From: Marinomonas sp. SBI8L
Lineage (GTDB): Bacteria; Pseudomonadota; Gammaproteobacteria; Pseudomonadales; Marinomonadaceae
NCBI RefSeq assembly: GCF_001624705.1
Contig: NZ_JSEO01000005.1
Location: 124,001 to 188,000 of the forward strand
Direction: 5' to 3'
DNA length: 64,000 nt
Position numbers and translations under genes: made by a program
Notes under the pieces: model-generated
Seen by the model: only the letters and a program-made list of their open reading frames with translations
Databases searched by the model: none
What the model was told of the DNA's origin: nothing
Shown: piece by piece, positions 1 to 64,000 of the stretch
Layout of the letters: every line of letters begins with the position of its first letter
Position numbering within the stretch: the stretch's first letter is position 1

Positions 1-104
1 CGTTTCCAATTATTCGGTCATTTTGGTCGCTAAGCGTATTTTAAGCGGTTAAATTTCTCTTACTAATCAGGCATTTGAATCCCTTATATTAAGCAACAAA
101 AGAC

Positions 105-134
105 AAGCAAGATTATTCAGTCTTGCTTTTTTTT
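105..134 (+). terminator. Rho-independent terminator of a gene left of the window
   Basis: An 8-bp perfect stem (105-112 with 121-128) and 8-nt loop run into a long T tract. No gene is visible in 1-104, so the terminated gene is probably outside the window. Confidence 0.8.
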
Positions 135-194
135 CGCTTTTTTTTAAGAGAGGGTATTGCGCTCTCTAGGCTTTGCTCTTATTGTTTATAACAA

Positions 195-210
195 CTTGTA
201 TAGACATGTA
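195..210 (+). promoter_or_regulatory. Possible HutC-type operator before hutU
   Basis: CTTGTATAGACATG is an imperfect dyad (CTTGT against ACATG) 18 bp before the hutU start. It resembles the TGTA/TACA-rich sites of GntR-family HutC repressors. No hutC lies in the window, so the assignment is by resemblance only. Confidence 0.4.
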
Positions 211-226
211 TGTAGGTGAGATAAAA

Positions 227-1921
227 ATGACTGAACAAAATCGCTTTCGTGCTGGCACTGTTAAAGCAGCAACAGGAACAGAACTAACCGCTAAATCTTG
301 GCTAACTGAAGCGCCTATGCGCATGTTAATGAACAACCTAGATCCTGAGGTTGCTGAAAACCCAGAAGAACTGGTTGTTTACGGCGGCATTGGCCGTGCA
401 GCTCGCAACTGGGAGTGCTATGACAAGATTGTTGAGTCACTCACCGATCTAGAAGAAGATCAAACCTTACTTGTACAGTCAGGTAAGCCTGTTGGTGTTT
501 TCCAAACACACAAAAATGCCCCTAGAGTGCTGATTGCAAACTCAAACCTAGTACCACACTGGGCAAACTGGGAGCATTTCAACGAGCTAGATGCCAAAGG
601 TTTGGCTATGTATGGCCAAATGACAGCTGGCTCTTGGATCTATATTGGTAGCCAAGGCATAGTCCAAGGGACTTACGAGACGTTTGTTGAAGCGGGTCGT
701 CAACACTACAATGGCGAACTTGCAGGCCGTTGGGTTCTGACCGCAGGTCTTGGTGGCATGGGTGGCGCTCAGCCATTGGCCGCAACCCTAGCAGGCGCTT
801 GCTCTCTTAATATCGAATGCCAACAAAGCCGTATCGACTTCCGTCTAAACACTCGTTACCTAGATGAGCAAGCAACAGATCTAGACGACGCACTTGCTCG
901 CATCAAAAAATACACAGACTTAGGCGAAGCTCGCTCTATTGGTTTATGTGCCAATGCGGCTGATGTACTGCCTGAACTTGTTCGTCGTGGTGTTCGCCCT
1001 GACATGGTGACAGACCAAACCTCAGCCCATGACCCACTAAACGGTTACCTGCCACAAAACATGAGCTGGGAAACTTACCGTGAACAAGCGGTTAGCGCAC
1101 CAGAAGCAACCGTAAAAGCGGCGAAAGTCTCTATGGCTGAACACGTTAAAGCCATGCTTGCTTTCCAAGAAATGGGCATTCCTACTTTTGACTATGGTAA
1201 CAACATCCGCCAAATGGCTTTGGAAGAAGGGGTAGATAATGCCTTTGATTTCCCTGGTTTTGTTCCTGCTTATATTCGCCCTCTTTTCTGTCGTGGTGTT
1301 GGTCCTTTCCGTTGGGCAGCACTGTCTGGTAACCCAGAAGACATCTATAAGACAGATGCTAAGGTAAAAGAATTAATTGCTGATGATGCTCATCTTCATA
1401 ACTGGTTAGACATGGCCCGCGAGCGTATTCAGTTCCAAGGCTTACCAGCACGTATTTGTTGGGTAGGTCTTGGTCAAAGAGCAAAACTCGGGCTAGCCTT
1501 TAATGAAATGGTACGCTCTGGTGAATTATCAGCACCGGTTGTTATCGGTCGTGATCACCTAGATTCTGGCTCAGTTGCCAGCCCTAACCGTGAAACTGAA
1601 GCCATGCAGGATGGTTCAGATGCCGTATCTGATTGGCCACTATTGAATGCTCTATTAAACACAGCATCTGGTGCAACTTGGGTTTCTTTACACCATGGTG
1701 GTGGCGTAGGCATGGGCTTCTCACAACACTCAGGCATGGTAATCGTGGCTGACGGTAGTGATGATGCAGCAGAACGTATTGCTCGTGTACTCACCAATGA
1801 TCCGGGTACAGGTGTTATGCGCCACGCAGATGCAGGCTACGATATCGCCATCAACTGCGCCAAAGAACAAGGCTTGAACCTACCTATGGTTGAAGCAACA
1901 CAAACAAATAAAACAAAATAA
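227..1921 (+). CDS. hutU: Urocanate hydratase
   Basis: Urocanase converts urocanate to 4-imidazolone-5-propionate, the second step of histidine degradation, in the cytoplasm with tightly bound NAD+. The glycine-rich NAD-binding loop GLGGMGG is at about residues 174-180. The C-terminal part carries the ARICWVGLG segment with the expected catalytic cysteine and the [13 protein letters not shown] and [10 protein letters not shown] family signatures. The frame is open from 173, but ATG 227 (564 aa, near the usual 555-560) follows a GTAGGTGAG ribosome site and begins with the family-typical TEQNRFR. hutH follows after 24 bp, so the two are co-transcribed. Confidence 0.97.
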
Positions 1922-1945
1922 TAAACCTTGCGGAGAAGCAAATTC

Positions 1946-3499
1946 ATGTTTGAATTTACCCTAATTCCAGGAAAGATCACCCTGGCAGACCTACGCCAGA
2001 TCAGCCGTCGCCACGTCAAGATTACCCTTGACCAAAGCGCTGTTGCAGACATTCACGCCAGCACTCAGGTTGTGAATGATGTAATCGCTGAAGACCGCAC
2101 TGTTTATGGTATCAATACTGGGTTTGGTCTATTGGCCAATACCCGTATTGCCGCCGAAGACTTAGAAGAACTACAACGCAGTATTGTCCTATCCCATGCC
2201 GCTGGCATTGGCGAGCTAATGGACGATGCGACGGTCAAAATGATCATGGCGCTTAAGGTGAATAGCCTAGCGCGTGGTTTCTCTGGTATTCGTTTATCTG
2301 TGATTGAAGCCCTTATCACCCTGATCAACAAAGAAGTTTACCCATGCATTCCACAAAAAGGTTCTGTGGGCGCATCGGGTGACTTAGCGCCTTTGGCTCA
2401 TATGAGCGCTGTATTATTAGGTGAAGGCCAAGCTCGCTATAAAGGTGAAGTCTTGTCAGGCCAAGCTGCCCTTGCCATTGCAGGTCTAGAGCCAATTACC
2501 TTGGCACCAAAAGAAGGTCTAGCATTGCTTAATGGTACTCAAGCATCAACAGCCTTTGCATTAGAAGGTTTGTTCCATGCAGAAGACCTATACGCGTCTG
2601 CCATTGTGTGTGGTTCCCTGTCTGTTGAAGCAGCCCTAGGTAGCCGTCGTCCATTCGACGATAGAATCCATCAAGTGCGTGGCCACCAAACACAAATTGA
2701 TGCCGCTGCGGCTTATCGTCATCTACTGACTGATCGCAGTGATTTGGGCGAATCTCATGTTGGTTGCGAGAAAGTACAAGACCCTTATTCACTTCGTTGC
2801 CAGCCACAAGTGATGGGAGCCTGCCTAGACCAGATCCGTAATTCAGCAAACACACTTTTGGTTGAAGCTAACTCGGTATCCGATAACCCATTAGTCTTTG
2901 CAGCTGAAGGGGACATCATTTCTGGTGGTAACTTCCACGCAGAACCTGTGGCATTTGCAGCGGATAACCTAGCCCTAGCAATTTCTGAAATCGGCAGTTT
3001 GTCAGAACGTCGTATGGCACTTCTGATCGACAGCAGCTTGAGCAAGCTACCCCCTTTCCTTGTTGATAATGGCGGTGTTAACTCTGGCTTTATGATTGCT
3101 CAAGTCACCGCAGCAGCGCTTGCCAGTGAAAACAAAACCTTTGCTCATCCAGGCTCTGTAGATAGTTTACCAACATCCGCTAACCAAGAAGACCATGTTT
3201 CTATGGCAACCTTTGCGGCACGTCGCCTAAAAGATATGTCAGAAAATACCCGTGGTATCTTGGCCGTTGAAATTCTGTCTGCAGCACAAGGCCTAGACTT
3301 CCGTGCACCACTTAAGTCCACTGAATTACTTGAGCAGGCGAAAGCAGAATTAAGAGCCCGTGTGCCTTTTTATGATAAAGACAGATACTTTGCGGCTGAC
3401 ATTGAAAAAGCCAATGACCTACTAGCAGAAGCGGTACACAATAGCTTGATGCCAGCAGGTCTACTACCAAGCTGTGGCCCGACACCTGCAAATGCCTAG
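1946..3499 (+). CDS. hutH: Histidine ammonia-lyase
   Basis: This enzyme deaminates L-histidine to urocanate, the first step of the hut pathway. The self-cyclising Ala-Ser-Gly triad that forms the MIO prosthetic group is at residues 143-145 in [23 protein letters not shown] near the N-terminus and the SDNP and GNFHAEP segments are family signatures. The frame is open from TTG 1928, but CGGAGAAG is correctly spaced before ATG 1946, giving 517 aa. hutH sits directly behind hutU, a common gammaproteobacterial order. A strong hairpin with a T run follows, which may separate hutUH from hutIG. Confidence 0.97.
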
Positions 3500-3556
3500 G
3501 CTATGCATAAACAGTGTCATTAGGGCGAAGTAATACCCAGCCCAGCTAGCAAAAAA

Positions 3557-3592
3557 ATAGGCCAGACTTTTAAAGTACTGGCCTATCTTTTT
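3557..3592. terminator. Hairpin terminator or attenuator between hutH and hutI
   Basis: A 9-bp perfect stem (3557-3565 with 3578-3586) extends inward through ACTTT/AAAGT. It is flanked by an A run on the left and CTTTTTAT on the right, so it could work in both directions. It implies partial termination after hutH or a separate promoter for hutI. Confidence 0.75.
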
Positions 3593-3639
3593 ATAACAGG
3601 CCTCAACATTAGGCCTAACAATAACAACAAGGGGTTGTC

Positions 3640-4863
3640 ATGACTCAGGCATTCAAATTCGATTCTCTTTGGCATGGTTTTCACCTTACCACCATGCATC
3701 AAGGCCAGTATCACAACATAGAAGACGCTGCGATTGGCGTCGTCGGTGAACACATAGCTTGGATAGGAAAGCATGCCGACCTCACAGATTACAGCAGTGA
3801 TGAGAGCCATGATCTCGGTGGTGGTTGGGTCACACCCGGCTTAATAGATTGCCATACTCATCTCGTCTTTGGTGGTAATCGCGCCAATGAATTCGAGCAA
3901 AGACTCAACGGTGTCAGCTACCAAGACATCGCAGCCCAAGGTGGTGGTATCGCCTCTTCGGTAAAATCTACCCGAGAAGAAAGCCACCAAGAATTGTTTG
4001 AAAGTGGCAAACGCCGTCTTATTTCCCTGTTAAAAGATGGAGTCACTAGCCTAGAAATTAAGTCAGGTTATGGTCTTTCCCTAGAACATGAAGTGAAGAT
4101 GTTGGAAGTCGCTAAAGAACTTGCAGAAGCCTTCCCCGTTGATATCAAAACCACCTGTCTCGCAGCCCATGCGTTACCACCGGAATACAAAGGCCGCAGT
4201 GATGATTACATAGAGCACTTATGTTCAGAAGTCCTGCCTAAAATCGCAGAATTAGGCATAGCCGATGCGGTTGATGCATTTTGTGAAGGCATAGGCTTTA
4301 ATCCAGCTCAGGTTGAGAAATACTTCAAAGTTGCTCAAGCGTTAGGCTTACCCGTAAAACTCCATGCGGAGCAACTCTCTTCCCTAGGTGGCACCACATT
4401 GGCAGCGCGTTATCAGGCATTATCTGCGGATCATCTAGAGTTTATTACTGAAGATGATGTGGCCGCCATGGCAGAATCAGGCACAGTCGCTGTCATTTTA
4501 CCCGGCGCTTATTTCACCCTCAAAGAAACACAAAAGCCGCCAATTGATTTATTACGCCGTTACAAAGTCCCTATGGCAATCGCCACAGATGCAAACCCAG
4601 GCACTTCACCAGCCCTGTCTTTGCGCCTTATGATGAATATGGCCTGCACCCTGTTTGGTCTCACACCAGAAGAAGCCCTCGCCGGCACAACCATACATGC
4701 GGCTAAGGCACTTGGTTTAGCAGAAAGTCATGGCGAACTTGCTGTGGGCAAACTGGCTGACTTTGTTTGCTGGGATGTGGAGAGCCCTGGTGAGCTAAGT
4801 TATTGGTTAGGTGGTAACCTGATGAAATCTCGCATTAAATCTGGAGCCCTTGCTAATGTCTAA
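3640..4863 (+). CDS. hutI: Imidazolonepropionase
   Basis: This metal-dependent amidohydrolase opens the ring of 4-imidazolone-5-propionate to give N-formimino-glutamate, step three of histidine degradation. The metal-binding HxH (DCHTH, residues 72 and 74) follows the beta-strand [10 protein letters not shown]. Later metal ligands appear in [10 protein letters not shown] and [10 protein letters not shown]. The length of 407 aa matches the family. AAGGGG precedes ATG 3640. The 3' end overlaps the hutG start by 8 bp, which indicates translational coupling. Confidence 0.97.
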
Positions 4864-5665
4864 GATTGCTAACCCCTTTAACTTTCATCAAGGCGAAAGC
4901 CCTATCTTGGTGAGCATGCCTCACTCTGGACTTGCCTTGTTAGATCATATGCAAGAGACCTTAAGCGAAGCGGCTAAACCTTTACCTGATACTGACTGGT
5001 ATATCCCTGAGCTTTACGACTTTCTGGCCGAATTAGATGTCACTGTGATCAGTGCAAACTACTCACGCTATGTGGTGGACCTAAACCGTCCAGTGGATGA
5101 CAAACCTTTATACAGCACTAAAACAACAGGCCTTTTTCCTGATATTTTATTTGCTGATGAACCCGTCTTTTTACAAGGTAAAAACCACACAGATAGTTTA
5201 AAGGCGCAAATCAAAGAGGATATTTGGCAAGCCTATCACGGTAAAATTGCTAAAGAGCTTGAACGCATAAAAGCCAAGTTTGGTTATGCTATTTTGTTTG
5301 ATGCACACAGTATTGCGGCACAAGTGCCCATGCTATTTGAAGGCACCTTGCCTGACTTTAACTTTGGTAATAATGATGGTGCCGCTTGCGATGTAAGGCT
5401 TTTGACTCAGCTAGATGAGATCATTGCTGAAACAGACTATAGCCATGTCGCTAATGGTCGCTTTAAAGGAGGCTATATTACTCGCTCCTTTGGTCAGCCA
5501 GAACAAGGTATTCACGCAATTCAATTGGAACTATCTCAAGCAACCTACCTAGATGATGCGCTTTTCAAAGAAGGGATTTACCAACTGGATGAAGAGAAGA
5601 AAAAGAAAGTCAGCTCAGTACTAAAGCTACTGATCGAGTACTTACTAACTCAGAACAAACCTTAA
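4856..5665 (+). CDS. hutG: N-formylglutamate deformylase, with a probably replaced C-terminal tail
   Basis: HutG hydrolyses N-formylglutamate to glutamate and formate. The family is recognised by [15 protein letters not shown], the DAHSI metal site and [24 protein letters not shown]. Its presence implies the five-step route through formiminoglutamate deiminase; hutF is not in the window. TTG 4850 is possible, but ATG 4856 lies 9 nt after GGAG and gives 269 aa. The last 22 codons are odd: a second, diverged hutG tail lies 1.9 kb downstream, after the AAA/DUF4276 module, so this 3' end may have arrived with the insertion. HutG function is probably kept. Confidence 0.95.
5600..5614 (+). repeat. 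Left copy of a 15-bp direct repeat flanking the AAA/DUF4276 module
   Basis: AAAAAGAAAGTCAGC inside the hutG 3' end is repeated exactly at 7545-7559, in the same coding phase (KKKVS). The two copies bracket 1.93 kb containing both module genes and look like insertion-site ends. Confidence 0.8.
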
Positions 5666-5674
5666 TTTGCATTT

Positions 5675-5713
5675 TAACTCCTACATGATTCTTAGATATT
5701 CATATAGGAGTTA
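5675..5713. terminator. Hairpin after hutG
   Basis: Fourteen-base arms (5675-5688 with 5700-5713) match at 13 positions around an 11-nt loop. There is no T run, so this may be an mRNA end or processing structure of the hut operon, or part of the inserted element. Confidence 0.5.
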
Positions 5714-5822
5714 TGTTAAAGCTATAGATTACATTTAAAGAAGTGGACTGTAATGTTATAAATAGGTACAAATATATTAATCTGGCAAAGACAATAATGA
5801 CAATTCATAACAAGGTGATTTC

Positions 5823-6944
5823 ATGAATACCCTTAACATATCGCACCTTGCCAAAATAAAGATAAAAGGGTTCAAATCTATACTAAGTCAAGAGCTAGAG
5901 TTTGGCCCTTTGTCCATTTTAATTGGCGCAAACGGTGCAGGTAAATCTAATCTCATATCACTTTTCACATTCTTAAGACACCTTTCAGAAGGTAAATTAC
6001 AAAACTACGTTGAACAAAATGGCTTCGCTAGCAACTTTTTCCATTTTGGGCCGAAGCATACAAATAGAATTCACTTAGATATTAAAATTGGAGCTAACTC
6101 TTATAATGCTGATTTAGAGTATGCCCCTTACTTCGACTCTCTTACTTTTTCTCAGGAACATTGTACTTACGAAGGATCTAAAAAAACTTTTTCTATAAAG
6201 GGCTCAAAAGGTGAAAGCGGTCTATTACCAGGGAGCAATGTTGACAGTGAATATGTGAGTAAATATACCAGAGCATATTTGAATCAATGTAGAGTTTATC
6301 ACTTCCACGACACAGGCCCAACAGCCGCATTTAAACGAGCTTCAGATTTAAATGCTATAGATTACTTATACTCAGATGCGGGTAACATTGCAGCATTTCT
6401 TTATTATCTTAAAAATTCCTCAGACAGTGATTGTATAAAAAGTTATCGAAAGATAATAAAAGCGATTCAAACTGTTGCCCCTTTTTTCCATGATTTTTAC
6501 CTCGAGCCATTAGGACCAGAGGGAAATAAGAAAATCATTTTAAAATGGATCCATAAAGAACACGAGGACCCATTTTCAGCAAATCAGCTATCTGACGGAA
6601 CAGCTCGCTTTATTTGTATGGTTACTCTTTTTCTTCAACCTGAATTTTTCCGCCCTAAAACAATTGTTTTAGATGAACCAGAACTAGGCTTACACCCAGC
6701 TTCTCTAGAAGTACTTGCAGATATTGTTAAACATACCTCAAAAAGCTGTCAGGTCATTTGTTCAACTCAATCTGTTACTTTTGCAAATCAATTTGCTCCT
6801 GAAAACTTCATTGTTGTTGATCAAAAAAAAGGGGTCTCAAGTTATAAACGGCTCAATCCAAAAGACTTAGAAGCATGGCTAGAAGAGTATGATATGGGAG
6901 ATATTTGGAATAAAAATCTAATCGGGGGACGTCCTGAATGGTAA
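5823..6944 (+). CDS. AAA/SMC-like ATPase (OLD/AAA_21 type), candidate defence ATPase
   Basis: This 373-aa P-loop ATPase belongs to the ABC/SMC-like AAA_21 group. The N-terminal strand pair IKIKGFKSI is typical of RecF/OLD-like ATPases. Walker A is GANGAGKS (35-42), the signature-like motif LSDGT is at 256-260, Walker B is IVLDEPE (281-287), followed by H291 and the switch-like ICSTQS (312-317). The stop overlaps the next start by 7 bp, so the two proteins are co-produced. ATPase + TOPRIM-like pairs of this layout (for example PARIS AriA/AriB and AbiL-type systems) act in phage defence; a similar role here is inference. The gene is clearly more AT-rich than hut, consistent with transfer. Confidence 0.85.
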   Translation: MNTLNISHLAKIKIKGFKSILSQELEFGPLSILIGANGAGKSNLISLFTFLRHLSEGKLQNYVEQNGFASNFFHFGPKHTNRIHLDIKIGANSYNADLEYAPYFDSLTFSQEHCTYEGSKKTFSIKGSKGESGLLPGSNVDSEYVSKYTRAYLNQCRVYHFHDTGPTAAFKRASDLNAIDYLYSDAGNIAAFLYYLKNSSDSDCIKSYRKIIKAIQTVAPFFHDFYLEPLGPEGNKKIILKWIHKEHEDPFSANQLSDGTARFICMVTLFLQPEFFRPKTIVLDEPELGLHPASLEVLADIVKHTSKSCQVICSTQSVTFANQFAPENFIVVDQKKGVSSYKRLNPKDLEAWLEEYDMGDIWNKNLIGGRPEW

Positions 6945-7537
6945 GGCTTGCAATTTCTGTTGAAGGAACAACAGAAGAAAAATTCGTGTCTCAAGTATTA
7001 ATGCCTTATTTAATGTCGCACAATATTTACGCTACACCGATATCTCTAAAAGGAAACGTAAGCATTGATCGTATTGCTAATGAGATAAATAAACTCGCGC
7101 ACAACTATGATTATGTAACGTCATTATATGATTTTTATGGCTTTAAAAGGAAAGAAGTTCAGGAAACAAAACAATCTCTAGAGAACAGAATTAAAGCCTC
7201 CATCAATCCTGATATTGCACATAAAGTCATACCCTACGTGCAGATGTATGAGTTTGAAGGAATTTTATTTTCCTGCCCCCAAACATTATCAATTGAGCTC
7301 ATAGATGAGACACTTGAACATTGGGCAAATAACATTCTAAAAGAATTTAATTATAATCCTGAAGCAATTAACAATTCACCTCAAACAGCCCCATCTAAAC
7401 GCCTAGAAAAAGATACTGATTATAGCAAAGTCATTGATGGCCCAAATATTGCCGAAGCTATAGGCGTTAATAAACTAAGAGAAATGTGCTCTGGCTTTGA
7501 TGCTTGGATAGCATCTTTAGAAAATATAAAAGCTTGA
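6938..7537 (+). CDS. DUF4276-family TOPRIM-like protein, partner of the upstream ATPase
   Basis: This 199-aa protein fits DUF4276, thought to have a TOPRIM-like nuclease fold. SVEGTTEEKF places the conserved acidic residue at E9, with further acids at 13-14. LYDFYGF places an aspartate at 65. VQMYEFEGILF (102-112) is the family hallmark. Such acids would bind Mg2+ in a nuclease centre. Coupling to the ATPase by a 7-bp overlap suggests a sensor/effector pair. The target is unknown, and phage defence is inferred from similar gene pairs, not shown here. Confidence 0.8.
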   Translation: MVRLAISVEGTTEEKFVSQVLMPYLMSHNIYATPISLKGNVSIDRIANEINKLAHNYDYVTSLYDFYGFKRKEVQETKQSLENRIKASINPDIAHKVIPYVQMYEFEGILFSCPQTLSIELIDETLEHWANNILKEFNYNPEAINNSPQTAPSKRLEKDTDYSKVIDGPNIAEAIGVNKLREMCSGFDAWIASLENIKA

Positions 7538-7544
7538 TCAAGGA

Positions 7545-7610
7545 AAAAAGAAAGTCAGCCCACAACTTAAACGCCTCATAGAAGCCTTAATTGCTGTGGG
7601 CCAACCCTAG
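7545..7610 (+). pseudogene. Orphan hutG 3' end (displaced C-terminal tail)
   Basis: Read in the phase of the repeat, this stretch encodes KKKVSPQLKRLIEALIAVGQP and a TAG stop. The intact hutG ends [21 protein letters not shown] and TAA; about 13 of 22 positions agree, and both keep LK-LIE and a terminal proline. It is therefore the old hutG C-terminus cut off by insertion of the ATPase/DUF4276 module. Its first 15 bp (7545-7559) are the right copy of the direct repeat. It has no start of its own. Confidence 0.85.
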
Positions 7611-7788
7611 AGCAAAGAATATTGGAAACCTTTCAAGAGAGGGATTCAAAAGAGCTCAGGCTTTTGAACTTTTTCTTGAAGGCCACCCCAATAAAAAGGG
7701 AACGCTCTCATTAGCAGGTCCTGCTAAAACTTTTAAACGGGCTTAACCTCCATCAAAGCGAGATTAAACCTATAAAACTAACCAAGCC
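7611..7788. other. Non-coding stretch after the insertion
   Basis: Two inverted repeats are visible: TTCAAAAG at 7645-7652 with 7661-7668, followed by CTTTTTC, and TTAGCAGG at 7711-7718 with 7720-7727. The first is a weak terminator candidate. A 45-codon open stretch (7609-7743, plus) has no start and no recognisable product. No gene is called here. Confidence 0.5.
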
Positions 7789-8820
7789 TTACAACACTGG
7801 GGAGAATAAGAGACTTGTCCCCTGCATCATGATGACTCCCATAACACAAATAAAACTCGCTGCCCCAAGCTTTAAAATGAGCTCTCGCCAATGAGAACCT
7901 TTGCTTGCAGGCTTTAAAAAGCGACGCAACAAAGCACCGCCCTTAATAGACACAAATGCTAAGAAAGAGATGGCCGCGCCAGTCCCCATGCCCATAGCAA
8001 TAGCCCCTATCATCCCTAACCAATAAATCCCTAATGATTTAGCAAAAATCAGCACGAGTAAGGCGCCACTACAAGGGCGAATACCTATGCTCAAGACAAT
8101 ACCAAGATAGTCTTTAAGGTTTTTTGCCTGATCAATATCATCAGGGCTTGCATGATGTTTATGGCCGCAACCACAGGCATGGTCATGCTCATGGCTATGA
8201 TCGTGATCCTGGCTATGGCTGTGACTATGCTCGTCATGACTATGGTCATGGCTGTGATCATGTTCATGGCTGTGATCATGTTCATGACTGTGTTCATGGT
8301 TATGGGCTTTAGCGTTCGCTTTTTGCTTGAGAAAGTCTCGAATACTTTTCCAAGCCAGATGCAAACCCAATAAAATCATGGCCACAAAACTCGCATCTAT
8401 CAGATAACTCGCCTTGCTATTTACCTCTCGCATACTTGTCTCTAAGACAAATAGCAATGCACTTACTAAAACGATCGCCACCAACGCCTGCAACAAGGCA
8501 GCACTGATAGAGAGTATTAAACTGGTTTTCACTTTCGTCGGGTGAGTACTTAAATAACTCACCATAATCACCTTGCCATGCCCAGGCCCTATGGCATGTA
8601 AAAAGCCATAACTGATACTGGCTGCAGACACATAAAACACAGCTTTTAATGGGTGTTCATGGGCCAAGCTAAGTAGCTGGCTAATACTGCGTGTTAGGTC
8701 TCTTTGCCAAGCTTGTAACTCAATAAATACATAGGGCATTAAAGGCCATACATAGAGATAAAAGCCACTGGCTAAAAGCAGTCCTAAACAGGCTAAAACA
8801 TAAGGATAAAAGCGGGTCAT
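7789..8820 (-). CDS. zevB: NicO-family metal permease, ZevB-like
   Basis: This 343-aa polytopic membrane protein belongs to the NicO/RcnA nickel-cobalt transporter family. HAIGPGHGKVIMVSYL carries the family's first histidine motif, and IGIRPCSGALLVL the second. Between them is a roughly 50-residue cytosolic loop of His-Glu/Asp-Ser repeats (about 172-222), ending CGCGHKHH. In this context, next to a DUF1007 protein and znuCBA, it matches ZevB of the Haemophilus ZevAB zinc-utilisation pair rather than a nickel exporter. It is the last gene of the minus-strand zinc operon. Confidence 0.85.
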   Translation of the reverse strand: MTRFYPYVLACLGLLLASGFYLYVWPLMPYVFIELQAWQRDLTRSISQLLSLAHEHPLKAVFYVSAASISYGFLHAIGPGHGKVIMVSYLSTHPTKVKTSLILSISAALLQALVAIVLVSALLFVLETSMREVNSKASYLIDASFVAMILLGLHLAWKSIRDFLKQKANAKAHNHEHSHEHDHSHEHDHSHDHSHDEHSHSHSQDHDHSHEHDHACGCGHKHHASPDDIDQAKNLKDYLGIVLSIGIRPCSGALLVLIFAKSLGIYWLGMIGAIAMGMGTGAAISFLAFVSIKGGALLRRFLKPASKGSHWRELILKLGAASFICVMGVIMMQGTSLLFSPVL

Positions 8821-8910
8821 ACCATCACCCTTTTAGGCTGTCCTTTACCTACCCAATGGGTAAACATTTCACTCATCCTTTTCGTTACAGGATTGATAAT
8901 CATGATGACG

Positions 8911-9546
8911 TTATTGACACGCAATCTGACTTTCTTGTGCAAAAACCGCCCCTAGCGTTAGGTCAGGGCTAGCATCTATCGGCATAGCCCAAGCTTGACT
9001 GATTTGCTCCATACTTGGCTCAGATTCCACTACCTGCCTTTTACACACACTGCTTAGAGCATCACTAAGCTGTAGGTCATTAGCGCTAGGCCAAGACATC
9101 TCAATGAAATAACTTGGATCAAACACCTGAATCCCCAATTCGCCTTGATCTAGCAACAAAGGTTCGTCAAAACCCAGATAAAAACTAAACACGACATCTA
9201 TGCCATCTAGGGTGACTCGCTCTAAACTGGCATCTAAATTAGCTAAAACTTCTTTATTCCAACTCACTTGGGTAAAAAAAGAGTCACGCTTTAAATTATC
9301 AATCAGTCCTTTGGCGACCTGCTCAAGGCTGGTGACCTGTTCCTGCTTTTCTAAGTTTTTACCTTCTAAAAGATAAACCGATGTCATGGGATCAAAGCGC
9401 CAAACCATATTGATGCCGTAGACCTTTTTATCTTCGCCATCAACATAGGTTTGAACATCTATCCAAGCGTGAGGGTGGGCGTGTGCATATAAGGACATTA
9501 AGCCAAATACCAGAGGTAAAAAAACTAACTTAATTACTGATGACAT
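8911..9546 (-). CDS. zevA: DUF1007 periplasmic protein, ZevA-like
   Basis: This 211-aa secreted protein starts with a signal peptide (LVFLPLVFGLMSLYAHA) followed by HPHAWIDV, the histidine-containing opening of mature DUF1007 proteins. YFIEMSWP further on is also typical. ZevA works with the membrane protein ZevB in zinc acquisition. It lies 57 bp after znuA and 90 bp before the zevB-like gene, on the same strand, so all are probably controlled by the Zur site upstream of znuC. Confidence 0.85.
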   Translation of the reverse strand: MSSVIKLVFLPLVFGLMSLYAHAHPHAWIDVQTYVDGEDKKVYGINMVWRFDPMTSVYLLEGKNLEKQEQVTSLEQVAKGLIDNLKRDSFFTQVSWNKEVLANLDASLERVTLDGIDVVFSFYLGFDEPLLLDQGELGIQVFDPSYFIEMSWPSANDLQLSDALSSVCKRQVVESEPSMEQISQAWAMPIDASPDLTLGAVFAQESQIACQ

Positions 9547-9602
9547 ACGCCTACCCTTTTGTTTTACGCTGAATTATTTCTTTCCCTTGTTATGGCTCAG
9601 CA

Positions 9603-10685
9603 TTAATTGCTAAGCGCTTTAACTAGGGTACTTATATTATGTTCCATCATTTTAATATAAGTTCCTGCAGCTTGGTTAGGGCTAGACAAAGCATCGGCAT
9701 AAAGCTCACCACCAATCTTGGCACCCGTTTCACGGGCAATCTGCTCAATTAGGCGAGAGTTAGAAACTTTCTCAACAAATACCGCTTGAATATCATCTTT
9801 GCGGATTTGCTTGATGATTTTCACCACGTCAGCTGCTGAAGCTTCTGCTTCTGTGCTCATACCTTGAGGGGCAGTAAAGTTAAAACCATACTCACGGGCC
9901 AGATAACCAAAAGCATCGTGTGAGGTAATCACATTGCGCTTATTCTCAGGCACTTGGCTCATTTTTTGAGCTAGGTCTTTCTCAAGGGCTTTAAGCGCCT
10001 TCACATAGTCCTTAGCATTTTGGTTGAATTCAGCCGCATGTTCAGGTGCCAGCTTAACGAGTGCTGCGCGAATATTCTCAACATACACAAGTACGTTAGT
10101 CACACTGTGCCAAGCATGTGGATCGAATTCCCCATGGTGATGATGGTGCTCATCTGCGTGGTGCGCTTCTTCATCGTCATGATGTTCTTCTTCATCATGG
10201 TGACCATCTTCGTCATGATGACCTTTTTCATCATGGTGCTCGTCTTCATCGTGATGACCTTCTTCATCATGATGCTCGTCTTCGTCATGATGCTCGTCTT
10301 CGTCGTGATGGCCTGCTTCTTCGTGGTGCTCATCTTCTTCACCAAGGTGAATCAGGTTTACTCCGTCAGTCGCAGCAATTTTGACACCTTTAAAACCAGC
10401 TGATTGCTCTAGTCGTTCCATCCAGCCTTCAAATCCTAGGCCATTTACAACCAATAAATCCGCTTCAGCCACAGCTTGAGCATCCATTGGCGAAGGTTGA
10501 TAAACATGGGCATCACCATTAGCTTCAACCAAGTTAGTGAGACTAATATGCTCACCACCGACTTCTTGCACTAGGTCATTTAAGACACTAAAGCTGGTCA
10601 CAACTTTAAGTTCAGCGGCCAAACCTAATGTCGGGATAGACAAGAGAGCAGACGCGAAAACATTTACCAGATATCTGGATTTCAT
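9603..10685 (-). CDS. znuA: High-affinity zinc ABC transporter, periplasmic binding protein
   Basis: ZnuA captures periplasmic Zn2+ for ZnuBC. A signal peptide (VFASALLSIPTLGLAA) precedes the mature start AELKVVTSFSVLNDL. Metal-ligand histidines are in YQPSPMDAQAV-type and DPHAWHSVTNV segments. A 70-residue His/Asp/Glu loop sits at about 117-187. GTG 10691 is possible, but ATG 10685 overlaps the znuB stop as ATGA with AAGGAT upstream, giving 360 aa. The order is znuC-znuB-znuA. The acidic loop is encoded by near-identical 18-bp repeats, so its length probably varies between strains. Confidence 0.96.
   Translation of the reverse strand: MKSRYLVNVFASALLSIPTLGLAAELKVVTSFSVLNDLVQEVGGEHISLTNLVEANGDAHVYQPSPMDAQAVAEADLLVVNGLGFEGWMERLEQSAGFKGVKIAATDGVNLIHLGEEDEHHEEAGHHDEDEHHDEDEHHDEEGHHDEDEHHDEKGHHDEDGHHDEEEHHDDEEAHHADEHHHHHGEFDPHAWHSVTNVLVYVENIRAALVKLAPEHAAEFNQNAKDYVKALKALEKDLAQKMSQVPENKRNVITSHDAFGYLAREYGFNFTAPQGMSTEAEASAADVVKIIKQIRKDDIQAVFVEKVSNSRLIEQIARETGAKIGGELYADALSSPNQAAGTYIKMMEHNISTLVKALSN
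10125..10337 (-). repeat. Tandem 18-bp coding repeats in znuA (His/Asp/Glu loop)
   Basis: The stretch encodes about ten variants of a six-residue unit of the form HHDEDE or HHDEEG. It is a DNA minisatellite, and long spurious frames appear on both strands within it. Poly-His/acid loops in ZnuA gather zinc. Confidence 0.9.
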
Positions 10686-11593
10686 GAGCACAGATCCTTA
10701 TTAATAGAGGGTTGGGCCGGCCTTGCTAACACAGAGCAAAACAAGCCATTTAACGGGCTAAATAAAATTGAAAAGAGATAACAGATCACCAAAACAAGCA
10801 CTATGCTTGGGCTAGTCGGCAAACCAAAATGGAAAGAAAGCAATAAGCCCGCCCAGCATGAGAGCGCACTCATTCCAATCGAAAGTAAAATAATCGGCTC
10901 TAAACGACGGGCCCAAAAACGAGCAATACAAGCAGGCAATATCATTAATCCCACCGCCATTAAGGTGCCAAGTGCGTGGAAACCAGCAACTAAATTGGCA
11001 ACCACTAAAAACATGAAGGCTAGGTGAGCCCAATTACCGCTTTTACCAAAACTGGCTAAATAATCTGGATCTAACGAGCCAAGCACCAAGGGTCGATAAA
11101 TAATCGCCAATACCACAAGGCTCACCACACAAGTCAGCTGTAATAGAATCAAAGCCACATTATCAAGGGCCAATGCGGTACCAAATAACACATGCAAAAG
11201 GTCGATGTTACTGCCCTTAGCCGAGATCAAAATCACACCTAATGCCAGAGAGCCTAAATAGAAGGCGGCTAACGTACTGTCTTCACTTGAATTAGTTTTA
11301 AGGGCTGTGGCACTGGATAACATGGCCACCAAAAGTCCTGCCATAAGACCACCCAGTGTCATGGCGATCACAGACAAACCACACAACAAATAAGCTATTG
11401 CGGCGCCTGGCAATATGGCGTGCGCCATGGCATCACCGGTCAAACTCAAGCGACGTAACATCAAAAACACACCAATAGGCGCGGACCCAATAGATAAGGT
11501 CACACATCCTAATAAGGCTCTAGCCATAAATTGATAATCTGTAAAAGGTGCAACTAACAATGTATTCAGGTTGAATGGAAACAGGTCAAGCAT
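10682..11593 (-). CDS. znuB: Zinc ABC transporter permease
   Basis: ZnuB is the inner-membrane channel of the zinc importer. The 303-aa protein has about eight hydrophobic segments. It carries the family motif RRLSLTGDAMAHAILPGAAIAYLL (about 47-70) and the ABC-3 coupling segment near GTLMAVGLMILPACIARFWARR. The start overlaps the znuC end by 8 bp and the stop overlaps znuA by 4 bp, so translation is coupled along znuCBA. Confidence 0.95.
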   Translation of the reverse strand: MLDLFPFNLNTLLVAPFTDYQFMARALLGCVTLSIGSAPIGVFLMLRRLSLTGDAMAHAILPGAAIAYLLCGLSVIAMTLGGLMAGLLVAMLSSATALKTNSSEDSTLAAFYLGSLALGVILISAKGSNIDLLHVLFGTALALDNVALILLQLTCVVSLVVLAIIYRPLVLGSLDPDYLASFGKSGNWAHLAFMFLVVANLVAGFHALGTLMAVGLMILPACIARFWARRLEPIILLSIGMSALSCWAGLLLSFHFGLPTSPSIVLVLVICYLFSILFSPLNGLFCSVLARPAQPSINKDLCS

Positions 11594-12329
11594 GATCTAA
11601 AAGGTCCAACCTCGAATCTGTCGTCACTTCTAATGGTGCTTGCTCTATCGCATTGTCATTCGATGCGTCTAACAGGGACTTACTATTACCCTGCAATAGA
11701 CCACTCGGATGGAATAACAAACACTGATCAAAATGCTGTTTCACCAATTCAAGATCATGAATGGCAGCCACTATGGTTGCCCCTTGTTCTTGGCAATATT
11801 TAAGTTGTTCTAGCAAAACAGAAATGGTGGCTTCATCCACGCCATTAAAAGGCTCATCAAGCAATAACAATTTACTGGGTTGCAGCAACATGCGAGCAAA
11901 CAAAGCCCTTTGCATCTGACCGCCTGACAGCTCACTCAGATGCACCTTGGTCATATCGCTCAAGCCCACTCTTTCTATGGCCTCATGCACTTCTTTGTCA
12001 TAGTTTCGCATTGAGCGCCACCAGCCTGTCTGAGTCCAAAGGCCAGTGCTTACAAATTCTTTTAGATCAATCGGAAAGCCTTTTTCAATTCGCGCCTGTT
12101 GCGGTAAATAAGCAATATCATGGGAACGCACTACATCTAATTTCACACTACCACTTAGGGGTTTTACTAAACCCATAATGGTTTTAAGCAGGGTAGATTT
12201 ACCCGAACCATTTAAGCCCACCAAGGCCAGCACATCTGAGTACTGTACTTCTACATTGATATCAGTCGCTAATGGGCTTTGAGCTTGATAACCAATGCTC
12301 AAGCCCTCCAAAGTGATCATGGCAGACAT
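11586..12329 (-). CDS. znuC: Zinc ABC transporter ATPase
   Basis: ZnuC powers zinc uptake. It is a complete 247-aa ABC ATPase with Walker A GLNGSGKST (about 37-45), Q-loop LPQQARIEKGFPID, signature LSGGQMQRALFARML, Walker B LLLLDEPFNGVD and switch histidine AAIHDLE. It is the first gene of the minus-strand zinc operon, directly downstream of the divergent znuC-folE2 intergenic region with the Zur-box-like dyad. Confidence 0.95.
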   Translation of the reverse strand: MSAMITLEGLSIGYQAQSPLATDINVEVQYSDVLALVGLNGSGKSTLLKTIMGLVKPLSGSVKLDVVRSHDIAYLPQQARIEKGFPIDLKEFVSTGLWTQTGWWRSMRNYDKEVHEAIERVGLSDMTKVHLSELSGGQMQRALFARMLLQPSKLLLLDEPFNGVDEATISVLLEQLKYCQEQGATIVAAIHDLELVKQHFDQCLLFHPSGLLQGNSKSLLDASNDNAIEQAPLEVTTDSRLDLLDHA

Positions 12330-12449
12330 AATTTATAACAACCCAACATTTAAAAGGATGAGAACTAGGCTTAATAAAGCGAGCGGAACAAAGCGCGCAA
12401 CAAAGCCAAGAGAGTAAAAAGGCATAATTTAATCATTCTAATTATTTAC

Positions 12450-12468
12450 GTTATGATATAACATATCA
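12450..12468. promoter_or_regulatory. Zur-box-like dyad between znuC and folE2
   Basis: GTTATGATATAAC (12450-12462) is a GTTAT-N3-ATAAC dyad like the gammaproteobacterial Zur consensus. It overlaps a second dyad, TGATAT-N3-ATATCA (12454-12468). It is the only such site in the divergent region and could repress znuCBA-zevAB and folE2 together when zinc is plentiful; zur itself lies next to folE2. Confidence 0.8.
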
Positions 12469-12578
12469 TTCAAGGTTTTATAAAGTAAACAATTAAAGTG
12501 ACGCCCTTGCAGTAAGTCGCGACCAAAACAGCCATGCAAAGGCCTCAAAGTGAATAGATAAAATATTTAGGAGATACC

Positions 12579-13529
12579 TTGATCGATCAACTGCCTGATG
12601 TTGCACACACTCAAGTTAACAGTCAGCAACCCAAAATAAATTGGGTTGGCATGGACGACATTTATCTGCCTATTAGCTTAGAAGAAGCCGGAAAACAGCT
12701 ACCTAGCCAAGCATGTGCCAGCATAGCGGTTGATCTACCCGGTGGAGAAAATGCAGCTAAGGGCATTCATATGTCACGCCTTTACTTTCTACTGAATGAA
12801 CTCGCCCAGCAGCCACTCAAACCAGAAACGCTGAAACATTGTTTAGAGCAAGTACTGGCAAGCCACAGTGATTTGGACTCAAGTGTCGTTAGAATAGAAC
12901 TTGCCTTTGACCTATTATGGCAACGCCCAGCACTGGTTAGTGGGAGCCCAGCGGGATGGCGTGCTTACCCTATGGTATTAAGCGCACAACTGAGTAAAGA
13001 CTCGGGCTTTAGCTTGTCGTTACAAGCTGAGTTCCAATACTCGTCAACTTGCCCTTGTTCTGCCGCCCTTGTCAGAGAGACTTTGTCCAACCAGTTTAGC
13101 CAAAACTTTGCAGATCAAGAATCTATTCCGACTCAAGAAGTTGCGCAATGGCTTAAACAAAATGGCACCCTAGCGACACCTCATAGCCAACGCAGTTTAG
13201 CGCTTATCACCTTGCCACTTAACGAAGCAGCAGGCGCCTTCAATCTTGTAGCCTTGATCGAAGAAGTTGAAACTATTATCGCCACACCTGTGCAAACCAG
13301 TGTCAAACGAGCGGATGAACTTGCCTTCGCCGAACTCAATGGCAGCAATCTGATTTTTGTTGAAGATATCAGCCGTAAACTCGGCAAGGTATTAAAAGAA
13401 AAATATGAAGCGGTAGAAATTCAAGTAAGACACTTGGAAAGCCTACACGCCCATAACGCCTTTGCTCAGGTTTTACCTGATGTGAGCCAATCAGGTCTTA
13501 GGCCGCAATTTAAACAGGGTCCAAAATAA
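12579..13529 (+). CDS. folE2: Zinc-independent GTP cyclohydrolase (type IB)
   Basis: FolE2 makes 7,8-dihydroneopterin triphosphate from GTP, the first step of folate synthesis. It replaces the zinc enzyme FolE when zinc is scarce because it can use other metals. At 316 aa, the family is recognised by INWVGMDDIYLPI near the N-terminus, the metal-site cysteines in STCPCSAA (158-160) and VRHLESLHAHNAFA at the C-terminus. The only suitable start is TTG 12579, with AGGAG 5 nt before it; the next ATG would delete the conserved QLPDV opening. Its place opposite znuC across a Zur-like site explains its role. Confidence 0.95.
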   Translation: MIDQLPDVAHTQVNSQQPKINWVGMDDIYLPISLEEAGKQLPSQACASIAVDLPGGENAAKGIHMSRLYFLLNELAQQPLKPETLKHCLEQVLASHSDLDSSVVRIELAFDLLWQRPALVSGSPAGWRAYPMVLSAQLSKDSGFSLSLQAEFQYSSTCPCSAALVRETLSNQFSQNFADQESIPTQEVAQWLKQNGTLATPHSQRSLALITLPLNEAAGAFNLVALIEEVETIIATPVQTSVKRADELAFAELNGSNLIFVEDISRKLGKVLKEKYEAVEIQVRHLESLHAHNAFAQVLPDVSQSGLRPQFKQGPK

Positions 13530-13629
13530 GAGGTTTCTCTAAGCAATACCTAAAAAGCCAGAGAATAGATAAGCAACCGCTAAGCAATCGCTAAAAAACA
13601 GATAACGAATAGATAAACAAAAGTTATCA

Positions 13630-13657
13630 GGGCTCAGGTACAATGAGCCCGTTTTTT
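13630..13657 (+). terminator. Rho-independent terminator after folE2
   Basis: GGGCTC (13630-13635) pairs with GAGCCC (13645-13650), followed by GTTTTTT. It separates folE2 from zur. Confidence 0.85.
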
Positions 13658-13730
13658 AGTAGAGGTCATTTAACCAAGGCCGTTTAACAGTGCTATCTAA
13701 AAGAAGTTGTCTAAAAGAGGAAGGGTTAAC

Positions 13731-14249
13731 GTGAGCGTGACACATTCAGACTATAAGGACATAGTGGCAAGTGCAGCCAACCGCTGTAAAGATTCAGGCG
13801 GACGCCTAACCGTAAAAAGGGAAGAGATTTTAAAAGTCCTACTTGCCAGCAAAATACCTTTATCAGCCTACGAAGTATTAGACCTTTATAAAGAGCAAAC
13901 CCAAGAATCCATGCCGCCTATGTCGGTTTATCGCATTCTTGAGTTTCTAGAACAGCAAGAGCTTATTCACAGGCTTGGCTCACAAAATAAATTTATTGCC
14001 TGCTCCCATATAAAACAAGACTGCGCCCACCAAGTCTCTCAGTTTCTCATTTGTCGTAACTGCCAAAGCGTGAAAGAAGTCAGCATAGCCCAAGCCCTAG
14101 TCAAAGAGCTTAATGAGCAAGTCAAAGAAGCTGACTATCAACTACTCAGCCCCCAGCTTGAATTAGATTGTATTTGCAGCACTTGTCTGAAGGAAAAAAG
14201 TCTTAAGGAAGAAAGGCTAAAAGAAGAAAACCTCAAGCAGAAAGACTAA
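13731..14249 (+). CDS. zur: Zinc uptake regulator, Fur family
   Basis: Zur is the zinc-sensing repressor of zinc-uptake genes. The winged helix (about 25-90) includes MPPMSVYRILEFLEQQELIHRL. Structural-zinc cysteines follow as CRNC (108-111) and a CxCxxC cluster at 147-152. GTG 13731 is preferred because GAGGAAGGG is 5-7 nt upstream, giving 172 aa; TTG 13707 would lack a ribosome site. The last 20 residues are a lysine/glutamate-rich repeat (KEKSLKEERLKEEN), an unusual charged tail for Zur. It adjoins its likely targets folE2 and znuCBA. Confidence 0.9.
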   Translation: MSVTHSDYKDIVASAANRCKDSGGRLTVKREEILKVLLASKIPLSAYEVLDLYKEQTQESMPPMSVYRILEFLEQQELIHRLGSQNKFIACSHIKQDCAHQVSQFLICRNCQSVKEVSIAQALVKELNEQVKEADYQLLSPQLELDCICSTCLKEKSLKEERLKEENLKQKD

Positions 14250-14265
14250 AGAATAAAAACCTAAA

Positions 14266-14312
14266 AAATAAAAAAGAGAGTGCTGAAAGCGAATAGCGCC
14301 CAACACTTTCTT
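14266..14312 (-). terminator. Probable terminator of the MFS gene (minus strand)
   Basis: On the minus strand, AGTGT and GCACT can pair with an inner GCG/CGC step. Two long T runs (14265-14282 region) follow. The stem is imperfect; it lies between convergent zur and MFS genes. Confidence 0.5.
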
Positions 14313-14351
14313 ACTTCTCTTAAATTATTTACCCTTATCTCATTCTCTCTA

Positions 14352-15569
14352 CTAGCTCGCCAGCATAGCCCGCACTCGCGCCACAGGCCTTTCATCAATC
14401 AAAACATGGATCACAGCGGTTAATAAGGCGATGCCAGCGGCCATCCACCAAACCACATCGTAAGAGCCGGTCGCATCATAAAGATAACCACCCAACCAAA
14501 CACCACTGAATGAACCTAACTGATGGCTCAAGAAGACGATGCCATACAACATGCCCATATATTTAAGACCAAACATCTGCGCCACCAAACCAGAAGTGGG
14601 CGGTACCGTCGCCAACCATAAAAGCCCAGTGACAATCGAGAAGGCATACACATTCATAGCCGTCATAGGCAGCAACATGAAGGCGGCAATGGATATTGCA
14701 CGCAAAGCATAAATATAGGTCAGCAACATTTTCTTAGAATATTTGCCCGACCAAGAACCAGATAACAAACAGCCAAAGATATTAAATAAACCAATCAAGG
14801 CCAGACTTGCCACCGCAATACTTTCGTCAAAACCTTGGTCGGTTAAAAAGGCAGGCATATGTACCGTGATAAACGCGAGCTGGAAACCACAGACAAAAAA
14901 GCCAATCACTAACCACCAATAATGGGCATGTTGGCTCGCCTCTTTTAAGGCTTCAGACATGGTTTGTTTGTCTTGATCATCCGTACTTTGCTCTGATGTT
15001 TTAATACCCTTAAAGGTAAAGGCCAAAAGCACCATCATGAAGGCCGAAGCTGCCATTAGTAGAAGCGCCGTGCTCCAGCCATACGCTTCGATAAAACCTT
15101 GTGCCACAGGAATCACTAACAGTTGTCCAGCAGATCCAGCTGCACTACCTAAACCTAAGGCGAAAGCACGTTTTTCAGGGCTCACCATTCGCGCCATAGC
15201 CGGTAATACCACACCAAAGCCAGTGGCTGCGATCCCCATCCCCATCAAAAGGCCTGCGCCTAGATTAAGCCCAAAGACACCATCGGCATTAGCGGTGACA
15301 TACAAGCCCAAAGCATAAACAAGGGCACCGATCACCACAGCTTTTACCGTGCCATATTTATCCGCAAAGGCACCGGCAATTGGCTGAAACAGCCCCCAAC
15401 AGAGGTTTTGCAGAGCAAGAGAGAAGGCAAATACTTCTCGGCCATATTGAAATTCGGTAGAAATCGGGGCCATAAAAAAGCCCATGGAAGAGCGCAAACC
15501 AAAGTTAAGCGCTAATAAGATGCAAGCAAATGCAATGGCAAAGCTAATGAGTTTTACTGGGGTCGACAT
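14352..15569 (-). CDS. Major facilitator superfamily transporter
   Basis: This is a 405-aa MFS permease with about 12 membrane helices. GAFADKYGTVKAVVIGALVYALGL (about 66-90) contains the loop 2-3 A-motif, and GSWSGKYSKKMLL is the equivalent in the second half. It resembles the monocarboxylate/OFA-type branch that includes many carboxylate and drug-like carriers. The substrate cannot be told from sequence. It is a single gene between the zinc block and the nag operon, with its own ribosome site (AGGATACGTT) before ATG. Confidence 0.85.
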   Translation of the reverse strand: MSTPVKLISFAIAFACILLALNFGLRSSMGFFMAPISTEFQYGREVFAFSLALQNLCWGLFQPIAGAFADKYGTVKAVVIGALVYALGLYVTANADGVFGLNLGAGLLMGMGIAATGFGVVLPAMARMVSPEKRAFALGLGSAAGSAGQLLVIPVAQGFIEAYGWSTALLLMAASAFMMVLLAFTFKGIKTSEQSTDDQDKQTMSEALKEASQHAHYWWLVIGFFVCGFQLAFITVHMPAFLTDQGFDESIAVASLALIGLFNIFGCLLSGSWSGKYSKKMLLTYIYALRAISIAAFMLLPMTAMNVYAFSIVTGLLWLATVPPTSGLVAQMFGLKYMGMLYGIVFLSHQLGSFSGVWLGGYLYDATGSYDVVWWMAAGIALLTAVIHVLIDERPVARVRAMLAS

Positions 15570-15744
15570 AACGTATCCTGAGTTTATCTATACCTATACC
15601 AGCCATTGCTTAAGGGCAAATATCTGGCTTATCTTTTAGAGTTCAGTTTCTAATCACTCTAATTTCAAGAGACTCTACTTTCTAATGCTTCTTTTTTCTA
15701 ACAGCATGGCTAAAGAGTACAGATAAACTTAAGGATAAAAGTCG

Positions 15745-16908
15745 TCAAACTTGAACGGTTTCTGCTTGGTAAGCTATCTCCCCATCAATCCAAGTTTGCT
15801 GTACAAAAAGGTCATCATCTAGCGCCACAAGACTAGCACGATATCCAACTTGAATGCGGCCAAATTCTTCATCTAAACCTAAAAATTCAGCCGGCCTTAG
15901 GGATGCCATTTGCAAGGCACTGGCTTCATCAAGACCGATCAGTTTTACCGCATTACGTACCGCGCTAGCCATATCAAGATCAGACCCTGCTAGGGTGCCG
16001 TCTTCTGTCGTTACTTTACCCTGATGACGTATCACCTTTTTACCTAATAACGCCATTTCGCTGGCTTCATAACCCACACTTTGAATCGCATCTGTGACCA
16101 GCATGACTCGCTCGCTACCTTTAGCCGCAAGCGCTACTTTCATCACAGCAGGATGCACATGGTGACCATCGGCAATCAAACCACACCAGGTATCATGACC
16201 TGTTTGCAGGGCAGCACCTACAACACCCGGCTCACGAGACGTTAGCCCACTCATAGCATTGAATAAATGGGTAAAACCACGGGCACCGTTATTGACCGCT
16301 GCCATAGCTTCTTCATAGGTTGCCGCCGAATGACCAATACAAACAATGGCATCTTGGGCCACCAGCCAACTCACAAAGTCCGCAGGTACTTGCTCTGGCG
16401 CTAAGGTCACCATTAACTTACCCGATTCAGGCAAACTCAATAATGATGCGACCTTGTCTTCCGTAGGCGAACGCAGCTTACCTTCGTCATGCACGCCTTT
16501 TCGTACAGGATTCAAATAAGGGCCTTCATAATGTATACCCAGAATACCCGGCATCTCGCTTTCTATCGCTTGATTAATCACCTTATGGGCAGCAGACATG
16601 ATACTAAAATCATCTGAGATTAAAGTCGGCATCATGGCCACTGTGCCATATTGGGCGTGCACCTGAATCATAGTATTTAGAGAAACCAAACTAGGCTCAT
16701 GATTAAACAAGGCACCGCCACCACCATTAACATGCACATCAATAAAACCCGGTACTAACTTATCTACCTCAATACCATCAAGGTCAATGCCATCATCCTG
16801 ACTTGCTCTTGGGGAAATGCGTTTAATTCTTTGCCCTTCAATTTCAACCACTTGATGCTTTAACCAGCGCTCCCCATCAAACAGCTTATTTACTAAGAAT
16901 CGTGTCAT
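15745..16908 (-). CDS. nagA: N-acetylglucosamine-6-phosphate deacetylase
   Basis: NagA removes acetate from GlcNAc-6-phosphate to give glucosamine-6-phosphate. The amidohydrolase fold is shown by PGFIDVHVNGGGG (about 50-62), GIHYEGPYLNP with the metal-ligand glutamate, CIGHSAATYEEA, GFTHLFNAMSG and LVTDAI with the catalytic aspartate. At 387 aa it has the usual length. It overlaps the kinase gene by 4 bp (ATGA) as the third gene of a minus-strand nagB-kinase-nagA operon. Confidence 0.95.
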   Translation of the reverse strand: MTRFLVNKLFDGERWLKHQVVEIEGQRIKRISPRASQDDGIDLDGIEVDKLVPGFIDVHVNGGGGALFNHEPSLVSLNTMIQVHAQYGTVAMMPTLISDDFSIMSAAHKVINQAIESEMPGILGIHYEGPYLNPVRKGVHDEGKLRSPTEDKVASLLSLPESGKLMVTLAPEQVPADFVSWLVAQDAIVCIGHSAATYEEAMAAVNNGARGFTHLFNAMSGLTSREPGVVGAALQTGHDTWCGLIADGHHVHPAVMKVALAAKGSERVMLVTDAIQSVGYEASEMALLGKKVIRHQGKVTTEDGTLAGSDLDMASAVRNAVKLIGLDEASALQMASLRPAEFLGLDEEFGRIQVGYRASLVALDDDLFVQQTWIDGEIAYQAETVQV

Positions 16909-17789
16909 ACTGCACTCCTCCCTATCTTATGCCTTGCCATATAAATGGCACCATCCATTGCATCACCTTCCGCTTCGACCAAATAATTCAGGTACTGCTT
17001 AGGTAAATAAGCTTTTAAAGCAGTAGACACACCGCCTGTTAACACGACTTTTTCAGCCCCTTTCGCCAACAAACAATCAAGATAACGATTGGCCCAAAGG
17101 CTATGCTCTTGCACTATGGCTAAGGCAACCTCATCGCCATTGGCCGCATGTCTAAACACTAATGGCGCATACACCCCATATTCTCTGGGTAAGGGTTGGC
17201 GATTAAGGAACAAAACATATTGAGAGGCATCATCTGAAAACATTTGGTTAATTTCTTGCGTCAATGAAGACTCTCTACCAATGCCATCCAAGGCCGCTAA
17301 TGAGGCTTCCAATGCCGACAAACCAATACGTGCGCCACTGCCCTGATCAGACACAGGAAATCCCCAGCCACCTATGACATCAAATTCACCATCATGATAA
17401 TTAAGCCCACAGCTGCCCGTACCAAAAATCAGCAGGCCGCCATTCTTTCCTGAGAACGCGCCTAAACAAGCAGTATGGGCATCACTTAACAGGTAAACCG
17501 CCGCAAAAGGATGAGCCTGAGACAAAACAATATCTTGCTCTAATGCTTGATTCGCTCCCGCTAAACCTAGGCCCAGATGCACTCTTGAATAATCAGATTC
17601 TTTTAAATCCGCTTGGTCACAGGCTTGTTGGCAAGCATCCATAATATTTTGCCACGCAGCCTGAATCCCAATTCTTGGATTAGCAGAGCCAGACACGCCT
17701 TCTCCTAGAAAGCAGCCATCACTATTTACCAAGCGCGCGCGACAATGGGTGCCGCCCCCATCAACGCCTAAATACAAACTGCTATTCAT
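16905..17789 (-). CDS. BadF/BadG-type sugar kinase, probable N-acetylglucosamine/glucosamine kinase
   Basis: This is a 294-aa ASKHA-fold kinase of the BadF/BadG/BcrA/BcrD family. It has phosphate-1 motif LGVDGGGTHCRARL (about 6-19), LIFGTGSCG, DQGSGARIG and VVLTGGVS. It lies between nagB and nagA, overlapping them by 8 and 4 bp. It would phosphorylate imported amino sugar at C6 and so feed NagA/NagB. This fits an ABC-type importer that, unlike a PTS, delivers unphosphorylated sugar. The exact substrate (GlcNAc or GlcN) is inferred from context. Confidence 0.88.
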   Translation of the reverse strand: MNSSLYLGVDGGGTHCRARLVNSDGCFLGEGVSGSANPRIGIQAAWQNIMDACQQACDQADLKESDYSRVHLGLGLAGANQALEQDIVLSQAHPFAAVYLLSDAHTACLGAFSGKNGGLLIFGTGSCGLNYHDGEFDVIGGWGFPVSDQGSGARIGLSALEASLAALDGIGRESSLTQEINQMFSDDASQYVLFLNRQPLPREYGVYAPLVFRHAANGDEVALAIVQEHSLWANRYLDCLLAKGAEKVVLTGGVSTALKAYLPKQYLNYLVEAEGDAMDGAIYMARHKIGRSAV

Positions 17790-18624
17790 GTGTTTTTCCC
17801 AATTCAGATTGTGCTAGCCTGTCTTTCGTTAAAGTACTCTTTGCTAACAGGTCTTGCTGCTTCTCACTCCATTGATAATATTCTTTCAGACTTAATTCAG
17901 CCGCAGCCGCTTCATCAATGATGACAGTCACATTGGTATGTTGTTGCAAAGCACTGGCAGGCACCATGGCAGAGAGAGGACCTTCTACCATTGCCTTTAT
18001 CGCACTGGCTTTATTCTCACCCGTTGCCAATAAGAGTATGTCTTTCGCTTCTAGAATCGTGCCGATTCCCATGGTTAAAGCAAGATAAGGCTGAAATTCA
18101 CCCTCAGCAAAAAAGCGTTTATTCGCCTCGACTGTCGATTGCGATAAGGTCTTTACCCGAGTACGAGAAGCGAGGCTGGAGCTAGGTTCATTAAAACCAA
18201 TATGACCATTGATACCAATCCCTAATATTTGCAGATCAATTCCCCCTGCTGCTGCAATCTGTGCTTCATAGTCAGCCGCACTTTTCACTAGCTCAGATTT
18301 GGTAGCCAGATTCGCTGCTGGCACCTGAGTATTGTCTGGCTGTATATCAAGCAGCTCAAACAAATGATGATTCATAAAATAGCGATAACTCTGATTATGC
18401 TCAGCACTGATACCTATGTACTCATCAAGGTTAAAGCTTTGAACCTGCTTAAAACTTAACTCTGCCTTCTGGTAACGGTTTATTAACTCTCTATATAAGG
18501 CCAGAGGTGTCGACCCTGTCGCCAAACCCAACACACTATTTGCCTTTATTGATATCTGTTGAGCCAGACGATCAGCAGCATACTGGGCTACTTTTTTGGC
18601 ATTAGGCAAAATAATAATTCGCAT
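17782..18624 (-). CDS. nagB: Glucosamine-6-phosphate deaminase
   Basis: NagB converts glucosamine-6-phosphate to fructose-6-phosphate and ammonia. The family is shown by LGLATGSTPLALYREL, SFNLDEYIG (catalytic Asp), GIGINGHIGFNEP and SSLASRTRVKTL. ATG 18624 follows GGAGATAGGT and begins MRIIILPNA, the family-typical opening, giving 280 aa; the upstream TTG 18636 lies inside the ribosome site. About 25 extra C-terminal residues beyond the usual end are rich in Lys/Gln/Leu. It is the first gene of the nag operon, divergent from the ABC importer. Confidence 0.95.
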   Translation of the reverse strand: MRIIILPNAKKVAQYAADRLAQQISIKANSVLGLATGSTPLALYRELINRYQKAELSFKQVQSFNLDEYIGISAEHNQSYRYFMNHHLFELLDIQPDNTQVPAANLATKSELVKSAADYEAQIAAAGGIDLQILGIGINGHIGFNEPSSSLASRTRVKTLSQSTVEANKRFFAEGEFQPYLALTMGIGTILEAKDILLLATGENKASAIKAMVEGPLSAMVPASALQQHTNVTVIIDEAAAAELSLKEYYQWSEKQQDLLAKSTLTKDRLAQSELGKTHE

Positions 18625-18641
18625 ACCTATCTCCAATTAAT

Positions 18642-18769
18642 TTAGATACCAATATAAGTCCATTTTGAGCAAAAGGCCAAATTTTTTTCATTTTTATCGG
18701 TTATTTATTTGCCAACAAGCACGATTGGTGCTAATTTTTACCCGAAGTTAGATACCAAACATATACCAA
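18642..18769. promoter_or_regulatory. Candidate GntR-type operators in the nagB / sugar-ABC divergent promoter
   Basis: TTAGATACCAA occurs twice (18642-18652 and 18748-18758), and the core ATACCAA a third time at 18763-18769, 11 bp or one helical turn after the second. The sites lie in the 192 bp between nagB and the binding-protein gene. The GntR/HutC regulator at 23208 is the obvious candidate. Confidence 0.6.
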
Positions 18770-18816
18770 TAAAAACAAAAAACTCAGGTTTAAACCTAAA
18801 AATTGGAGCGTTAGCC

Positions 18817-20088
18817 ATGTTAAAAGCTAGACCCGTTACCCTACTAAAACAGAGCGCCATAAGCCTAACTTTGGTTGCAGCCACTATCACAAGCGTACAG
18901 GCAAGCGGCAGTTTGTCGATTGAAAGTTGGCGTAGTGATGATGCCAATATTTGGAGCGATGTGATCCTTCCGGCTTTTAACCAATCACACCCAGATATCA
19001 AGGTTCACTTTGCACCAACACCACCAGCAGAGTACAACTCAGCACTACAAGCCAAACTGCAAGCGGGTACAGCGGGTGACTTGATTACCTGTCGCCCATT
19101 CGATACCTCATTAAGCCTTTATCAAAATGGTCATCTTGAAAACCTAGCAGGTCTGGATGGTTTAAATGAGTTCTCTGATGTATCAAAAAGTGCTTGGGTA
19201 ACAGATGATGGTAAAGAGCAATTCTGCTTACCACTTGCCTCAGTTATTCACGGCTTTATCTATAACAAAGCCATCTTTAAAGAGCTCGACCTAAAAGTAC
19301 CCGCGACTCAAGATGAGTTTTATAAGGTGCTAGATACCATTAAATCTGAAAGCCGTTATATTCCACTTTCTATGGGGACCGCAGACCAATGGGAAGCAGC
19401 AACCATGGGCTTTCAAAATGTCGGCCCTAACTTCTGGAAAGGAGAAGATGGCCGTAAAGCCTTAATCTCAGGCGAAGGCAAGCTAACGGATAAGGCGTAT
19501 CTTGAAACTTGGCAAGAGCTGGCGAAATGGAAGGACTATTTAGGCCGTGGTTATCAGGCACAAAAGTATTCTGACTCGCAAAACCTCTTTACCCTAGAAC
19601 GTGCTGCTATCTACCCAGCTGGTTCTTGGGATATCCAAACCTTTAACGATCAGGCTGAATTCGAATTTGGTGCTTTCCCACCTCCAGTCGTAAAAGCAGG
19701 CGATGCTTGTTACATCAGTGACCACACGGATATTGGTATTGGTATCAATGCCAATTCAGATAATAAAGAAGCTGCCAAAGCCCTATTAAACTGGATGGCA
19801 TCAGCAGAGTTTGCCAACTTGTTTGCGAATGCAGTACCTGGCTTCTTCCCATTATCTAACCACAAGGTTGCGATCAATGATCCGGTTGCCCAAGAGTTTG
19901 TCAGCTGGAGAGACCAGTGTAACTCGACCATACGTAACTCTTACCAGATTCTATCTCGTGGTACACCAAACCTTGAGAATGCCCTATGGAATGTCAGCGC
20001 TCAGGTGATTAATGGCACCATGAGCCCAGAGGCGGCAGCGAAAAAAGCACAGGATGGCTTGCAAGCATGGTACGCACCACAGCAATAA
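18817..20088 (+). CDS. Sugar ABC transporter, extracellular binding protein (family 1)
   Basis: This is a solute-binding protein of the carbohydrate-uptake CUT1 type. A signal peptide (LLKQSAISLTLVAATITSVQA) is followed by mature SGSLSIESWRSDDANIW. AKLQAGTAGDLITCRPFD and GSWDIQTFND are typical of the family. The frame is open from TTG 18709, but ATG 18817 after TTGGAGCG starts the signal peptide, giving 423 aa. It is linked by promoter and neighbours to amino-sugar catabolism; GlcNAc or a chitin oligosaccharide is the inferred ligand. A strong hairpin follows it. Confidence 0.9.
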   Translation: MLKARPVTLLKQSAISLTLVAATITSVQASGSLSIESWRSDDANIWSDVILPAFNQSHPDIKVHFAPTPPAEYNSALQAKLQAGTAGDLITCRPFDTSLSLYQNGHLENLAGLDGLNEFSDVSKSAWVTDDGKEQFCLPLASVIHGFIYNKAIFKELDLKVPATQDEFYKVLDTIKSESRYIPLSMGTADQWEAATMGFQNVGPNFWKGEDGRKALISGEGKLTDKAYLETWQELAKWKDYLGRGYQAQKYSDSQNLFTLERAAIYPAGSWDIQTFNDQAEFEFGAFPPPVVKAGDACYISDHTDIGIGINANSDNKEAAKALLNWMASAEFANLFANAVPGFFPLSNHKVAINDPVAQEFVSWRDQCNSTIRNSYQILSRGTPNLENALWNVSAQVINGTMSPEAAAKKAQDGLQAWYAPQQ

Positions 20089-20113
20089 GATCGACTCAGT
20101 AATACAATAACAA

Positions 20114-20142
20114 TGACGGAAAACCCCTAAGGTTTTCCGTCA
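20114..20142 (+). other. Intercistronic hairpin after the binding-protein gene
   Basis: A 12-bp perfect stem (20114-20125 with 20131-20142) and 5-nt loop have no T run and lie just before the permease gene. Such structures usually protect the binding-protein mRNA or cause partial termination, so that binding protein exceeds permease. Confidence 0.75.
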
Positions 20143-20157
20143 ATATGAGACAGGCGT

Positions 20158-21111
20158 ATGACCTTACCGAAATCAAAATCTACCCCAGAGTCGGCCGTAG
20201 AAAAAAAACCTATCCCTTGGCATATTGTTTTTTTTCTAGGGCCTGCCCTTCTGATATACCTAACTTTTAGCGTATATCCCTTACTAGACACCCTTATTCT
20301 CAGTCTTTATGACGAACAAAAAGGGCAAAGTAGTTTTGTTGGATTACAAAACTTTATCACGCTTATCAGTGACGATAATTGGTCATCCGCGTTTTGGAAT
20401 GCCCTGGCTAACAACTTCCAATTCTTTATCATCCACATGTTGGTACAGAACCCTATTGGTCTGTTATTAGCGGTTTTATTAAGCTCGCCTAAGTTAAGAT
20501 TTTCAGGCAGCTATCGCACCTTTATCTTTATGCCAACCATGTTATCTGTAGTCATAATCGGCTTTGTTTGGCAGCTATTATTAAGCCCAATTTGGGGGAT
20601 TTCTGAGAACTTCCTCTATCACCTTGGTTTAGACCATTATTTTGATGCTTGGTTAGGTAAAGAAAGCTCAGCCCTTATTACCTTAAGCTTCATCTCTGTT
20701 TGGCAATTTGTCGGTATCCCTATGATGCTTATTTATGCCACCTTATTAAACATTCCAGATGACATAGTGGATGCCAGTGTGGTGGATGGGGCTAACCCAA
20801 TGCAGACCTTCTGGTACATCAAACTGCCATTGATTTTGCCGACTATCGCTATGGTGTCCATTTTGACATTTGTTGCCAACTTCAACGCATTTGAGCTCAT
20901 TTATGCGGTAAAAGGCGCATTAGCTGGCCCTAACTTCTCGACAGATTTGATGGGAACCTTCTTCTATCGCACCTTCTTTGGTTTCCAATTACAAGAAGGC
21001 AGCGCCACCATGGGTGCCGCCGTAGCGACCTTGATGTTCCTCATTATTTTGGTTGGCATCATGCTCTTCCTTTTCTTTGTTCAACGTCGCATTCAGCGCT
21101 TCCAATTTTAA
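20158..21111 (+). CDS. Sugar ABC transporter permease (MalF-type)
   Basis: A 317-aa inner-membrane protein with six predicted helices. The EAA coupling loop with the ATPase is DASVVDGANPMQTFWYIKLPLILPTI (about 203-228). The N-terminus KPIPWHIVFFLGPALLIYLTFSVYPLLDTLILS is typical of CUT1 permease 1. It lies between the binding protein and the second permease, 7 bp before the latter. Substrate as for the binding protein. Confidence 0.92.
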   Translation: MTLPKSKSTPESAVEKKPIPWHIVFFLGPALLIYLTFSVYPLLDTLILSLYDEQKGQSSFVGLQNFITLISDDNWSSAFWNALANNFQFFIIHMLVQNPIGLLLAVLLSSPKLRFSGSYRTFIFMPTMLSVVIIGFVWQLLLSPIWGISENFLYHLGLDHYFDAWLGKESSALITLSFISVWQFVGIPMMLIYATLLNIPDDIVDASVVDGANPMQTFWYIKLPLILPTIAMVSILTFVANFNAFELIYAVKGALAGPNFSTDLMGTFFYRTFFGFQLQEGSATMGAAVATLMFLIILVGIMLFLFFVQRRIQRFQF

Positions 21112-21118
21112 GGTGACC

Positions 21119-21979
21119 ATGATGATCTCAGCATTTAAAAACTTTAATTTGGGGCGTTCAGTCCCTAAGAGTGTTGCCATTCATGGAGTCTTAATGGCCT
21201 ACACTGTGATTGCCCTGTTTCCTATCTTGGTGGTGATAATTAACGCCTTTAAGGAACGTCGTGCCATCTTCCGTGACCCACTAGCTATGCCGACTATGGA
21301 CAGCTTCACCTTAGTGGGCTTTGAGCAGGTATTACTGCGTTCAGACTTTGGCCTTTATTCATGGAATAGCCTAGTGGTGACTCTGCTTGCGGTTGGTCTA
21401 GTGCTTTTACTAGGCGCCATGGCGGCTTGGGCGTTAACCGAATATAAGTTTCGCACTAACCTCTTGATTACCTTCTTGTTTGCCATGGGCATTATGATCC
21501 CGATCCGATTAGGTACCGTGAGTATTTTACGCCTTATGGTGGATTTGAATTTGGTCAATACGCTCACCGCGCTGGTGCTCGTCTATATCGCCCAAGGTTT
21601 GCCCTTAGCAGTTTATATACTGTCCGAATTTATTCGCACCATACCCAAAGAGCTAAAAGAAGCCGCCCGTTGCGATGCGGTGAGTGAATACAAGATATTC
21701 TTCTGCATCATCTTGCCTTTGCTAAAACCTGCTATGGCGACTGTGGCCGTGTTTACCATGATTCCCATTTGGAACGACCTTTGGTTCCCGCTCATTCTGG
21801 CACCAGGGGAAGAGACACGCACCATCACCCTAGGAGTACAACAGTTTGTAGGCCAATACGTGACAGATTGGAACTCAGTATTATCTGCACTCACCATGGC
21901 CATAGTGCCTGTGCTCGTGCTCTATACCATTTTTTCTCGACAGCTAATCCGCGGCTTAACCAGCGGAGCGGTCAAATAA
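21119..21979 (+). CDS. Sugar ABC transporter permease (MalG-type)
   Basis: The second CUT1 permease, 287 aa from ATG 21119, which follows AAGGTG. Frames upstream of this ATG overlap the first permease and are not needed. The EAA loop is KELKEAARCDAVSEYKIFFCIILPLLKPA, and WNDLWFPLILAPGEETRTITLGVQQF is characteristic of MalG-type proteins. It pairs with the first permease and the ATPase that follows. Confidence 0.92.
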   Translation: MMISAFKNFNLGRSVPKSVAIHGVLMAYTVIALFPILVVIINAFKERRAIFRDPLAMPTMDSFTLVGFEQVLLRSDFGLYSWNSLVVTLLAVGLVLLLGAMAAWALTEYKFRTNLLITFLFAMGIMIPIRLGTVSILRLMVDLNLVNTLTALVLVYIAQGLPLAVYILSEFIRTIPKELKEAARCDAVSEYKIFFCIILPLLKPAMATVAVFTMIPIWNDLWFPLILAPGEETRTITLGVQQFVGQYVTDWNSVLSALTMAIVPVLVLYTIFSRQLIRGLTSGAVK

Positions 21980-22022
21980 CGCAAACTTTTTCATTTTAAC
22001 TTTGACCGTTGGAGACTAACTC

Positions 22023-23126
22023 ATGGCAAGTGTAAAACTCGATAATATTCAAAAACGATTTGGTGATGTGCAAGTACTACACGGCATAGATCTAGACATT
22101 AAAGACGGCGAATTCGTGGTACTCATTGGCGAATCAGGCTGTGGTAAATCCACCCTATTACGCCTACTTTCTGGCTTGGAAGAAATAACAGAAGGCGACC
22201 TGCATATCGATGGGCAAAGGGTGAATCACCAATCCCCAGCCCAGCGTGGCATCGCCATGGTATTCCAGTCTTATGCGCTTTATCCGCATATGAGTGTGTA
22301 TAAAAACATGGCCTTTGGCCTCAAGATTGCCGGACAAGATAAACAAGCCGTAAAACTAAAGGTAGAAGAAGCCGCCAAGAAACTAAAAATAGATCACCTA
22401 CTAGAACGCCTCCCAAGGGAGCTATCCGGCGGACAAAGACAAAGGGTTGCCATTGGCCGTGCCATAGTACGTGATCCTAAGGTGTTTTTATTTGATGAAC
22501 CCCTGTCTAACCTTGATGCTTCATTAAGGGTTAAAACCCGAGTTGAGCTGGGTAAACTGCATCAAGAACTTAACGCTACTATTGTTTATGTTACCCATGA
22601 TCAGGTTGAAGCCATGACCTTAGGCGATAAAATAGTCGTAATGAATCAAGGACGTATAGAGCAAGCTGGCACACCACTTTCGCTCTATCACCATCCTAAA
22701 ACTGAGTTTGTTGCAGGCTTTATTGGCTCCCCTAAGATGAACTTTATCTCGGCTCAGGTCACATCAATTGAATCAGATTCTGTACAACTTATGTTAGAAT
22801 CCGGCCCGACAATTCGTGCCGCTATCGACGGCCAAACGCTGAAACTCGCCGACAAGGTGAAACTAGGCGTGCGACCAGAACATTTTGTACTAGCCACAGA
22901 TGAAGAAAATCAATTCCAAGGTAGAGTATCACTAGTCGAAAACCTAGGTGAGCTTGCTTATGTCTATGTGAATACAGGCCAAAATGCTGAATCAGATATT
23001 GTCATTAAGCTAGATGGCGATTGCCAGTATCAAGCTGGCGATAGTATTCGTTTTGCCGTCGCCGCAGCAGATACCTACTTATTTGATAAAGCAGGTATGG
23101 CCTTGCCAAGGCTTAACAAAGCATAA
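22023..23126 (+). CDS. Sugar ABC transporter ATPase (UgpC/MsmK type)
   Basis: This is a 367-aa CUT1 ATPase. Walker A is GESGCGKST (about 38-46), the Q-loop AMVFQSYALYPHMSVYKN, signature LSGGQRQRVAIGRAIV, Walker B VFLFDEPLSNLDA and switch histidine VTHDQVEAMTL. The C-terminal regulatory OB-type domain (about 240-367) includes LGVRPEHF. The start follows TTGGAGACT. It completes the importer encoded from 18817. Confidence 0.94.
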   Translation: MASVKLDNIQKRFGDVQVLHGIDLDIKDGEFVVLIGESGCGKSTLLRLLSGLEEITEGDLHIDGQRVNHQSPAQRGIAMVFQSYALYPHMSVYKNMAFGLKIAGQDKQAVKLKVEEAAKKLKIDHLLERLPRELSGGQRQRVAIGRAIVRDPKVFLFDEPLSNLDASLRVKTRVELGKLHQELNATIVYVTHDQVEAMTLGDKIVVMNQGRIEQAGTPLSLYHHPKTEFVAGFIGSPKMNFISAQVTSIESDSVQLMLESGPTIRAAIDGQTLKLADKVKLGVRPEHFVLATDEENQFQGRVSLVENLGELAYVYVNTGQNAESDIVIKLDGDCQYQAGDSIRFAVAAADTYLFDKAGMALPRLNKA

Positions 23127-23207
23127 GCGTTAAAAAGAAAAATGGTCATCCCTTAGCAAAGTGTTAAGGGCAAACCACTGTTAGTAACCCGTTTAGGAAG
23201 TCAGAGT

Positions 23208-23963
23208 ATGAGTCAACATCGCGTAAATTTACTTTTCGGCCTTGGAGATGACTTAAAAAAGACAGGTGTCCCCCTGTATATGCAATTGAAGAAGGTGATT
23301 CAATCATCGATTCAAGAAGCCAGAGTACACCCAGGTGATGCGCTCCCTCCTGAACGGGACCTAGCAAAATACCTAGATGTTTCACGTGTAACCGTAAGAC
23401 GTGCCATAGATGAGCTAGTTAAAGAAGATGTGCTCACCCAAAGACAAGGAGCAGGCACCTTTGTTAGCGATCGCGTCGAGCAGCCGTTAAACCACCTGCG
23501 TAGTTTTACCGAAATCATGAAAGACAGAGGCAAAAGCATTTCGACCAAATGGATTGATAGATCCCTTGGTATGCCTCAGCCAGAAGAGTGCCAAGCCCTG
23601 AAACTCGATGATAATGAAGAAGTGGTTCGCTTTTACCGCCTTCGTATCGCCGACGGTAAACCTATGGGATTAGAACTAGCCACCATTCCAAGTCGCTACA
23701 TACTTAACCCTTTTGCGATGGAAGGCTCTTTATACGACTTGCTACAACAGCAAAACTGCCGACCGACCCGCGCATTCCAACGCTTACGCGCCATCAGCAT
23801 AGATGAACAGCGTGCTCAGCTACTCGAAATCAACCCACATGATGCCGCCCTTTACATCGAACGAACCGGGGTTAACGCCGAAGGCACACCGGTAGAGTTT
23901 ACCCGTTCTTGGTTCCCGGGTGATTGTTATGACTTTGTCGCAGAAATTCACGCCACAGTTTAG
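23208..23963 (+). CDS. GntR/HutC-family transcriptional regulator (NagR-like)
   Basis: A 251-aa regulator. The N-terminal winged helix (about 20-90) contains PLYMQLKKVI, ALPPERDLAKYLDVSRVTVRRAIDELV and QRQGAGTFV. The C-terminal UTRA effector domain includes LRSFTEIMKDRG and ends with TPVEFTRSWFPGDCYDF. UTRA regulators often sense phosphorylated amino sugars. It lies at the end of the ABC operon, 81 bp after the ATPase, and probably acts on the ATACCAA repeats at 18642-18769. Confidence 0.9.
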   Translation: MSQHRVNLLFGLGDDLKKTGVPLYMQLKKVIQSSIQEARVHPGDALPPERDLAKYLDVSRVTVRRAIDELVKEDVLTQRQGAGTFVSDRVEQPLNHLRSFTEIMKDRGKSISTKWIDRSLGMPQPEECQALKLDDNEEVVRFYRLRIADGKPMGLELATIPSRYILNPFAMEGSLYDLLQQQNCRPTRAFQRLRAISIDEQRAQLLEINPHDAALYIERTGVNAEGTPVEFTRSWFPGDCYDFVAEIHATV

Positions 23964-23991
23964 TTTTTGCTTCGCTCGAACTTTGAGTCAG

Positions 23992-24022
23992 ACTCGTTCT
24001 CATGCTTTGTATGAGAACGAGT
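23992..24022. terminator. Perfect 12-bp hairpin between the GntR gene and the reverse transcriptase
   Basis: Arms 23992-24003 and 24011-24022 are perfectly complementary around a 7-nt loop. It lies between the 3' ends of two convergent genes. There is no strong T run, so the terminator role is likely but not certain. It also marks the right edge of the sugar block and the start of AT-rich DNA. Confidence 0.65.
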
Positions 24023-24046
24023 AGAAAACTCATTTTAAATTTCTTA

Positions 24047-25327
24047 TTAAAACTTTTCAATTTCATCATTAAACCTTCGCCATAAAGGCTTTAATTGATG
24101 CTTAATCGTTTTGCTATTCATTTTTTTAGCAGCCCTGAGTCCATAAGTAATGAAGTTTCTACCACCAAAGTGCGTATATCGACTATAAAGCTTGCGTTTA
24201 TAAAGAGACTCTCTAGATAAGCCTTTATTATCCCTTATAGCATTATATTTTTTCATTGTTTTCTTAGCTAAACTAACGCCTCTTTTCATCTTTTCAGAAT
24301 ACCTAGCCAAAGATGATGATCGTATATAAATGTTTTCTCCATCAAAAATAAAGCCAAGATATTGCAACATTTGATCAGCTTTTAATTGCCTGTTTTCATA
24401 TTTAAACGTCCGCAATTCGGTTTTATCAGTGTTAATTGATAACCCTAGTTCTTTAACTTTTTCCTGTGCAATTCCTGCGACTTCATCCCTTAACTCAGTG
24501 GGTACTATAAATAACATGTCATCACAATAACGATAATATTCACCGCCACACTCATCTACATAGTTTTTCATTTTGATATCAAAATCGAACATATATATGT
24601 TCGAAAGCAAGGCACTTATTGGAGATCCTTGAGGGATACCAAACGGAGCTTTATGAGGTACAATTAAATTGCCTTTACGAACAATATCTCTAAACTCTTT
24701 TGCAGTACATACACGTTTTCTACCATTTTTAGGGTTATTAATTGAGATTTCGAATTTCTCATAAAGATCTAGTTTATTTACAGTTGAAAATTTTGTAATA
24801 GATTTATAGACGTTAAAGTGATCTGCAGGAAGTTTTGAAGAGTTTAATAGACTTGCCCAACTATCTTTCAAAAACTTGTGATTTAATGTGTCAAAAAACT
24901 TTGAAAAATCAAGTGCGACAGCACTGCACTCTCCAGATTTTTTTATTTTTTCAAAAGCATCGTAAGCAAAATCAATATTACTTTTACCGAGCCCTCTAAA
25001 AGCTAAAATTGAATTTTCTAAGCCTGAATTTCTAATTTTATCTTCATATTTTTTGCTAAGAATTTTTGTGTAATAAGCATAAATATGACTATCCATATGA
25101 GATGAATATGCAATAGGGCGTTCTTTAAACGATATATTTAATTCGTTAGTTATTTTGTCTTTATTAATTTTTTTTGATTTGACTGTATAATTAATAAAAG
25201 GGTAGAAGGCATGTCTAGCGACGATATCAGGATTTGTAACAACAGCTACAGCTTTCTTATAACCTACAGGAAGGTCAAAATGAAGATATCCCCTACTACG
25301 AAACCATTTGGGAGGAACTGAAGGCAT
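24047..25327 (-). CDS. drt2: DRT2-type antiviral reverse transcriptase
   Basis: This is a 426-aa single-domain reverse transcriptase. Motif A is AVALDFSKFFD (catalytic D140), motif B PFGIPQGSPISALL (QGSP 233-236), motif C YYRYCDDMLFI (YCDD 267-270), motif D LGLSINTDKTEL and motif E LQYLGF. Maturase, endonuclease and integrase parts are absent, as in defence RTs. Known DRT2 enzymes copy an upstream ncRNA into head-to-tail cDNA on phage infection, creating a toxic neo gene. The region upstream here has exactly that architecture: a 120-nt unit, ACA ends, a promoter formed at the junction and a stop-free frame. This makes DRT2 much more likely than other RT classes. The gene is strongly AT-rich compared with its flanks. 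Confidence 0.93.
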   Translation of the reverse strand: MPSVPPKWFRSRGYLHFDLPVGYKKAVAVVTNPDIVARHAFYPFINYTVKSKKINKDKITNELNISFKERPIAYSSHMDSHIYAYYTKILSKKYEDKIRNSGLENSILAFRGLGKSNIDFAYDAFEKIKKSGECSAVALDFSKFFDTLNHKFLKDSWASLLNSSKLPADHFNVYKSITKFSTVNKLDLYEKFEISINNPKNGRKRVCTAKEFRDIVRKGNLIVPHKAPFGIPQGSPISALLSNIYMFDFDIKMKNYVDECGGEYYRYCDDMLFIVPTELRDEVAGIAQEKVKELGLSINTDKTELRTFKYENRQLKADQMLQYLGFIFDGENIYIRSSSLARYSEKMKRGVSLAKKTMKKYNAIRDNKGLSRESLYKRKLYSRYTHFGGRNFITYGLRAAKKMNSKTIKHQLKPLWRRFNDEIEKF

Positions 25328-25389
25328 TTATTTTCCCTAGCAAAACCGAGGCAGACTTAGAACTGTGGCAATTCCCTACGCCTTACCCC

Positions 25390-25423
25390 GGCTTAACCAA
25401 GTTGTTAAGACAACCATCAAGCC
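25390..25423 (-). other. Stem-loop 3' of the DRT2 template
   Basis: Five outer pairs (25390-25394 with 25419-25423) and five inner pairs with a 4-nt loop form an interrupted hairpin. It lies 20 nt after the 3' end of the template and 62 nt before the RT start codon, a plausible RT recognition structure. Confidence 0.7.
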
Positions 25424-25445
25424 CGAAGACTCAGCCACGTCATGT

Positions 25446-25565
25446 TAGATATGAATTATACTGTAACTATAACTTTGGAGACATCTGTGACGACTCTATT
25501 CAATGTATTGCTGTCATTCTTCTCAGTTAGCTTGCTTGGCTTTCCGATTAGACTTGACAACCTGT
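25446..25565 (+). CDS. neo: neo: endless reading frame that exists only in concatenated cDNA
   Basis: This 120-bp unit (25446-25565) lies in one plus-strand frame (25442 + 3n) without a stop codon. Joining unit end ...CCTGT to unit start TAGAT... keeps the frame (AAC CTG TTA GAT), so the concatemer encodes an unlimited 40-residue repeat. Translation can start at GTG 25487, 6 nt after GGAG 25477-25480. Each repeat has a hydrophobic core, LFNVLLSFFSVSLLGF, then IRLDNLLDMNYT and a Thr-rich stretch. In the chromosome the frame ends soon after the unit (TAA 25577-25579) and lacks a promoter. Known Neo proteins cause growth arrest; the hydrophobic core suggests membrane insertion here, which is inference. 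Confidence 0.86.
25457..25559 (+). promoter_or_regulatory. Split neo promoter: -10 at unit start, -35 at unit end
   Basis: TATACT is at 25457-25462 and TTGACA at 25554-25559, in the wrong order for a promoter in the chromosome. Joining two 120-nt units places TTGACA 17 bp before TATACT (25560-25565 plus 25446-25456), an almost perfect sigma70 promoter. Transcription would start near 25469, about 18 nt before GTG 25487. Confidence 0.85.
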
Positions 25566-25696
25566 TAAGTTCCTTTTAATCAATTACTTAAAGCAACTAT
25601 TAAAAGCAAAAAAATGATATCACCTCAATTAACAAAACTCAAAACCTTCTTAAGACAAAACTTAATTGTTAGGATATCTCGATAAAATTTTATACA

Positions 25697-26149
25697 CTAT
25701 TTCTCCAGAGACTCTAATGATTTAGAAATCAACTCCTCAAGGTGATTCCACTCACTCTCACTGAATGGAAAACCAGATGTTATAGCCACCAACAGATCAA
25801 TAGTTTCAGTTACTACCAACTTATGATTAAGTGGTAAGTTCTCTGCAAGCAGGTTTAAGTTCTGCACTTCTTGATATAAGTCTATGTTTATAGACATTCC
25901 CTTAATGTTACTTACATCATACTGATATTGAGTGACTCCATCCTGTATGACTTTTTGAGGGTTATAGAATCGGTAGTTTTTCACTACCATTTTTATAGTT
26001 GAGAGTAGTTTATGGCTTCGCTTAATGGCCAGCCGCCTTTCTCTCACTTTTCTCAACACACTTGGAGAAACACCTAAAACTAAAGCAACTACAACAGCAA
26101 GAAAAGTTGACAGTGCATTCACAATACTAAGTTTGGTTTGAAGGTCCAT
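25697..26149 (-). CDS. Small single-pass membrane protein, unknown
   Basis: A 150-aa protein with one N-terminal membrane helix (LSIVNALSTFLAVVVALVLGVSP, about 7-29), then a basic segment (LRKVRERRLAIKRSHK) that would face the cytoplasm, and a soluble helical remainder. No family is recognised. It lies just upstream of the DRT2 ncRNA on the same strand and is equally AT-rich, so it may be an accessory defence gene or simple island cargo. Confidence 0.65.
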   Translation of the reverse strand: MDLQTKLSIVNALSTFLAVVVALVLGVSPSVLRKVRERRLAIKRSHKLLSTIKMVVKNYRFYNPQKVIQDGVTQYQYDVSNIKGMSINIDLYQEVQNLNLLAENLPLNHKLVVTETIDLLVAITSGFPFSESEWNHLEELISKSLESLEK

Positions 26150-26263
26150 TCTAATCCTTACTGAACTTTAATTAAATAAAATGCCGCAATTAGGTGCTGA
26201 GAAAAATAAGATGTAATCAGAGTTTCTGATACCTCTAGCGGGCTCTTTTATATAATTTTCATA

Positions 26264-26860
26264 TTAGATTGACTCAATTATTTGTTTTATTTTTTGTTGT
26301 TCCTGCTGGAGTATTTCTCTAGTGACCTTTGCTGCTGTGCATGATTCATCATTGACTTCAAAGAATAGAAAGACATTAACAAGTAAAGCTAAACATTGAG
26401 ATGGACTGAAATGCTCTTCAGGAGTTTTGTATTTTCCGAACTCTGTACTTTTATTGTGTACCCAGTGTCGCCTCACGGTGTTTAATGCTTTTAGTTGGTG
26501 GTAAAGATCATTTTCTGTCACGTTGGATTGACCTAGATAGTTTTCAGCAAGGTATTCAAACCTTGAGACTGGAGAGGATTGCTTCTCAGCCTTATTTTTT
26601 GATTCTTTCTCAAGAATATAATCGTAATAGAATGCTTCAAGAGCCATTGCAGTAAAAGTTTGGGAAATCAACCAGCGTCCGCTCCAGTTAGGGCAATCAA
26701 TATCAATTTGATCGGTTGGTATCTCATTTGGTGTATATTTTTGTACCAAATATTTAAAATCTTCGGCCCACTCATAAGCTTGCAGTACAACAATACGAAG
26801 AATTTTCCCAAGCCCTGTGGCCCTTACTTGAACTAGCTGTCCGTTTACTTCTTTAAGCAT
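26264..26860 (-). CDS. HEPN-like protein, possible ribonuclease
   Basis: A 198-aa, mostly helical protein. LNTVRRHWVHNKST contains R-x4-H (R130, H135), the catalytic signature of HEPN RNases. The preceding aromatic helices (ALEAFYYDYIL) and following NVFLFFEVND fit a four-helix HEPN bundle. HEPN proteins are common toxins or effectors in defence islands. No partner nucleotidyltransferase is nearby. The family assignment rests on the motif and predicted helicity only. Same strand as the membrane protein, 114 bp upstream of it. Confidence 0.5.
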   Translation of the reverse strand: MLKEVNGQLVQVRATGLGKILRIVVLQAYEWAEDFKYLVQKYTPNEIPTDQIDIDCPNWSGRWLISQTFTAMALEAFYYDYILEKESKNKAEKQSSPVSRFEYLAENYLGQSNVTENDLYHQLKALNTVRRHWVHNKSTEFGKYKTPEEHFSPSQCLALLVNVFLFFEVNDESCTAAKVTREILQQEQQKIKQIIESI

Positions 26861-27336
26861 AAAATACCTAATTTCCTGAGTGAGTGCTTATCACATAACA
26901 ATTTAGGCTCACTGCACAGCAAAGCCATGATGATAGGCCCCCTTTGAGTGGCCGCTTTATTTTACAAAGGAAGTTTGATCTTTCATGATATGACCTCCCT
27001 GTTTTATACGATATTTAATAGGCTCTTCTTGAACCTAAGGTTGGCAAATAATACTCCTTCTTTGAGTAAATTTCTTTCTCAAGACTTTCTCTTCTTCATT
27101 TCTTATTTCTAGCGACTCAACAACCCCAACCACCCGCTCTTACTCTTCCCTCTCAAGTGAAAAACTAGCAACTAAGCTTAACTTAGGTATTATGTGCGCC
27201 TCGTAAAACTGATGTCGCTTTTTTCATCAAAAATGTCGTATTAGTTTTAAAAAATGGCGGTTAATTCCCCTAATCTGGTTATGACTGAACGGGTTTCAGT
27301 CTTATATAACGATCGCTAGTTATTCTGAGGAAGAGC
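26861..27336. other. 476-bp intergenic region before the betaine-type ABC operon
   Basis: The first 350 bp, next to the HEPN gene, show no ORF or clear structure. The right part holds three 21-bp-spaced TGTCGC-like half-sites (27213-27260) and a 7-bp inverted repeat, GACTGAA/TTCAGTC (27283-27301), followed by TATATAAC, a possible -10. Confidence 0.7.
27213..27260 (+). promoter_or_regulatory. Triple TGTCGC-type operator (GlxA/AraC family) before the ABC operon
   Basis: TGTCGC at 27213, TGTCGT at 27234 and TGGCGG at 27255 are direct repeats exactly 21 bp apart, two helical turns. The first two spacers both have AA at the same place. The half-site resembles TGTCGC elements known for the Pseudomonas ArgR/GbdR group of AraC regulators. 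Two such regulators are in this window. Confidence 0.75.
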
Positions 27337-27990
27337 ATGGAAATAATTAATTTTCTATTTCAAAACCAAGAACTACTGCTTAAGTTAACGATTGAGCATA
27401 TTTCCTTGGTCGCTGTCGCAGTGGGACTGGCTACTGTCACGGGTGTACCTATCGGTATCGCCATCACTCAAAATGAAAAAATGGCCAATATAGTCCTCTA
27501 TATTGCTTCCATCATAATCACGATTCCATCTATTGCCTTGTTCGGTTTGATGATCCCAATATTGTCCGTTATCGGCCAAGGGATAGGCTATCTGCCTGCT
27601 GTGATTGCGGTTCTGCTTTATTCGCAACTACCTATTATTCGCAATACCTATACGGCGATAAACAATGTTGATCCTGCCTTGAGAGAAGCCGCTCGCGGTA
27701 TCGGCATGAACCCTATGCAGCGTTTAAGAATGGTCGAAATCCCCTTAGCGACGCCTGTCATTATGGCGGGTATTCGTATCGCTGTGGTGATGAACATAGG
27801 GGTTATGGCCATTGCCTCTTATATCGGTGCTGGCGGTCTAGGCGTATTGATTAGCCGAGGCATATCACAGAGTGATCCAAGACAGCTTATTGCCGGTGCT
27901 ATCGCCGTTAGTGTGTTGGCGATTATCGCTGATTACTCCCTCATGTTTTTACAGAAGAAGCTGACACCAAGAGAGAGTGCCCAAGCCTAA
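27337..27990 (+). CDS. Betaine/choline-type ABC transporter permease (OpuB/OpuC family)
   Basis: A 217-aa inner-membrane permease of the quaternary-amine uptake family. The coupling loop is NVDPALREAARGIGMNPMQRLRMVEIPLA, and GAGGLGVLISRGISQSD is family-typical. GAGGAAGAGC precedes ATG. It is the first gene of an operon with an ATPase, a second permease and a binding protein (27337-30980). Choline, betaine or carnitine-like substrates are inferred from the family. Confidence 0.9.
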   Translation: MEIINFLFQNQELLLKLTIEHISLVAVAVGLATVTGVPIGIAITQNEKMANIVLYIASIIITIPSIALFGLMIPILSVIGQGIGYLPAVIAVLLYSQLPIIRNTYTAINNVDPALREAARGIGMNPMQRLRMVEIPLATPVIMAGIRIAVVMNIGVMAIASYIGAGGLGVLISRGISQSDPRQLIAGAIAVSVLAIIADYSLMFLQKKLTPRESAQA

Positions 27991-28024
27991 TCCCTGACTT
28001 CATCGCTTATTGAGATTAAATAAA

Positions 28025-29206
28025 ATGATAAAAATAGATAATTTAACCAAGATATTTGACACCCCTAACGGCCCAGTAACCGCCGCGAACAATATTCAAA
28101 TGGAAGTCCCTGAAGGGGAAATTTGTGTCCTGCTTGGCCCTTCTGGTTGCGGTAAAACCACCACACTTAAGATGATCAACCGTATCGTGCCGCCCACATC
28201 AGGCAAGGTTTACATCAATGGTGAAGACACGACTGGCCTAGACACGGTTAGCCTGCGTCGCAACATAGGTTATGTCATCCAACAAATTGGTCTCTTCCCT
28301 AATATGACGATCGAAGAGAACATCGCCATCGTCCCTAAGCTTTTAGGTTGGGAAGCCAGCCGCTATAAAAAACGTGCCGCTGAGCTTTTAGACATGGTGG
28401 CACTGGACCCGTCCGTTTTCCTAAAACGTTACCCCAAAGAGCTGTCTGGTGGCCAACAACAACGTATTGGTGTCGCCCGCGCTTTGGCTGCTGATCCGCC
28501 AGTTATGCTAATGGACGAGCCCTTTGGCGCTATCGACCCGATCAACCGAGAAGTGATTCAAGACGAATTTTTGAAGATGCAAAAAGTCTTGAAGAAAACC
28601 ATCATGTTTGTGAGCCACGACATAGATGAAGCGGTAAAAATGTCGAACCGTATCGCTATTTTCAAAGACGGTGAGCTGATCCAATACGATACTCCCGACG
28701 ATATCTTGGCTCACCCGAAAGACGACTTTGTGAAAAACTTTGTGGGTGATGACAGAGCTCTAAAACGCTTACGTCTAGTTAATGTTGAGCAAGTAATGGA
28801 GCCGCCTATTTATGTGTCACAAGCCGACAGCTTGAGTGATGCTTTTAACAAGATGGAAGCCTGTGGTTATTACCATGCCATCACGCTGGTCAATAAGGCG
28901 AAACAACCTATTGGTTTTGTCAGCAAAGAAGCAACTCAAACAAGGCAAGGGCAATGTGGCGAGCACTACCTTGGACTTAAATCCATTATCAGTGTTGATG
29001 ATGACTTGAGAAAAGTCGCATCAAAAATGTTTACCCATGACATCACTTGGATGCCTTGTGTCGACAAAGAAGGCCGCATGGTTGGGCAAATTACCCAAAG
29101 AGGCATTACTCATTATCTAGGGGCGACTTACCGTCGTGATGGTTACCAAGCCAGCGCAGAGCAAGCCCCTCTGGGTGATGACCTTGCCACTGCGATCAAA
29201 GCCTAA
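28025..29206 (+). CDS. Betaine/choline-type ABC transporter ATPase with CBS domains
   Basis: ABC ATPase of the OpuCA/ProV type, 393 aa from ATG 28025 (GAGA ribosome site; TTG 28010 is too far upstream). Walker A is GPSGCGKTT, Q-loop YVIQQIGLFPNMT, signature LSGGQQQRIGVARAL, Walker B VMLMDEPFGAIDP and switch VSHDIDEA. The C-terminal 130 residues form a pair of CBS-like repeats (VMEPPIYVSQADSLSDAF and KSIISVDDDLRKVA), which in OpuA-type importers sense ionic strength or nucleotides. Confidence 0.92.
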   Translation: MIKIDNLTKIFDTPNGPVTAANNIQMEVPEGEICVLLGPSGCGKTTTLKMINRIVPPTSGKVYINGEDTTGLDTVSLRRNIGYVIQQIGLFPNMTIEENIAIVPKLLGWEASRYKKRAAELLDMVALDPSVFLKRYPKELSGGQQQRIGVARALAADPPVMLMDEPFGAIDPINREVIQDEFLKMQKVLKKTIMFVSHDIDEAVKMSNRIAIFKDGELIQYDTPDDILAHPKDDFVKNFVGDDRALKRLRLVNVEQVMEPPIYVSQADSLSDAFNKMEACGYYHAITLVNKAKQPIGFVSKEATQTRQGQCGEHYLGLKSIISVDDDLRKVASKMFTHDITWMPCVDKEGRMVGQITQRGITHYLGATYRRDGYQASAEQAPLGDDLATAIKA

Positions 29207-29218
29207 GAGGTGCCACAG

Positions 29219-29965
29219 ATGAAACAGACAGCTATGAAACAGCTATCTATGAAAAGGTATGGCTACTTCTTTGGCATCTTGATCGCCTTTTGGCTTGGTT
29301 CGGTATTTGAAGCCAATGCGATTTTCGAAGAGCTTTGGGAGTATCAAGAAGATGTGGTTTACCTTATCGGTCAGCATATCGAAATGGTCTTGATCTCTGG
29401 AATTATTGCGATTGCCTTGGCGATTCCTATCGGCATTATTTTAAGCCGCCCAAGGTTTGCCAAGGTGGCTGAGTCTGCCATGCAATTGCTCAATATTGGT
29501 ACCACCATTCCGACATTGGCCATCCTTGCCTTAGCCATGAGCTTTTTAGGGATAGGCACACTACCAGCCATTTTTGGTCTGTGTATCGCCTCTTTATTGC
29601 CCATAGTGCGCAACACTTATATCGGTTTAAACGAAGTCCCTGCACACCTTAAAGAAGCCGCTGCTGGCATAGGTATGACAGCCAGCCAAATGCTCATCAA
29701 GGTTGAGATACCCAATGCCTTGTTTGTCATCTTTGCCGGTATTCGTACCGCCTTGGCAATCAATGTGGGTACAGCACCATTGGCTTTCTTAATCGGTGGT
29801 GGTGGCCTAGGTGAGCTTATCTTTACCGGTATCGACCTAGATGAACCCTTCATGATGCTAGCAGGCGCCATACCGGTTGCCATGCTCGCTGTACTTGTCG
29901 ATGTGCTAATTGCAGCCATCGCCTTTTTGATCGTACCAAGAGGAGTAAATCCCTTAAGACGTTAG
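29219..29965 (+). CDS. Betaine/choline-type ABC transporter permease, second subunit
   Basis: The 248-aa partner permease. The coupling loop is NEVPAHLKEAAAGIGMTASQMLIKVEIPNA, and GGGGLGELIFTGIDLDEP follows. AAGAGG precedes ATG 29219; GTG 29210 overlaps that ribosome site. The gene starts 12 bp after the ATPase stop. It forms a heterodimeric channel with the first permease. Confidence 0.9.
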   Translation: MKQTAMKQLSMKRYGYFFGILIAFWLGSVFEANAIFEELWEYQEDVVYLIGQHIEMVLISGIIAIALAIPIGIILSRPRFAKVAESAMQLLNIGTTIPTLAILALAMSFLGIGTLPAIFGLCIASLLPIVRNTYIGLNEVPAHLKEAAAGIGMTASQMLIKVEIPNALFVIFAGIRTALAINVGTAPLAFLIGGGGLGELIFTGIDLDEPFMMLAGAIPVAMLAVLVDVLIAAIAFLIVPRGVNPLRR

Positions 29966-29970
29966 TCACT

Positions 29971-30036
29971 AGGCGGCTGCCATTAGAGGATTGCTATCAA
30001 GCATTTCGATTAGCCTTCTCTATTAAATAGCCGCCT
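29971..30036 (+). repeat. Inverted repeat between permease and binding-protein genes
   Basis: AGGCGGCT (29971-29978) pairs with AGCCGCCT (30029-30036) across a 50-nt loop. It may be an intercistronic structure adjusting binding-protein expression. Confidence 0.5.
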
Positions 30037-30092
30037 CACACTTATCAATTAAGAAAAGTAAAACAACAAAAAAACAAACGAGGATAGAGTCC

Positions 30093-30980
30093 ATGTTGAA
30101 AATCGTAAAAAAACTTGCCCTAACCCTAGCGCTGCCTGTTTTGGCTGCAAGCTCGATTAACGCATCTGAGATTGTCATTGGTGGTAAAAACTTTACCGAG
30201 CAACAACTTCTCACTGAGATCACCACCCAATACCTAGAGATCAAAGGATTTGATGTGGAAAAGCGTGCTGGCATGGGCAGTACTGTGCTGCGTAAAGCAC
30301 AGGAAAATGGTCAAGTGGATCTTTACTGGGAATACACAGGCACCTCTTTGTTGAACTACAACAAGTTCAAAGGCAAGTTAAACCCTGATGAGGTTTATCA
30401 AAAGGTAAAAGAACTAGACGCGAAAAAAGGTCTGGTTTGGTTAAACGCTTCTTCTGCTAACAATACTTATGCCCTAGCGATGCGTAAAACCGATGCAGAC
30501 AAGGCTGGCATTCAAAGCTTGAGCGACCTTGCTGATGCGGTAAACGGTGATGCAGGCTTGAAGATTGCGGTAAACGCTGAATTCTATGCCCGTGATGACG
30601 GCTTTAAACCTCTGCAAAAAGCCTATGGTTTTAAGATGAAGCGTAAAGACATCAAACGCATGGACTCAGGCCTTACCTACACGGCACTAAAAGAAGAGCA
30701 AGTCGATATTGCCTTGGTATTTGCTACAGATGGCCGTATCCAAGCTTTTAACTTTGTAACCTTAGCAGATGATAAAAACTACTTCCCTAACTATGCCCTA
30801 ACCCCAGTTATTCGTGCGGATACGCTAGCGGCTAACCCAACACTAGAAGGCCTTTTAAACCAGCTTTCTGGCATGATTGACGACAACATTATGCGTGACC
30901 TAAACGCGCGTGTTGATGTGCTACGTATGCCAATCGAGCAAACTGCAAAAGAGTTCTTAGCAGGTGTTGGCATTCAATAA
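30093..30980 (+). CDS. Betaine/choline-type ABC transporter binding protein (OpuAC/OsmX type)
   Basis: A 295-aa secreted substrate-binding protein. The signal peptide (KKLALTLALPVLAASSINA) precedes SEIVIGGKNFTEQQLLTEI, a hallmark of the family, followed by MGSTVLRKAQENGQVDLYWEYTGT. Aromatic residues in such proteins form a cage for trimethylammonium groups. It ends the operon begun at 27337, and a 13-bp hairpin follows. The ligand is probably a quaternary amine, which one is unknown. Confidence 0.9.
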   Translation: MLKIVKKLALTLALPVLAASSINASEIVIGGKNFTEQQLLTEITTQYLEIKGFDVEKRAGMGSTVLRKAQENGQVDLYWEYTGTSLLNYNKFKGKLNPDEVYQKVKELDAKKGLVWLNASSANNTYALAMRKTDADKAGIQSLSDLADAVNGDAGLKIAVNAEFYARDDGFKPLQKAYGFKMKRKDIKRMDSGLTYTALKEEQVDIALVFATDGRIQAFNFVTLADDKNYFPNYALTPVIRADTLAANPTLEGLLNQLSGMIDDNIMRDLNARVDVLRMPIEQTAKEFLAGVGIQ

Positions 30981-31040
30981 GCGCTTTTATCAGTGCTAAA
31001 GAAAGCTAAAGCGAAACGCTAAAAAAGAAAGAGAAAAGAG

Positions 31041-31076
31041 CTCTGCATTAGCCAGCCTTAATAGGCTAATGCAGAG
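31041..31076 (+). terminator. 13-bp perfect hairpin after the binding-protein gene
   Basis: Arms 31041-31053 and 31064-31076 pair perfectly around a 10-nt loop, followed by GTTTAACC. It is likely a transcript end or stabiliser between the importer and the enzyme genes. Confidence 0.7.
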
Positions 31077-31139
31077 GTTTAACCACACTCTGCCAAAGCT
31101 CGCGTTTAATAAGATAAGCGCGAAAACGGAGTTCTTTTT

Positions 31140-31943
31140 ATGACACATCTTCTTATCATCGAAGGCAATAGCCCTGAGTTATTAGAGAAAATGGCGCAAG
31201 CAGATCAACTGAGTGATTCACAATCTTACTCGGCCGCGTTACAGGCTTGCCAACCAGACTTGAGCATAGATTTTTTCCAACCATATCATGCTGATTCAGA
31301 TCTCACCACGCTCTCTCTTAGTCAATATGATGGAGTGGTTTTTACCGGCTCTAGCGTTAACTGGTCTGTGGATGAACCAGAAGCAGCACCTTTAAGAGAG
31401 ACCATGAAAAAAGTCTTTGCCAATGGCATTCCTACCCTAGGTTCTTGCAACGGCATGCAGCTCGGGGCTGTGGTACTAGGTGGTGAAGTAGCCAGCTCTC
31501 CTAATGGTAGAGAGTTGGGCATGGCGAAAAACATTAAGCTGACTGATGCAGGTGCCAAACACCCGATTCATCAAGGCCGCGAAGATGATTATGCCTGTAG
31601 CTGTGTCCATAGGGATGAAGTATCTAAATTGCCACCTGGCGCCATACTCACAGCAGGGAATCAACACTCCCCCGTGCAAGCCTTTGTCTATGAAAGAGAC
31701 GGCATTCAGTTTTGGGGTATGCAATATCACCCAGAGTTAAGCCCAGAGCGCATTGCCGAACTCGTCGCAGGAGAAGGTTTGTTTAATACCGACCCAGAAC
31801 TTGCTGAGCACCTAAACAAGGTGGCACAAGACAGTGAAAGCGAATCAGTCGCTGCTTTGGGAATCAAGTCTTCAGATCTTGCGCCTAAGATGCGTATGCG
31901 AGAAATAGATAACTGGCTCAAGATGATCCAGCCCCGTCGCTAA
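31140..31943 (+). CDS. Class I glutamine amidotransferase-like protein
   Basis: A 267-aa GATase1-fold protein. The nucleophile elbow is LGSCNGMQLGA (Cys about 103), with histidine and glutamate of the triad in QYHPELSPERI (about 199-209). FTGSSVNWSVDEPE replaces the usual strand of GMP-synthase-type domains. It is a stand-alone amidotransferase of the kind seen in amine-degradation clusters, where it hydrolyses gamma-glutamyl amides or transfers ammonia. The substrate is not known. CGGAG precedes ATG. Confidence 0.8.
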   Translation: MTHLLIIEGNSPELLEKMAQADQLSDSQSYSAALQACQPDLSIDFFQPYHADSDLTTLSLSQYDGVVFTGSSVNWSVDEPEAAPLRETMKKVFANGIPTLGSCNGMQLGAVVLGGEVASSPNGRELGMAKNIKLTDAGAKHPIHQGREDDYACSCVHRDEVSKLPPGAILTAGNQHSPVQAFVYERDGIQFWGMQYHPELSPERIAELVAGEGLFNTDPELAEHLNKVAQDSESESVAALGIKSSDLAPKMRMREIDNWLKMIQPRR

Positions 31944-32009
31944 AAAGCATAGACAAAAAGACCTAGTCCAAAAACTCAATCAAACTGAAAGATTTAAAAG
32001 TGTATTCCT

Positions 32010-33377
32010 ATGGAACAGATTAATCAGTTCATCCATACCTTAAGATTCGAAGACCTAAGTCAGCCTCTTATTAAACAAGCCAGTGATTGTTTGATTGATT
32101 TACTTGGGGTTGCTGCAGCAGGCCATGACACCAAGCTGGCCAAAATCATGGAAGCCTTTGTCAGTGATCAAATGGCAGGTTCTGTGCCCCTGCTGTTTTC
32201 TGATAAAAATGCCAGTGTCAGTGGTGCTAGCCTCTTTGGCGCAAGCTTAATTGACAGTATCGATGCCCATGACGGCCAAGTCTTAACCAAGGGTCATGTG
32301 GGTGTAGCTATCTTACCGCCTTTGCTAGCGCTCATCTCTGACGAGATCGAAAAAGGCCAAACCCTTGATGGCAAGGAACTGATTACCAGTTTGGTAATAG
32401 GCTATGAAGTGGCCACCCGTGCGGGTATCGCCCTACATGCCACGGCGTTGGATTATCACACCTCCGGGGCTTGGAACAGTATTGGTGTCGCGGCAGTCAG
32501 CGCCAGATTACTAAAGCTGGATCAAAACCAAACCCGCGAAGCCTTAGGGATTGCTGAGTTTCATGGCCCAAGAAGCCAAATGATGCGCTGTATTGATTAC
32601 CCAACCATGGTCAAAGATGGCTCTGGTTGGGGCGCATTAGCTGGGATAACCAGTAGCCTCTTAGCCAAGGCAAACTTTACTGGCGCACCAGCAATCACCT
32701 TAGATGCAGATACCCTATCAAACTCACCAGAGCAAGCACACGCTGTCGCCGAAATATGGCAAGATATTGGCAGTCGCTGGTACATAGAAGAGCAATATTT
32801 CAAGGCTTATCCTGTGTGTCGTTGGGCACAACCTGCGGTAGAAGCAGTGCGCGCGATACAAGCAGAAACCCCTTTAGATCACACTCAGGTTGAAAGCATA
32901 GAAATCGTCTCCTTCCATCAGGCTAAACGCCTGCATGTGACTAATCCCAGTACCACAGAACAAGCGCAATATAGCCTGCCCTTCTCGGTTGCTTCGGCTA
33001 TTATGGATAACGAGGTTAGTCCAGAATCCATTAGCGAAACTGACCTTGGTCTCTTTAACCCAGAGCGAATTGCCTTGAGTGAAAAGGTACAAATCAGTGA
33101 GAGTGATGACTATAACGCTGTGTTCCCAGCCGAGCGTTGGGCCCATGCCATTATCACTTTAAAAAATGGAGAAAGGCTAACGTCACCCGGCTCAATTGCC
33201 AAAGGTAATCCAGAAAATCCGCTTACTGAGCAAGAGATAAAAGAGAAGTTCTTCAGGCTATCAAGTACTCGCCTTAGTTCTGATCAGCAGTCTCTTATCT
33301 TTAGCATGTGTGACAATATGGCCGCCCTTGACCACAAGCAATTAAAGCAATTCCTAAGCTTACTCAGAGTTAGCTAA
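32010..33377 (+). CDS. MmgE/PrpD-family protein
   Basis: A 455-aa protein of the MmgE/PrpD fold, which includes 2-methylcitrate dehydratase, cis-aconitate decarboxylase and iminodisuccinate epimerase. Recognisable are ASDCLIDLLGVAAAGHD, DSIDAHDGQVLTKGHVGVAILPPLLAL (active-site Asp/His region), TSGAWNSIGVAAVSARLL and MVKDGSGWGALAG. No prpB/prpC neighbours are present, so methylcitrate metabolism is unlikely. The place beside an amine importer suggests a dicarboxylate intermediate of the imported compound's breakdown, which is inference. Confidence 0.85.
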   Translation: MEQINQFIHTLRFEDLSQPLIKQASDCLIDLLGVAAAGHDTKLAKIMEAFVSDQMAGSVPLLFSDKNASVSGASLFGASLIDSIDAHDGQVLTKGHVGVAILPPLLALISDEIEKGQTLDGKELITSLVIGYEVATRAGIALHATALDYHTSGAWNSIGVAAVSARLLKLDQNQTREALGIAEFHGPRSQMMRCIDYPTMVKDGSGWGALAGITSSLLAKANFTGAPAITLDADTLSNSPEQAHAVAEIWQDIGSRWYIEEQYFKAYPVCRWAQPAVEAVRAIQAETPLDHTQVESIEIVSFHQAKRLHVTNPSTTEQAQYSLPFSVASAIMDNEVSPESISETDLGLFNPERIALSEKVQISESDDYNAVFPAERWAHAIITLKNGERLTSPGSIAKGNPENPLTEQEIKEKFFRLSSTRLSSDQQSLIFSMCDNMAALDHKQLKQFLSLLRVS

Positions 33378-33400
33378 GTTCACTCACAGCTAACTAAGCT

Positions 33401-33438
33401 TGTCTTGGCTCTGTATTAAGCAATACGGAGCCAAGACA
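33401..33438 (+). terminator. 17-bp stem-loop between PrpD-like and YdiJ-like genes
   Basis: TGTCTTGGCTC (33401-33411) pairs with 33428-33438 and continues through a T-G wobble into GTATT/AATAC around a 4-nt loop. It ends 42 nt before the next start, so it could be a terminator or attenuator. Confidence 0.7.
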
Positions 33439-33479
33439 TGGTTTCTAATCACCTCTTATTCTTCATTTAGAGTCGAATC

Positions 33480-36400
33480 ATGATCCCTAAGTTGTCTAAT
33501 ATCACGCCTACCCAGTCTCTCTATCTAAGTTTTATTGAGCGCCTAAACGCCGATGGCTTTGCTGGTGAGACTAACCCTGACTATGCCAACCGCGTGGTGT
33601 TATCCACAGACAACTCCATCTACCAAGTCTTACCTCAAGGTGTTATTTACCCCAAGTCTATAGCTGACATTCAATTATTGACTCGCCTTTCCCACCTTGA
33701 AGAATTTCAATCCATTGTCTTAAGTCCACGAGGCGGCGGTACGGGTACTAACGGTCAGTCATTAACCGATGGTTTGATTGTGGATTTATCTAAGCACATG
33801 AATCAAGTGCTTGAAATTAATGCCGAAGAAGGCTGGGCCAGAGTCCAAACCGGGGTGGTAAAAGATCAGTTAAATGTAGCAGTAAAAGAACATGGACTTT
33901 TCTTTGCACCAGAACTCTCCACCAGTAACCGTGCGACCATAGGCGGCATGATAAATACGGATGCCAGCGGTCAAGGCTCTGTCATGTACGGTAAAACCCG
34001 TGATCATGTCCTTTCTCTTAATACCGTATTACTTGATGGCACACTTCTTAGCTCAGGCCCTATCTCTGATGAGAAGCTGGCTAAAGAGAAACAGCGTGAA
34101 GATTATGCGGGTCATATACATCGTGTGGTGGACGATGCCTTTAACCACAACCAAGTAAAAATCGATGAAGTTTTCCCTGAGTTAAACCGTTGCCTTACGG
34201 GTTACGACTTAGCTCACATACGCGATGAAAACAAAGCCTTCAACCTAAACTCGGTACTTTGTGGTTCTGAAGGCACCCTAGGTTTTATTGTAGAAGCCAA
34301 AGTTAACCTACTTAAAATCCCAACCTTCGCCACCTTAGTCAACATTCGTTATGACAGTTTTGAGGGTTCGTTACGTCACGCTAAGGATCTGCTAAACGCG
34401 GCGCCCACTTCAATTGAAACGGTAGACTCTCGCGTACTTGGTCTTGCTAAAGACGACATCATTTGGCACTCAGTGGCTGCTTTCTTCCCTGATGAAAGTG
34501 GAGATAATGCGGGTAAAGAGCTTCAAGGGGTGAATCTGGTCGAGTACACAGGTAACGACCAAACTGAAGTAGACAATCGAATTAAAGTCCTGACGGATTT
34601 ATTAGATGCCGCGCTCGGTGAGCCTAATAGCAAGATACTGGGCTACACCTTGGCCCAAGGCCATGAGAATGTGAAAAAGATCTGGGCCATGCGCAAAAAG
34701 TCGGTTGGCCTTTTAGGTAATGCCAAAGGCGAAGGTCGCCCGATTCCCTTTGTTGAAGACACGGCAGTACCGCCCGAAAACTTAGCTGACTTCATTATGG
34801 AGTTTCGTGCCGTACTCGACGCCCATGACTTAAGCTACGGCATGTTCGGCCATGTTGATGCCGGGGTTTTACATGTACGTCCTGCTATCGACATGAAAGA
34901 TGAAAAGAACGAAAGCTTGATTCGTGACATCACAGATAAAGTGGTTGCCCTTACCCAAAAATATGACGGTCTTTTATGGGGTGAACACGGTAAAGGGGTG
35001 CGCTCTGAATACGCGACCGAATTCTTTGGTGAGCTTTACCCTGTGATTCAACAGGTAAAAGGCGCGTTTGATCCACATAACCAGTTAAACCCAGGCAAAA
35101 TCGCCACCCCATTTGAGCTAGCTAAAGCAAAGGGCACCGAAAAAGGAGCCGAGCTTCTTAAAATTGATCAAGTGCCGATGAGAGGCCAGTTTGATCGACA
35201 GATCCCTTTGGTTAACCGCGATCAATTCCAAGCTGGCATGTACTGTAATGGTAATGGCGCTTGTTATAACTTTGACCCTAACGATGCCATGTGCCCTTCT
35301 TACAAAGGGACACGCGAGCGTATTCATTCACCAAAAGGCCGTGCGTCTTTAATGCGTGAATGGCTAAGGGGCATGAGTGAGCAAGGAGTCGACACTCAAG
35401 CTGTCAGTGACAAGATAAAAGACTCTGGTTATCTAGTGAGTTTCATATCTAGTTTCTTCCCACGCCTGAACAACACCTTGAAAAAGCGTCGCGGTGACTA
35501 TGACTTCTCCAACGAAGTGCATGAGTCCATGATGGGTTGTCTCGCTTGTAAATCTTGCGTAGGCCAATGCCCAATTAAGGTCGATGTGCCTGAGTTTAGA
35601 GCCAAGTTCCTAGAGATCTATTACTCTCGCTATTTGCGCCCCGTAAAAGATTATGTGGTGGGCTCGATGGAATATATTATGCCGACCTTAGCCAAGTACC
35701 CAAACCCTTATAACTGGATGATGGAGCAAGCTTGGATCAATCGCTTGAGCGCTAACTATTTAGGCATCACAGATAGCCCGACCCTGTCTAAGCTCAATAT
35801 CAAAAAAGAGATGGATAAGCGTGGCATTCGCTTCGCGACGCCTAACAATCTCAAGTCGATTGGCCTAGATAAAAGACACTCCTTTGGGAAAGGCAAGGCC
35901 GTCATCATAGTTCAAGATGCTTTTACCAGTTATTTTGAGACTCAACTGGTATTGGACACCATGGAGCTACTGACACGTTTAGGCTTCCAGGCCTTCTTAG
36001 CACCTTATAAACCTAACGGTAAGCCCTTGCATGTACATGGTTTCTTCAAGGCGTTTGAGAAAGCAGCGAATAAAAATCTAGACATGTTAGAAGAGTTAGC
36101 GGCTTATAAGATTCCATTTGTGGGGGTCGATCCATCCATGACCTTAAGCTTCCGCTCAGAATATCCAAAAGTCATTGGCGATAAACGCGAAATTCCAACC
36201 GTGAACTTGCTACAAGAATGGTTAGCAGAACAAAGTGAGCACCTTTCTTCCCTTAATCTTAAGCGCCAACCTTTTGCTAATAGCAATGAAACTTATCACT
36301 TGTTGGCCCACTGTACGGAAAAAACCAATGCGGCAGGCTCTATCCAAGATTGGGTTAAGGTTTTCTCTTTACTGGGTTTAGACTTAAAAATTGAAAATGT

Positions 36401-36629
36401 CGGTTGTTGTGGTATGGCAGGCACCTATGGCCATGAAACAGCAAACCTGCAAACCTCAAAAGGTATTTATGAGCTGTCTTGGAAAGGCAAGATAAATGAC
36501 AAAACCTTGCAAGATCGCATTGTGGCAACAGGCTATTCTTGTCGTAGTCAGGTGAAACGCTTTGATCAAAAAGCCCTGCTTCACCCTTTACAAGCATTAT
36601 TAAAACACTTGAATAAACGCCAAGCCTAA
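33480..36629 (+). CDS. ydiJ: YdiJ-like FAD/iron-sulfur dehydrogenase (D-2-hydroxyacid type)
   Basis: A 1049-aa fusion: an N-terminal FAD-linked oxidase (PCMH) domain with LSPRGGGTGTNGQSLTDGLIVDLSKHMN, the C-terminal FAD-oxidase cap (about 250-540, ending GAFDPHNQLNPGKI), then a 4Fe-4S region with CNGNGAC (about 589) and CLACKSCVGQCP (about 686-697), and a C-terminal CCG-type domain (NVGCCGMAGTYGHE). E. coli YdiJ (about 1018 aa) oxidises D-2-hydroxyglutarate; the same domain set here suggests oxidation of a D-2-hydroxyacid with electrons passed to the respiratory chain. Its stop overlaps the convergent regulator's stop by 4 bp. Confidence 0.88.
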   Translation: MIPKLSNITPTQSLYLSFIERLNADGFAGETNPDYANRVVLSTDNSIYQVLPQGVIYPKSIADIQLLTRLSHLEEFQSIVLSPRGGGTGTNGQSLTDGLIVDLSKHMNQVLEINAEEGWARVQTGVVKDQLNVAVKEHGLFFAPELSTSNRATIGGMINTDASGQGSVMYGKTRDHVLSLNTVLLDGTLLSSGPISDEKLAKEKQREDYAGHIHRVVDDAFNHNQVKIDEVFPELNRCLTGYDLAHIRDENKAFNLNSVLCGSEGTLGFIVEAKVNLLKIPTFATLVNIRYDSFEGSLRHAKDLLNAAPTSIETVDSRVLGLAKDDIIWHSVAAFFPDESGDNAGKELQGVNLVEYTGNDQTEVDNRIKVLTDLLDAALGEPNSKILGYTLAQGHENVKKIWAMRKKSVGLLGNAKGEGRPIPFVEDTAVPPENLADFIMEFRAVLDAHDLSYGMFGHVDAGVLHVRPAIDMKDEKNESLIRDITDKVVALTQKYDGLLWGEHGKGVRSEYATEFFGELYPVIQQVKGAFDPHNQLNPGKIATPFELAKAKGTEKGAELLKIDQVPMRGQFDRQIPLVNRDQFQAGMYCNGNGACYNFDPNDAMCPSYKGTRERIHSPKGRASLMREWLRGMSEQGVDTQAVSDKIKDSGYLVSFISSFFPRLNNTLKKRRGDYDFSNEVHESMMGCLACKSCVGQCPIKVDVPEFRAKFLEIYYSRYLRPVKDYVVGSMEYIMPTLAKYPNPYNWMMEQAWINRLSANYLGITDSPTLSKLNIKKEMDKRGIRFATPNNLKSIGLDKRHSFGKGKAVIIVQDAFTSYFETQLVLDTMELLTRLGFQAFLAPYKPNGKPLHVHGFFKAFEKAANKNLDMLEELAAYKIPFVGVDPSMTLSFRSEYPKVIGDKREIPTVNLLQEWLAEQSEHLSSLNLKRQPFANSNETYHLLAHCTEKTNAAGSIQDWVKVFSLLGLDLKIENVGCCGMAGTYGHETANLQTSKGIYELSWKGKINDKTLQDRIVATGYSCRSQVKRFDQKALLHPLQALLKHLNKRQA

Positions 36630-37591
36630 CTCGGCTTGGCACGCTCTTCTCTTGGAGTGCAATTGAACTGTTTGCGATAACAGCGTGAAAAGTAAGACGT
36701 GGAGCTAAAACCACAGGCGGTGCTAATTTGTAACATGGATAGATTTGATTGCAGCACCAAATGACGTGCTCGCTCTAGACGTAATTGCAAATAATGGTTG
36801 GCGGGCGTGCTAGATAAAAAGGTTTTAAATAAGCGTTCCATCTGGCGCACAGACAAGCCCACAAGATCACCAATTTCTTTGCATGTCAGCACCTCTTCAA
36901 TATTGCTGCGCATCAGCTCTAAGGCTTTTAACAATCTTGGGTGATGAGCATGGTGGCGTAACTGTAAATCCATCCTTTGTTTTTCATAGGCGGGTCGAAT
37001 CGCTGGGTGAATACATTGTTCTGCCACATCTTTCGCCAGTGTTTCCCCATGCTTTAAAGCAATCAGCTGTAGCATCAAATCTAGCCCAGCCAACCCGCCA
37101 GAACAGGTCATCACATCTCGGTCTATTTCATAAAGCTCACCTGTTACCTGCAAGTCAGGAAACTGCTCAGAAAGGCTTTCTTTATTCTCCCAATGTATGG
37201 TGCATTTTTGTTGTTTAAGAATCCCTGCTTGAGCAAGCAAAAGGCTGCCTGTTGAAGTCGAGCCTAAATTCACTTTTTGACGTTTTAAACCTCTTAACCA
37301 GCTAAACAAAGCTGCATCATTTGCTTCTTGTGCGCCTATGCCTGCGACCACAAAAAGTGTGTCTAAGTCTGTCACATCATCTTGCTGTCGTGTGGGTGCG
37401 ACGGGCAAACCATTACTGGCAAAAACCGCTTTATTTTGGTGGCAATAAAAGTCCCAGGAATAGAGTGTTTGTCCACTAATGCGGTTCGCCATACGCAGAG
37501 GATCGACTACAGCAGCGAGGGAGATCATGGAAAAATCTGGCACTAAAAAAAAGCCAAAATGCTCAATACTTTTACTGCTTTTCTCTAGCAT
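36626..37591 (-). CDS. GlxA-type AraC regulator (DJ-1/PfpI + AraC HTH)
   Basis: A 321-aa regulator from ATG 37591, which follows GGGTGA (the frame extends to TTG 37609). The N-terminal DJ-1/PfpI-like sensor (about 10-170) carries FFLVPDFSMISLAAVVDPLRMAN and CSGGLAGLDLMLQL. The C-terminal AraC pair of helix-turn-helices includes LVGLSVRQMERLFKTFL and ISTACGFSSTSYFSRCYRKQF. This layout is that of GbdR, CdhR and Pseudomonas ArgR, activators of amine and arginine catabolism. The nearby 21-bp-spaced TGTCGC repeats are probable targets. Confidence 0.9.
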   Translation of the reverse strand: MLEKSSKSIEHFGFFLVPDFSMISLAAVVDPLRMANRISGQTLYSWDFYCHQNKAVFASNGLPVAPTRQQDDVTDLDTLFVVAGIGAQEANDAALFSWLRGLKRQKVNLGSTSTGSLLLAQAGILKQQKCTIHWENKESLSEQFPDLQVTGELYEIDRDVMTCSGGLAGLDLMLQLIALKHGETLAKDVAEQCIHPAIRPAYEKQRMDLQLRHHAHHPRLLKALELMRSNIEEVLTCKEIGDLVGLSVRQMERLFKTFLSSTPANHYLQLRLERARHLVLQSNLSMLQISTACGFSSTSYFSRCYRKQFNCTPREERAKPS

Positions 37592-37650
37592 AAATTCACC
37601 CATGAACAATCAATTCAAAAAACTTAATCAAAGTAAAAATACAGACAATA

Positions 37651-37677
37651 AGTCGCATTTATCACCAATAATGTCGC
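37651..37677 (+). promoter_or_regulatory. TGTCGC-type double half-site between the GlxA-type regulator and the hydrolase gene
   Basis: AGTCGC (37651) and TGTCGC (37672) are direct repeats 21 bp apart, with AA at the same spacer position as in the 27213 and 55210 sites. A degenerate third element, TGCAAG, lies 21 bp further on. The site is in the divergent promoter of the regulator and the hydrolase. Confidence 0.65.
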
Positions 37678-37811
37678 ATTATTTTCATTTATTGCAAGTT
37701 TTTTTCGCCATCATACTAATCACAGTCTGGCTGCATTCGCTTCTTTTTACCTGTTAGTGAAGGCTCTATCTGTCCTTATTTACACTATTTAAAACTTGGG
37801 AGTTTTACTTC

Positions 37812-38702
37812 ATGATCGAACAAAAAGTTTCTTTTCACAGCGATGGTCTTGTCCTAGATGGCGCCTTCTTTACTGACGAATCAAATAACAATCCAGCACT
37901 GCCAATTGTGATCGTTTGCTCTGGCTTTACTGGCCAAAAAAACATCCACCCAGAGCGTTATGCCCGTGCTTGGACTAAAAAAGGTTTCACTGTTTTCGGT
38001 TTTGATTATCGTGGTTTTGGCGATTCACAAGGCGAACGTGAGCGCGTTATTTTAGAAGAACAAGTTCGTGATATAGCCAATGCTGTTGCTATCGTTTCTG
38101 AACGTGCCCAAGCTGAAAATCGTAAGGTTTTTGTTGCAGGTTGGGGCATGGCTGGCGGCCTAATTCTAGATGCGCTACGTATCTGTGAAGGTCAAATTGA
38201 CGGCCTAGTTTCAATGAACGGCTTTTTCAATTCAGTACGTGTACAGAAAGCTCTACGTGGCGAGCACGGTTGGAAAGCATTCAAAGCTTTCATGGCCGAA
38301 GAACGTCTACGCCTAGCGAAAGGCGGCGAGAAGAAAGGTATAGATCCTTTTGAAATTTACCCGCTTGATCCAGTAAGCCGTGAATACGTGTTCACAGAAC
38401 TTGTTAAAGCACCTGGCTATGGTGTGACATCTGATTTTGATTTCGCTGACTCTCTGATTAGCTTTAACCCAGAAGCTAACCTAGACGAGCGTTTCTCAAA
38501 CATTCCATTATTGATCGCTCATGGTGCTGAAAACGACCTGCACCCAGTGACAGAAGCAAAATCACTTTATGCGGCTTACCCAGGCCCTAAATCTTTGTTC
38601 TTGCTAGCGAATGGTGGACACACTGAGTGGATGCTTGATGAAGACGAAAGATTCATTGAGTTCTCAACTCACATAGCTAACTGGATTGCTGAGCAGCACT
38701 AA
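37812..38702 (+). CDS. Alpha/beta hydrolase, dienelactone-hydrolase-like
   Basis: A 296-aa alpha/beta-hydrolase. VIVCSGFTGQKNIHPERYARAW and VFGFDYRGFGDSQGERERV form the core; LIAHGAENDLHPV and NGGHTEWML supply the acid and histidine of the triad. The nucleophile elbow reads GWGMAGG (about 117-123) with no serine or cysteine at the usual place, so the catalytic residue differs or activity is lost. Substrate unknown. Its promoter carries the TGTCGC sites, so it is probably under the GlxA-type regulator. Confidence 0.8.
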   Translation: MIEQKVSFHSDGLVLDGAFFTDESNNNPALPIVIVCSGFTGQKNIHPERYARAWTKKGFTVFGFDYRGFGDSQGERERVILEEQVRDIANAVAIVSERAQAENRKVFVAGWGMAGGLILDALRICEGQIDGLVSMNGFFNSVRVQKALRGEHGWKAFKAFMAEERLRLAKGGEKKGIDPFEIYPLDPVSREYVFTELVKAPGYGVTSDFDFADSLISFNPEANLDERFSNIPLLIAHGAENDLHPVTEAKSLYAAYPGPKSLFLLANGGHTEWMLDEDERFIEFSTHIANWIAEQH

Positions 38703-38846
38703 GCGCTCACCACATCCTCTTGCTTTTTAAGGGTCTCTTTCTGTTAGCTTAATGCCCTCAGAAAAAGGCCCTGTTTTTTATTAGATGCTTAGCGCCACAT
38801 TAAGCCTAAAATGGCCTTAAGCATAACCTTCAAGGTGATCGTTAAA

Positions 38847-39755
38847 ATGAAAGAGACTGACAATCAAAATACTCAATTCACACTGCCTTTATGTGATGCC
38901 CCTGACCCTTTTATTACCAAGCCAGATTTTGACCTACCTCTGGGTTCTATTGATTGTCATGCCCATGTCTTTGGTCCACTAGATAAATACGACTACACAG
39001 AGAACAGAAGCTATACACCACCTGATGCGCCAGTAGGCGCTTACTTACACATGCATAGCCAATTATCCATTAGCCATGGTGTATTAGTACAACCGAGTGT
39101 GTACGGCACAGATAACAGCCTACAAACCGACACACTGAATTACTTACGAAAGCTAGGTAAAGACTACAAGGGTATTGCCGTTGTCGATGCCAATATTAGC
39201 GATGAAGAGTTAGACAAACTTGCCTTATCTGGCCATGTGGGTGTGCGCATGAATCTACTCTTTAAAGGTGGAATAGAATGGGACGATGTGTGCCATTTAG
39301 CCGAGCGCCTCGCCAAACGCAACTGGCATCTACAGTTCTTAATTGATATCGCGAATTTTGATGGTTTCGCCGACAAGATACGCCAACTCCCCGTGCCTGT
39401 GGTGATAGATCACATGGGGCATATGGACACAAGTTTGGGGCTAGATCACCCTGCTTTTCAAGACTTATTAAGCCTATTAGAAGAAGGCCGAGTTTGGGTT
39501 AAACTCTCAGGCGCTTATCGTACCAGCACCCAAGCCTGCACCCCTTTTAGCGATGTAACCCCTTTTGCCCAAGCACTAGTTAATGCCAATACCAAGCAAT
39601 GTGTTTGGGGTTCAGATTGGCCTCATCCTCACTTTGATAAAGCCATGCCAAACACCACAGATTTGTTAAACGAACTCGTGCAATGGGTGCCTGATGAAAG
39701 CCTACGCAAGCAAATTTTAGTGGATAACCCAAAGCGCCTTTATCAGTTTGATTAA
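38847..39755 (+). CDS. Amidohydrolase-family lactonase (PDC/sulfomuconolactone hydrolase-like)
   Basis: A TIM-barrel amidohydrolase of the COG3618-like group, 302 aa from ATG 38847 after AAGGTG (an in-frame ATG at 38811 lacks a ribosome site). SIDCHAHVFGP gives the HxH, PVVIDHMGHMD the next histidine, and WGSDWPHPHF the metal or catalytic aspartate. Relatives hydrolyse 2-pyrone-4,6-dicarboxylate or sugar and aromatic lactones. The native substrate is not clear. The stop overlaps the convergent TetR gene by 4 bp. Confidence 0.85.
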   Translation: MKETDNQNTQFTLPLCDAPDPFITKPDFDLPLGSIDCHAHVFGPLDKYDYTENRSYTPPDAPVGAYLHMHSQLSISHGVLVQPSVYGTDNSLQTDTLNYLRKLGKDYKGIAVVDANISDEELDKLALSGHVGVRMNLLFKGGIEWDDVCHLAERLAKRNWHLQFLIDIANFDGFADKIRQLPVPVVIDHMGHMDTSLGLDHPAFQDLLSLLEEGRVWVKLSGAYRTSTQACTPFSDVTPFAQALVNANTKQCVWGSDWPHPHFDKAMPNTTDLLNELVQWVPDESLRKQILVDNPKRLYQFD

Positions 39756-40342
39756 GCCAATAGGGATAAGATAAGCGCCTCATGTTGGGGGCGCTTTGCG
39801 ACTAGTTTTGTCATCTCATCTTGGGCGAATTCAGCCCGTATGATCAGACCTTCAATAAAGGTGAGTAGCATTTCTGCTTTTTCCTCTATATCTGCCAAGC
39901 TGTGATCCAAGGCACCCTGTATTAACTGACCTAACCAAGCTTTATGATCTAAGGCTATCTGGCTGATTTTTCTGTTATTTTGTTTAAACTCAGACAGGGC
40001 GTGCATGAACATACAACCCTGAAAATGATCGGACATAAACCAAACATAATGCCAATCTAAGATGGCTAATAAGCGTTGGTAGCTGGCCATTTCAGCATCC
40101 AGTTTAGCCTCTGCCATGGCTTGATTAGCCGCATTTACCTTATCAAATAACCCTTCTTCAAAACGTTGATGACGCCTCTCTAGTACCGCTTCTATCAAGC
40201 CATCTTTACCACCAAAGTGGCGGTAAATCGTCGTTTTAGAAACACCTGCTGTGTCTCGAATCAAATCAACCCCCACAGCCGTATAACCTTGCTGATTAAA
40301 TAAGGATTCAGCGCAATCTAAAATGTCGTGTTTGGTGCTCAT
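39752..40342 (-). CDS. TetR-family repressor
   Basis: A 196-aa regulator with an N-terminal HTH, SLFNQQGYTAVGVDLIRDTAGVSKTTIYRHFGGKDGLIEAV (about 13-53), and an all-helical ligand domain of the TetR_C type with a CMFMHALSEF segment. It is divergent from the HPP gene, and two palindromes in between fit its operator. Confidence 0.9.
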   Translation of the reverse strand: MSTKHDILDCAESLFNQQGYTAVGVDLIRDTAGVSKTTIYRHFGGKDGLIEAVLERRHQRFEEGLFDKVNAANQAMAEAKLDAEMASYQRLLAILDWHYVWFMSDHFQGCMFMHALSEFKQNNRKISQIALDHKAWLGQLIQGALDHSLADIEEKAEMLLTFIEGLIIRAEFAQDEMTKLVAKRPQHEALILSLLA

Positions 40343-40400
40343 GTTTTTCCCTAGGGTTTGCTCAGGTTTTCAGCTAACTCTTTTAAGTCTTGATAAAATG

Positions 40401-40439
40401 GTACAGATCTGTACAGTTGCATATAGTACAGATCTGTAT
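40401..40439. promoter_or_regulatory. Twin TetR operators
   Basis: GTACAGATCTGTAC (40401-40414) and GTACAGATCTGTAT (40426-40439) lie 25 bp apart between the divergent tetR-type and HPP genes. Such doubled perfect palindromes are typical of TetR autorepressor sites. A degenerate third half, ATACAGGTCT, follows at 40446. Confidence 0.85.
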
Positions 40440-40507
40440 CATAGCATACAGGTCTTAAAAATAATTGTTAGTGTGCTTATTCAAAGCACACACGGTGAGG
40501 TGCAAAG

Positions 40508-41017
40508 ATGGGGAGATTCTCAGGGGGTGGCAAGCTAGTTCCAAAGCCAGATGCAAAAGCCATTGCGACAGGTTTTATCGGTGGTTTTGTGGGTATATTA
40601 AGCCTAGCCTTACTTACAAGTTGGTCTGGCTATCCACTACTTATGGCGCCTTTTGGCGCAACCTGCGTCATTCTATTTACCGTCGCCGCAGCACCTTTTG
40701 CACAACCCAGAAATGTCATAGGCGGTCACTTTATCAGTGCTTTAGTAGGCTTAGTTGCTCTTTACTTTTTTGGCCAAGGCCCTATTGTGATGGCGTTCGC
40801 GGTGGCAACTGCCATTGCAGCCATGCAGTTTTTTCGAGCAGTACATCCACCCGCTGGGGCAAACCCTTTGGTCATTTTAATGGCAGGCAGTGCAGGTTTT
40901 GATTTTCTATTATTACCGGTTTTATTAGGCAGTATTGTTTTGGTAGGTGTGGCAGCTGTGATCAACAATGCTAAAGCAGATGCCAAATGGCCGCTTTATT
41001 GGATAGGCAAAGACTAA
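40508..41017 (+). CDS. HPP-family membrane protein
   Basis: A 169-aa protein with about five membrane helices. FFRAVHPPAGANPLVILMAG contains the His-Pro-Pro signature, and the APFGATCVILFTVAAAPFAQPRNVIGGHFISALVG block is also family-typical. Some HPP proteins carry nitrite; the substrate here is unknown. GGTGAGGTGCAAAG precedes ATG. Control by the adjacent TetR regulator is likely. Confidence 0.88.
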   Translation: MGRFSGGGKLVPKPDAKAIATGFIGGFVGILSLALLTSWSGYPLLMAPFGATCVILFTVAAAPFAQPRNVIGGHFISALVGLVALYFFGQGPIVMAFAVATAIAAMQFFRAVHPPAGANPLVILMAGSAGFDFLLLPVLLGSIVLVGVAAVINNAKADAKWPLYWIGKD

Positions 41018-41034
41018 AAAGCCCTAAGGAAAAC

Positions 41035-41111
41035 GAAAATAGTTATTCATCATACTGTCTCATCTGCTTTCTATCTGGCGCCAGATAAGCAGTATGATGA
41101 ATAAGGTTTTC
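41035..41111. repeat. Large complex inverted repeat between convergent genes
   Basis: Perfect 15-bp arms (41043-41057 with 41090-41104) enclose a 16-bp perfect palindrome centred on GGCGCC (41072-41087). Outside, GAAAA (41035-41039) pairs with TTTTC (41107-41111). It lies between the stops of the HPP gene and the aldolase gene and may be a bidirectional terminator; the inner palindrome is unusual for that. Confidence 0.75.
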
Positions 41112-41161
41112 AATCATTGAAAACTAACGCGGAACGGAAAAGAGGAAATCAATCACGAGTC

Positions 41162-41992
41162 CTAAGCTAAGAGGCGTATAATCCTCTCTGCTTCAGCCTG
41201 TATAAAAGGCATGACCTTTTGCATAAAGTACATCTTGTCGAACTTGTTAGGCTCTTCATTCATCAGGCGTCTGAGGTTCTCACCTGTCACCATACGAAGT
41301 GATGTCCCTATATTAAATTTAGACACTCTGGTTTGCTTAAGCTTTAGAATATCTTCTTCTTTAATACCTGTAGTGCCATGAATCACCAGAGGAATATCGC
41401 CCACTAAACCGGCAATTTCTTCAAGCCTAGGGTAATCAATCACTGAGTCTGGTGTGGTTAGCCTGTGAACATTACCCACAGCAACCGCCATGGCATCTAA
41501 GCCACTTTCATTGGCATAGGCTGCTGCCTCTTCTGGTACTGTGCTGATAGATTTTATATGGTCACGACCCTCGTTATAGGCAACCGACCCTATCTCACCT
41601 TCGACACTCACACCCATGGCATGCGCAACCTGCACTACTTGCTTGGTACGGCGAATATTCTCTTCTAGCGGAAGCTGAGAGCCATCAAACATGACAGAAG
41701 AAAAACCATGGTGAATAGCCTGATACACTATCTCTTCTTCATAGGTATGATCCAAATGCACACACACCTTGGCAGAGCTATTATGGGCAAGAGAAAGCAG
41801 CATTTTAGCCAGTGCTTCCACTCCCATAAAATCGACCATGTCCTTATTTGCCGCCAGAATGACCGGACGCTTTAAGGTTTCGGCCGCAGCAACAATGGCA
41901 CGGCCTTCTTCGTATCCAAATACATTGCAGCAAGGAATGGCAGAACTCCCATTCGCTGCATCTGGCAAAATATCATTCAAGCTAACTAGCAT
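41162..41992 (-). CDS. iolJ: Class II aldolase, IolJ-like
   Basis: A class II fructose-bisphosphate-aldolase-type enzyme of 276 aa. Metal-ligand histidines are in VCVHLDHTYEEE and VIHGTTGI, and VEGEIGSVAYNEGRD is typical. As the last gene of the iol operon it is best read as the aldolase that splits 2-deoxy-5-keto-gluconate-6-phosphate into dihydroxyacetone phosphate and malonate semialdehyde. IolC here lacks the fused aldolase domain found in some proteobacteria, so a separate aldolase is needed. Confidence 0.85.
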   Translation of the reverse strand: MLVSLNDILPDAANGSSAIPCCNVFGYEEGRAIVAAAETLKRPVILAANKDMVDFMGVEALAKMLLSLAHNSSAKVCVHLDHTYEEEIVYQAIHHGFSSVMFDGSQLPLEENIRRTKQVVQVAHAMGVSVEGEIGSVAYNEGRDHIKSISTVPEEAAAYANESGLDAMAVAVGNVHRLTTPDSVIDYPRLEEIAGLVGDIPLVIHGTTGIKEEDILKLKQTRVSKFNIGTSLRMVTGENLRRLMNEEPNKFDKMYFMQKVMPFIQAEAERIIRLLA

Positions 41993-42003
41993 GTTTTACT
42001 CCA

Positions 42004-42849
42004 TTACTTGAATTTGCTGATCATGTCCTTGATACCAGGGATAGTATGTATCTGATATTCATGGTGCGGATCAAAGTGTTGAATGAGAGACTTAGAGTGT
42101 TCGCCCACTATGATGGTGAAGTAATACATTTCATAACCAGGCGCGGCAACACAAGGGTGGTAGCCCTTATCAATAGCAATCACACTGCGGTTTTTAATAT
42201 GGTAAACAGGGCCAATATCGTCTTCGTGCTCATATAGGAATTGGGCACCAAAACCTTGATCAGGATTAAAACGGAACTGATACACTTCTTCGTAGCGAGT
42301 TTCTTTTGGTAGACGCTCTGTATCGTGTTTATGAGCAGGGAAACCAGACCAGCCGCCTGCGCCGACGGTAAAGAGTTCGCTCACTAGCAAACGTCCTCTT
42401 TGACCCGCATTTTTCTGCCCTAGGATGTGCTTAATTTTACGGTGTGTTTTGGTGTCGTCACTGCCGTACTGCACTTGGTCGCTGTCTTCTGGTTTCACTT
42501 CAAATGGCTCAAGGGTTTCTTCAAACTTACCACCAGCAACCATGATGTCAGCATTCTCAGACACACAGGTAATCACAACCGTCGCACCTAATGGCGCATA
42601 AACCGCCGCAGGGTTACCATCCCAGACATTTTTACGTTTGCCGATGTTATCAAACACTTCGTCATTCACCTTGATGCTACAAGTGCCGCCCGCAAGTACG
42701 ACAGCTGTCTCATATTCATCTAACTGATAAGTGTGACTTTCACCTTGTTCTAAAAACACCTGATTAAAATAAATCAGTGGTGTGGTGTCGTCATTCACAT
42801 CAATAATTGGTTTGTTCTCATTGTTATAAGCAGCAATATGCTTTCCCAT
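42004..42849 (-). CDS. iolB: 5-deoxy-glucuronate isomerase
   Basis: IolB converts 5-deoxy-glucuronate to 2-deoxy-5-keto-gluconate in myo-inositol breakdown. A 281-aa bicupin; WSGFPAHKHD with cupin histidines, YEEVYQFRFNPDQGFG and YHPCVAAPGYEMYYFTIIVG are family hallmarks. It lies between iolC and iolJ on the minus strand. Confidence 0.95.
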   Translation of the reverse strand: MGKHIAAYNNENKPIIDVNDDTTPLIYFNQVFLEQGESHTYQLDEYETAVVLAGGTCSIKVNDEVFDNIGKRKNVWDGNPAAVYAPLGATVVITCVSENADIMVAGGKFEETLEPFEVKPEDSDQVQYGSDDTKTHRKIKHILGQKNAGQRGRLLVSELFTVGAGGWSGFPAHKHDTERLPKETRYEEVYQFRFNPDQGFGAQFLYEHEDDIGPVYHIKNRSVIAIDKGYHPCVAAPGYEMYYFTIIVGEHSKSLIQHFDPHHEYQIHTIPGIKDMISKFK

Positions 42850-42926
42850 AATTCTTATCCTTCCAGAGTATTCGTTTATAATTTTTTATAGTCTTTTTTA
42901 CGCCAAGCTGTGGTTAACAGAGCCCG

Positions 42927-43922
42927 CTAGGCTGCAACATTTCTTTGTTCGATAAAGTCCAATAGTTCTTGTTTGGTTGGCATAGCATCTGTACAGGTTT
43001 TACGAGAGACATTAATCGCAGCGGCAGCCGAACCCAGCTTCACACCATTTTCCAAGGTATCCCCTTGAAGCAGTGAATACAGCAGTGCTCCGGCAAAGGA
43101 GTCACCCGCGCCAAAAGGCTTTTTCACTTCAACTGGGAATATACCCTGTGCGAAGTACTCGCCGTCTCGTGTGTACACCTTGGATCCAAATTCACCGGCC
43201 TTAATAATGACCACTTGAGTTGATCCAGTGAGATAGCGCTGTGCTGTCTTGTCATCGTCTTTATTGCCTTGATCGACAAGGTGCTCCATCACATCAAACT
43301 CTTCACGGTTGCCTATGACTATGTCTGACATGGATGCAACCAACTGATAGTAGGTCGCTGAATCTTCTGGCGACGCCCAAGAGTAAGCACGGTAATCCAC
43401 ATCCAACACCACTTTTGTGCCAGCGGCTTTAGCATATTGAATTGCCACTAAACAGGCTTCGCGAGAAGGACTAGATGACAAGGCCGTCCCCGTCACTAAC
43501 AAGACTTTGGCACTGGCAATATAAGACTGGCTTACTTGCTCTGCGGTAAGAGATAAGTCCGCCGCATTATGACGATAGATCACCACTTCACAGTCTTTTG
43601 CCTTCATTTCGGTAATGGCCAAACTGGTACGTGTGCCGGAGGCATCCAGCACAACACCGCTTGTATCCACCCCTTCGCGGTTTAGGTAATCGCATACATA
43701 TCGACCTAAACCATCGTCAGAAACACAAGAAATCAAACCGGGTTTCGCCCCTAAGCGAGCCAAGGCCACAGCGATATTGGCAGGAGAACCACCCACATGC
43801 TTGTCGAAGCCAGAGACATCAAGGAAGTCGGCATTCTCCTCCTTGGCATAGAGGTCGACACCGGCACGACCAAGGCAGATCACATCGATCGGCCTATCTT
43901 GAGGAAAGTTAAAATCCATCAT
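42927..43922 (-). CDS. iolC: 5-dehydro-2-deoxygluconokinase
   Basis: IolC phosphorylates 2-deoxy-5-keto-gluconate. A PfkB/ribokinase-fold protein of 331 aa, with ICLGRAGVDLY at the N-terminus, GGSPANIAVALARLG for sugar binding, VVLDVDYRAYSW and the catalytic KPFGAGDSFAGALLYSLL near the C-terminus. The ATG overlaps the stop of the dehydrogenase gene by 4 bp. Confidence 0.95.
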   Translation of the reverse strand: MMDFNFPQDRPIDVICLGRAGVDLYAKEENADFLDVSGFDKHVGGSPANIAVALARLGAKPGLISCVSDDGLGRYVCDYLNREGVDTSGVVLDASGTRTSLAITEMKAKDCEVVIYRHNAADLSLTAEQVSQSYIASAKVLLVTGTALSSSPSREACLVAIQYAKAAGTKVVLDVDYRAYSWASPEDSATYYQLVASMSDIVIGNREEFDVMEHLVDQGNKDDDKTAQRYLTGSTQVVIIKAGEFGSKVYTRDGEYFAQGIFPVEVKKPFGAGDSFAGALLYSLLQGDTLENGVKLGSAAAAINVSRKTCTDAMPTKQELLDFIEQRNVAA

Positions 43923-45094
43923 GCAAAATCAACCCATTTAGCATTGTCATCGGCTGATTCAACACAACGTTCTAAGAGTTGAACCCCTTCGATACCCGCA
44001 TCAATATCTGGGTACCAGGTGTTATTCACTGTTTCTAAATCACCCGCATTCATGGCTTTCATGACAATGCCAAAACGGCTATAGAGGTTGGCCCAAGACT
44101 CAAAGAAGCCTTCAGGGTGACCACCACCAATACGGTTGCTGCTCACCGCAAGATCATCATTATGTAGATAGCCCATACCACGCTCTAATACGCGAGCTGG
44201 TTCGCCTTGTACTTCATAGCTAAGCTGGTTTGGTCTTTCATCCCACCATTCAATACTGGCCTTTTCGCCTATCACACGTATCTTCTGCTGGTGCATAGAA
44301 CCCGCATTTACACCACTTGCCCAAAGTGTGCCCACAGCACCATTGGTAAAGCGCATCATGACATGAGCATTGTCTTCTAGCGGCGCACGAGATTTCACAA
44401 AGCTTTGACGAGTACAGCACAAAGAATCGACCGTTAATCCCGCCATTAATTGGGCTAGGTAGAAGGCATGCGTACCCACATCACCCAAAACATAAGTCGG
44501 GCCAGAGACTTCTGGGTTCATGCGCCATTTAGCACCCGGATCATTCTTCTCCACTTCGGTAGCATGAAAGCCATGGGCGAACTGCATATTGATAACGCGA
44601 ATTTCACCCAGATCACCACGTTGAATCATCTCTTTCGCCTGATGAATCATTTGGAAACCCGTGTAACCGTACATAACGCCAAAGATGCGGTTATGCTGGC
44701 TTGCTATCTCTTTAAGCTCTTGGGCTTCTGCCACGGTAAAGGTCACAGGTTTTTCACAAACCACATGTAAGCCAGCTAACAAAGCGGCTTTAGAAATAGC
44801 GTAGTGAGTGCCATTTGGCGTTGCGATAGAGACAGCTTGGATACCATCTTCACGTTTGGCTTCTGCCTCAAACATGACTTGGTAATCCGCATAACAACGG
44901 TCTGCATCCAGCCCCAAATTAATACCGAAATCACGGCAACGATCCGCATCTATATCAAAAGCACCGGCAACCAATTTAAAGTGACCATCACGGCTAGCAC
45001 CGGATCTGTGGGCATAACCGATTTGTGATCCACGACCACCACCGACCATGGCCCAACGTAACGCTTCTGCTTTATTTATTTCTTCACTAAACAT
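43919..45094 (-). CDS. Gfo/Idh/MocA oxidoreductase (inositol dehydrogenase-like)
   Basis: A 391-aa NAD(P)-dependent dehydrogenase. The nucleotide-binding GGGRGSQIGYAHR is near the N-terminus, the EKP motif (HVVCEKPVTF) is at about 125, and the catalytic GDVGTHAFY is in the middle. ATG 45094 follows GAGGAA; GTG 45100 is too close to it. Gene position between iolD and iolC suggests oxidation of myo- or scyllo-inositol or another ring intermediate. It is 13 bp from iolD and overlaps iolC. A second MocA-type enzyme is at 52838. Confidence 0.88.
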   Translation of the reverse strand: MFSEEINKAEALRWAMVGGGRGSQIGYAHRSGASRDGHFKLVAGAFDIDADRCRDFGINLGLDADRCYADYQVMFEAEAKREDGIQAVSIATPNGTHYAISKAALLAGLHVVCEKPVTFTVAEAQELKEIASQHNRIFGVMYGYTGFQMIHQAKEMIQRGDLGEIRVINMQFAHGFHATEVEKNDPGAKWRMNPEVSGPTYVLGDVGTHAFYLAQLMAGLTVDSLCCTRQSFVKSRAPLEDNAHVMMRFTNGAVGTLWASGVNAGSMHQQKIRVIGEKASIEWWDERPNQLSYEVQGEPARVLERGMGYLHNDDLAVSSNRIGGGHPEGFFESWANLYSRFGIVMKAMNAGDLETVNNTWYPDIDAGIEGVQLLERCVESADDNAKWVDFA

Positions 45095-45106
45095 TGTCAC
45101 TTCCTC

Positions 45107-46963
45107 TTACACGCCAGGACGTTGATGTGTACGCCCTGCACTAAAATCTGATACGGCTTTTTCGGTTCTTTCATCGCGAGTCACTTCTGGTAAACCCACT
45201 TCCCACCAGCAATCACAGCTAGACCATTTGGTAGAGTCGATATCAACCACGATAACTGACGTTCTATCGGCGGCTTTGGCACGGGCAAAGGCCGCATCAA
45301 AGTCTTGCATAGAGCCGACTTTTTCACTGATAGCGCCTTGGGCTTCTGCATGTTTAGCAAAATCCACTCGGGCAAATTCTGTCTCTGGATTCTCACGACG
45401 ACAGTCTTTTAATAGGTTATTGAAGGACTCATTACCTGTGTTGTTTTGCAACTTGTTAATCACGGCAAAACCTGCGTTATCACAGACAACAATGATCATC
45501 TTGTGGCCTGATAAAACCGAGCTGTAGATGTCTGAGTTAAGTATCATGTAAGAGCCATCGCCCACCATGACCACCACATCATTGTCTGGGTTCGCAATTT
45601 TCGCGCCCCAGCCACCCGCAATTTCATACCCCATGCAAGAGAAACCAAATTCGATATCAAACTTGCCAATCTGCTTGCTCTGCCAGTTCATGTTTAGCTC
45701 AGCAGGTAATCCACCTGCCGCCGTCAATACGGTATCGCCCGCTTCAGATAAACGGTTCACGGCACCGATAACCTGTGCATAAGAGGCCATTTCATCCCCA
45801 ACCACCGCCATTCTGTCATTACAAAGGGCTTTCCAATCATCAGCATGTTTTTTAGCTTGGCTTGACCAATCACTCGAACCTTGCCAATCCGCTAACAAGT
45901 GGCTGATCTTAGTCATGGTGACCTTGGCATCGGCGATAATCGGCATGGATAAGTGTTTGATCGCATCATGTCGACCCACATTGATGCTGATAATTTTAAG
46001 ATCAGGGTTTCTAAACACAGACCAAGAACCTGTGGTGAAATCCTGTAAACGCGTCCCTATCGCCACAACCACATCCGCATGGGCTGCTAGATAGTTGGCA
46101 GAGTTAGAACCCGTTACCCCAATTGGACCACCGTTTAATGGGTTGTCTTGCAACATGGTGGCGCGCCCAGCAATGGTTTCTATCACTGGCACATTATGCT
46201 TTTCTGCAAATTGTGCTAGTTCATCGGTCGCATGCGAGTAATGCACACCGCCACCACTGATAATTAAAGGACGCTCTGCATGGCTCAGTAACTTAACCGC
46301 CTCTTCTAGGTCGCGCAGTTCAGGTTCAGGGCGACGAATTCTATGCACTTTTTCTGCGAAGAATTGCTCTGGGTAGTCATAAGCCACACCTTGAATATCT
46401 TGCGGTAAACCGATAAATACCGGGCCGCAATCTGCTGGGTCCAACAAGGTATCAAGAGCTTGTGGCAAGGTTTGCAAGATTTGAGCTGGGTGGATAATCC
46501 TGTCCCAATAGCGAGTCACGGCTTTGAAAGCATCATTCGCTGTGGTCGATGGATTATGAAAATGCTCAGTTTGCTGCAACACAGGATCAGGCAAACGGCT
46601 CACATAGGCATCCCCTGCGAACATCAACAAAGGCAGTCTGTTGGTGTGAGCAATACCTGCTGCGGTAATCATATTGGTCGCACCCGGGCCAATAGATGCT
46701 GAGGCGATACCAATTTTTTGACGCTTATTGGCTTTAGCATAAGCCACAGCCGCCATGGCCATAGATTGCTCATTCTGACCACGCCAAGTCGGCAGCTCGT
46801 CTTCAGCATTCTTTAACTGCTGGCCTAAACAGGTCACATTACCGTGTCCAAATATGGCAAAAGAACAGCCAAATAAAGGCTCAACCTGTCCATTGATTTC
46901 AATTTTCTGTGCAACTAAATACTTCACTAATGCTTCGGCGAGTGTAAGGCGAACCGTTTTCAT
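45107..46963 (-). CDS. iolD: 3D-(3,5/4)-trihydroxycyclohexane-1,2-dione hydrolase
   Basis: IolD opens the ring of the dione to 5-deoxy-glucuronate. It is a 618-aa thiamine-diphosphate enzyme. EPLFGCSFAIFGHGNVTCLG is the family's N-terminal signature, and MVGDGSYMILNSDI with later VCDNAGFAVINKLQ is the ThDP/Mg2+ site. The size matches known IolD. It follows the inositol permease gene in the long minus-strand operon. Confidence 0.96.
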   Translation of the reverse strand: MKTVRLTLAEALVKYLVAQKIEINGQVEPLFGCSFAIFGHGNVTCLGQQLKNAEDELPTWRGQNEQSMAMAAVAYAKANKRQKIGIASASIGPGATNMITAAGIAHTNRLPLLMFAGDAYVSRLPDPVLQQTEHFHNPSTTANDAFKAVTRYWDRIIHPAQILQTLPQALDTLLDPADCGPVFIGLPQDIQGVAYDYPEQFFAEKVHRIRRPEPELRDLEEAVKLLSHAERPLIISGGGVHYSHATDELAQFAEKHNVPVIETIAGRATMLQDNPLNGGPIGVTGSNSANYLAAHADVVVAIGTRLQDFTTGSWSVFRNPDLKIISINVGRHDAIKHLSMPIIADAKVTMTKISHLLADWQGSSDWSSQAKKHADDWKALCNDRMAVVGDEMASYAQVIGAVNRLSEAGDTVLTAAGGLPAELNMNWQSKQIGKFDIEFGFSCMGYEIAGGWGAKIANPDNDVVVMVGDGSYMILNSDIYSSVLSGHKMIIVVCDNAGFAVINKLQNNTGNESFNNLLKDCRRENPETEFARVDFAKHAEAQGAISEKVGSMQDFDAAFARAKAADRTSVIVVDIDSTKWSSCDCWWEVGLPEVTRDERTEKAVSDFSAGRTHQRPGV

Positions 46964-47022
46964 ATCATGTCTCTTTTCAATATTAATAAGGTCTGGACTG
47001 AGCCCAAATTAAAGTTAAGCCA

Positions 47023-47997
47023 CTAAGCTTTTTTACGTTTTTGTGCATCTAATAACACGGCACTGATAATGATCATGCCCTTGATAATCTGCTGCCAGTA
47101 AGGATCAACACCCATCATATTTAGGCCCTTGTTCATCACACCGATAATCAAAGCACCGACAATACACATACCAACTGAACCCACTCCACCGGCTAAAGAA
47201 GTACCACCGATAACGGCGGCGGCTATGGCATCTAGCTCCCACATGTTGCCGAACGTTGGGTTACCTGCATAAGCTCGTGACGCCAACATAGCCCCTGCTA
47301 AACCTGCTAGAGCACCTGCTAAAACATAGACTTTGACTAAAGTAATCTCGACATTGACACCACAAATTCTGGCAGTTTTAACATTTCCGCCTATGGCAAA
47401 TACATGACGACCAAAGGTCATACGGCTCATCATGACGTGACACACAACGGCCACTAGCACATAGATGATTACCAAGCCAGGAATACCAAATACTGTGCCA
47501 TCACCAATGGAAGTAAAAGCATCTGAGCTTGCATCAACAGGGCGACCATCACTGAATAGTTGCGCCATACCACGGGCCATTGTCATCATGCCTAAAGTGG
47601 CGATGAAGGGTGGTATACGTCCATATGCGGTAATCGAACCATTAATAAGTCCACAGACACTGCCAACAAATAAAGCGGCACCAAAGGCAAAAATGGTCAT
47701 GCCATAACCTTCTGACCCTGTGACTATGCTTGCTCCGACAACAGAGGCTAACGCCACGATAGAGCCACCAGATAAGTCAATGCCCCCTGTGACAATGGCA
47801 AAGGTCACCCCTATGGCGATAATACCGAACATGGAAACCTGCTCTAAAATAGAGAGCACGTTACGAACAGAGGCAAAGCCATCTATTTTTAAAGATAAGG
47901 CAACAAACAAAAGCACCAAGATAATGAGCATGCCGTATTTGTTGAGAAATTCTGTGTAATTGGTTTTTGCTAAACGTTTATTTGCTAGAGAATCCAT
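47023..47997 (-). CDS. Inositol-type ABC transporter permease (RbsC family)
   Basis: A 324-aa permease of the CUT2 class with about ten hydrophobic helices. [29 protein letters not shown] and [43 protein letters not shown] are RbsC-type signatures. It overlaps the ATPase gene by one base. Its place in the iol operon makes inositol the likely substrate. Confidence 0.92.
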
Positions 47998-49547
47998 TAG
48001 GCAACCCCTTCTATGCGCAAGTCTGATGTGTCTATTGTTTGTTCGCTTGGTACTTCACCACCTGCGGCCATTTCTAAAATAACTTCTTGTGTAGCTTGTT
48101 CTCTGTCCACTATGCCTATCTCACGCCCTTCAGCCATGACCATGATGCGATCACTCAAAGACAAGAGTTCTAGCATTTCAGAAGAGACAATAATGATGGC
48201 TTTACCCAGTCTAGCCAGCTCAACAATAAGCTTATAAATTTCGGCCTTGGCGCCCACATCTATCCCTTTAGTTGGCTCATCTAAAATCAGCACCTCAGGT
48301 TCAAGTAGTAGCCAGCGAGCAATCAAAACCTTCTGCTGATTACCACCCGACAAATTGTCGATAATGGTATCTACCGTGGGTGTTTTGATGCGCAATTGCT
48401 TCTTCATGTCTTCAGCCACATGGGAAGCCAGCTCATCAGAAATCAAACCGGATTGAATATAAGGACCAAGCTCAGGCATGATCATGTTGTCGGTAACACT
48501 CATATTGAGCATCAGGCCTGTAAGCTTTCTATCTTCTGTGACAAAACCAATGCGCTGCTTAATGGCATCCATAGGTTTATAAATTTCGACTCTTTTGCCG
48601 TGTAGATAAATATCACCCGATTGAGCCGCTTTATAACCAAAGATGGCTTCTACCACTTCGCTTCGGCCTGCACCAACCAAGCCTGCAATACCAAAGACTT
48701 CGCCTTTTTTCACATCAAAGCTGATGTCTTCAAATTTGCCTGGCAAAGACAAGTTATTTACCTCTAATAGGGTTTCACCGATTTCGACTCGTTCACGCTC
48801 AAACATCTCATCCATTTCACGGCCAACCATCATATTGATTAGCTCTTCTTTGGTGATATCTGAGGTTTGTTTAGTGCCAATATATTCCCCATCTCGAATG
48901 ACAGATACTTCATCGGACAGCTCGAATACTTCCCCTAATTTATGGGAGATATAGATAATAGAGATGCCTCTTTCTTGCACCTTACGCACTATCTTATAAA
49001 GCTGTTGTACCTCTGATTCGGTTAGAGCTGTGGTTGGCTCATCCATGATGATGAGTTTGGCGTCATAAGAAACAGCCGTTGCTATGGCTAATAATTGCGC
49101 TTTAGCCACTGACACATCTTGCATCAAGGTTTCCACTTTCATGGGAATACCTAATTCATCTAGGACCTTAGCGGTTTCCTTATTCATGGCTTGATGATCC
49201 ATCAAAAAGCCTTTTCTTAACTCGCGGCCAAGAAAAAAGTTTGCCGCCACAGATAAGTTACCTGAAGGGCTGATTTCTTGAGGTACCATGGCCAATCCAG
49301 TGCGAATCGCATCAATCGGCACCTTAGGGGTAAAAGGCTGGCCATCAAATAAGATTTCGCCACCTTCGTCTGGTGTGTATAGGCCGTACAAAATTTTCAT
49401 TAAGGTTGATTTGCCTGCTCCGTTTTCACCCATGAGTGCATGGATGCTGCCTTTACGGATTGTCAGGTTGACTTGATCAAGCGCTTTGACTCCAGGAAAA
49501 GTCTTACTCACATTGATCATTTCTAAAATGCTGTCGGAGTTAGTCAT
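47997..49547 (-). CDS. Inositol-type ABC transporter double ATPase (RbsA family)
   Basis: A CUT2 ATPase with two nucleotide-binding domains, 516 aa from ATG 49547. The first has GENGAGKST and VSVAKAQLLAIATAV with LIIMDEPTTALTESE. The second has the degenerate GLVGAGRSEVVEAIFG and LSGGNQQKVLIARWLLLEPEVLILDEPTKGIDVGAK. This asymmetry is normal for RbsA-type proteins. It lies between the binding protein and the permease. Confidence 0.93.
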   Translation of the reverse strand: MTNSDSILEMINVSKTFPGVKALDQVNLTIRKGSIHALMGENGAGKSTLMKILYGLYTPDEGGEILFDGQPFTPKVPIDAIRTGLAMVPQEISPSGNLSVAANFFLGRELRKGFLMDHQAMNKETAKVLDELGIPMKVETLMQDVSVAKAQLLAIATAVSYDAKLIIMDEPTTALTESEVQQLYKIVRKVQERGISIIYISHKLGEVFELSDEVSVIRDGEYIGTKQTSDITKEELINMMVGREMDEMFERERVEIGETLLEVNNLSLPGKFEDISFDVKKGEVFGIAGLVGAGRSEVVEAIFGYKAAQSGDIYLHGKRVEIYKPMDAIKQRIGFVTEDRKLTGLMLNMSVTDNMIMPELGPYIQSGLISDELASHVAEDMKKQLRIKTPTVDTIIDNLSGGNQQKVLIARWLLLEPEVLILDEPTKGIDVGAKAEIYKLIVELARLGKAIIIVSSEMLELLSLSDRIMVMAEGREIGIVDREQATQEVILEMAAGGEVPSEQTIDTSDLRIEGVA

Positions 49548-49584
49548 AAGCAATATTATTTTTATTGGTGTCAGTCATTTTAAA

Positions 49585-49613
49585 TAGAGGGCGACCTCTG
49601 TAACCGCCCTCTA
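49585..49613 (-). other. Intercistronic hairpin after the inositol binding-protein gene
   Basis: Nine-bp perfect arms (49585-49593 and 49605-49613) around an 11-nt loop lie just after the binding-protein gene and before the ATPase. The same arrangement occurs at 20114 and 60149. Confidence 0.75.
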
Positions 49614-49656
49614 CTCTTTGGTACATCTCTTACTTAGGGAAGCTCACGCTTACCTA

Positions 49657-50598
49657 TTACTGCTTAGCAGCGTATTTCATTAGGTATTCCATTTTTTTGT
49701 CTTCTGCGACTAACTCAAAATCAATCCAGTTCATTTTCTGAACTTGCTGACCCATCGCTAGCTTGTACGCAATCTCAGCACCACCGTAGCCTTGGCCACG
49801 TGCGCTTTGGAAAACCGTTGAGTCTAACCCTGAACCTAGGTATTCAAGGGCATCAGGAGTGGCATCAACACCAGAGATGATCATGTCAGCATCGGTTTTA
49901 CCGGCTTTACGTGCGGCAAGGAGTGCACCAATCGCCATTTCATCATTGTTGGCTACGATGACATTAATTTCAGGATGCGCTTGCAATAAATCTTCTACAA
50001 TCTGCAAGGCTTTAGCTCTATCCCAGCGGCCTTCTTGTTCAGCAACCACCTTGATATTGGAATATTTTTCGAAAACTTGTTTGTTACCAGCAGTACGCTG
50101 TATCTGTGCTTCATGACCTAAAGCACCTAATAAGATAGCCACATTACCTTGCTTGCCATCTAGCATGCCTGCCACACTTTCACCCTGGATAATGCCAGCT
50201 TGAATAGATTCAGAACCTACATAAGCGTCGACTTTACGCATGGTTTGTTCACTTGGTAAACGGTTAACTATGACAAGAGGAATGCCAGCGCGATTTGCTT
50301 TTTTAGAGATAGGCTTAACAATGGCAACATCGGTTGGTACTACGAGTAAGGAGTTAACACCCGCGTCAATAAAGTTATCCACGTCATTTAGCATCTTACT
50401 TGGATCTTCATTGGCGTCTGTCATTTTGATTTCAACATCAGCATGTTTATCATCAAACTCATTCACACCTTCGAACAAGTAACTCATCCATTTATCTGCG
50501 AAAGATGGCATAGGCGCACCAATCACCAGAGAGTCAGCAAGTGCGATATTTGAAGCGGAACAAATGACGGCGGCAGCTAATAAGGTTTTTTTTATCAT
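49657..50598 (-). CDS. Inositol-type ABC transporter periplasmic binding protein
   Basis: A 313-aa RbsB-type binding protein. The signal peptide (TLLAAAVICSASNIALA) is followed by DSLVIGAPMPSFADKWM; NNDEMAIGALLAARKAG and SGVDATPDALEYL are family signatures. It is the first gene of the iol operon, 98 bp from the LacI-type palindrome. Inositol binding is inferred from context. Confidence 0.92.
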   Translation of the reverse strand: MIKKTLLAAAVICSASNIALADSLVIGAPMPSFADKWMSYLFEGVNEFDDKHADVEIKMTDANEDPSKMLNDVDNFIDAGVNSLLVVPTDVAIVKPISKKANRAGIPLVIVNRLPSEQTMRKVDAYVGSESIQAGIIQGESVAGMLDGKQGNVAILLGALGHEAQIQRTAGNKQVFEKYSNIKVVAEQEGRWDRAKALQIVEDLLQAHPEINVIVANNDEMAIGALLAARKAGKTDADMIISGVDATPDALEYLGSGLDSTVFQSARGQGYGGAEIAYKLAMGQQVQKMNWIDFELVAEDKKMEYLMKYAAKQ

Positions 50599-50695
50599 TT
50601 TTATTTCATCCTATATTGAGTCTCAACAAGTGGAAGCCGATGAAGTCAGTACACCAGCCTGATCACTCTTTAATCAGACTATCAATATGATTTTA

Positions 50696-50717
50696 TTTTT
50701 GCAAGCGCTTGCAAAAA
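50696..50717. promoter_or_regulatory. LacI-type operator of the divergent iol promoters
   Basis: A 22-bp perfect palindrome with centre GCAAGCGCTTGC lies between the binding-protein gene (minus) and the IolE-like gene (plus). The core is repeated at 55028-55041. The LacI-family gene at 51794 is the likely regulator of both. Confidence 0.88.
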
Positions 50718-50775
50718 CATTTTTAAAACTTATTATGAATGAGATCAAACATGGGCAACAATGGGATGAAAAAGC

Positions 50776-51666
50776 ATGAAGTTAGAAATCGGTAACGCGC
50801 CTTGTTCTTGGGGAGTTGAGCAGGCAGACAATCCCGAGAACCCACACTGGCATAAGGTATTGGATGAAAATAAAGCGGCAGGATTTAAAGGCATAGAATT
50901 AGGGCCTGTTGGTTTCTTCCCAGAAGACCCAAGCATTTTAGGTGACGCCTTGGCGACTCGTGAGCTGCAATTAACCGCCGGTGTTGTTTACCGACCTTTT
51001 CATGATCCGAACGCATTTGAAGAGGTATTAGATGCCGCCCACCGTACTTTTAAAGCACTGGTTTCCCACGGCGCTAAGACAGGGGTTTTAATCGACTCTA
51101 TTTCTGCTGAACGGGCTCTCACCTCAGGCAGGCCAGAAGAATCAAGGCGTCTAACCGGTAAAGACTGGTCGTCCATGATGGATAGAATCGATACCATAGC
51201 TAAAATTGGCAGCCTAGAATACGGTCTTGATATTTGCCTACATGGCCATGCAGCTGGCTTTATCGAATACCAAGACGAGATAGAAAACACCCTAGACAGC
51301 ATTGATGAAAAGCACCTGTCTTTGTGCATAGACACAGGCCATTGCCTATTCGCAGGCTTTGATCCAATTGCCTTTTATCTAAAACACCAAGAACGTACTC
51401 ATTATCTGCATTTCAAGGATACGGACCCTGACGTTAAAGCCAGAGTGATTCGCGACAGAGTCAATTTTTATCAGGCCATTAAAGAAGGTTTATTCTGTAA
51501 TTTAGGTAAAGGAGAGTGTGATTTTAAAACCTTATTTGAGGTGATGGATAAAGCCAATTTCTCCGGTTGGGCAACCGTCGAACAAGAATGCGATCCACTT
51601 GCTGATGCCAGCCTAAAAGATGCCAAAAATAATTACCATTTTCTTGAGAGCATAAGAAACAGCTAA
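50776..51666 (+). CDS. IolE-like TIM-barrel dehydratase/isomerase (copy 1)
   Basis: A 296-aa xylose-isomerase-like TIM barrel. The opening LEIGNAPCSWGVEQ, then GIELGPVGFFPEDP, CIDTGHCLFAGFDP (metal ligands) and THYLHFKDTDPDVKARV match the IolE/IolI/IolH group. The HFKD and GWATVEQECDP segments are closest to inosose dehydratase. No other IolE is present, so this or its paralogue at 54085 should supply that step (inosose to the trihydroxy-dione). It is transcribed away from the main operon across the LacI-type palindrome. Confidence 0.8.
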   Translation: MKLEIGNAPCSWGVEQADNPENPHWHKVLDENKAAGFKGIELGPVGFFPEDPSILGDALATRELQLTAGVVYRPFHDPNAFEEVLDAAHRTFKALVSHGAKTGVLIDSISAERALTSGRPEESRRLTGKDWSSMMDRIDTIAKIGSLEYGLDICLHGHAAGFIEYQDEIENTLDSIDEKHLSLCIDTGHCLFAGFDPIAFYLKHQERTHYLHFKDTDPDVKARVIRDRVNFYQAIKEGLFCNLGKGECDFKTLFEVMDKANFSGWATVEQECDPLADASLKDAKNNYHFLESIRNS

Positions 51667-51793
51667 ATTAGTCGTTCATTCTTTAACCACTTAAAATTTG
51701 ATTTCAATAACACTCATTTTGGAAATGTTGTACAATTGTGGACTTTATACGAGTATTTGCATGGAAATGCGTCTAAATGGGGTGAACTAGCTA

Positions 51794-52807
51794 ATGTCAG
51801 AAGATAGATTTAAACATGTAACTCAAAAGGAGGTTGCAGAAAAAGCTGGTGTTTCATTATCCGCTGTATCCCGCGCATTTACCGATGGTGCAAGTGTTTC
51901 CGCTAAGACCAAAGAGAAGATAGAAAAAGCAGCCAAAGCATTAGGCTATAAACCAAATATTTTGGCGCAATCTCTCATGACAAATCGCACTAAGCTGATT
52001 GGCATAGTGTCGAGTAATTTCGAAAATCCCGCCTTTATTGAGGTCTTTGATCTCATCACCCGTGAATTACAAGCCAAAGGCTATCGTTCCTTATTAGAGA
52101 ATCTGACTGAGAAATGTGAACCTGAGGCAGTACTCGATCGTTTATTACAATACCGAGTAGATGGGGTGCTCTTTATCTCCTCTGTTTTGCCAACCATTTT
52201 TGCAGAAGTTTGCGCCAAGGCGAAATTGCCAGCAGCCATTATGTTTGGTCGCGCGAATACCAATGGCCCTATCAATGTGGTTACCGCAGACAACTCGGGT
52301 GGTGGTAAATTAGGCGCTGAATTATTGCTAGAAAAAGGCTACCAAAGAATCGCCTTTTTAGGTGGGCCAGAAGATGCCACGACAACCATAGACAGAAAGC
52401 AAAGTGTGATAGACACCTTGAAAGCGCAAGGCCATGAACTCGTCGCTATCGAGCACTGTAGCTCATACTCTTATGAGGCAGGTCGTCAAAAATCCCTTGA
52501 GCTATTAAGCAAGAATACAGACATAGATGCGATTTTCTGTGGGGATGACATTCTTGCCATTGCCACCTTAGATACGGTTAGAGACTTAGGTAAAAAATGC
52601 CCAGAAGAAATTGGTGTTTTAGGCTTTAACGATATTCTGATGGCGTCTTGGGGAGCCTACAACCTGAGTACGGTACAACAGCCAATCCAGCAAATGGTAC
52701 TTGCCGCAGTGGATATTATTATCTCCCGCATAGAGAACCCTGAGTTAGGTACTGAGACCCGCTTACTCCCTTGTAAACTGGTCGAAAGAGGCACACTCGC
52801 TTCCTAG
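51794..52807 (+). CDS. LacI-family transcriptional regulator of the inositol genes
   Basis: A 337-aa LacI/GalR regulator. The N-terminal HTH VTQKEVAEKAGVSLSAVSRAFTDGASVSAKTKEKI and hinge ALGYKPNILAQSLMTNRTKLIGIVSS are clear. The periplasmic-binding-like domain ends in GFNDILMASWGAYNLSTVQQP. It lies between the IolE-like gene and the second MocA-type gene. GCAAGCGCTTGC palindromes at 50696 and 55028 fit LacI-family operators. The inducer is probably an inositol derivative. Confidence 0.9.
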   Translation: MSEDRFKHVTQKEVAEKAGVSLSAVSRAFTDGASVSAKTKEKIEKAAKALGYKPNILAQSLMTNRTKLIGIVSSNFENPAFIEVFDLITRELQAKGYRSLLENLTEKCEPEAVLDRLLQYRVDGVLFISSVLPTIFAEVCAKAKLPAAIMFGRANTNGPINVVTADNSGGGKLGAELLLEKGYQRIAFLGGPEDATTTIDRKQSVIDTLKAQGHELVAIEHCSSYSYEAGRQKSLELLSKNTDIDAIFCGDDILAIATLDTVRDLGKKCPEEIGVLGFNDILMASWGAYNLSTVQQPIQQMVLAAVDIIISRIENPELGTETRLLPCKLVERGTLAS

Positions 52808-52837
52808 CTCGTATGCCTTTTACCATTAAATTGAGCC

Positions 52838-54001
52838 TTAAAGCACTACCCAATCTCCGTTATTGTCCCGCGATTTAATCGCTGCCTGCACAAACTTCAC
52901 CCCTTGTGCACCCTCTTCAATCGTAGGAAACGAATAAGCCAAAGGATGGGCTTCCACCCCAGTTGCTTTCGCAATAACCACCTCAGCCAAATCCGTATAA
53001 AGATTCGCAAAAGCCTCGCGATACCCTTCAGGATGACCAATTGCAATGCGGCTAACGCGATTCGCGGCATCCGTCAAACCAACACCACCTTTTTGCAGTA
53101 TTTTAGTCCCCTGATCTAGGCTTCTTACCATGAGCTGGTTGGGCTGCTCTTGATGCCATTCAATGCCACCTTTGCTACCAAAGACACGAATATAAAGACC
53201 ATGATCAGCCCCAGCGGCGGCTTGGGTAATATAAAAACGACCTCTGGCATTATTTGAATAGCGGGTCAGAATACCGGCATAATCATCAGCTTCTCGCCCG
53301 GGTACTAGACTTGTGACATCGGCACTTAATTCACTCGGTTCCATACCAGTCACAAATGAGGCGAGGTGATAACAGTGAGTGGCAATGTCTCCCAATATCA
53401 AAGACGGTCCCGCTATCTCTGGATCCATATGCCAATTGGTATTGTCTAATTCAGAAGGTGTCAGTTCAGCCAAATGACCTTGCACATAATCACATTGCAC
53501 CATGCGGATTTCACCCAGTTCGCCAGACTCAATCAAGGCTTTTGCCTCACGTACCATGGGATAACCTGAATAGCCGTAAGCGACACAGCAAGCAAGTTTG
53601 CTTTGTTGCACTCGCTCCACCAGATCCATAGCCTGATCAAGTTCATTGGTTAACGGCTTTTCACACATGATATGAAAACCATGCTCTATGGCTAAGCAGG
53701 CAATTTCATAATGGCTATTATTGGGCGTCATGATAGCGATCACATCAACCTTATCTTCCCTTTCGGCTTCTGCTCGTATCATTTGCTCTGGGTTTGCATA
53801 ACCACGAGCTATACCTAGCTCTTTGGCACTCGCAATGGATTTATCTGGGTTAGATGAGAAGACACCAGCCACCACTTCGTAATACTCTTCTAGCGTGGCA
53901 GCACCGCGATGCACTATGCCGATAAAAGAGCCTGGGCCACCACCAATAACACCTAATCTTAATTTACGTCCTAACGCATTAATCACAGGATTTACAGCCA
54001 T
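52838..54001 (-). CDS. Gfo/Idh/MocA oxidoreductase (copy 2)
   Basis: A 387-aa dehydrogenase similar to the one at 43919: GVIGGGPGSFIGIVHR for NAD(P), HIMCEKPLTNE, and GDIATHCYHLA as the catalytic motif. Two MocA-type enzymes in one inositol cluster suggest separate enzymes for different inositol isomers (for example myo and scyllo or D-chiro). It is 83 bp downstream of the second IolE-like gene on the minus strand. Confidence 0.88.
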   Translation of the reverse strand: MAVNPVINALGRKLRLGVIGGGPGSFIGIVHRGAATLEEYYEVVAGVFSSNPDKSIASAKELGIARGYANPEQMIRAEAEREDKVDVIAIMTPNNSHYEIACLAIEHGFHIMCEKPLTNELDQAMDLVERVQQSKLACCVAYGYSGYPMVREAKALIESGELGEIRMVQCDYVQGHLAELTPSELDNTNWHMDPEIAGPSLILGDIATHCYHLASFVTGMEPSELSADVTSLVPGREADDYAGILTRYSNNARGRFYITQAAAGADHGLYIRVFGSKGGIEWHQEQPNQLMVRSLDQGTKILQKGGVGLTDAANRVSRIAIGHPEGYREAFANLYTDLAEVVIAKATGVEAHPLAYSFPTIEEGAQGVKFVQAAIKSRDNNGDWVVL

Positions 54002-54084
54002 AAAACAACCTCAATACTTCATCATTAATAAGCAATAGACACAGCTAAAAGAGCCATTTTTCAATGGCTCTTTTACATCAGGCC

Positions 54085-54975
54085 TTACGCCATAACGTTT
54101 GCGTTAATAAAGTCTAAACTCTGCTTAGCATTTTCAAGTGAGCTATTATCCTTGTTTGGATCAACATCTTGCTCGACGGTAATCCAACCTTGGTAATCTA
54201 TCTTTTCTAGGGTGCTTTTCACTTGAGAGAAGTCCACACAACCTTGGCCTAGTGGGCAAAATACACCATCACCAATGGCTGTATAGAAGTCAATATTATT
54301 GGCAGTGACGACCTCAAGAACAGACTTGTTAATGTCCTTAAAGTGCAGGTATTCAACTCTGTCTTGATAGGTTTCAATCAGTTCAGACGGATTAATACCC
54401 GCATAAACACAATGACCTGTATCCACACATAAACCCACTAGATCTTTATCCAGCTCAGCCATGGCTCTATCCACTTCGTCACGGTATTCAATAAAAGTAC
54501 CCGCATGTGGATGCAAAACAGGAATGATATTGTATTCACGACAAACAAGGGCCAGCTCACGAATGGTTGTCATCATCTCATTCCAAGCATCATCAGGCAG
54601 ACGATAAGCCGTTTCAATCTGACCGGCTTGATCGGTACGTGGGGAAGAAACATGGTCAATCACTACCACATATTTAGCATCTTGGGCCTGTAGCAACTTA
54701 CAAGTAGCGTGAGTGTATTCAAGGATTTCAGCACGTTTGGCTGGGTCATGCAGGTGTTTAAAGATGGTTCCCGCAATAAGTCCAAGGCCATTATCCTGCA
54801 GGCTAGTTGCCAGCTCAGTTTTATCCGTTGGTAAATAGCCTAAAGGGCCAAGTTCTGTGGCTTTATAACCCGCCTGAGAGATTTCAGATAACACGGTTTG
54901 CCAAGAAGGGTTGCTTGGGTTGTCAGCAAATTCGATACCCCAAGAACAAGGTGCATTGGATAATTGAAGTTTCAT
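54085..54975 (-). CDS. IolE-like TIM-barrel dehydratase/isomerase (copy 2)
   Basis: A 296-aa paralogue of the 50776 protein: LQLSNAPCSWGIEFADNP, ATELGPLGYLPTD, CVDTGHCVYAGINP, VEYLHFKDIN and GWITVEQDVDP. The metal-ligand residues are kept in both copies. The promoter has a TGCAAGCGCTTGCA palindrome, so both paralogues should be under the same LacI regulator. One may act as inosose dehydratase and the other as inosose isomerase; which is which cannot be decided here. Confidence 0.8.
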   Translation of the reverse strand: MKLQLSNAPCSWGIEFADNPSNPSWQTVLSEISQAGYKATELGPLGYLPTDKTELATSLQDNGLGLIAGTIFKHLHDPAKRAEILEYTHATCKLLQAQDAKYVVVIDHVSSPRTDQAGQIETAYRLPDDAWNEMMTTIRELALVCREYNIIPVLHPHAGTFIEYRDEVDRAMAELDKDLVGLCVDTGHCVYAGINPSELIETYQDRVEYLHFKDINKSVLEVVTANNIDFYTAIGDGVFCPLGQGCVDFSQVKSTLEKIDYQGWITVEQDVDPNKDNSSLENAKQSLDFINANVMA

Positions 54976-55027
54976 TATTTTTATACTTCCTACACATAGG
55001 TTGATTGAAAGACTAGAAACACATTAA

Positions 55028-55041
55028 TGCAAGCGCTTGCA
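55028..55041. promoter_or_regulatory. Second LacI-type operator
   Basis: TGCAAGCGCTTGCA, a perfect 14-bp palindrome 52 bp upstream of the copy 2 IolE-like start, has the same core as 50696-50717. Confidence 0.85.
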
Positions 55042-55372
55042 ATAATCAATATACAAGACCTAAATTAGTGTTCATAAAAGCAACAAAACGACAAATATCA
55101 AGCTTAGGCCCTATTGTTCTTTTAGCGTCAAATCCCCCTCTCAAGAAAACCCTTAGCGACTAAAACCTATCTAAATTCACTGAGTTACTGGATGAATTTT
55201 CACCAAAATTGTCGCAAATAGTTTGAAGCTTGTCGTGATAACGAAAGATTTTGGCGGCATGGCCCCTTGTCCAAATATCTAAGTGGGTAAGATAAAAACA
55301 CTCACGCATTATTCGAACAGGCTGAGAATAGTGACTTGAAGTATTCTAAAAATAATAAATAGGAAGCTACCT
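55042..55372. other. Remaining intergenic region before the NhaC-family gene
   Basis: No ORF of interest is visible. It contains the triple TGTCGC-type operator (55210-55257) and, 116 bp later, the NhaC start. Nothing else could be recognised. Confidence 0.6.
55210..55257 (+). promoter_or_regulatory. Triple TGTCGC-type operator before the NhaC-family gene
   Basis: TGTCGC (55210), TGTCGT (55231) and TGGCGG (55252) occur at exact 21-bp steps, the same three words in the same order as at 27213-27260. This shared grammar points to the same regulator type; GlxA/AraC genes lie at 36626 and 57044. Confidence 0.78.
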
Positions 55373-56854
55373 ATGAAACAAAAGACTACCACCCCAGTCA
55401 CAATCCCCAGTTTAGGCGTTGCCCTAATTCCTATTGTGCTCACAATAGGTTTACTCGGCATTCAACTCTTCTACTATGATGACTTCACTCCTCATATTGC
55501 CCTTGCTATTGGTTTTGCCATTACCGCCATTGTTGGCTGGTCGCAGGGTTCCCGTTGGAAAGACATAGAGTCAGGCGCTTTTCATGTATTACACGTTGCC
55601 ATGCCTTCAATCGCGACCTTAATCGTCGTGGGTATGTTAGTCAGTACTTGGATCGCCAGTGGTACAGTACCTACCCTGATCTACTATGGTCTTGAGTTAA
55701 TTGACCCGCAATGGTTCTTAGCTGCTAGCATGCTCTTATGTGCCGTGGTTTCTGTGTCTATCGGGACAAGTTGGACCACAGTCGGTACTGTCGGTTTGGC
55801 ACTTATCGGTATAGGTTCCGCCTTTGAAATTCCGGTTTACTGGACAGCCGGTGCGGTTGTCTCTGGTGCATTTTTTGGGGATAAGATCTCTCCACTTTCT
55901 GATACCACCAACTTGGCTGCAGCAGTGACTGAAACGAATGTGTTCAACCACATTAAAAACATGATGCCGACCACCATTCCTTCCATGATTATCGCCTTTG
56001 TGATCTATCTTTTTGTGGGTGGCTCAAGTGTGTCTGATCTATCTCAACTAGAGCAGATCAACAGCTTCAAACAAGGTTTGGCAGATAATTTTGATATTGG
56101 CTTCTTACCACTCTTACCTTTGGTTGTTGTGATGACTTTGGCCTTCTTTAAAGTCTCGCCAATTCCAGCGCTTTTTGCGGGTTTTATTCTAGGTGGCGTT
56201 ATCGCGGCGGCGAATTATGGTTACAACTTCAATGAAATTCTGACCTATGCTCATAGCGGCTTTAAGATAGATACAGGCACAGATTCATTAAATAGCCTAT
56301 TGAACCGTGGTGGTGTGACCTCCATGACTTGGGTAATCACCTTGATGATGTTTGCCCTCGCCTTTGGTGGTGCACTCGAACGTACTGGCTGTCTTGAGTC
56401 TGTTGTTGGTGCCATTATGCGGACGACTAAGAGTTTCAAAGGTCTGCAAACTAATGCGATTTTGACCTCGGTTGCGACTAACGTGGTATCAGGTGATGTT
56501 TACCTTTCTATCGCCTTGCCGGGCCGTATGTATGGACCAGAATACAACAAACTAGGTTATAGCCGTCTTAACTTATCTCGCGCTATTGAAGAAGGCGGCA
56601 CCTTGGTTTCACCTTTGATTCCTTGGAACGCTGGTGGTGCTTTTGTAATGGGAGCGCTAGGTTTAAGTGTGGCAGGAGGCGATTATTCTGCTCTACTCTA
56701 TATTCCTTTAGCTTTTGCCTGCTGGTTATCCCCTGCTATTGGCATTCTCTATGCGCAAACAGGCTGGTTCTGTAAAACAGCAGAAGCCGAAGAGAGTGAA
56801 ACGAATACCCAAGCACAACAAAGCACTAGTAATAAAATAGAAAACCCAGCTTAA
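55373..56854 (+). CDS. NhaC-family Na+/H+ antiporter-type transporter
   Basis: A 493-aa polytopic protein (about 12 helices). SIGTSWTTVGTVGLALIGIG and GAFFGDKISPLSDTTNLAA are signatures of NhaC/MleN-type carriers; TNVVSGDVYLSIALPGRMY and EEGGTLVSPLIPWNAGGAF are also conserved. Members exchange Na+ or organic anions or amines for protons. AGGAAG precedes ATG. The TGTCGC operator and neighbouring GlxA-type regulator suggest an amine or amino-acid substrate, which is inference. Confidence 0.9.
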   Translation: MKQKTTTPVTIPSLGVALIPIVLTIGLLGIQLFYYDDFTPHIALAIGFAITAIVGWSQGSRWKDIESGAFHVLHVAMPSIATLIVVGMLVSTWIASGTVPTLIYYGLELIDPQWFLAASMLLCAVVSVSIGTSWTTVGTVGLALIGIGSAFEIPVYWTAGAVVSGAFFGDKISPLSDTTNLAAAVTETNVFNHIKNMMPTTIPSMIIAFVIYLFVGGSSVSDLSQLEQINSFKQGLADNFDIGFLPLLPLVVVMTLAFFKVSPIPALFAGFILGGVIAAANYGYNFNEILTYAHSGFKIDTGTDSLNSLLNRGGVTSMTWVITLMMFALAFGGALERTGCLESVVGAIMRTTKSFKGLQTNAILTSVATNVVSGDVYLSIALPGRMYGPEYNKLGYSRLNLSRAIEEGGTLVSPLIPWNAGGAFVMGALGLSVAGGDYSALLYIPLAFACWLSPAIGILYAQTGWFCKTAEAEESETNTQAQQSTSNKIENPA

Positions 56855-56881
56855 TTAGCGTTTTCTTATACAAACAAAAAC

Positions 56882-56914
56882 CAGCCCCTATCTTTTTTAG
56901 GGTGGTAGGGGCTG
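56882..56914 (+). terminator. 9-bp hairpin after the NhaC-family gene
   Basis: CAGCCCCTA (56882-56890) pairs with TAGGGGCTG (56906-56914). There is no T run after it, so this could be an attenuator rather than a simple terminator. Confidence 0.55.
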
Positions 56915-56970
56915 ATCTTGTACCTCGTTTCGATACCTTTGAGTATTGAACCGGGGTTTTATACCTTTAT

Positions 56971-57006
56971 TGATCCAGCAATATTGCGCCATTGAATATT
57001 GGATCA
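56971..57006. promoter_or_regulatory. Dyad before the second GlxA-type regulator
   Basis: TGATCCA-GC-AATATT (56971-56985) is complementary to AATATTGGATCA (56995-57006) apart from the 2-nt bulge. It is 38 bp before the ATG and may be an autoregulatory site or a leader hairpin. Confidence 0.45.
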
Positions 57007-57043
57007 CCTTGCCTAATACTTATTTGCTAAGGAGAAATTAACG

Positions 57044-58021
57044 ATGCAAATGCAATCACAAACGCCGCCAAAGACCTTTACCTATGGCTTTGTATTAGTC
57101 GAAGACTTCTCCCTATTGCCTATGACTTCGGCCATAGAAGCCATGCGTATGGCGAATCAAATATTAGGCTTTAAAGCCTATTCTTGGTACACAATCACCC
57201 ATAATGGCGCACCGGTAAAAGCTAGCGACAGTATTAGTATTTCTGCCGATTTTGACTTCAGTTCCAGCTTCAATCAGTTTGATACCATCTTTGTGTGTGC
57301 AGGCATAAATGTCGTCAAACAGGCTAACCCTAAACTGGTTCAATTTCTCACTCGTATTGAGCAAAAACACCAAAAACTCACCCTAGGCTCCCTTTGCACT
57401 GGCACTTATTTATTGGCCCATGCAGACCTGATTAAACAGTCTCGCTGCACCATACAATGGGACCATATGGAGATGTTCTGTGAAGCTTATCCGTCACTGA
57501 ATATCGAAAGCTCTTTATTTGTAATTGATGACAAGCGTATCACTTGCGCAGGCGGTACCGCCGCGCTGGATATGATGCTCAATATTATTCGTAATGACTT
57601 TGGTCGAGACGTGAGTACTCAGATAGGTGAGGTCTTTCTTGCGGACCGTATTCGTAGTGAAAATGAACGCCAAAAAATCCCGCTACAGGCGTCGCTTGGT
57701 AGTAGCCATGAATCCCTAATTAACGCCGTCAGTTTGATGGAAGCCAATACCGAAGAAGTGATAGATTTGGATTCAATCTCAGACTATATCAATGTCTCTC
57801 GTCGTCAATTAGAACGCCTTTTTAACAAGCATTTGAAAGACACACCGTCTCGATATTATTTAAAAATTCGCCTCAATAAGGCCCATAGATTACTGACTCA
57901 AACCAGTATGTCGATTACCGATGTGGGCATTTCCTGCGGTTTCTCTACTACACCTCATTTTAGTAAGAGTTATCGTGACTTTTTTGGCATCTCACCCAGT
58001 AACGAGCGAATTCAGCAATAG
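57044..58021 (+). CDS. GlxA-type AraC regulator (second)
   Basis: A 325-aa DJ-1/PfpI + AraC regulator: YGFVLVEDFSLLPMTSAIEAMRMAN at the start, CAGGTAALDMML in the sensor domain, and two helix-turn-helices (INVSRRQLERLFNKHL and ISCGFSTTPHFSKSYRDFF). The recognition helices are similar to those of the 36626 regulator, so both may read the same TGTCGC half-sites. AAGGAG precedes ATG. Group members ArgR, GbdR and CdhR activate arginine or quaternary-amine use. Confidence 0.9.
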   Translation: MQMQSQTPPKTFTYGFVLVEDFSLLPMTSAIEAMRMANQILGFKAYSWYTITHNGAPVKASDSISISADFDFSSSFNQFDTIFVCAGINVVKQANPKLVQFLTRIEQKHQKLTLGSLCTGTYLLAHADLIKQSRCTIQWDHMEMFCEAYPSLNIESSLFVIDDKRITCAGGTAALDMMLNIIRNDFGRDVSTQIGEVFLADRIRSENERQKIPLQASLGSSHESLINAVSLMEANTEEVIDLDSISDYINVSRRQLERLFNKHLKDTPSRYYLKIRLNKAHRLLTQTSMSITDVGISCGFSTTPHFSKSYRDFFGISPSNERIQQ

Positions 58022-58098
58022 ATAGACTGACTCAAAACATGAAAAAGGGCACCAACAAGCGCCCTTTTTTGTGAGTACTCTTAGCACTCTATGATTAG

Positions 58099-59379
58099 TT
58101 AACGAAAGGCGAGATCCCTTGGCCAAAGGGCGATTTCTGGGAAATTCATTAACAGTACAGTCACAGCAAATAAGATGAATAAGAAAGGGTGAATCCCTCT
58201 TATCACATCCATAAAAGGCCGTCTAAACACAGCCACTGCGGTGAATATGTTGCAGCCAAAAGGCGGTGTTGCTGCCCCTATGGCAACCTGCAAGGTAATC
58301 ATGACACCAATTAAAACCGGATCTAGGCCAGTGGCTTTTACTAAAGGTGCAAAGATAGGTACCAGAATCAGGATAACCACGATGGAATCTACAAACATGC
58401 AGCCAATAAAAAAGGCCAGATTAATGGCAATTAAGGTAGCGACGACACCCGCCCCTTCTAAACCCAAAGAGGCAATAACCTGCTGCGGAATTTGGGCATA
58501 AGATAGCACCCAAGAGAAGGCAGCACCTGCGGCAATCAGGATAAAGACAACAGAGGTCACGGCACTGGTCGAAAGCGCAATGTCTCTCGCATCTTTCACA
58601 TTAATCGAGCGGAATACGCATAACTCTAGAATCAAGGCATAAAGCACGCACACAGAAGCCGCTTCAGTTGGACTGAAAATACCACCATAAATCCCGCCTA
58701 CCACTATCACAGGGAAGCCCGCTGGCCAGATAGCACGACGTAATGAGAAAAGACGCTCTGACCAAGTCGCTTTGGCTTCTACCGGAATATTGTGTCGCTT
58801 GGCGTACCAAATGCAATAAATGGAGAAGAGGACAATTATGAGTAACCCTGGCCCAAGACCTGCGATAAATAATTCAGAGATGGATGTCCCTGAAATTACC
58901 CCATAAATTATCATGCCGATCGAAGGGGGAATCAGGTAAGCCAAATCCGCCGCATTGATAATCAAACCTATGGAAAAAGAATCGTTATAACCCGCTTTCA
59001 ACATTCTTGGACGCATGGCACCACCCACAGCAACCACGGTTGCTTGCGTCGAACCACATACAGCGCCAAACATGGCGCAGGCGGCGGTAACAGAGACAGC
59101 AAGACCACCACGGAAGTGCCCCATAAAGCGCATAACCACATCGATCAAACGATCAGCCGAATGGCCTCGGGTAATGATTTCTGCGGCAAGAATAAACATG
59201 GGCACAGCAATCAAAGAAGAAGGTTTCACACCACCTATCATCTGCTGAATCAGTAGCTGTAAACTCAGGTCTGGATAATAGATAAAGAAAGCGATAATAG
59301 CCGCACAAAGCAGTGGCATCATCATAGGAAAGCCGGCAAGTAATAACACCAGCATGACACTTAACATTACTAAAGTCAT
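58099..59379 (-). CDS. TRAP transporter large permease (DctM)
   Basis: A 426-aa protein with about 12 helices. GHSADRLIDVVMRFMGHFRGGLAVSVTAACAMFGAVCGSTQATVVAVG is the DctM signature, and PTEAASVCVLYALILE and TPPFGCNIF are also characteristic. It uses the Na+ gradient to import the ligand supplied by the binding protein. It overlaps the small permease gene by 4 bp. Third gene of the minus-strand TRAP operon. Confidence 0.94.
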   Translation of the reverse strand: MTLVMLSVMLVLLLAGFPMMMPLLCAAIIAFFIYYPDLSLQLLIQQMIGGVKPSSLIAVPMFILAAEIITRGHSADRLIDVVMRFMGHFRGGLAVSVTAACAMFGAVCGSTQATVVAVGGAMRPRMLKAGYNDSFSIGLIINAADLAYLIPPSIGMIIYGVISGTSISELFIAGLGPGLLIIVLFSIYCIWYAKRHNIPVEAKATWSERLFSLRRAIWPAGFPVIVVGGIYGGIFSPTEAASVCVLYALILELCVFRSINVKDARDIALSTSAVTSVVFILIAAGAAFSWVLSYAQIPQQVIASLGLEGAGVVATLIAINLAFFIGCMFVDSIVVILILVPIFAPLVKATGLDPVLIGVMITLQVAIGAATPPFGCNIFTAVAVFRRPFMDVIRGIHPFLFILFAVTVLLMNFPEIALWPRDLAFR

Positions 59380-60026
59380 AGTCTTGGCTCCTGAGGTGAT
59401 GCCTGATTAAGGTTAATATTGTCGGCGGTTTCTGCAGGTGTTAATTGCGCATTCTCTATCATGTCCTTGATATCTGCATCTTCATATTCGTCCACCACAC
59501 TAAATGAAATAAATACCTTAGGATCCTTATGATCTAGGTTTTTAATCGCCGTTAAAAAGTATTGGATTGAGGCTAATAACAAACCAAGCGCAACCCACAT
59601 ATAGGTAAGATAAAGAGGAACTTGCAGGGCAGGAGTAACCCAACCTCGTTGTGCAATTTTAAGAACATATTCAAGAGCAGACCAAGCCAGAAGCAGCATA
59701 ACAATGGCTGTCACTAAAGCAATCAAAACCATTAAGAGCTTACGTTTGGCCGCTGGCAAAATATCGTAAAAGGCGGACATACGGATATGTTTACCTTGTC
59801 GTGTGATATAGCCAAGCCCCATAAAAGTGATGATAACGATGAGGAACTGATTCAGTTCGTCGGAGAAATATAAGCTCTGGTTAAAGAGATAACGTCCAAA
59901 GACATTGGCGATTGAATTAGTGGCCATGGCAACGATGGAAACAGTCAAAATCAAGCTTTCAACCTTACCTATGATGTTGTCTAAACCCGTTAATACTCGC
60001 CCAAAAAAGGAATTTGCTTGAGGCAT
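59376..60026 (-). CDS. TRAP transporter small permease (DctQ)
   Basis: A 216-aa protein with four helices, started at ATG 60026, 4-5 nt after GGAGGTG; the frame extends upstream without a ribosome site. FGRYLFNQSLYFSDELNQFLIVIITFMGLGYITRQGKHIRM is the DctQ signature. A roughly 50-residue acidic C-terminal tail is longer than usual. Confidence 0.92.
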   Translation of the reverse strand: MPQANSFFGRVLTGLDNIIGKVESLILTVSIVAMATNSIANVFGRYLFNQSLYFSDELNQFLIVIITFMGLGYITRQGKHIRMSAFYDILPAAKRKLLMVLIALVTAIVMLLLAWSALEYVLKIAQRGWVTPALQVPLYLTYMWVALGLLLASIQYFLTAIKNLDHKDPKVFISFSVVDEYEDADIKDMIENAQLTPAETADNINLNQASPQEPRL

Positions 60027-60148
60027 AATGCACCTCCTTAAATCAACAGACTCTTGATCCCCAAATAGCACCTTGAGGAAAAGAGAAAAGACCTGACTTT
60101 GTTAAAGCACTAACAAGTGACAATTTACAAAAAGCAGGGAAATGAAAA

Positions 60149-60177
60149 CAGGCACCCGGTTTGACCCTAGGTGCCTG
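60149..60177 (-). other. Intercistronic hairpin after the TRAP binding-protein gene
   Basis: CAGGCACC (60149-60156) pairs with GGTGCCTG (60170-60177). It lies just after the binding-protein stop (60187) in the direction of transcription, a third example of a hairpin downstream of a binding-protein gene. Confidence 0.75.
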
Positions 60178-60186
60178 ATAATTTAG

Positions 60187-61203
60187 TTAAAGGTTTTTGC
60201 TTTCGTTCAACAGGTTAGTCAGTAGCTCCTGGCCACGAGCTCCCACTATGTCACTAAAGGCAGAGTGAGTAGCACTACTTCTTTGACGAAATACCGCTTG
60301 CTCTTCTGGGGTTAACTTAACGAACTCAATTTCAGGTTTAGCGGCTTTGATTTTGGCCAGTTTTTCCTGATTGAAGCGCAATACCACATCATCAATAAAG
60401 CCACGCATTTCAGCCATAGTTTCACTAATTAAGGTTTTCTTTGCAGGGGAAAGCGTGTCGTACCAATCACTACCAGAAATAATGCTGGTCACCAGCTCTT
60501 GCTCGCCAGCCCAAATCATATAATCCGTTACTTCATAGAACTTCATTTCTTCGATTGTCGGTACTGGGTTGATCTGCCCATCAACAATTTTCAACTGCAG
60601 CGCGCCATAAACTTCACCAAATGGCAGCGGTGTCGGGCTAGCACCTAGATCTTCATAGGCTTTTAACAAGATAGGCGACACCATAACTCGCATCTTGAAA
60701 TTATCCAGATCATCCGGTTTGCGTACTTCTTTATTGGTTGTCCACACCTGCGGCCCCTCTGAATACATGGTGTGTAACTTAAGGCCTCTATTGTTAAAGT
60801 CGTTACCTAGCTCGTCATAAATAACCTTGCTTGAGCTCAACATGGATGAGATAGCACTGGAATCAGAAGGCAGTGCGTAAGGTAATAAGAAAAGTTGAGA
60901 CTCAGGTACGATAGTGCCTAGGTTACCCACTGAGACATTGGAAAAGTGCACCACGCCATAAGAGGTTTGCTCAATCAGCTGAGTTGGTGAGCCTAAAGAG
61001 CCTAGCGGAAAGACATTAACCGTGATTTCCCCATCGGTTTTTAATTCAATTTTACGTTTAAATTCTTGCGCATAAGCATCCATGATTGAGCCTGGAATTT
61101 CCTCAATCGCAAACTTCCATTCTTCTGCCTGCAGCAAACTGGTCATACTCATGACACTTGCTGCCAATACTAACTTTTTCAAAGTTTTGTTTAATTTAAG
61201 CAT
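60187..61203 (-). CDS. TRAP transporter periplasmic binding protein (DctP)
   Basis: A 338-aa DctP-type protein from ATG 61203 (GAGG 9 nt upstream; the frame opens at 61227). The signal peptide (LVLAASVMSMTSLLQA) precedes EEWKFAIEEIPGSIMD. FPLGSLGSPTQLIEQTSYG and MRVMVSPILLKAYEDLGASPTPLPFGEVYGALQ (with the ligand-binding arginine) are signatures. Co-regulation with the ureohydrolase gene suggests a guanidino-carboxylate ligand, which is inference. Confidence 0.92.
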   Translation of the reverse strand: MLKLNKTLKKLVLAASVMSMTSLLQAEEWKFAIEEIPGSIMDAYAQEFKRKIELKTDGEITVNVFPLGSLGSPTQLIEQTSYGVVHFSNVSVGNLGTIVPESQLFLLPYALPSDSSAISSMLSSSKVIYDELGNDFNNRGLKLHTMYSEGPQVWTTNKEVRKPDDLDNFKMRVMVSPILLKAYEDLGASPTPLPFGEVYGALQLKIVDGQINPVPTIEEMKFYEVTDYMIWAGEQELVTSIISGSDWYDTLSPAKKTLISETMAEMRGFIDDVVLRFNQEKLAKIKAAKPEIEFVKLTPEEQAVFRQRSSATHSAFSDIVGARGQELLTNLLNESKNL

Positions 61204-61299
61204 TTTATAAAACCTCGTTATTCGCACTTATTATTGTTTTGAAAAACCACACCCATAAAAGGTGTTGGAAAAGGTTACAAATCATTCGATTCCAAATTA

Positions 61300-61329
61300 G
61301 TATTGCAAAGGAAGTTATATTAAAAAATA
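61300..61329 (-). promoter_or_regulatory. LysR-type box, copy upstream of the TRAP operon
   Basis: On the minus strand, ATTTTTTAATA-N8-TTTGCAATACT is repeated at 62339-62368 in front of the ureohydrolase gene; 26 of 30 positions agree. It is about 97 bp before the DctP start. Confidence 0.75.
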
Positions 61330-61409
61330 TAAAAGATATTATGTTTACATCACAAAAACTAAAGTATCTTAAAGTCAGTTTCCCGCTTCAATAAACTTGG
61401 AGAAAGCAG

Positions 61410-62300
61410 ATGACACAGTATTCAATGAAACATATGCATACCTTCTGTACCGTCGTAGAGTGTGGTGGCTTTGTTAGCGCCCAAGCCGCACTCGGTATGA
61501 GCCAGCCAGCAATAAGTACCCATATTCGAGACTTTGAAATACGCCTAGGGTTTCAGCTTTGTTTGAGAGGAAGAAGTGGCTTTAATCTCACAGAAAAAGG
61601 TGAACTGGTTTACGCCAGATGTCGCACCATGCTCAATAACGTCTCTGACTTTGAAGCAGACCTTGGCGAGTTAAGAAACAAACTAACAGGCACATTGCGC
61701 CTTGGTTTGATAGATAGCACCATTAGCAATCCAAGCTTTCCTATCAATAAAGCCATTCAACGCTTTTTCGAACGGGATAATGATGTGTCTATCAAGCTTG
61801 AAATACTCACACCAGAAGACTTAGAAAGAGATTTATTAAATGGTCATATCCATGTGGGTATTGGCCCTTTTCAGCGCCGCGACAACACCTTAAGTTATCA
61901 ATTATTAGATAAAGAAGAGCATGGTTTTTATTGTGGTAAGAACCACCCTTTATTTGCTTTACCCAGTGAAGAGATGAGTTGGGAAACATTACAAGCTTAC
62001 CCAGTCTCAACCAGAGCCTACTTGCAGCAAACTGATTTACCCGGCATTCAAAACAAAGCCTATGTCTCAAACATGGAAGCCCAAGCTATCTTAATTACCA
62101 GTGGCCAGTTTATGGGTTACCTACCGGATCACTATGCTAAAACCTGGGTCGAAAAAGGCGAGATGCGTGCCATTGATCATCTTAATCTAGAGCATGAATC
62201 CCCCTTTTATCTAGCAATGAGAGCCTCCTCTTCGGTACAGAATATTGTCAAAGTCTTAGTACAAGACATTCAAGACGTACTACAAGAAGGTAAAAATTAA
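61410..62300 (+). CDS. LysR-family regulator
   Basis: A 296-aa LysR-type regulator. HTH: MHTFCTVVECGGFVSAQAALGMSQPAISTHIRDFEIRLGFQLCLRGRSGFNLTEKGELVYARC (about 9-70), followed by an effector-binding domain. It lies between the TRAP operon (divergent) and the ureohydrolase gene (same strand), each with a copy of the same 30-bp box, so it probably regulates both. Confidence 0.9.
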   Translation: MTQYSMKHMHTFCTVVECGGFVSAQAALGMSQPAISTHIRDFEIRLGFQLCLRGRSGFNLTEKGELVYARCRTMLNNVSDFEADLGELRNKLTGTLRLGLIDSTISNPSFPINKAIQRFFERDNDVSIKLEILTPEDLERDLLNGHIHVGIGPFQRRDNTLSYQLLDKEEHGFYCGKNHPLFALPSEEMSWETLQAYPVSTRAYLQQTDLPGIQNKAYVSNMEAQAILITSGQFMGYLPDHYAKTWVEKGEMRAIDHLNLEHESPFYLAMRASSSVQNIVKVLVQDIQDVLQEGKN

Positions 62301-62338
62301 ACATAAAATTTTATGATATAAGCATAATAACTTTCGTA

Positions 62339-62368
62339 TTTTTTAATAAAAACTTCTTTGCAATACTG
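62339..62368 (+). promoter_or_regulatory. LysR-type box, copy upstream of the ureohydrolase gene
   Basis: ATTTTTTAATA-N8-TTTGCAATACT, in the same orientation relative to its gene as the TRAP copy, 73 bp before the start. Confidence 0.75.
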
Positions 62369-62441
62369 ATTTCGACAACCTCACACAGACAATAAATAAC
62401 GAGGTTCGAGTGACAGCATTTGCTGAATAGGAGTTTATAAA

Positions 62442-63425
62442 ATGAGTAATAACACATACGAAAGTGGCCGCTTAAATCTACCTTTTGTTGGCTTTTGTAC
62501 TTTTGCTAAAAGCCCAACCTGCGAAGACTGGGACAAGATACAGGCCGATGTTGCCTTTATGGGCGCGCCTTTTGACTGCGGAACCCAATGGCGCTCTGGC
62601 GCGAGAATGGGACCAAGATCTGTTCGTGAAGCATCAACCCTCTTCTCTTTTGGTCATGGTGGTGCTTATTCTTATGAAGAAGACATCATGTACTTAGAAG
62701 GCGTCAAAATTGTTGATATTGGCGATGCTGACATGGTGCATACCGACACAGTAAAGAGTCATGCCAATATCGAATACGGTGTCAAAAAGATGCTTGAAGC
62801 CGGTGTATTACCTGTCACAGTCGGCGGTGACCATTCGGTCAATGCACCTTGTATCAAGGCCTTCGAGAAATTTGCCGATAAAGGGCCTATCCATATTATC
62901 CAGATAGATGCTCACTTGGACTTTGTCGATGAACGCCACGGCGTAAGATACGGCCATGGTAACCCTATGCGTCGTGCCTCAGAGCAAAGCTACATTAGCG
63001 GTATGACTCAGTTAGGCATACGTAATGTGTCTTCTTCGAATAAAAAAGACCACAAACTCGCTGAAGAAGCCGGCTCTACTATCCTATCGGTAAGAGATGT
63101 TCGTCGCCTTGGTTTAGAAGGTGTGATGAAGCTTATCCCCAAAGATGTAAGCTACTATATCACCATTGATATTGATGGTTTTGACCCGTCTATTGCCCCT
63201 GGCACAGGCACACCAAGCCATGGTGGTTTCCAATATTATGAAGTGATGGAAGTACTGCAACAGGTTGCTATGCAAGGCGATGTTGTGGGTATCGACCTAT
63301 GTGAAGTGGCACCAGATTATGACCAGACTGGCACCACCAGCATTTTAGCGGCACAAGTTCTTTTGAACCTACTAGGCTATATCTTCCATGCTCGTAGCTT
63401 AAAAGATAACAGCAGCGACAGCTAA
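62442..63425 (+). CDS. Ureohydrolase-family enzyme (agmatinase/guanidinobutyrase-like)
   Basis: A 327-aa binuclear-manganese ureohydrolase. Metal ligands are in VTVGGDHSVNAP, IIQIDAHLDFVDE and TIDIDGFDPSIAPGTGTPSHGG. It hydrolyses a guanidino compound to urea and an amine. Agmatine, 4-guanidinobutyrate and 3-guanidinopropionate enzymes share these motifs. Linkage to a TRAP importer, which generally prefers carboxylates, favours a guanidino-acid over agmatine, by inference. A terminator follows. Confidence 0.9.
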   Translation: MSNNTYESGRLNLPFVGFCTFAKSPTCEDWDKIQADVAFMGAPFDCGTQWRSGARMGPRSVREASTLFSFGHGGAYSYEEDIMYLEGVKIVDIGDADMVHTDTVKSHANIEYGVKKMLEAGVLPVTVGGDHSVNAPCIKAFEKFADKGPIHIIQIDAHLDFVDERHGVRYGHGNPMRRASEQSYISGMTQLGIRNVSSSNKKDHKLAEEAGSTILSVRDVRRLGLEGVMKLIPKDVSYYITIDIDGFDPSIAPGTGTPSHGGFQYYEVMEVLQQVAMQGDVVGIDLCEVAPDYDQTGTTSILAAQVLLNLLGYIFHARSLKDNSSDS

Positions 63426-63487
63426 AAAAGCAGTACTTAGCGTTTTTCAAACGCCCTTCTACAAACACCTCCAGATAAATTTATTAA

Positions 63488-63530
63488 CGCATGCCAACGG
63501 GTAACCCAACCTAAGGCATGCGCTTTTTTT
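63488..63530 (+). terminator. Rho-independent terminator of the ureohydrolase gene
   Basis: CGCATGCC (63488-63495) pairs with GGCATGCG (63515-63522), then CTTTTTTT. Confidence 0.85.
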
Positions 63531-63591
63531 CTTAGCAGACACTTTTAAGCACCCCTTTTAAGTTCAGCTTTTTAATTTATCCAAACTCCAT

Positions 63592-63621
63592 AAAAAAACG
63601 GACCTGATCGGCCCGTTTTTT
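63592..63621. terminator. Bidirectional terminator
   Basis: An A run, CGG-A-CC, a short loop, GG-C-CCG and a T run make a symmetric structure between convergent genes. The stem has one mismatch. Confidence 0.75.
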
Positions 63622-63638
63622 ATTTCCTTTTTTAAAGA

Positions 63639-64000
63639 CTAAACAATATTTCTCGGTGCAAAAGAGAAACTTCTGAACTTTTTTTTATACACAGAGTCAC
63701 CAATCTTCCTGATATTAGCCACGCCCATTTTGTAGTTATAGTTACCACTAATTTGGTCTACAACTCTGGCTGTTAGTGAGTTAGATGGTTGTTTCATATC
63801 TATCATATTAGCGTAGAGCACACCTTTTTTGGTACAAGGGGTGACGATAGCTACCGCTGTCACTGCCGCCTTATCAAGCTGAATATGGCCTGCCTCTAAC
63901 AGCTGGTTAAACTGAAAATCATCGCCTTCAACACCTAAGATAGTATCTTTAAAGCTCGGTACTCGATCTGAATACATCATCACCTGATCACCCGATTCAA
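63639..64000 (-). CDS. Unidentified protein, 5' end outside the window
   Basis: The last 120 or so codons of a minus-strand gene; the frame stays open to the window edge (residues ESGDQVMMYSDRVPSF and onward), so GTG 63983 is probably internal. The end is basic (SVYKKKFRSFSFAPRNIV). No family was recognised. A strong terminator lies just beyond its stop. Confidence 0.6.
   Translation of the reverse strand, partial: ESGDQVMMYSDRVPSFKDTILGVEGDDFQFNQLLEAGHIQLDKAAVTAVAIVTPCTKKGVLYANMIDMKQPSNSLTARVVDQISGNYNYKMGVANIRKIGDSVYKKKFRSFSFAPRNIV

Follow-up and report, generated by a model that had tools for sequence, protein, structure and literature searches.

Does a 120-nt segment of the Marinomonas sp. 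SBI8L genome become a gene only after reverse transcription has joined its copies head to tail? The segment lies in the window, the 64,000-nt stretch of DNA analysed here, and a sequence-only reading had proposed that it encodes neo, a gene whose promoter and open frame are assembled across the joints of a concatemer. We conclude that the window very probably carries a complete DRT2 (UG2) anti-phage system on its minus strand, in which a non-coding RNA (ncRNA) of about 260 nt is followed by the Drt2 reverse transcriptase (RT) and which would make neo concatemers. The parts of this DRT2-neo locus, their order, spacing and conservation, and the covariation of its RNA are established here. The DRT2-neo mechanism was already published in 2024, and the window is a canonical, well-preserved further example of it; a literature search found no paper on the window's DRT2 locus. 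What the window adds is a distinct Neo sequence from another lineage, and a neo unit that can be recognized to the base from raw sequence alone.

The neo unit and the proposed mechanism

The sequence-only reading had reported two copies of TGTTA, at 25443-25447 and 25563-25567, and a 120-nt unit at 25446-25565, and all of these hold to the base. When the unit is joined head to tail, the joint yields TTGACA (starting at 25554), a 17-bp spacer and TATACT (starting at 25457), followed by GGAG (starting at 25477), 6 nt and GTG (starting at 25487), all as that reading had claimed. Its further claim of a 40-codon frame that crosses the joint was confirmed in the window sequence: one plus-strand frame is stop-free throughout, the remaining two on that strand are interrupted by 5 and 3 stops, and all three minus-strand frames contain stops. 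The junction promoter matches the consensus at 11 of 12 bases with a 17-bp spacer, and the template has a length divisible by three with a matching ACA-1 and ACA-2, as is expected of a DRT2-neo system. The features of the unit are as follows.

25446-25565, minus strand: template unit, 120 nt; the complementary plus-strand sequence forms the neo unit (from the ACA-1/ACA-2 bounds, circular frame, junction promoter and relatives)
25443-25445, minus strand: ACA-2 (TGT on the plus strand), immediately outside the unit
25563-25565, minus strand: ACA-1 (TGT on the plus strand), the final 3 bases inside the unit
25448-25452, plus strand: GATAT, putative complement of the primer-binding site, unit positions 3-7 (matching Klebsiella in letters and place)
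25457-25462, plus strand: neo -10, TATACT, at unit position 12
25477-25480, plus strand: putative neo ribosome-binding site, GGAG
25487-25489, plus strand: neo start codon, GTG, within the open frame
25554-25559, plus strand: neo -35, TTGACA, the promoter being complete only across the joint

The closest point of comparison is KpnDRT2 of Klebsiella pneumoniae, for which we draw on parts of two papers (PMC11100668; PMC12039810). There, the 120-nt template occupies bases 29-148 of a 280-nt ncRNA, TATAAT and TTGACA lie 12 nt from either end of the unit, and the junction spacer is 17 bp. A pair of ACA motifs guides template jumping, and a ribosome-binding site and start codon follow the -10. Among 42 close homologues of that system, units are divisible by three and keep a stop-free frame (PMC11100668; PMC12039810). 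The sequence-only reading had named both the 120-nt repeat and the ACA-guided jumping, in agreement with these accounts. A GATAT primer pairs with template bases 142-146 in Klebsiella (PMC12039810).

According to these parts of the two papers, the window shares with KpnDRT2 a Drt2 RT of about 425 aa, an upstream ncRNA, a 120-nt unit, ACA-1 and ACA-2, a joint that sets TTGACA 17 bp from the -10, a ribosome-binding site and start codon, a stop-free frame and the GATAT primer site. It differs in having TATACT instead of the Klebsiella TATAAT as its -10 and GTG as its start codon. The Neo sequence also differs, in a comparison that stops short of matching the two units letter by letter.

By analogy with the published system, the locus would operate as follows. 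The Drt2 RT would bind the ncRNA and, upon phage infection, copy the 120-nt template. The terminal TGT of the cDNA would move from ACA-1 to ACA-2, where copying would restart to produce a 120-nt head-to-tail repeat, and second-strand synthesis would convert it into a double-stranded concatemer. Every joint would then complete a sigma-70 promoter, so that transcription and GTG-initiated translation could yield a repetitive, hydrophobic, stop-less Neo protein that may arrest growth.

The reverse transcriptase and its RNA

We identified the RT from protein family models and solved structures. The gene is open and full length. The RT scores 593.1 bits against the NCBIfam Drt2 equivalog NF041746 (cut-off 390) and, over residues 7-424/425, aligns with three distinct solved sequences at E-values of 2e-154 or lower. 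Two of the solved groups matching it, 9c0i and 9lv7, carry Drt2 in their names, and an alignment to 9lje places a YCDD motif in both proteins. The cut-offs of other RT types were not reached, with 73.8 of 300 bits for a group II intron model and 55.6 of 235 and 31.1 of 450 bits for retron models.

A related mechanism has been described for DRT10 (UG17), in the part of PMC12632851 that we draw on. Like DRT2, it produces ncRNA-templated repetitive cDNA through re-annealing of the cDNA end; unlike DRT2, it makes 9-nt repeats in Eco3DRT10, is protein-primed and involves a SLATT protein (PMC12632851). The window's RT scores 691.6 bits against the PADLOC Drt2 model and 80.6 bits against RT_UG17.

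24047-25327, minus strand: Drt2 reverse transcriptase, 426 aa, YCDD motif (NCBIfam, PADLOC, solved chains)
25336-25593, minus strand: DRT2 ncRNA, about 260 nt, approximate extent (from the RT-12 match and the covarying 5' hairpin, its probable 5' end taken from Klebsiella)
25336-25447, minus strand: 3' scaffold of the ncRNA, Rfam RF03016 (RT-12), 65.6 bits against a gathering score of 44.2, model positions 1-117 of 117
25573-25593, minus strand: 5' handle hairpin of the ncRNA, a 7-pair helix (from an alignment of ten ncRNAs)
25599-25628, minus strand: candidate ncRNA promoter, TTGAGG-18-TTTAAT (read by eye)

The Rfam RT-12 model is matched over its full length and covers the 3' scaffold only, the template and 5' handle falling outside it. 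The match starts from the ACA-2 end of the unit, with ACA-2 itself among its first bases. Since RT-12 lies upstream of the RT on the minus strand, this strand encodes the ncRNA and the neo frame belongs to the cDNA strand, in agreement with the published arrangement. The DRT2 identity that had been proposed for the system is therefore supported by both of its neighbours, a Drt2 RT and an RT-12 RNA that starts at ACA-2.

We aligned ten ncRNAs, comprising the window, the eight relatives that keep the neo layout and L002, a relative with an altered unit; the relative L014 was omitted because it has no template. RNAalifold places three helices in this alignment, one forming the 5' handle and the other two lying in the scaffold. 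Overall, 89.0% of cells pair and 21 of 31 pairs have changed on both sides; for the 5' handle alone, 84.1% of cells are paired and 6 of 7 pairs have changed on both sides. The covariation score is 0.625. Shuffles average 0.281, with none of 500 reaching the observed score, and sliding the partners gives no more than 0.204; the structure was derived from the alignment on which it is scored, which gives it an advantage over the slid versions, and the comparison with shuffles can be inflated by relatedness. The locus thus has the upstream ncRNA with a 5' handle and a structured 3' scaffold that is expected of a DRT2-neo system. As for the ncRNA's own promoter, a scan favoured TTGAGT-17-TATCAT at 25642-25614 over the candidate read by eye, but its 2 sites are no excess over shuffles (mean 1.0, sd 1.0).

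Relatives that keep, alter or lose the layout

The sequence-only reading had named the loss of the frame or junction promoter in homologous loci as a refutation. We carried out this comparison in ten distinct loci besides the window whose RTs are 52-65% identical over the best tblastn segment (L014, L022, L017, L012, L023, L021, L002, L006, L005 and L007; L024 duplicates L006, and the two count as one locus). Of the plasmid matches 4 of 21 were included, of those from E. coli 2 of 3 and of those from phages 0 of 3; an RT search of genome contigs provided two relatives, and the same search of viral contigs found none.

Both frame and junction promoter are kept in 8 of the 10 loci, the exceptions being L002 and L014. 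The eight conforming units measure 111, 117 or 120 nt and have no stop in the frame that is open in the window. In each of them TATAAT is at unit position 12, the -35 differs from consensus at one base at most, and the spacer is 17 bp, which makes the window the sole conforming unit of nine whose -10 departs from TATAAT. ACA-1 reads ACA in all eight, and ACA-2 reads ACA in five, ATA in L017 and L023, and ACT in L007. L012 starts with GTG, the seven others with ATG. Eight of the ten relatives, L014 and L023 included, have an RT-12 match that attains the gathering score; L002 and L007 do not. Of the three frames, neo is the most hydrophobic in each of ten units, namely the window's, those of the eight conforming relatives and that of L002.

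The two exceptions depart in different ways. In L002, from a Thiotrichales MAG, a 108-nt unit at 2733-2840 has ACA-1, ACA-2 and TTGACA, and a single stop in the neo frame directly before ATG; its Neo would therefore be of limited length, or the stop is a lesion. Because of this stop, L002 was excluded from the alignment of Neo proteins; it is included among the aligned ncRNAs. L014, from the same genus as the window, is the nearest relative by RT (65% identical). Its Drt2 RT has YCDD, and a 5' hairpin and RT-12 scaffold lie at 1309-1470, with 29 nt between landmarks, picked by eye, that are 134 nt apart in the window. A neo-like unit is absent from the 12,275 bases around the locus, and L014 is thus either a natural template-less DRT2 or a DRT2 with another product. 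Because L002 has an in-frame stop and L014 no template, the neo layout is not universal.

Below 45% RT identity, we found 11 further loci (L018, L019, L020, L010, L016, L015, L008, L009, L003, L011 and L013). They were not counted as support because a -10/-35 search without the ACA requirement gives several alternative units per locus; TGT stands at both ends of none of the candidates listed for them. Upstream of drt2 on a plasmid of Nitratidesulfovibrio vulgaris DP4 (L018) lies a 145-nt unit that has ACT/ACT as its bounds in place of ACA/ACA. As 145 nt is not divisible by three, the frame shifts at each joint, and its GTG start leads to 99 aa and then a stop. In L015, an RT-13 RNA rather than RT-12 lies upstream of a Drt2-like RT, together with a 129-nt candidate unit that has a perfect junction promoter, an open frame and no TGT ends.

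Loci such as L014, L002 and L018 raise the idea, which we consider rather unlikely, that the DRT2 RT and RNA scaffold form a chassis that takes different templates. If these loci work, some DRT2s would yield short-repeat DNA or a fixed-length Neo rather than an endless one. Close relatives with a lost or altered layout are among the newer leads from this analysis, the template-less L014 being the odder one.

The evidence for the DRT2-neo reading of the window therefore comprises the Drt2 RT, the RT-12 RNA, a unit with promoter, ribosome-binding site, start and frame, the GATAT site, the relatives, the RNA covariation, the hydrophobicity of the frame and the Lamassu genes found in the same slot (below). 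Against it are the TATACT -10, the GTG start, the L002 stop, the lack of a template in L014 and the frequency of open frames in shuffles (below). Some of these points would also fit a DRT2 locus whose neo works poorly because of the imperfect -10, the GTG codon or a lesion that escaped notice, leaving it with concatemers but little Neo. All eight conforming relatives have TATAAT in place of the window's TATACT, defence in Klebsiella survived only in part with a GUG start according to the part of PMC11100668 that we draw on, and one relative, L014, has lost its template. However, the RT is open and full length, the promoter matches at 11 of 12 bases with its 17-bp spacer, L012 also starts with GTG, and the RNA helices are conserved. 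We consider a poorly working neo very improbable.

Chance expectation, distribution and genomic slot

We compared the unit with 20,000 dinucleotide shuffles of itself. An open circular frame alone appeared in 11.2% of them, a junction promoter alone (at most one mismatch, spacer 16-18) in 17, and the two jointly in 4. When the ends of the unit are kept fixed, each locus among the window and the eight relatives has an open frame in 10-54% of its shuffles, and therefore the open frame is persuasive only jointly; the product of these per-locus chances is 2.8e-6, a figure that ignores relatedness. The two strands of the window contain 747 TGT-to-TGT units of 90-150 nt whose length is a multiple of 3, and the unit at 25446-25565 is the only one that combines an open frame with a junction promoter of at most two mismatches. 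A looser scan, which required a 17-bp spacer but TGT at just one of the ends, gave four rows: this unit in two registers, and 46569 and 42281, on the minus strand in unrelated places. A chance arrangement next to an unrelated RT, such as that of a retron or group II intron, could draw on the frequency of open frames in shuffles, but it is next to inconceivable given the shared layout in 8 of 10 relatives and RT scores of 593.1 bits for Drt2 (cut-off 390), 73.8 for the group II intron model (300), and 55.6 and 31.1 for the retron models (235 and 450).

At a threshold of E 1e-60, Drt2 matches are present in 2 of 49 genomes from the genus, 8 of 390 from the order, 3 of 369 from the class and 3 of 398 from the phylum, each count including the window's genome. 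The DRT2 locus is flanked by a GntR/UTRA regulator and an OpuAC-type ABC transporter. In a close relative (G775), these flanks are 96-97% identical and there is no match to the window interval 23968-27108; its slot (L029, 4397-8032) instead holds LmuA and LmuB of Lamassu. In the window, the slot 23968-27108 holds DRT2 and two open reading frames, neither of which matches any PADLOC, Pfam or NCBIfam model at E 0.001.

25697-26149, minus strand: open reading frame, 150 aa, upstream of the DRT2 RNA
26264-26860, minus strand: open reading frame, 198 aa, upstream of the DRT2 RNA

The surroundings of L014 contain matches to DarT, DarG and DdmE. Together with the Lamassu pair in G775, they suggest that the locus is an exchange slot for defence genes, and a slot that holds DRT2 in one genome and Lamassu in a near relative is the other newer lead. 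In L006, a tRNA gene at 2886-2959 lies just downstream of drt2, a possible integration site.
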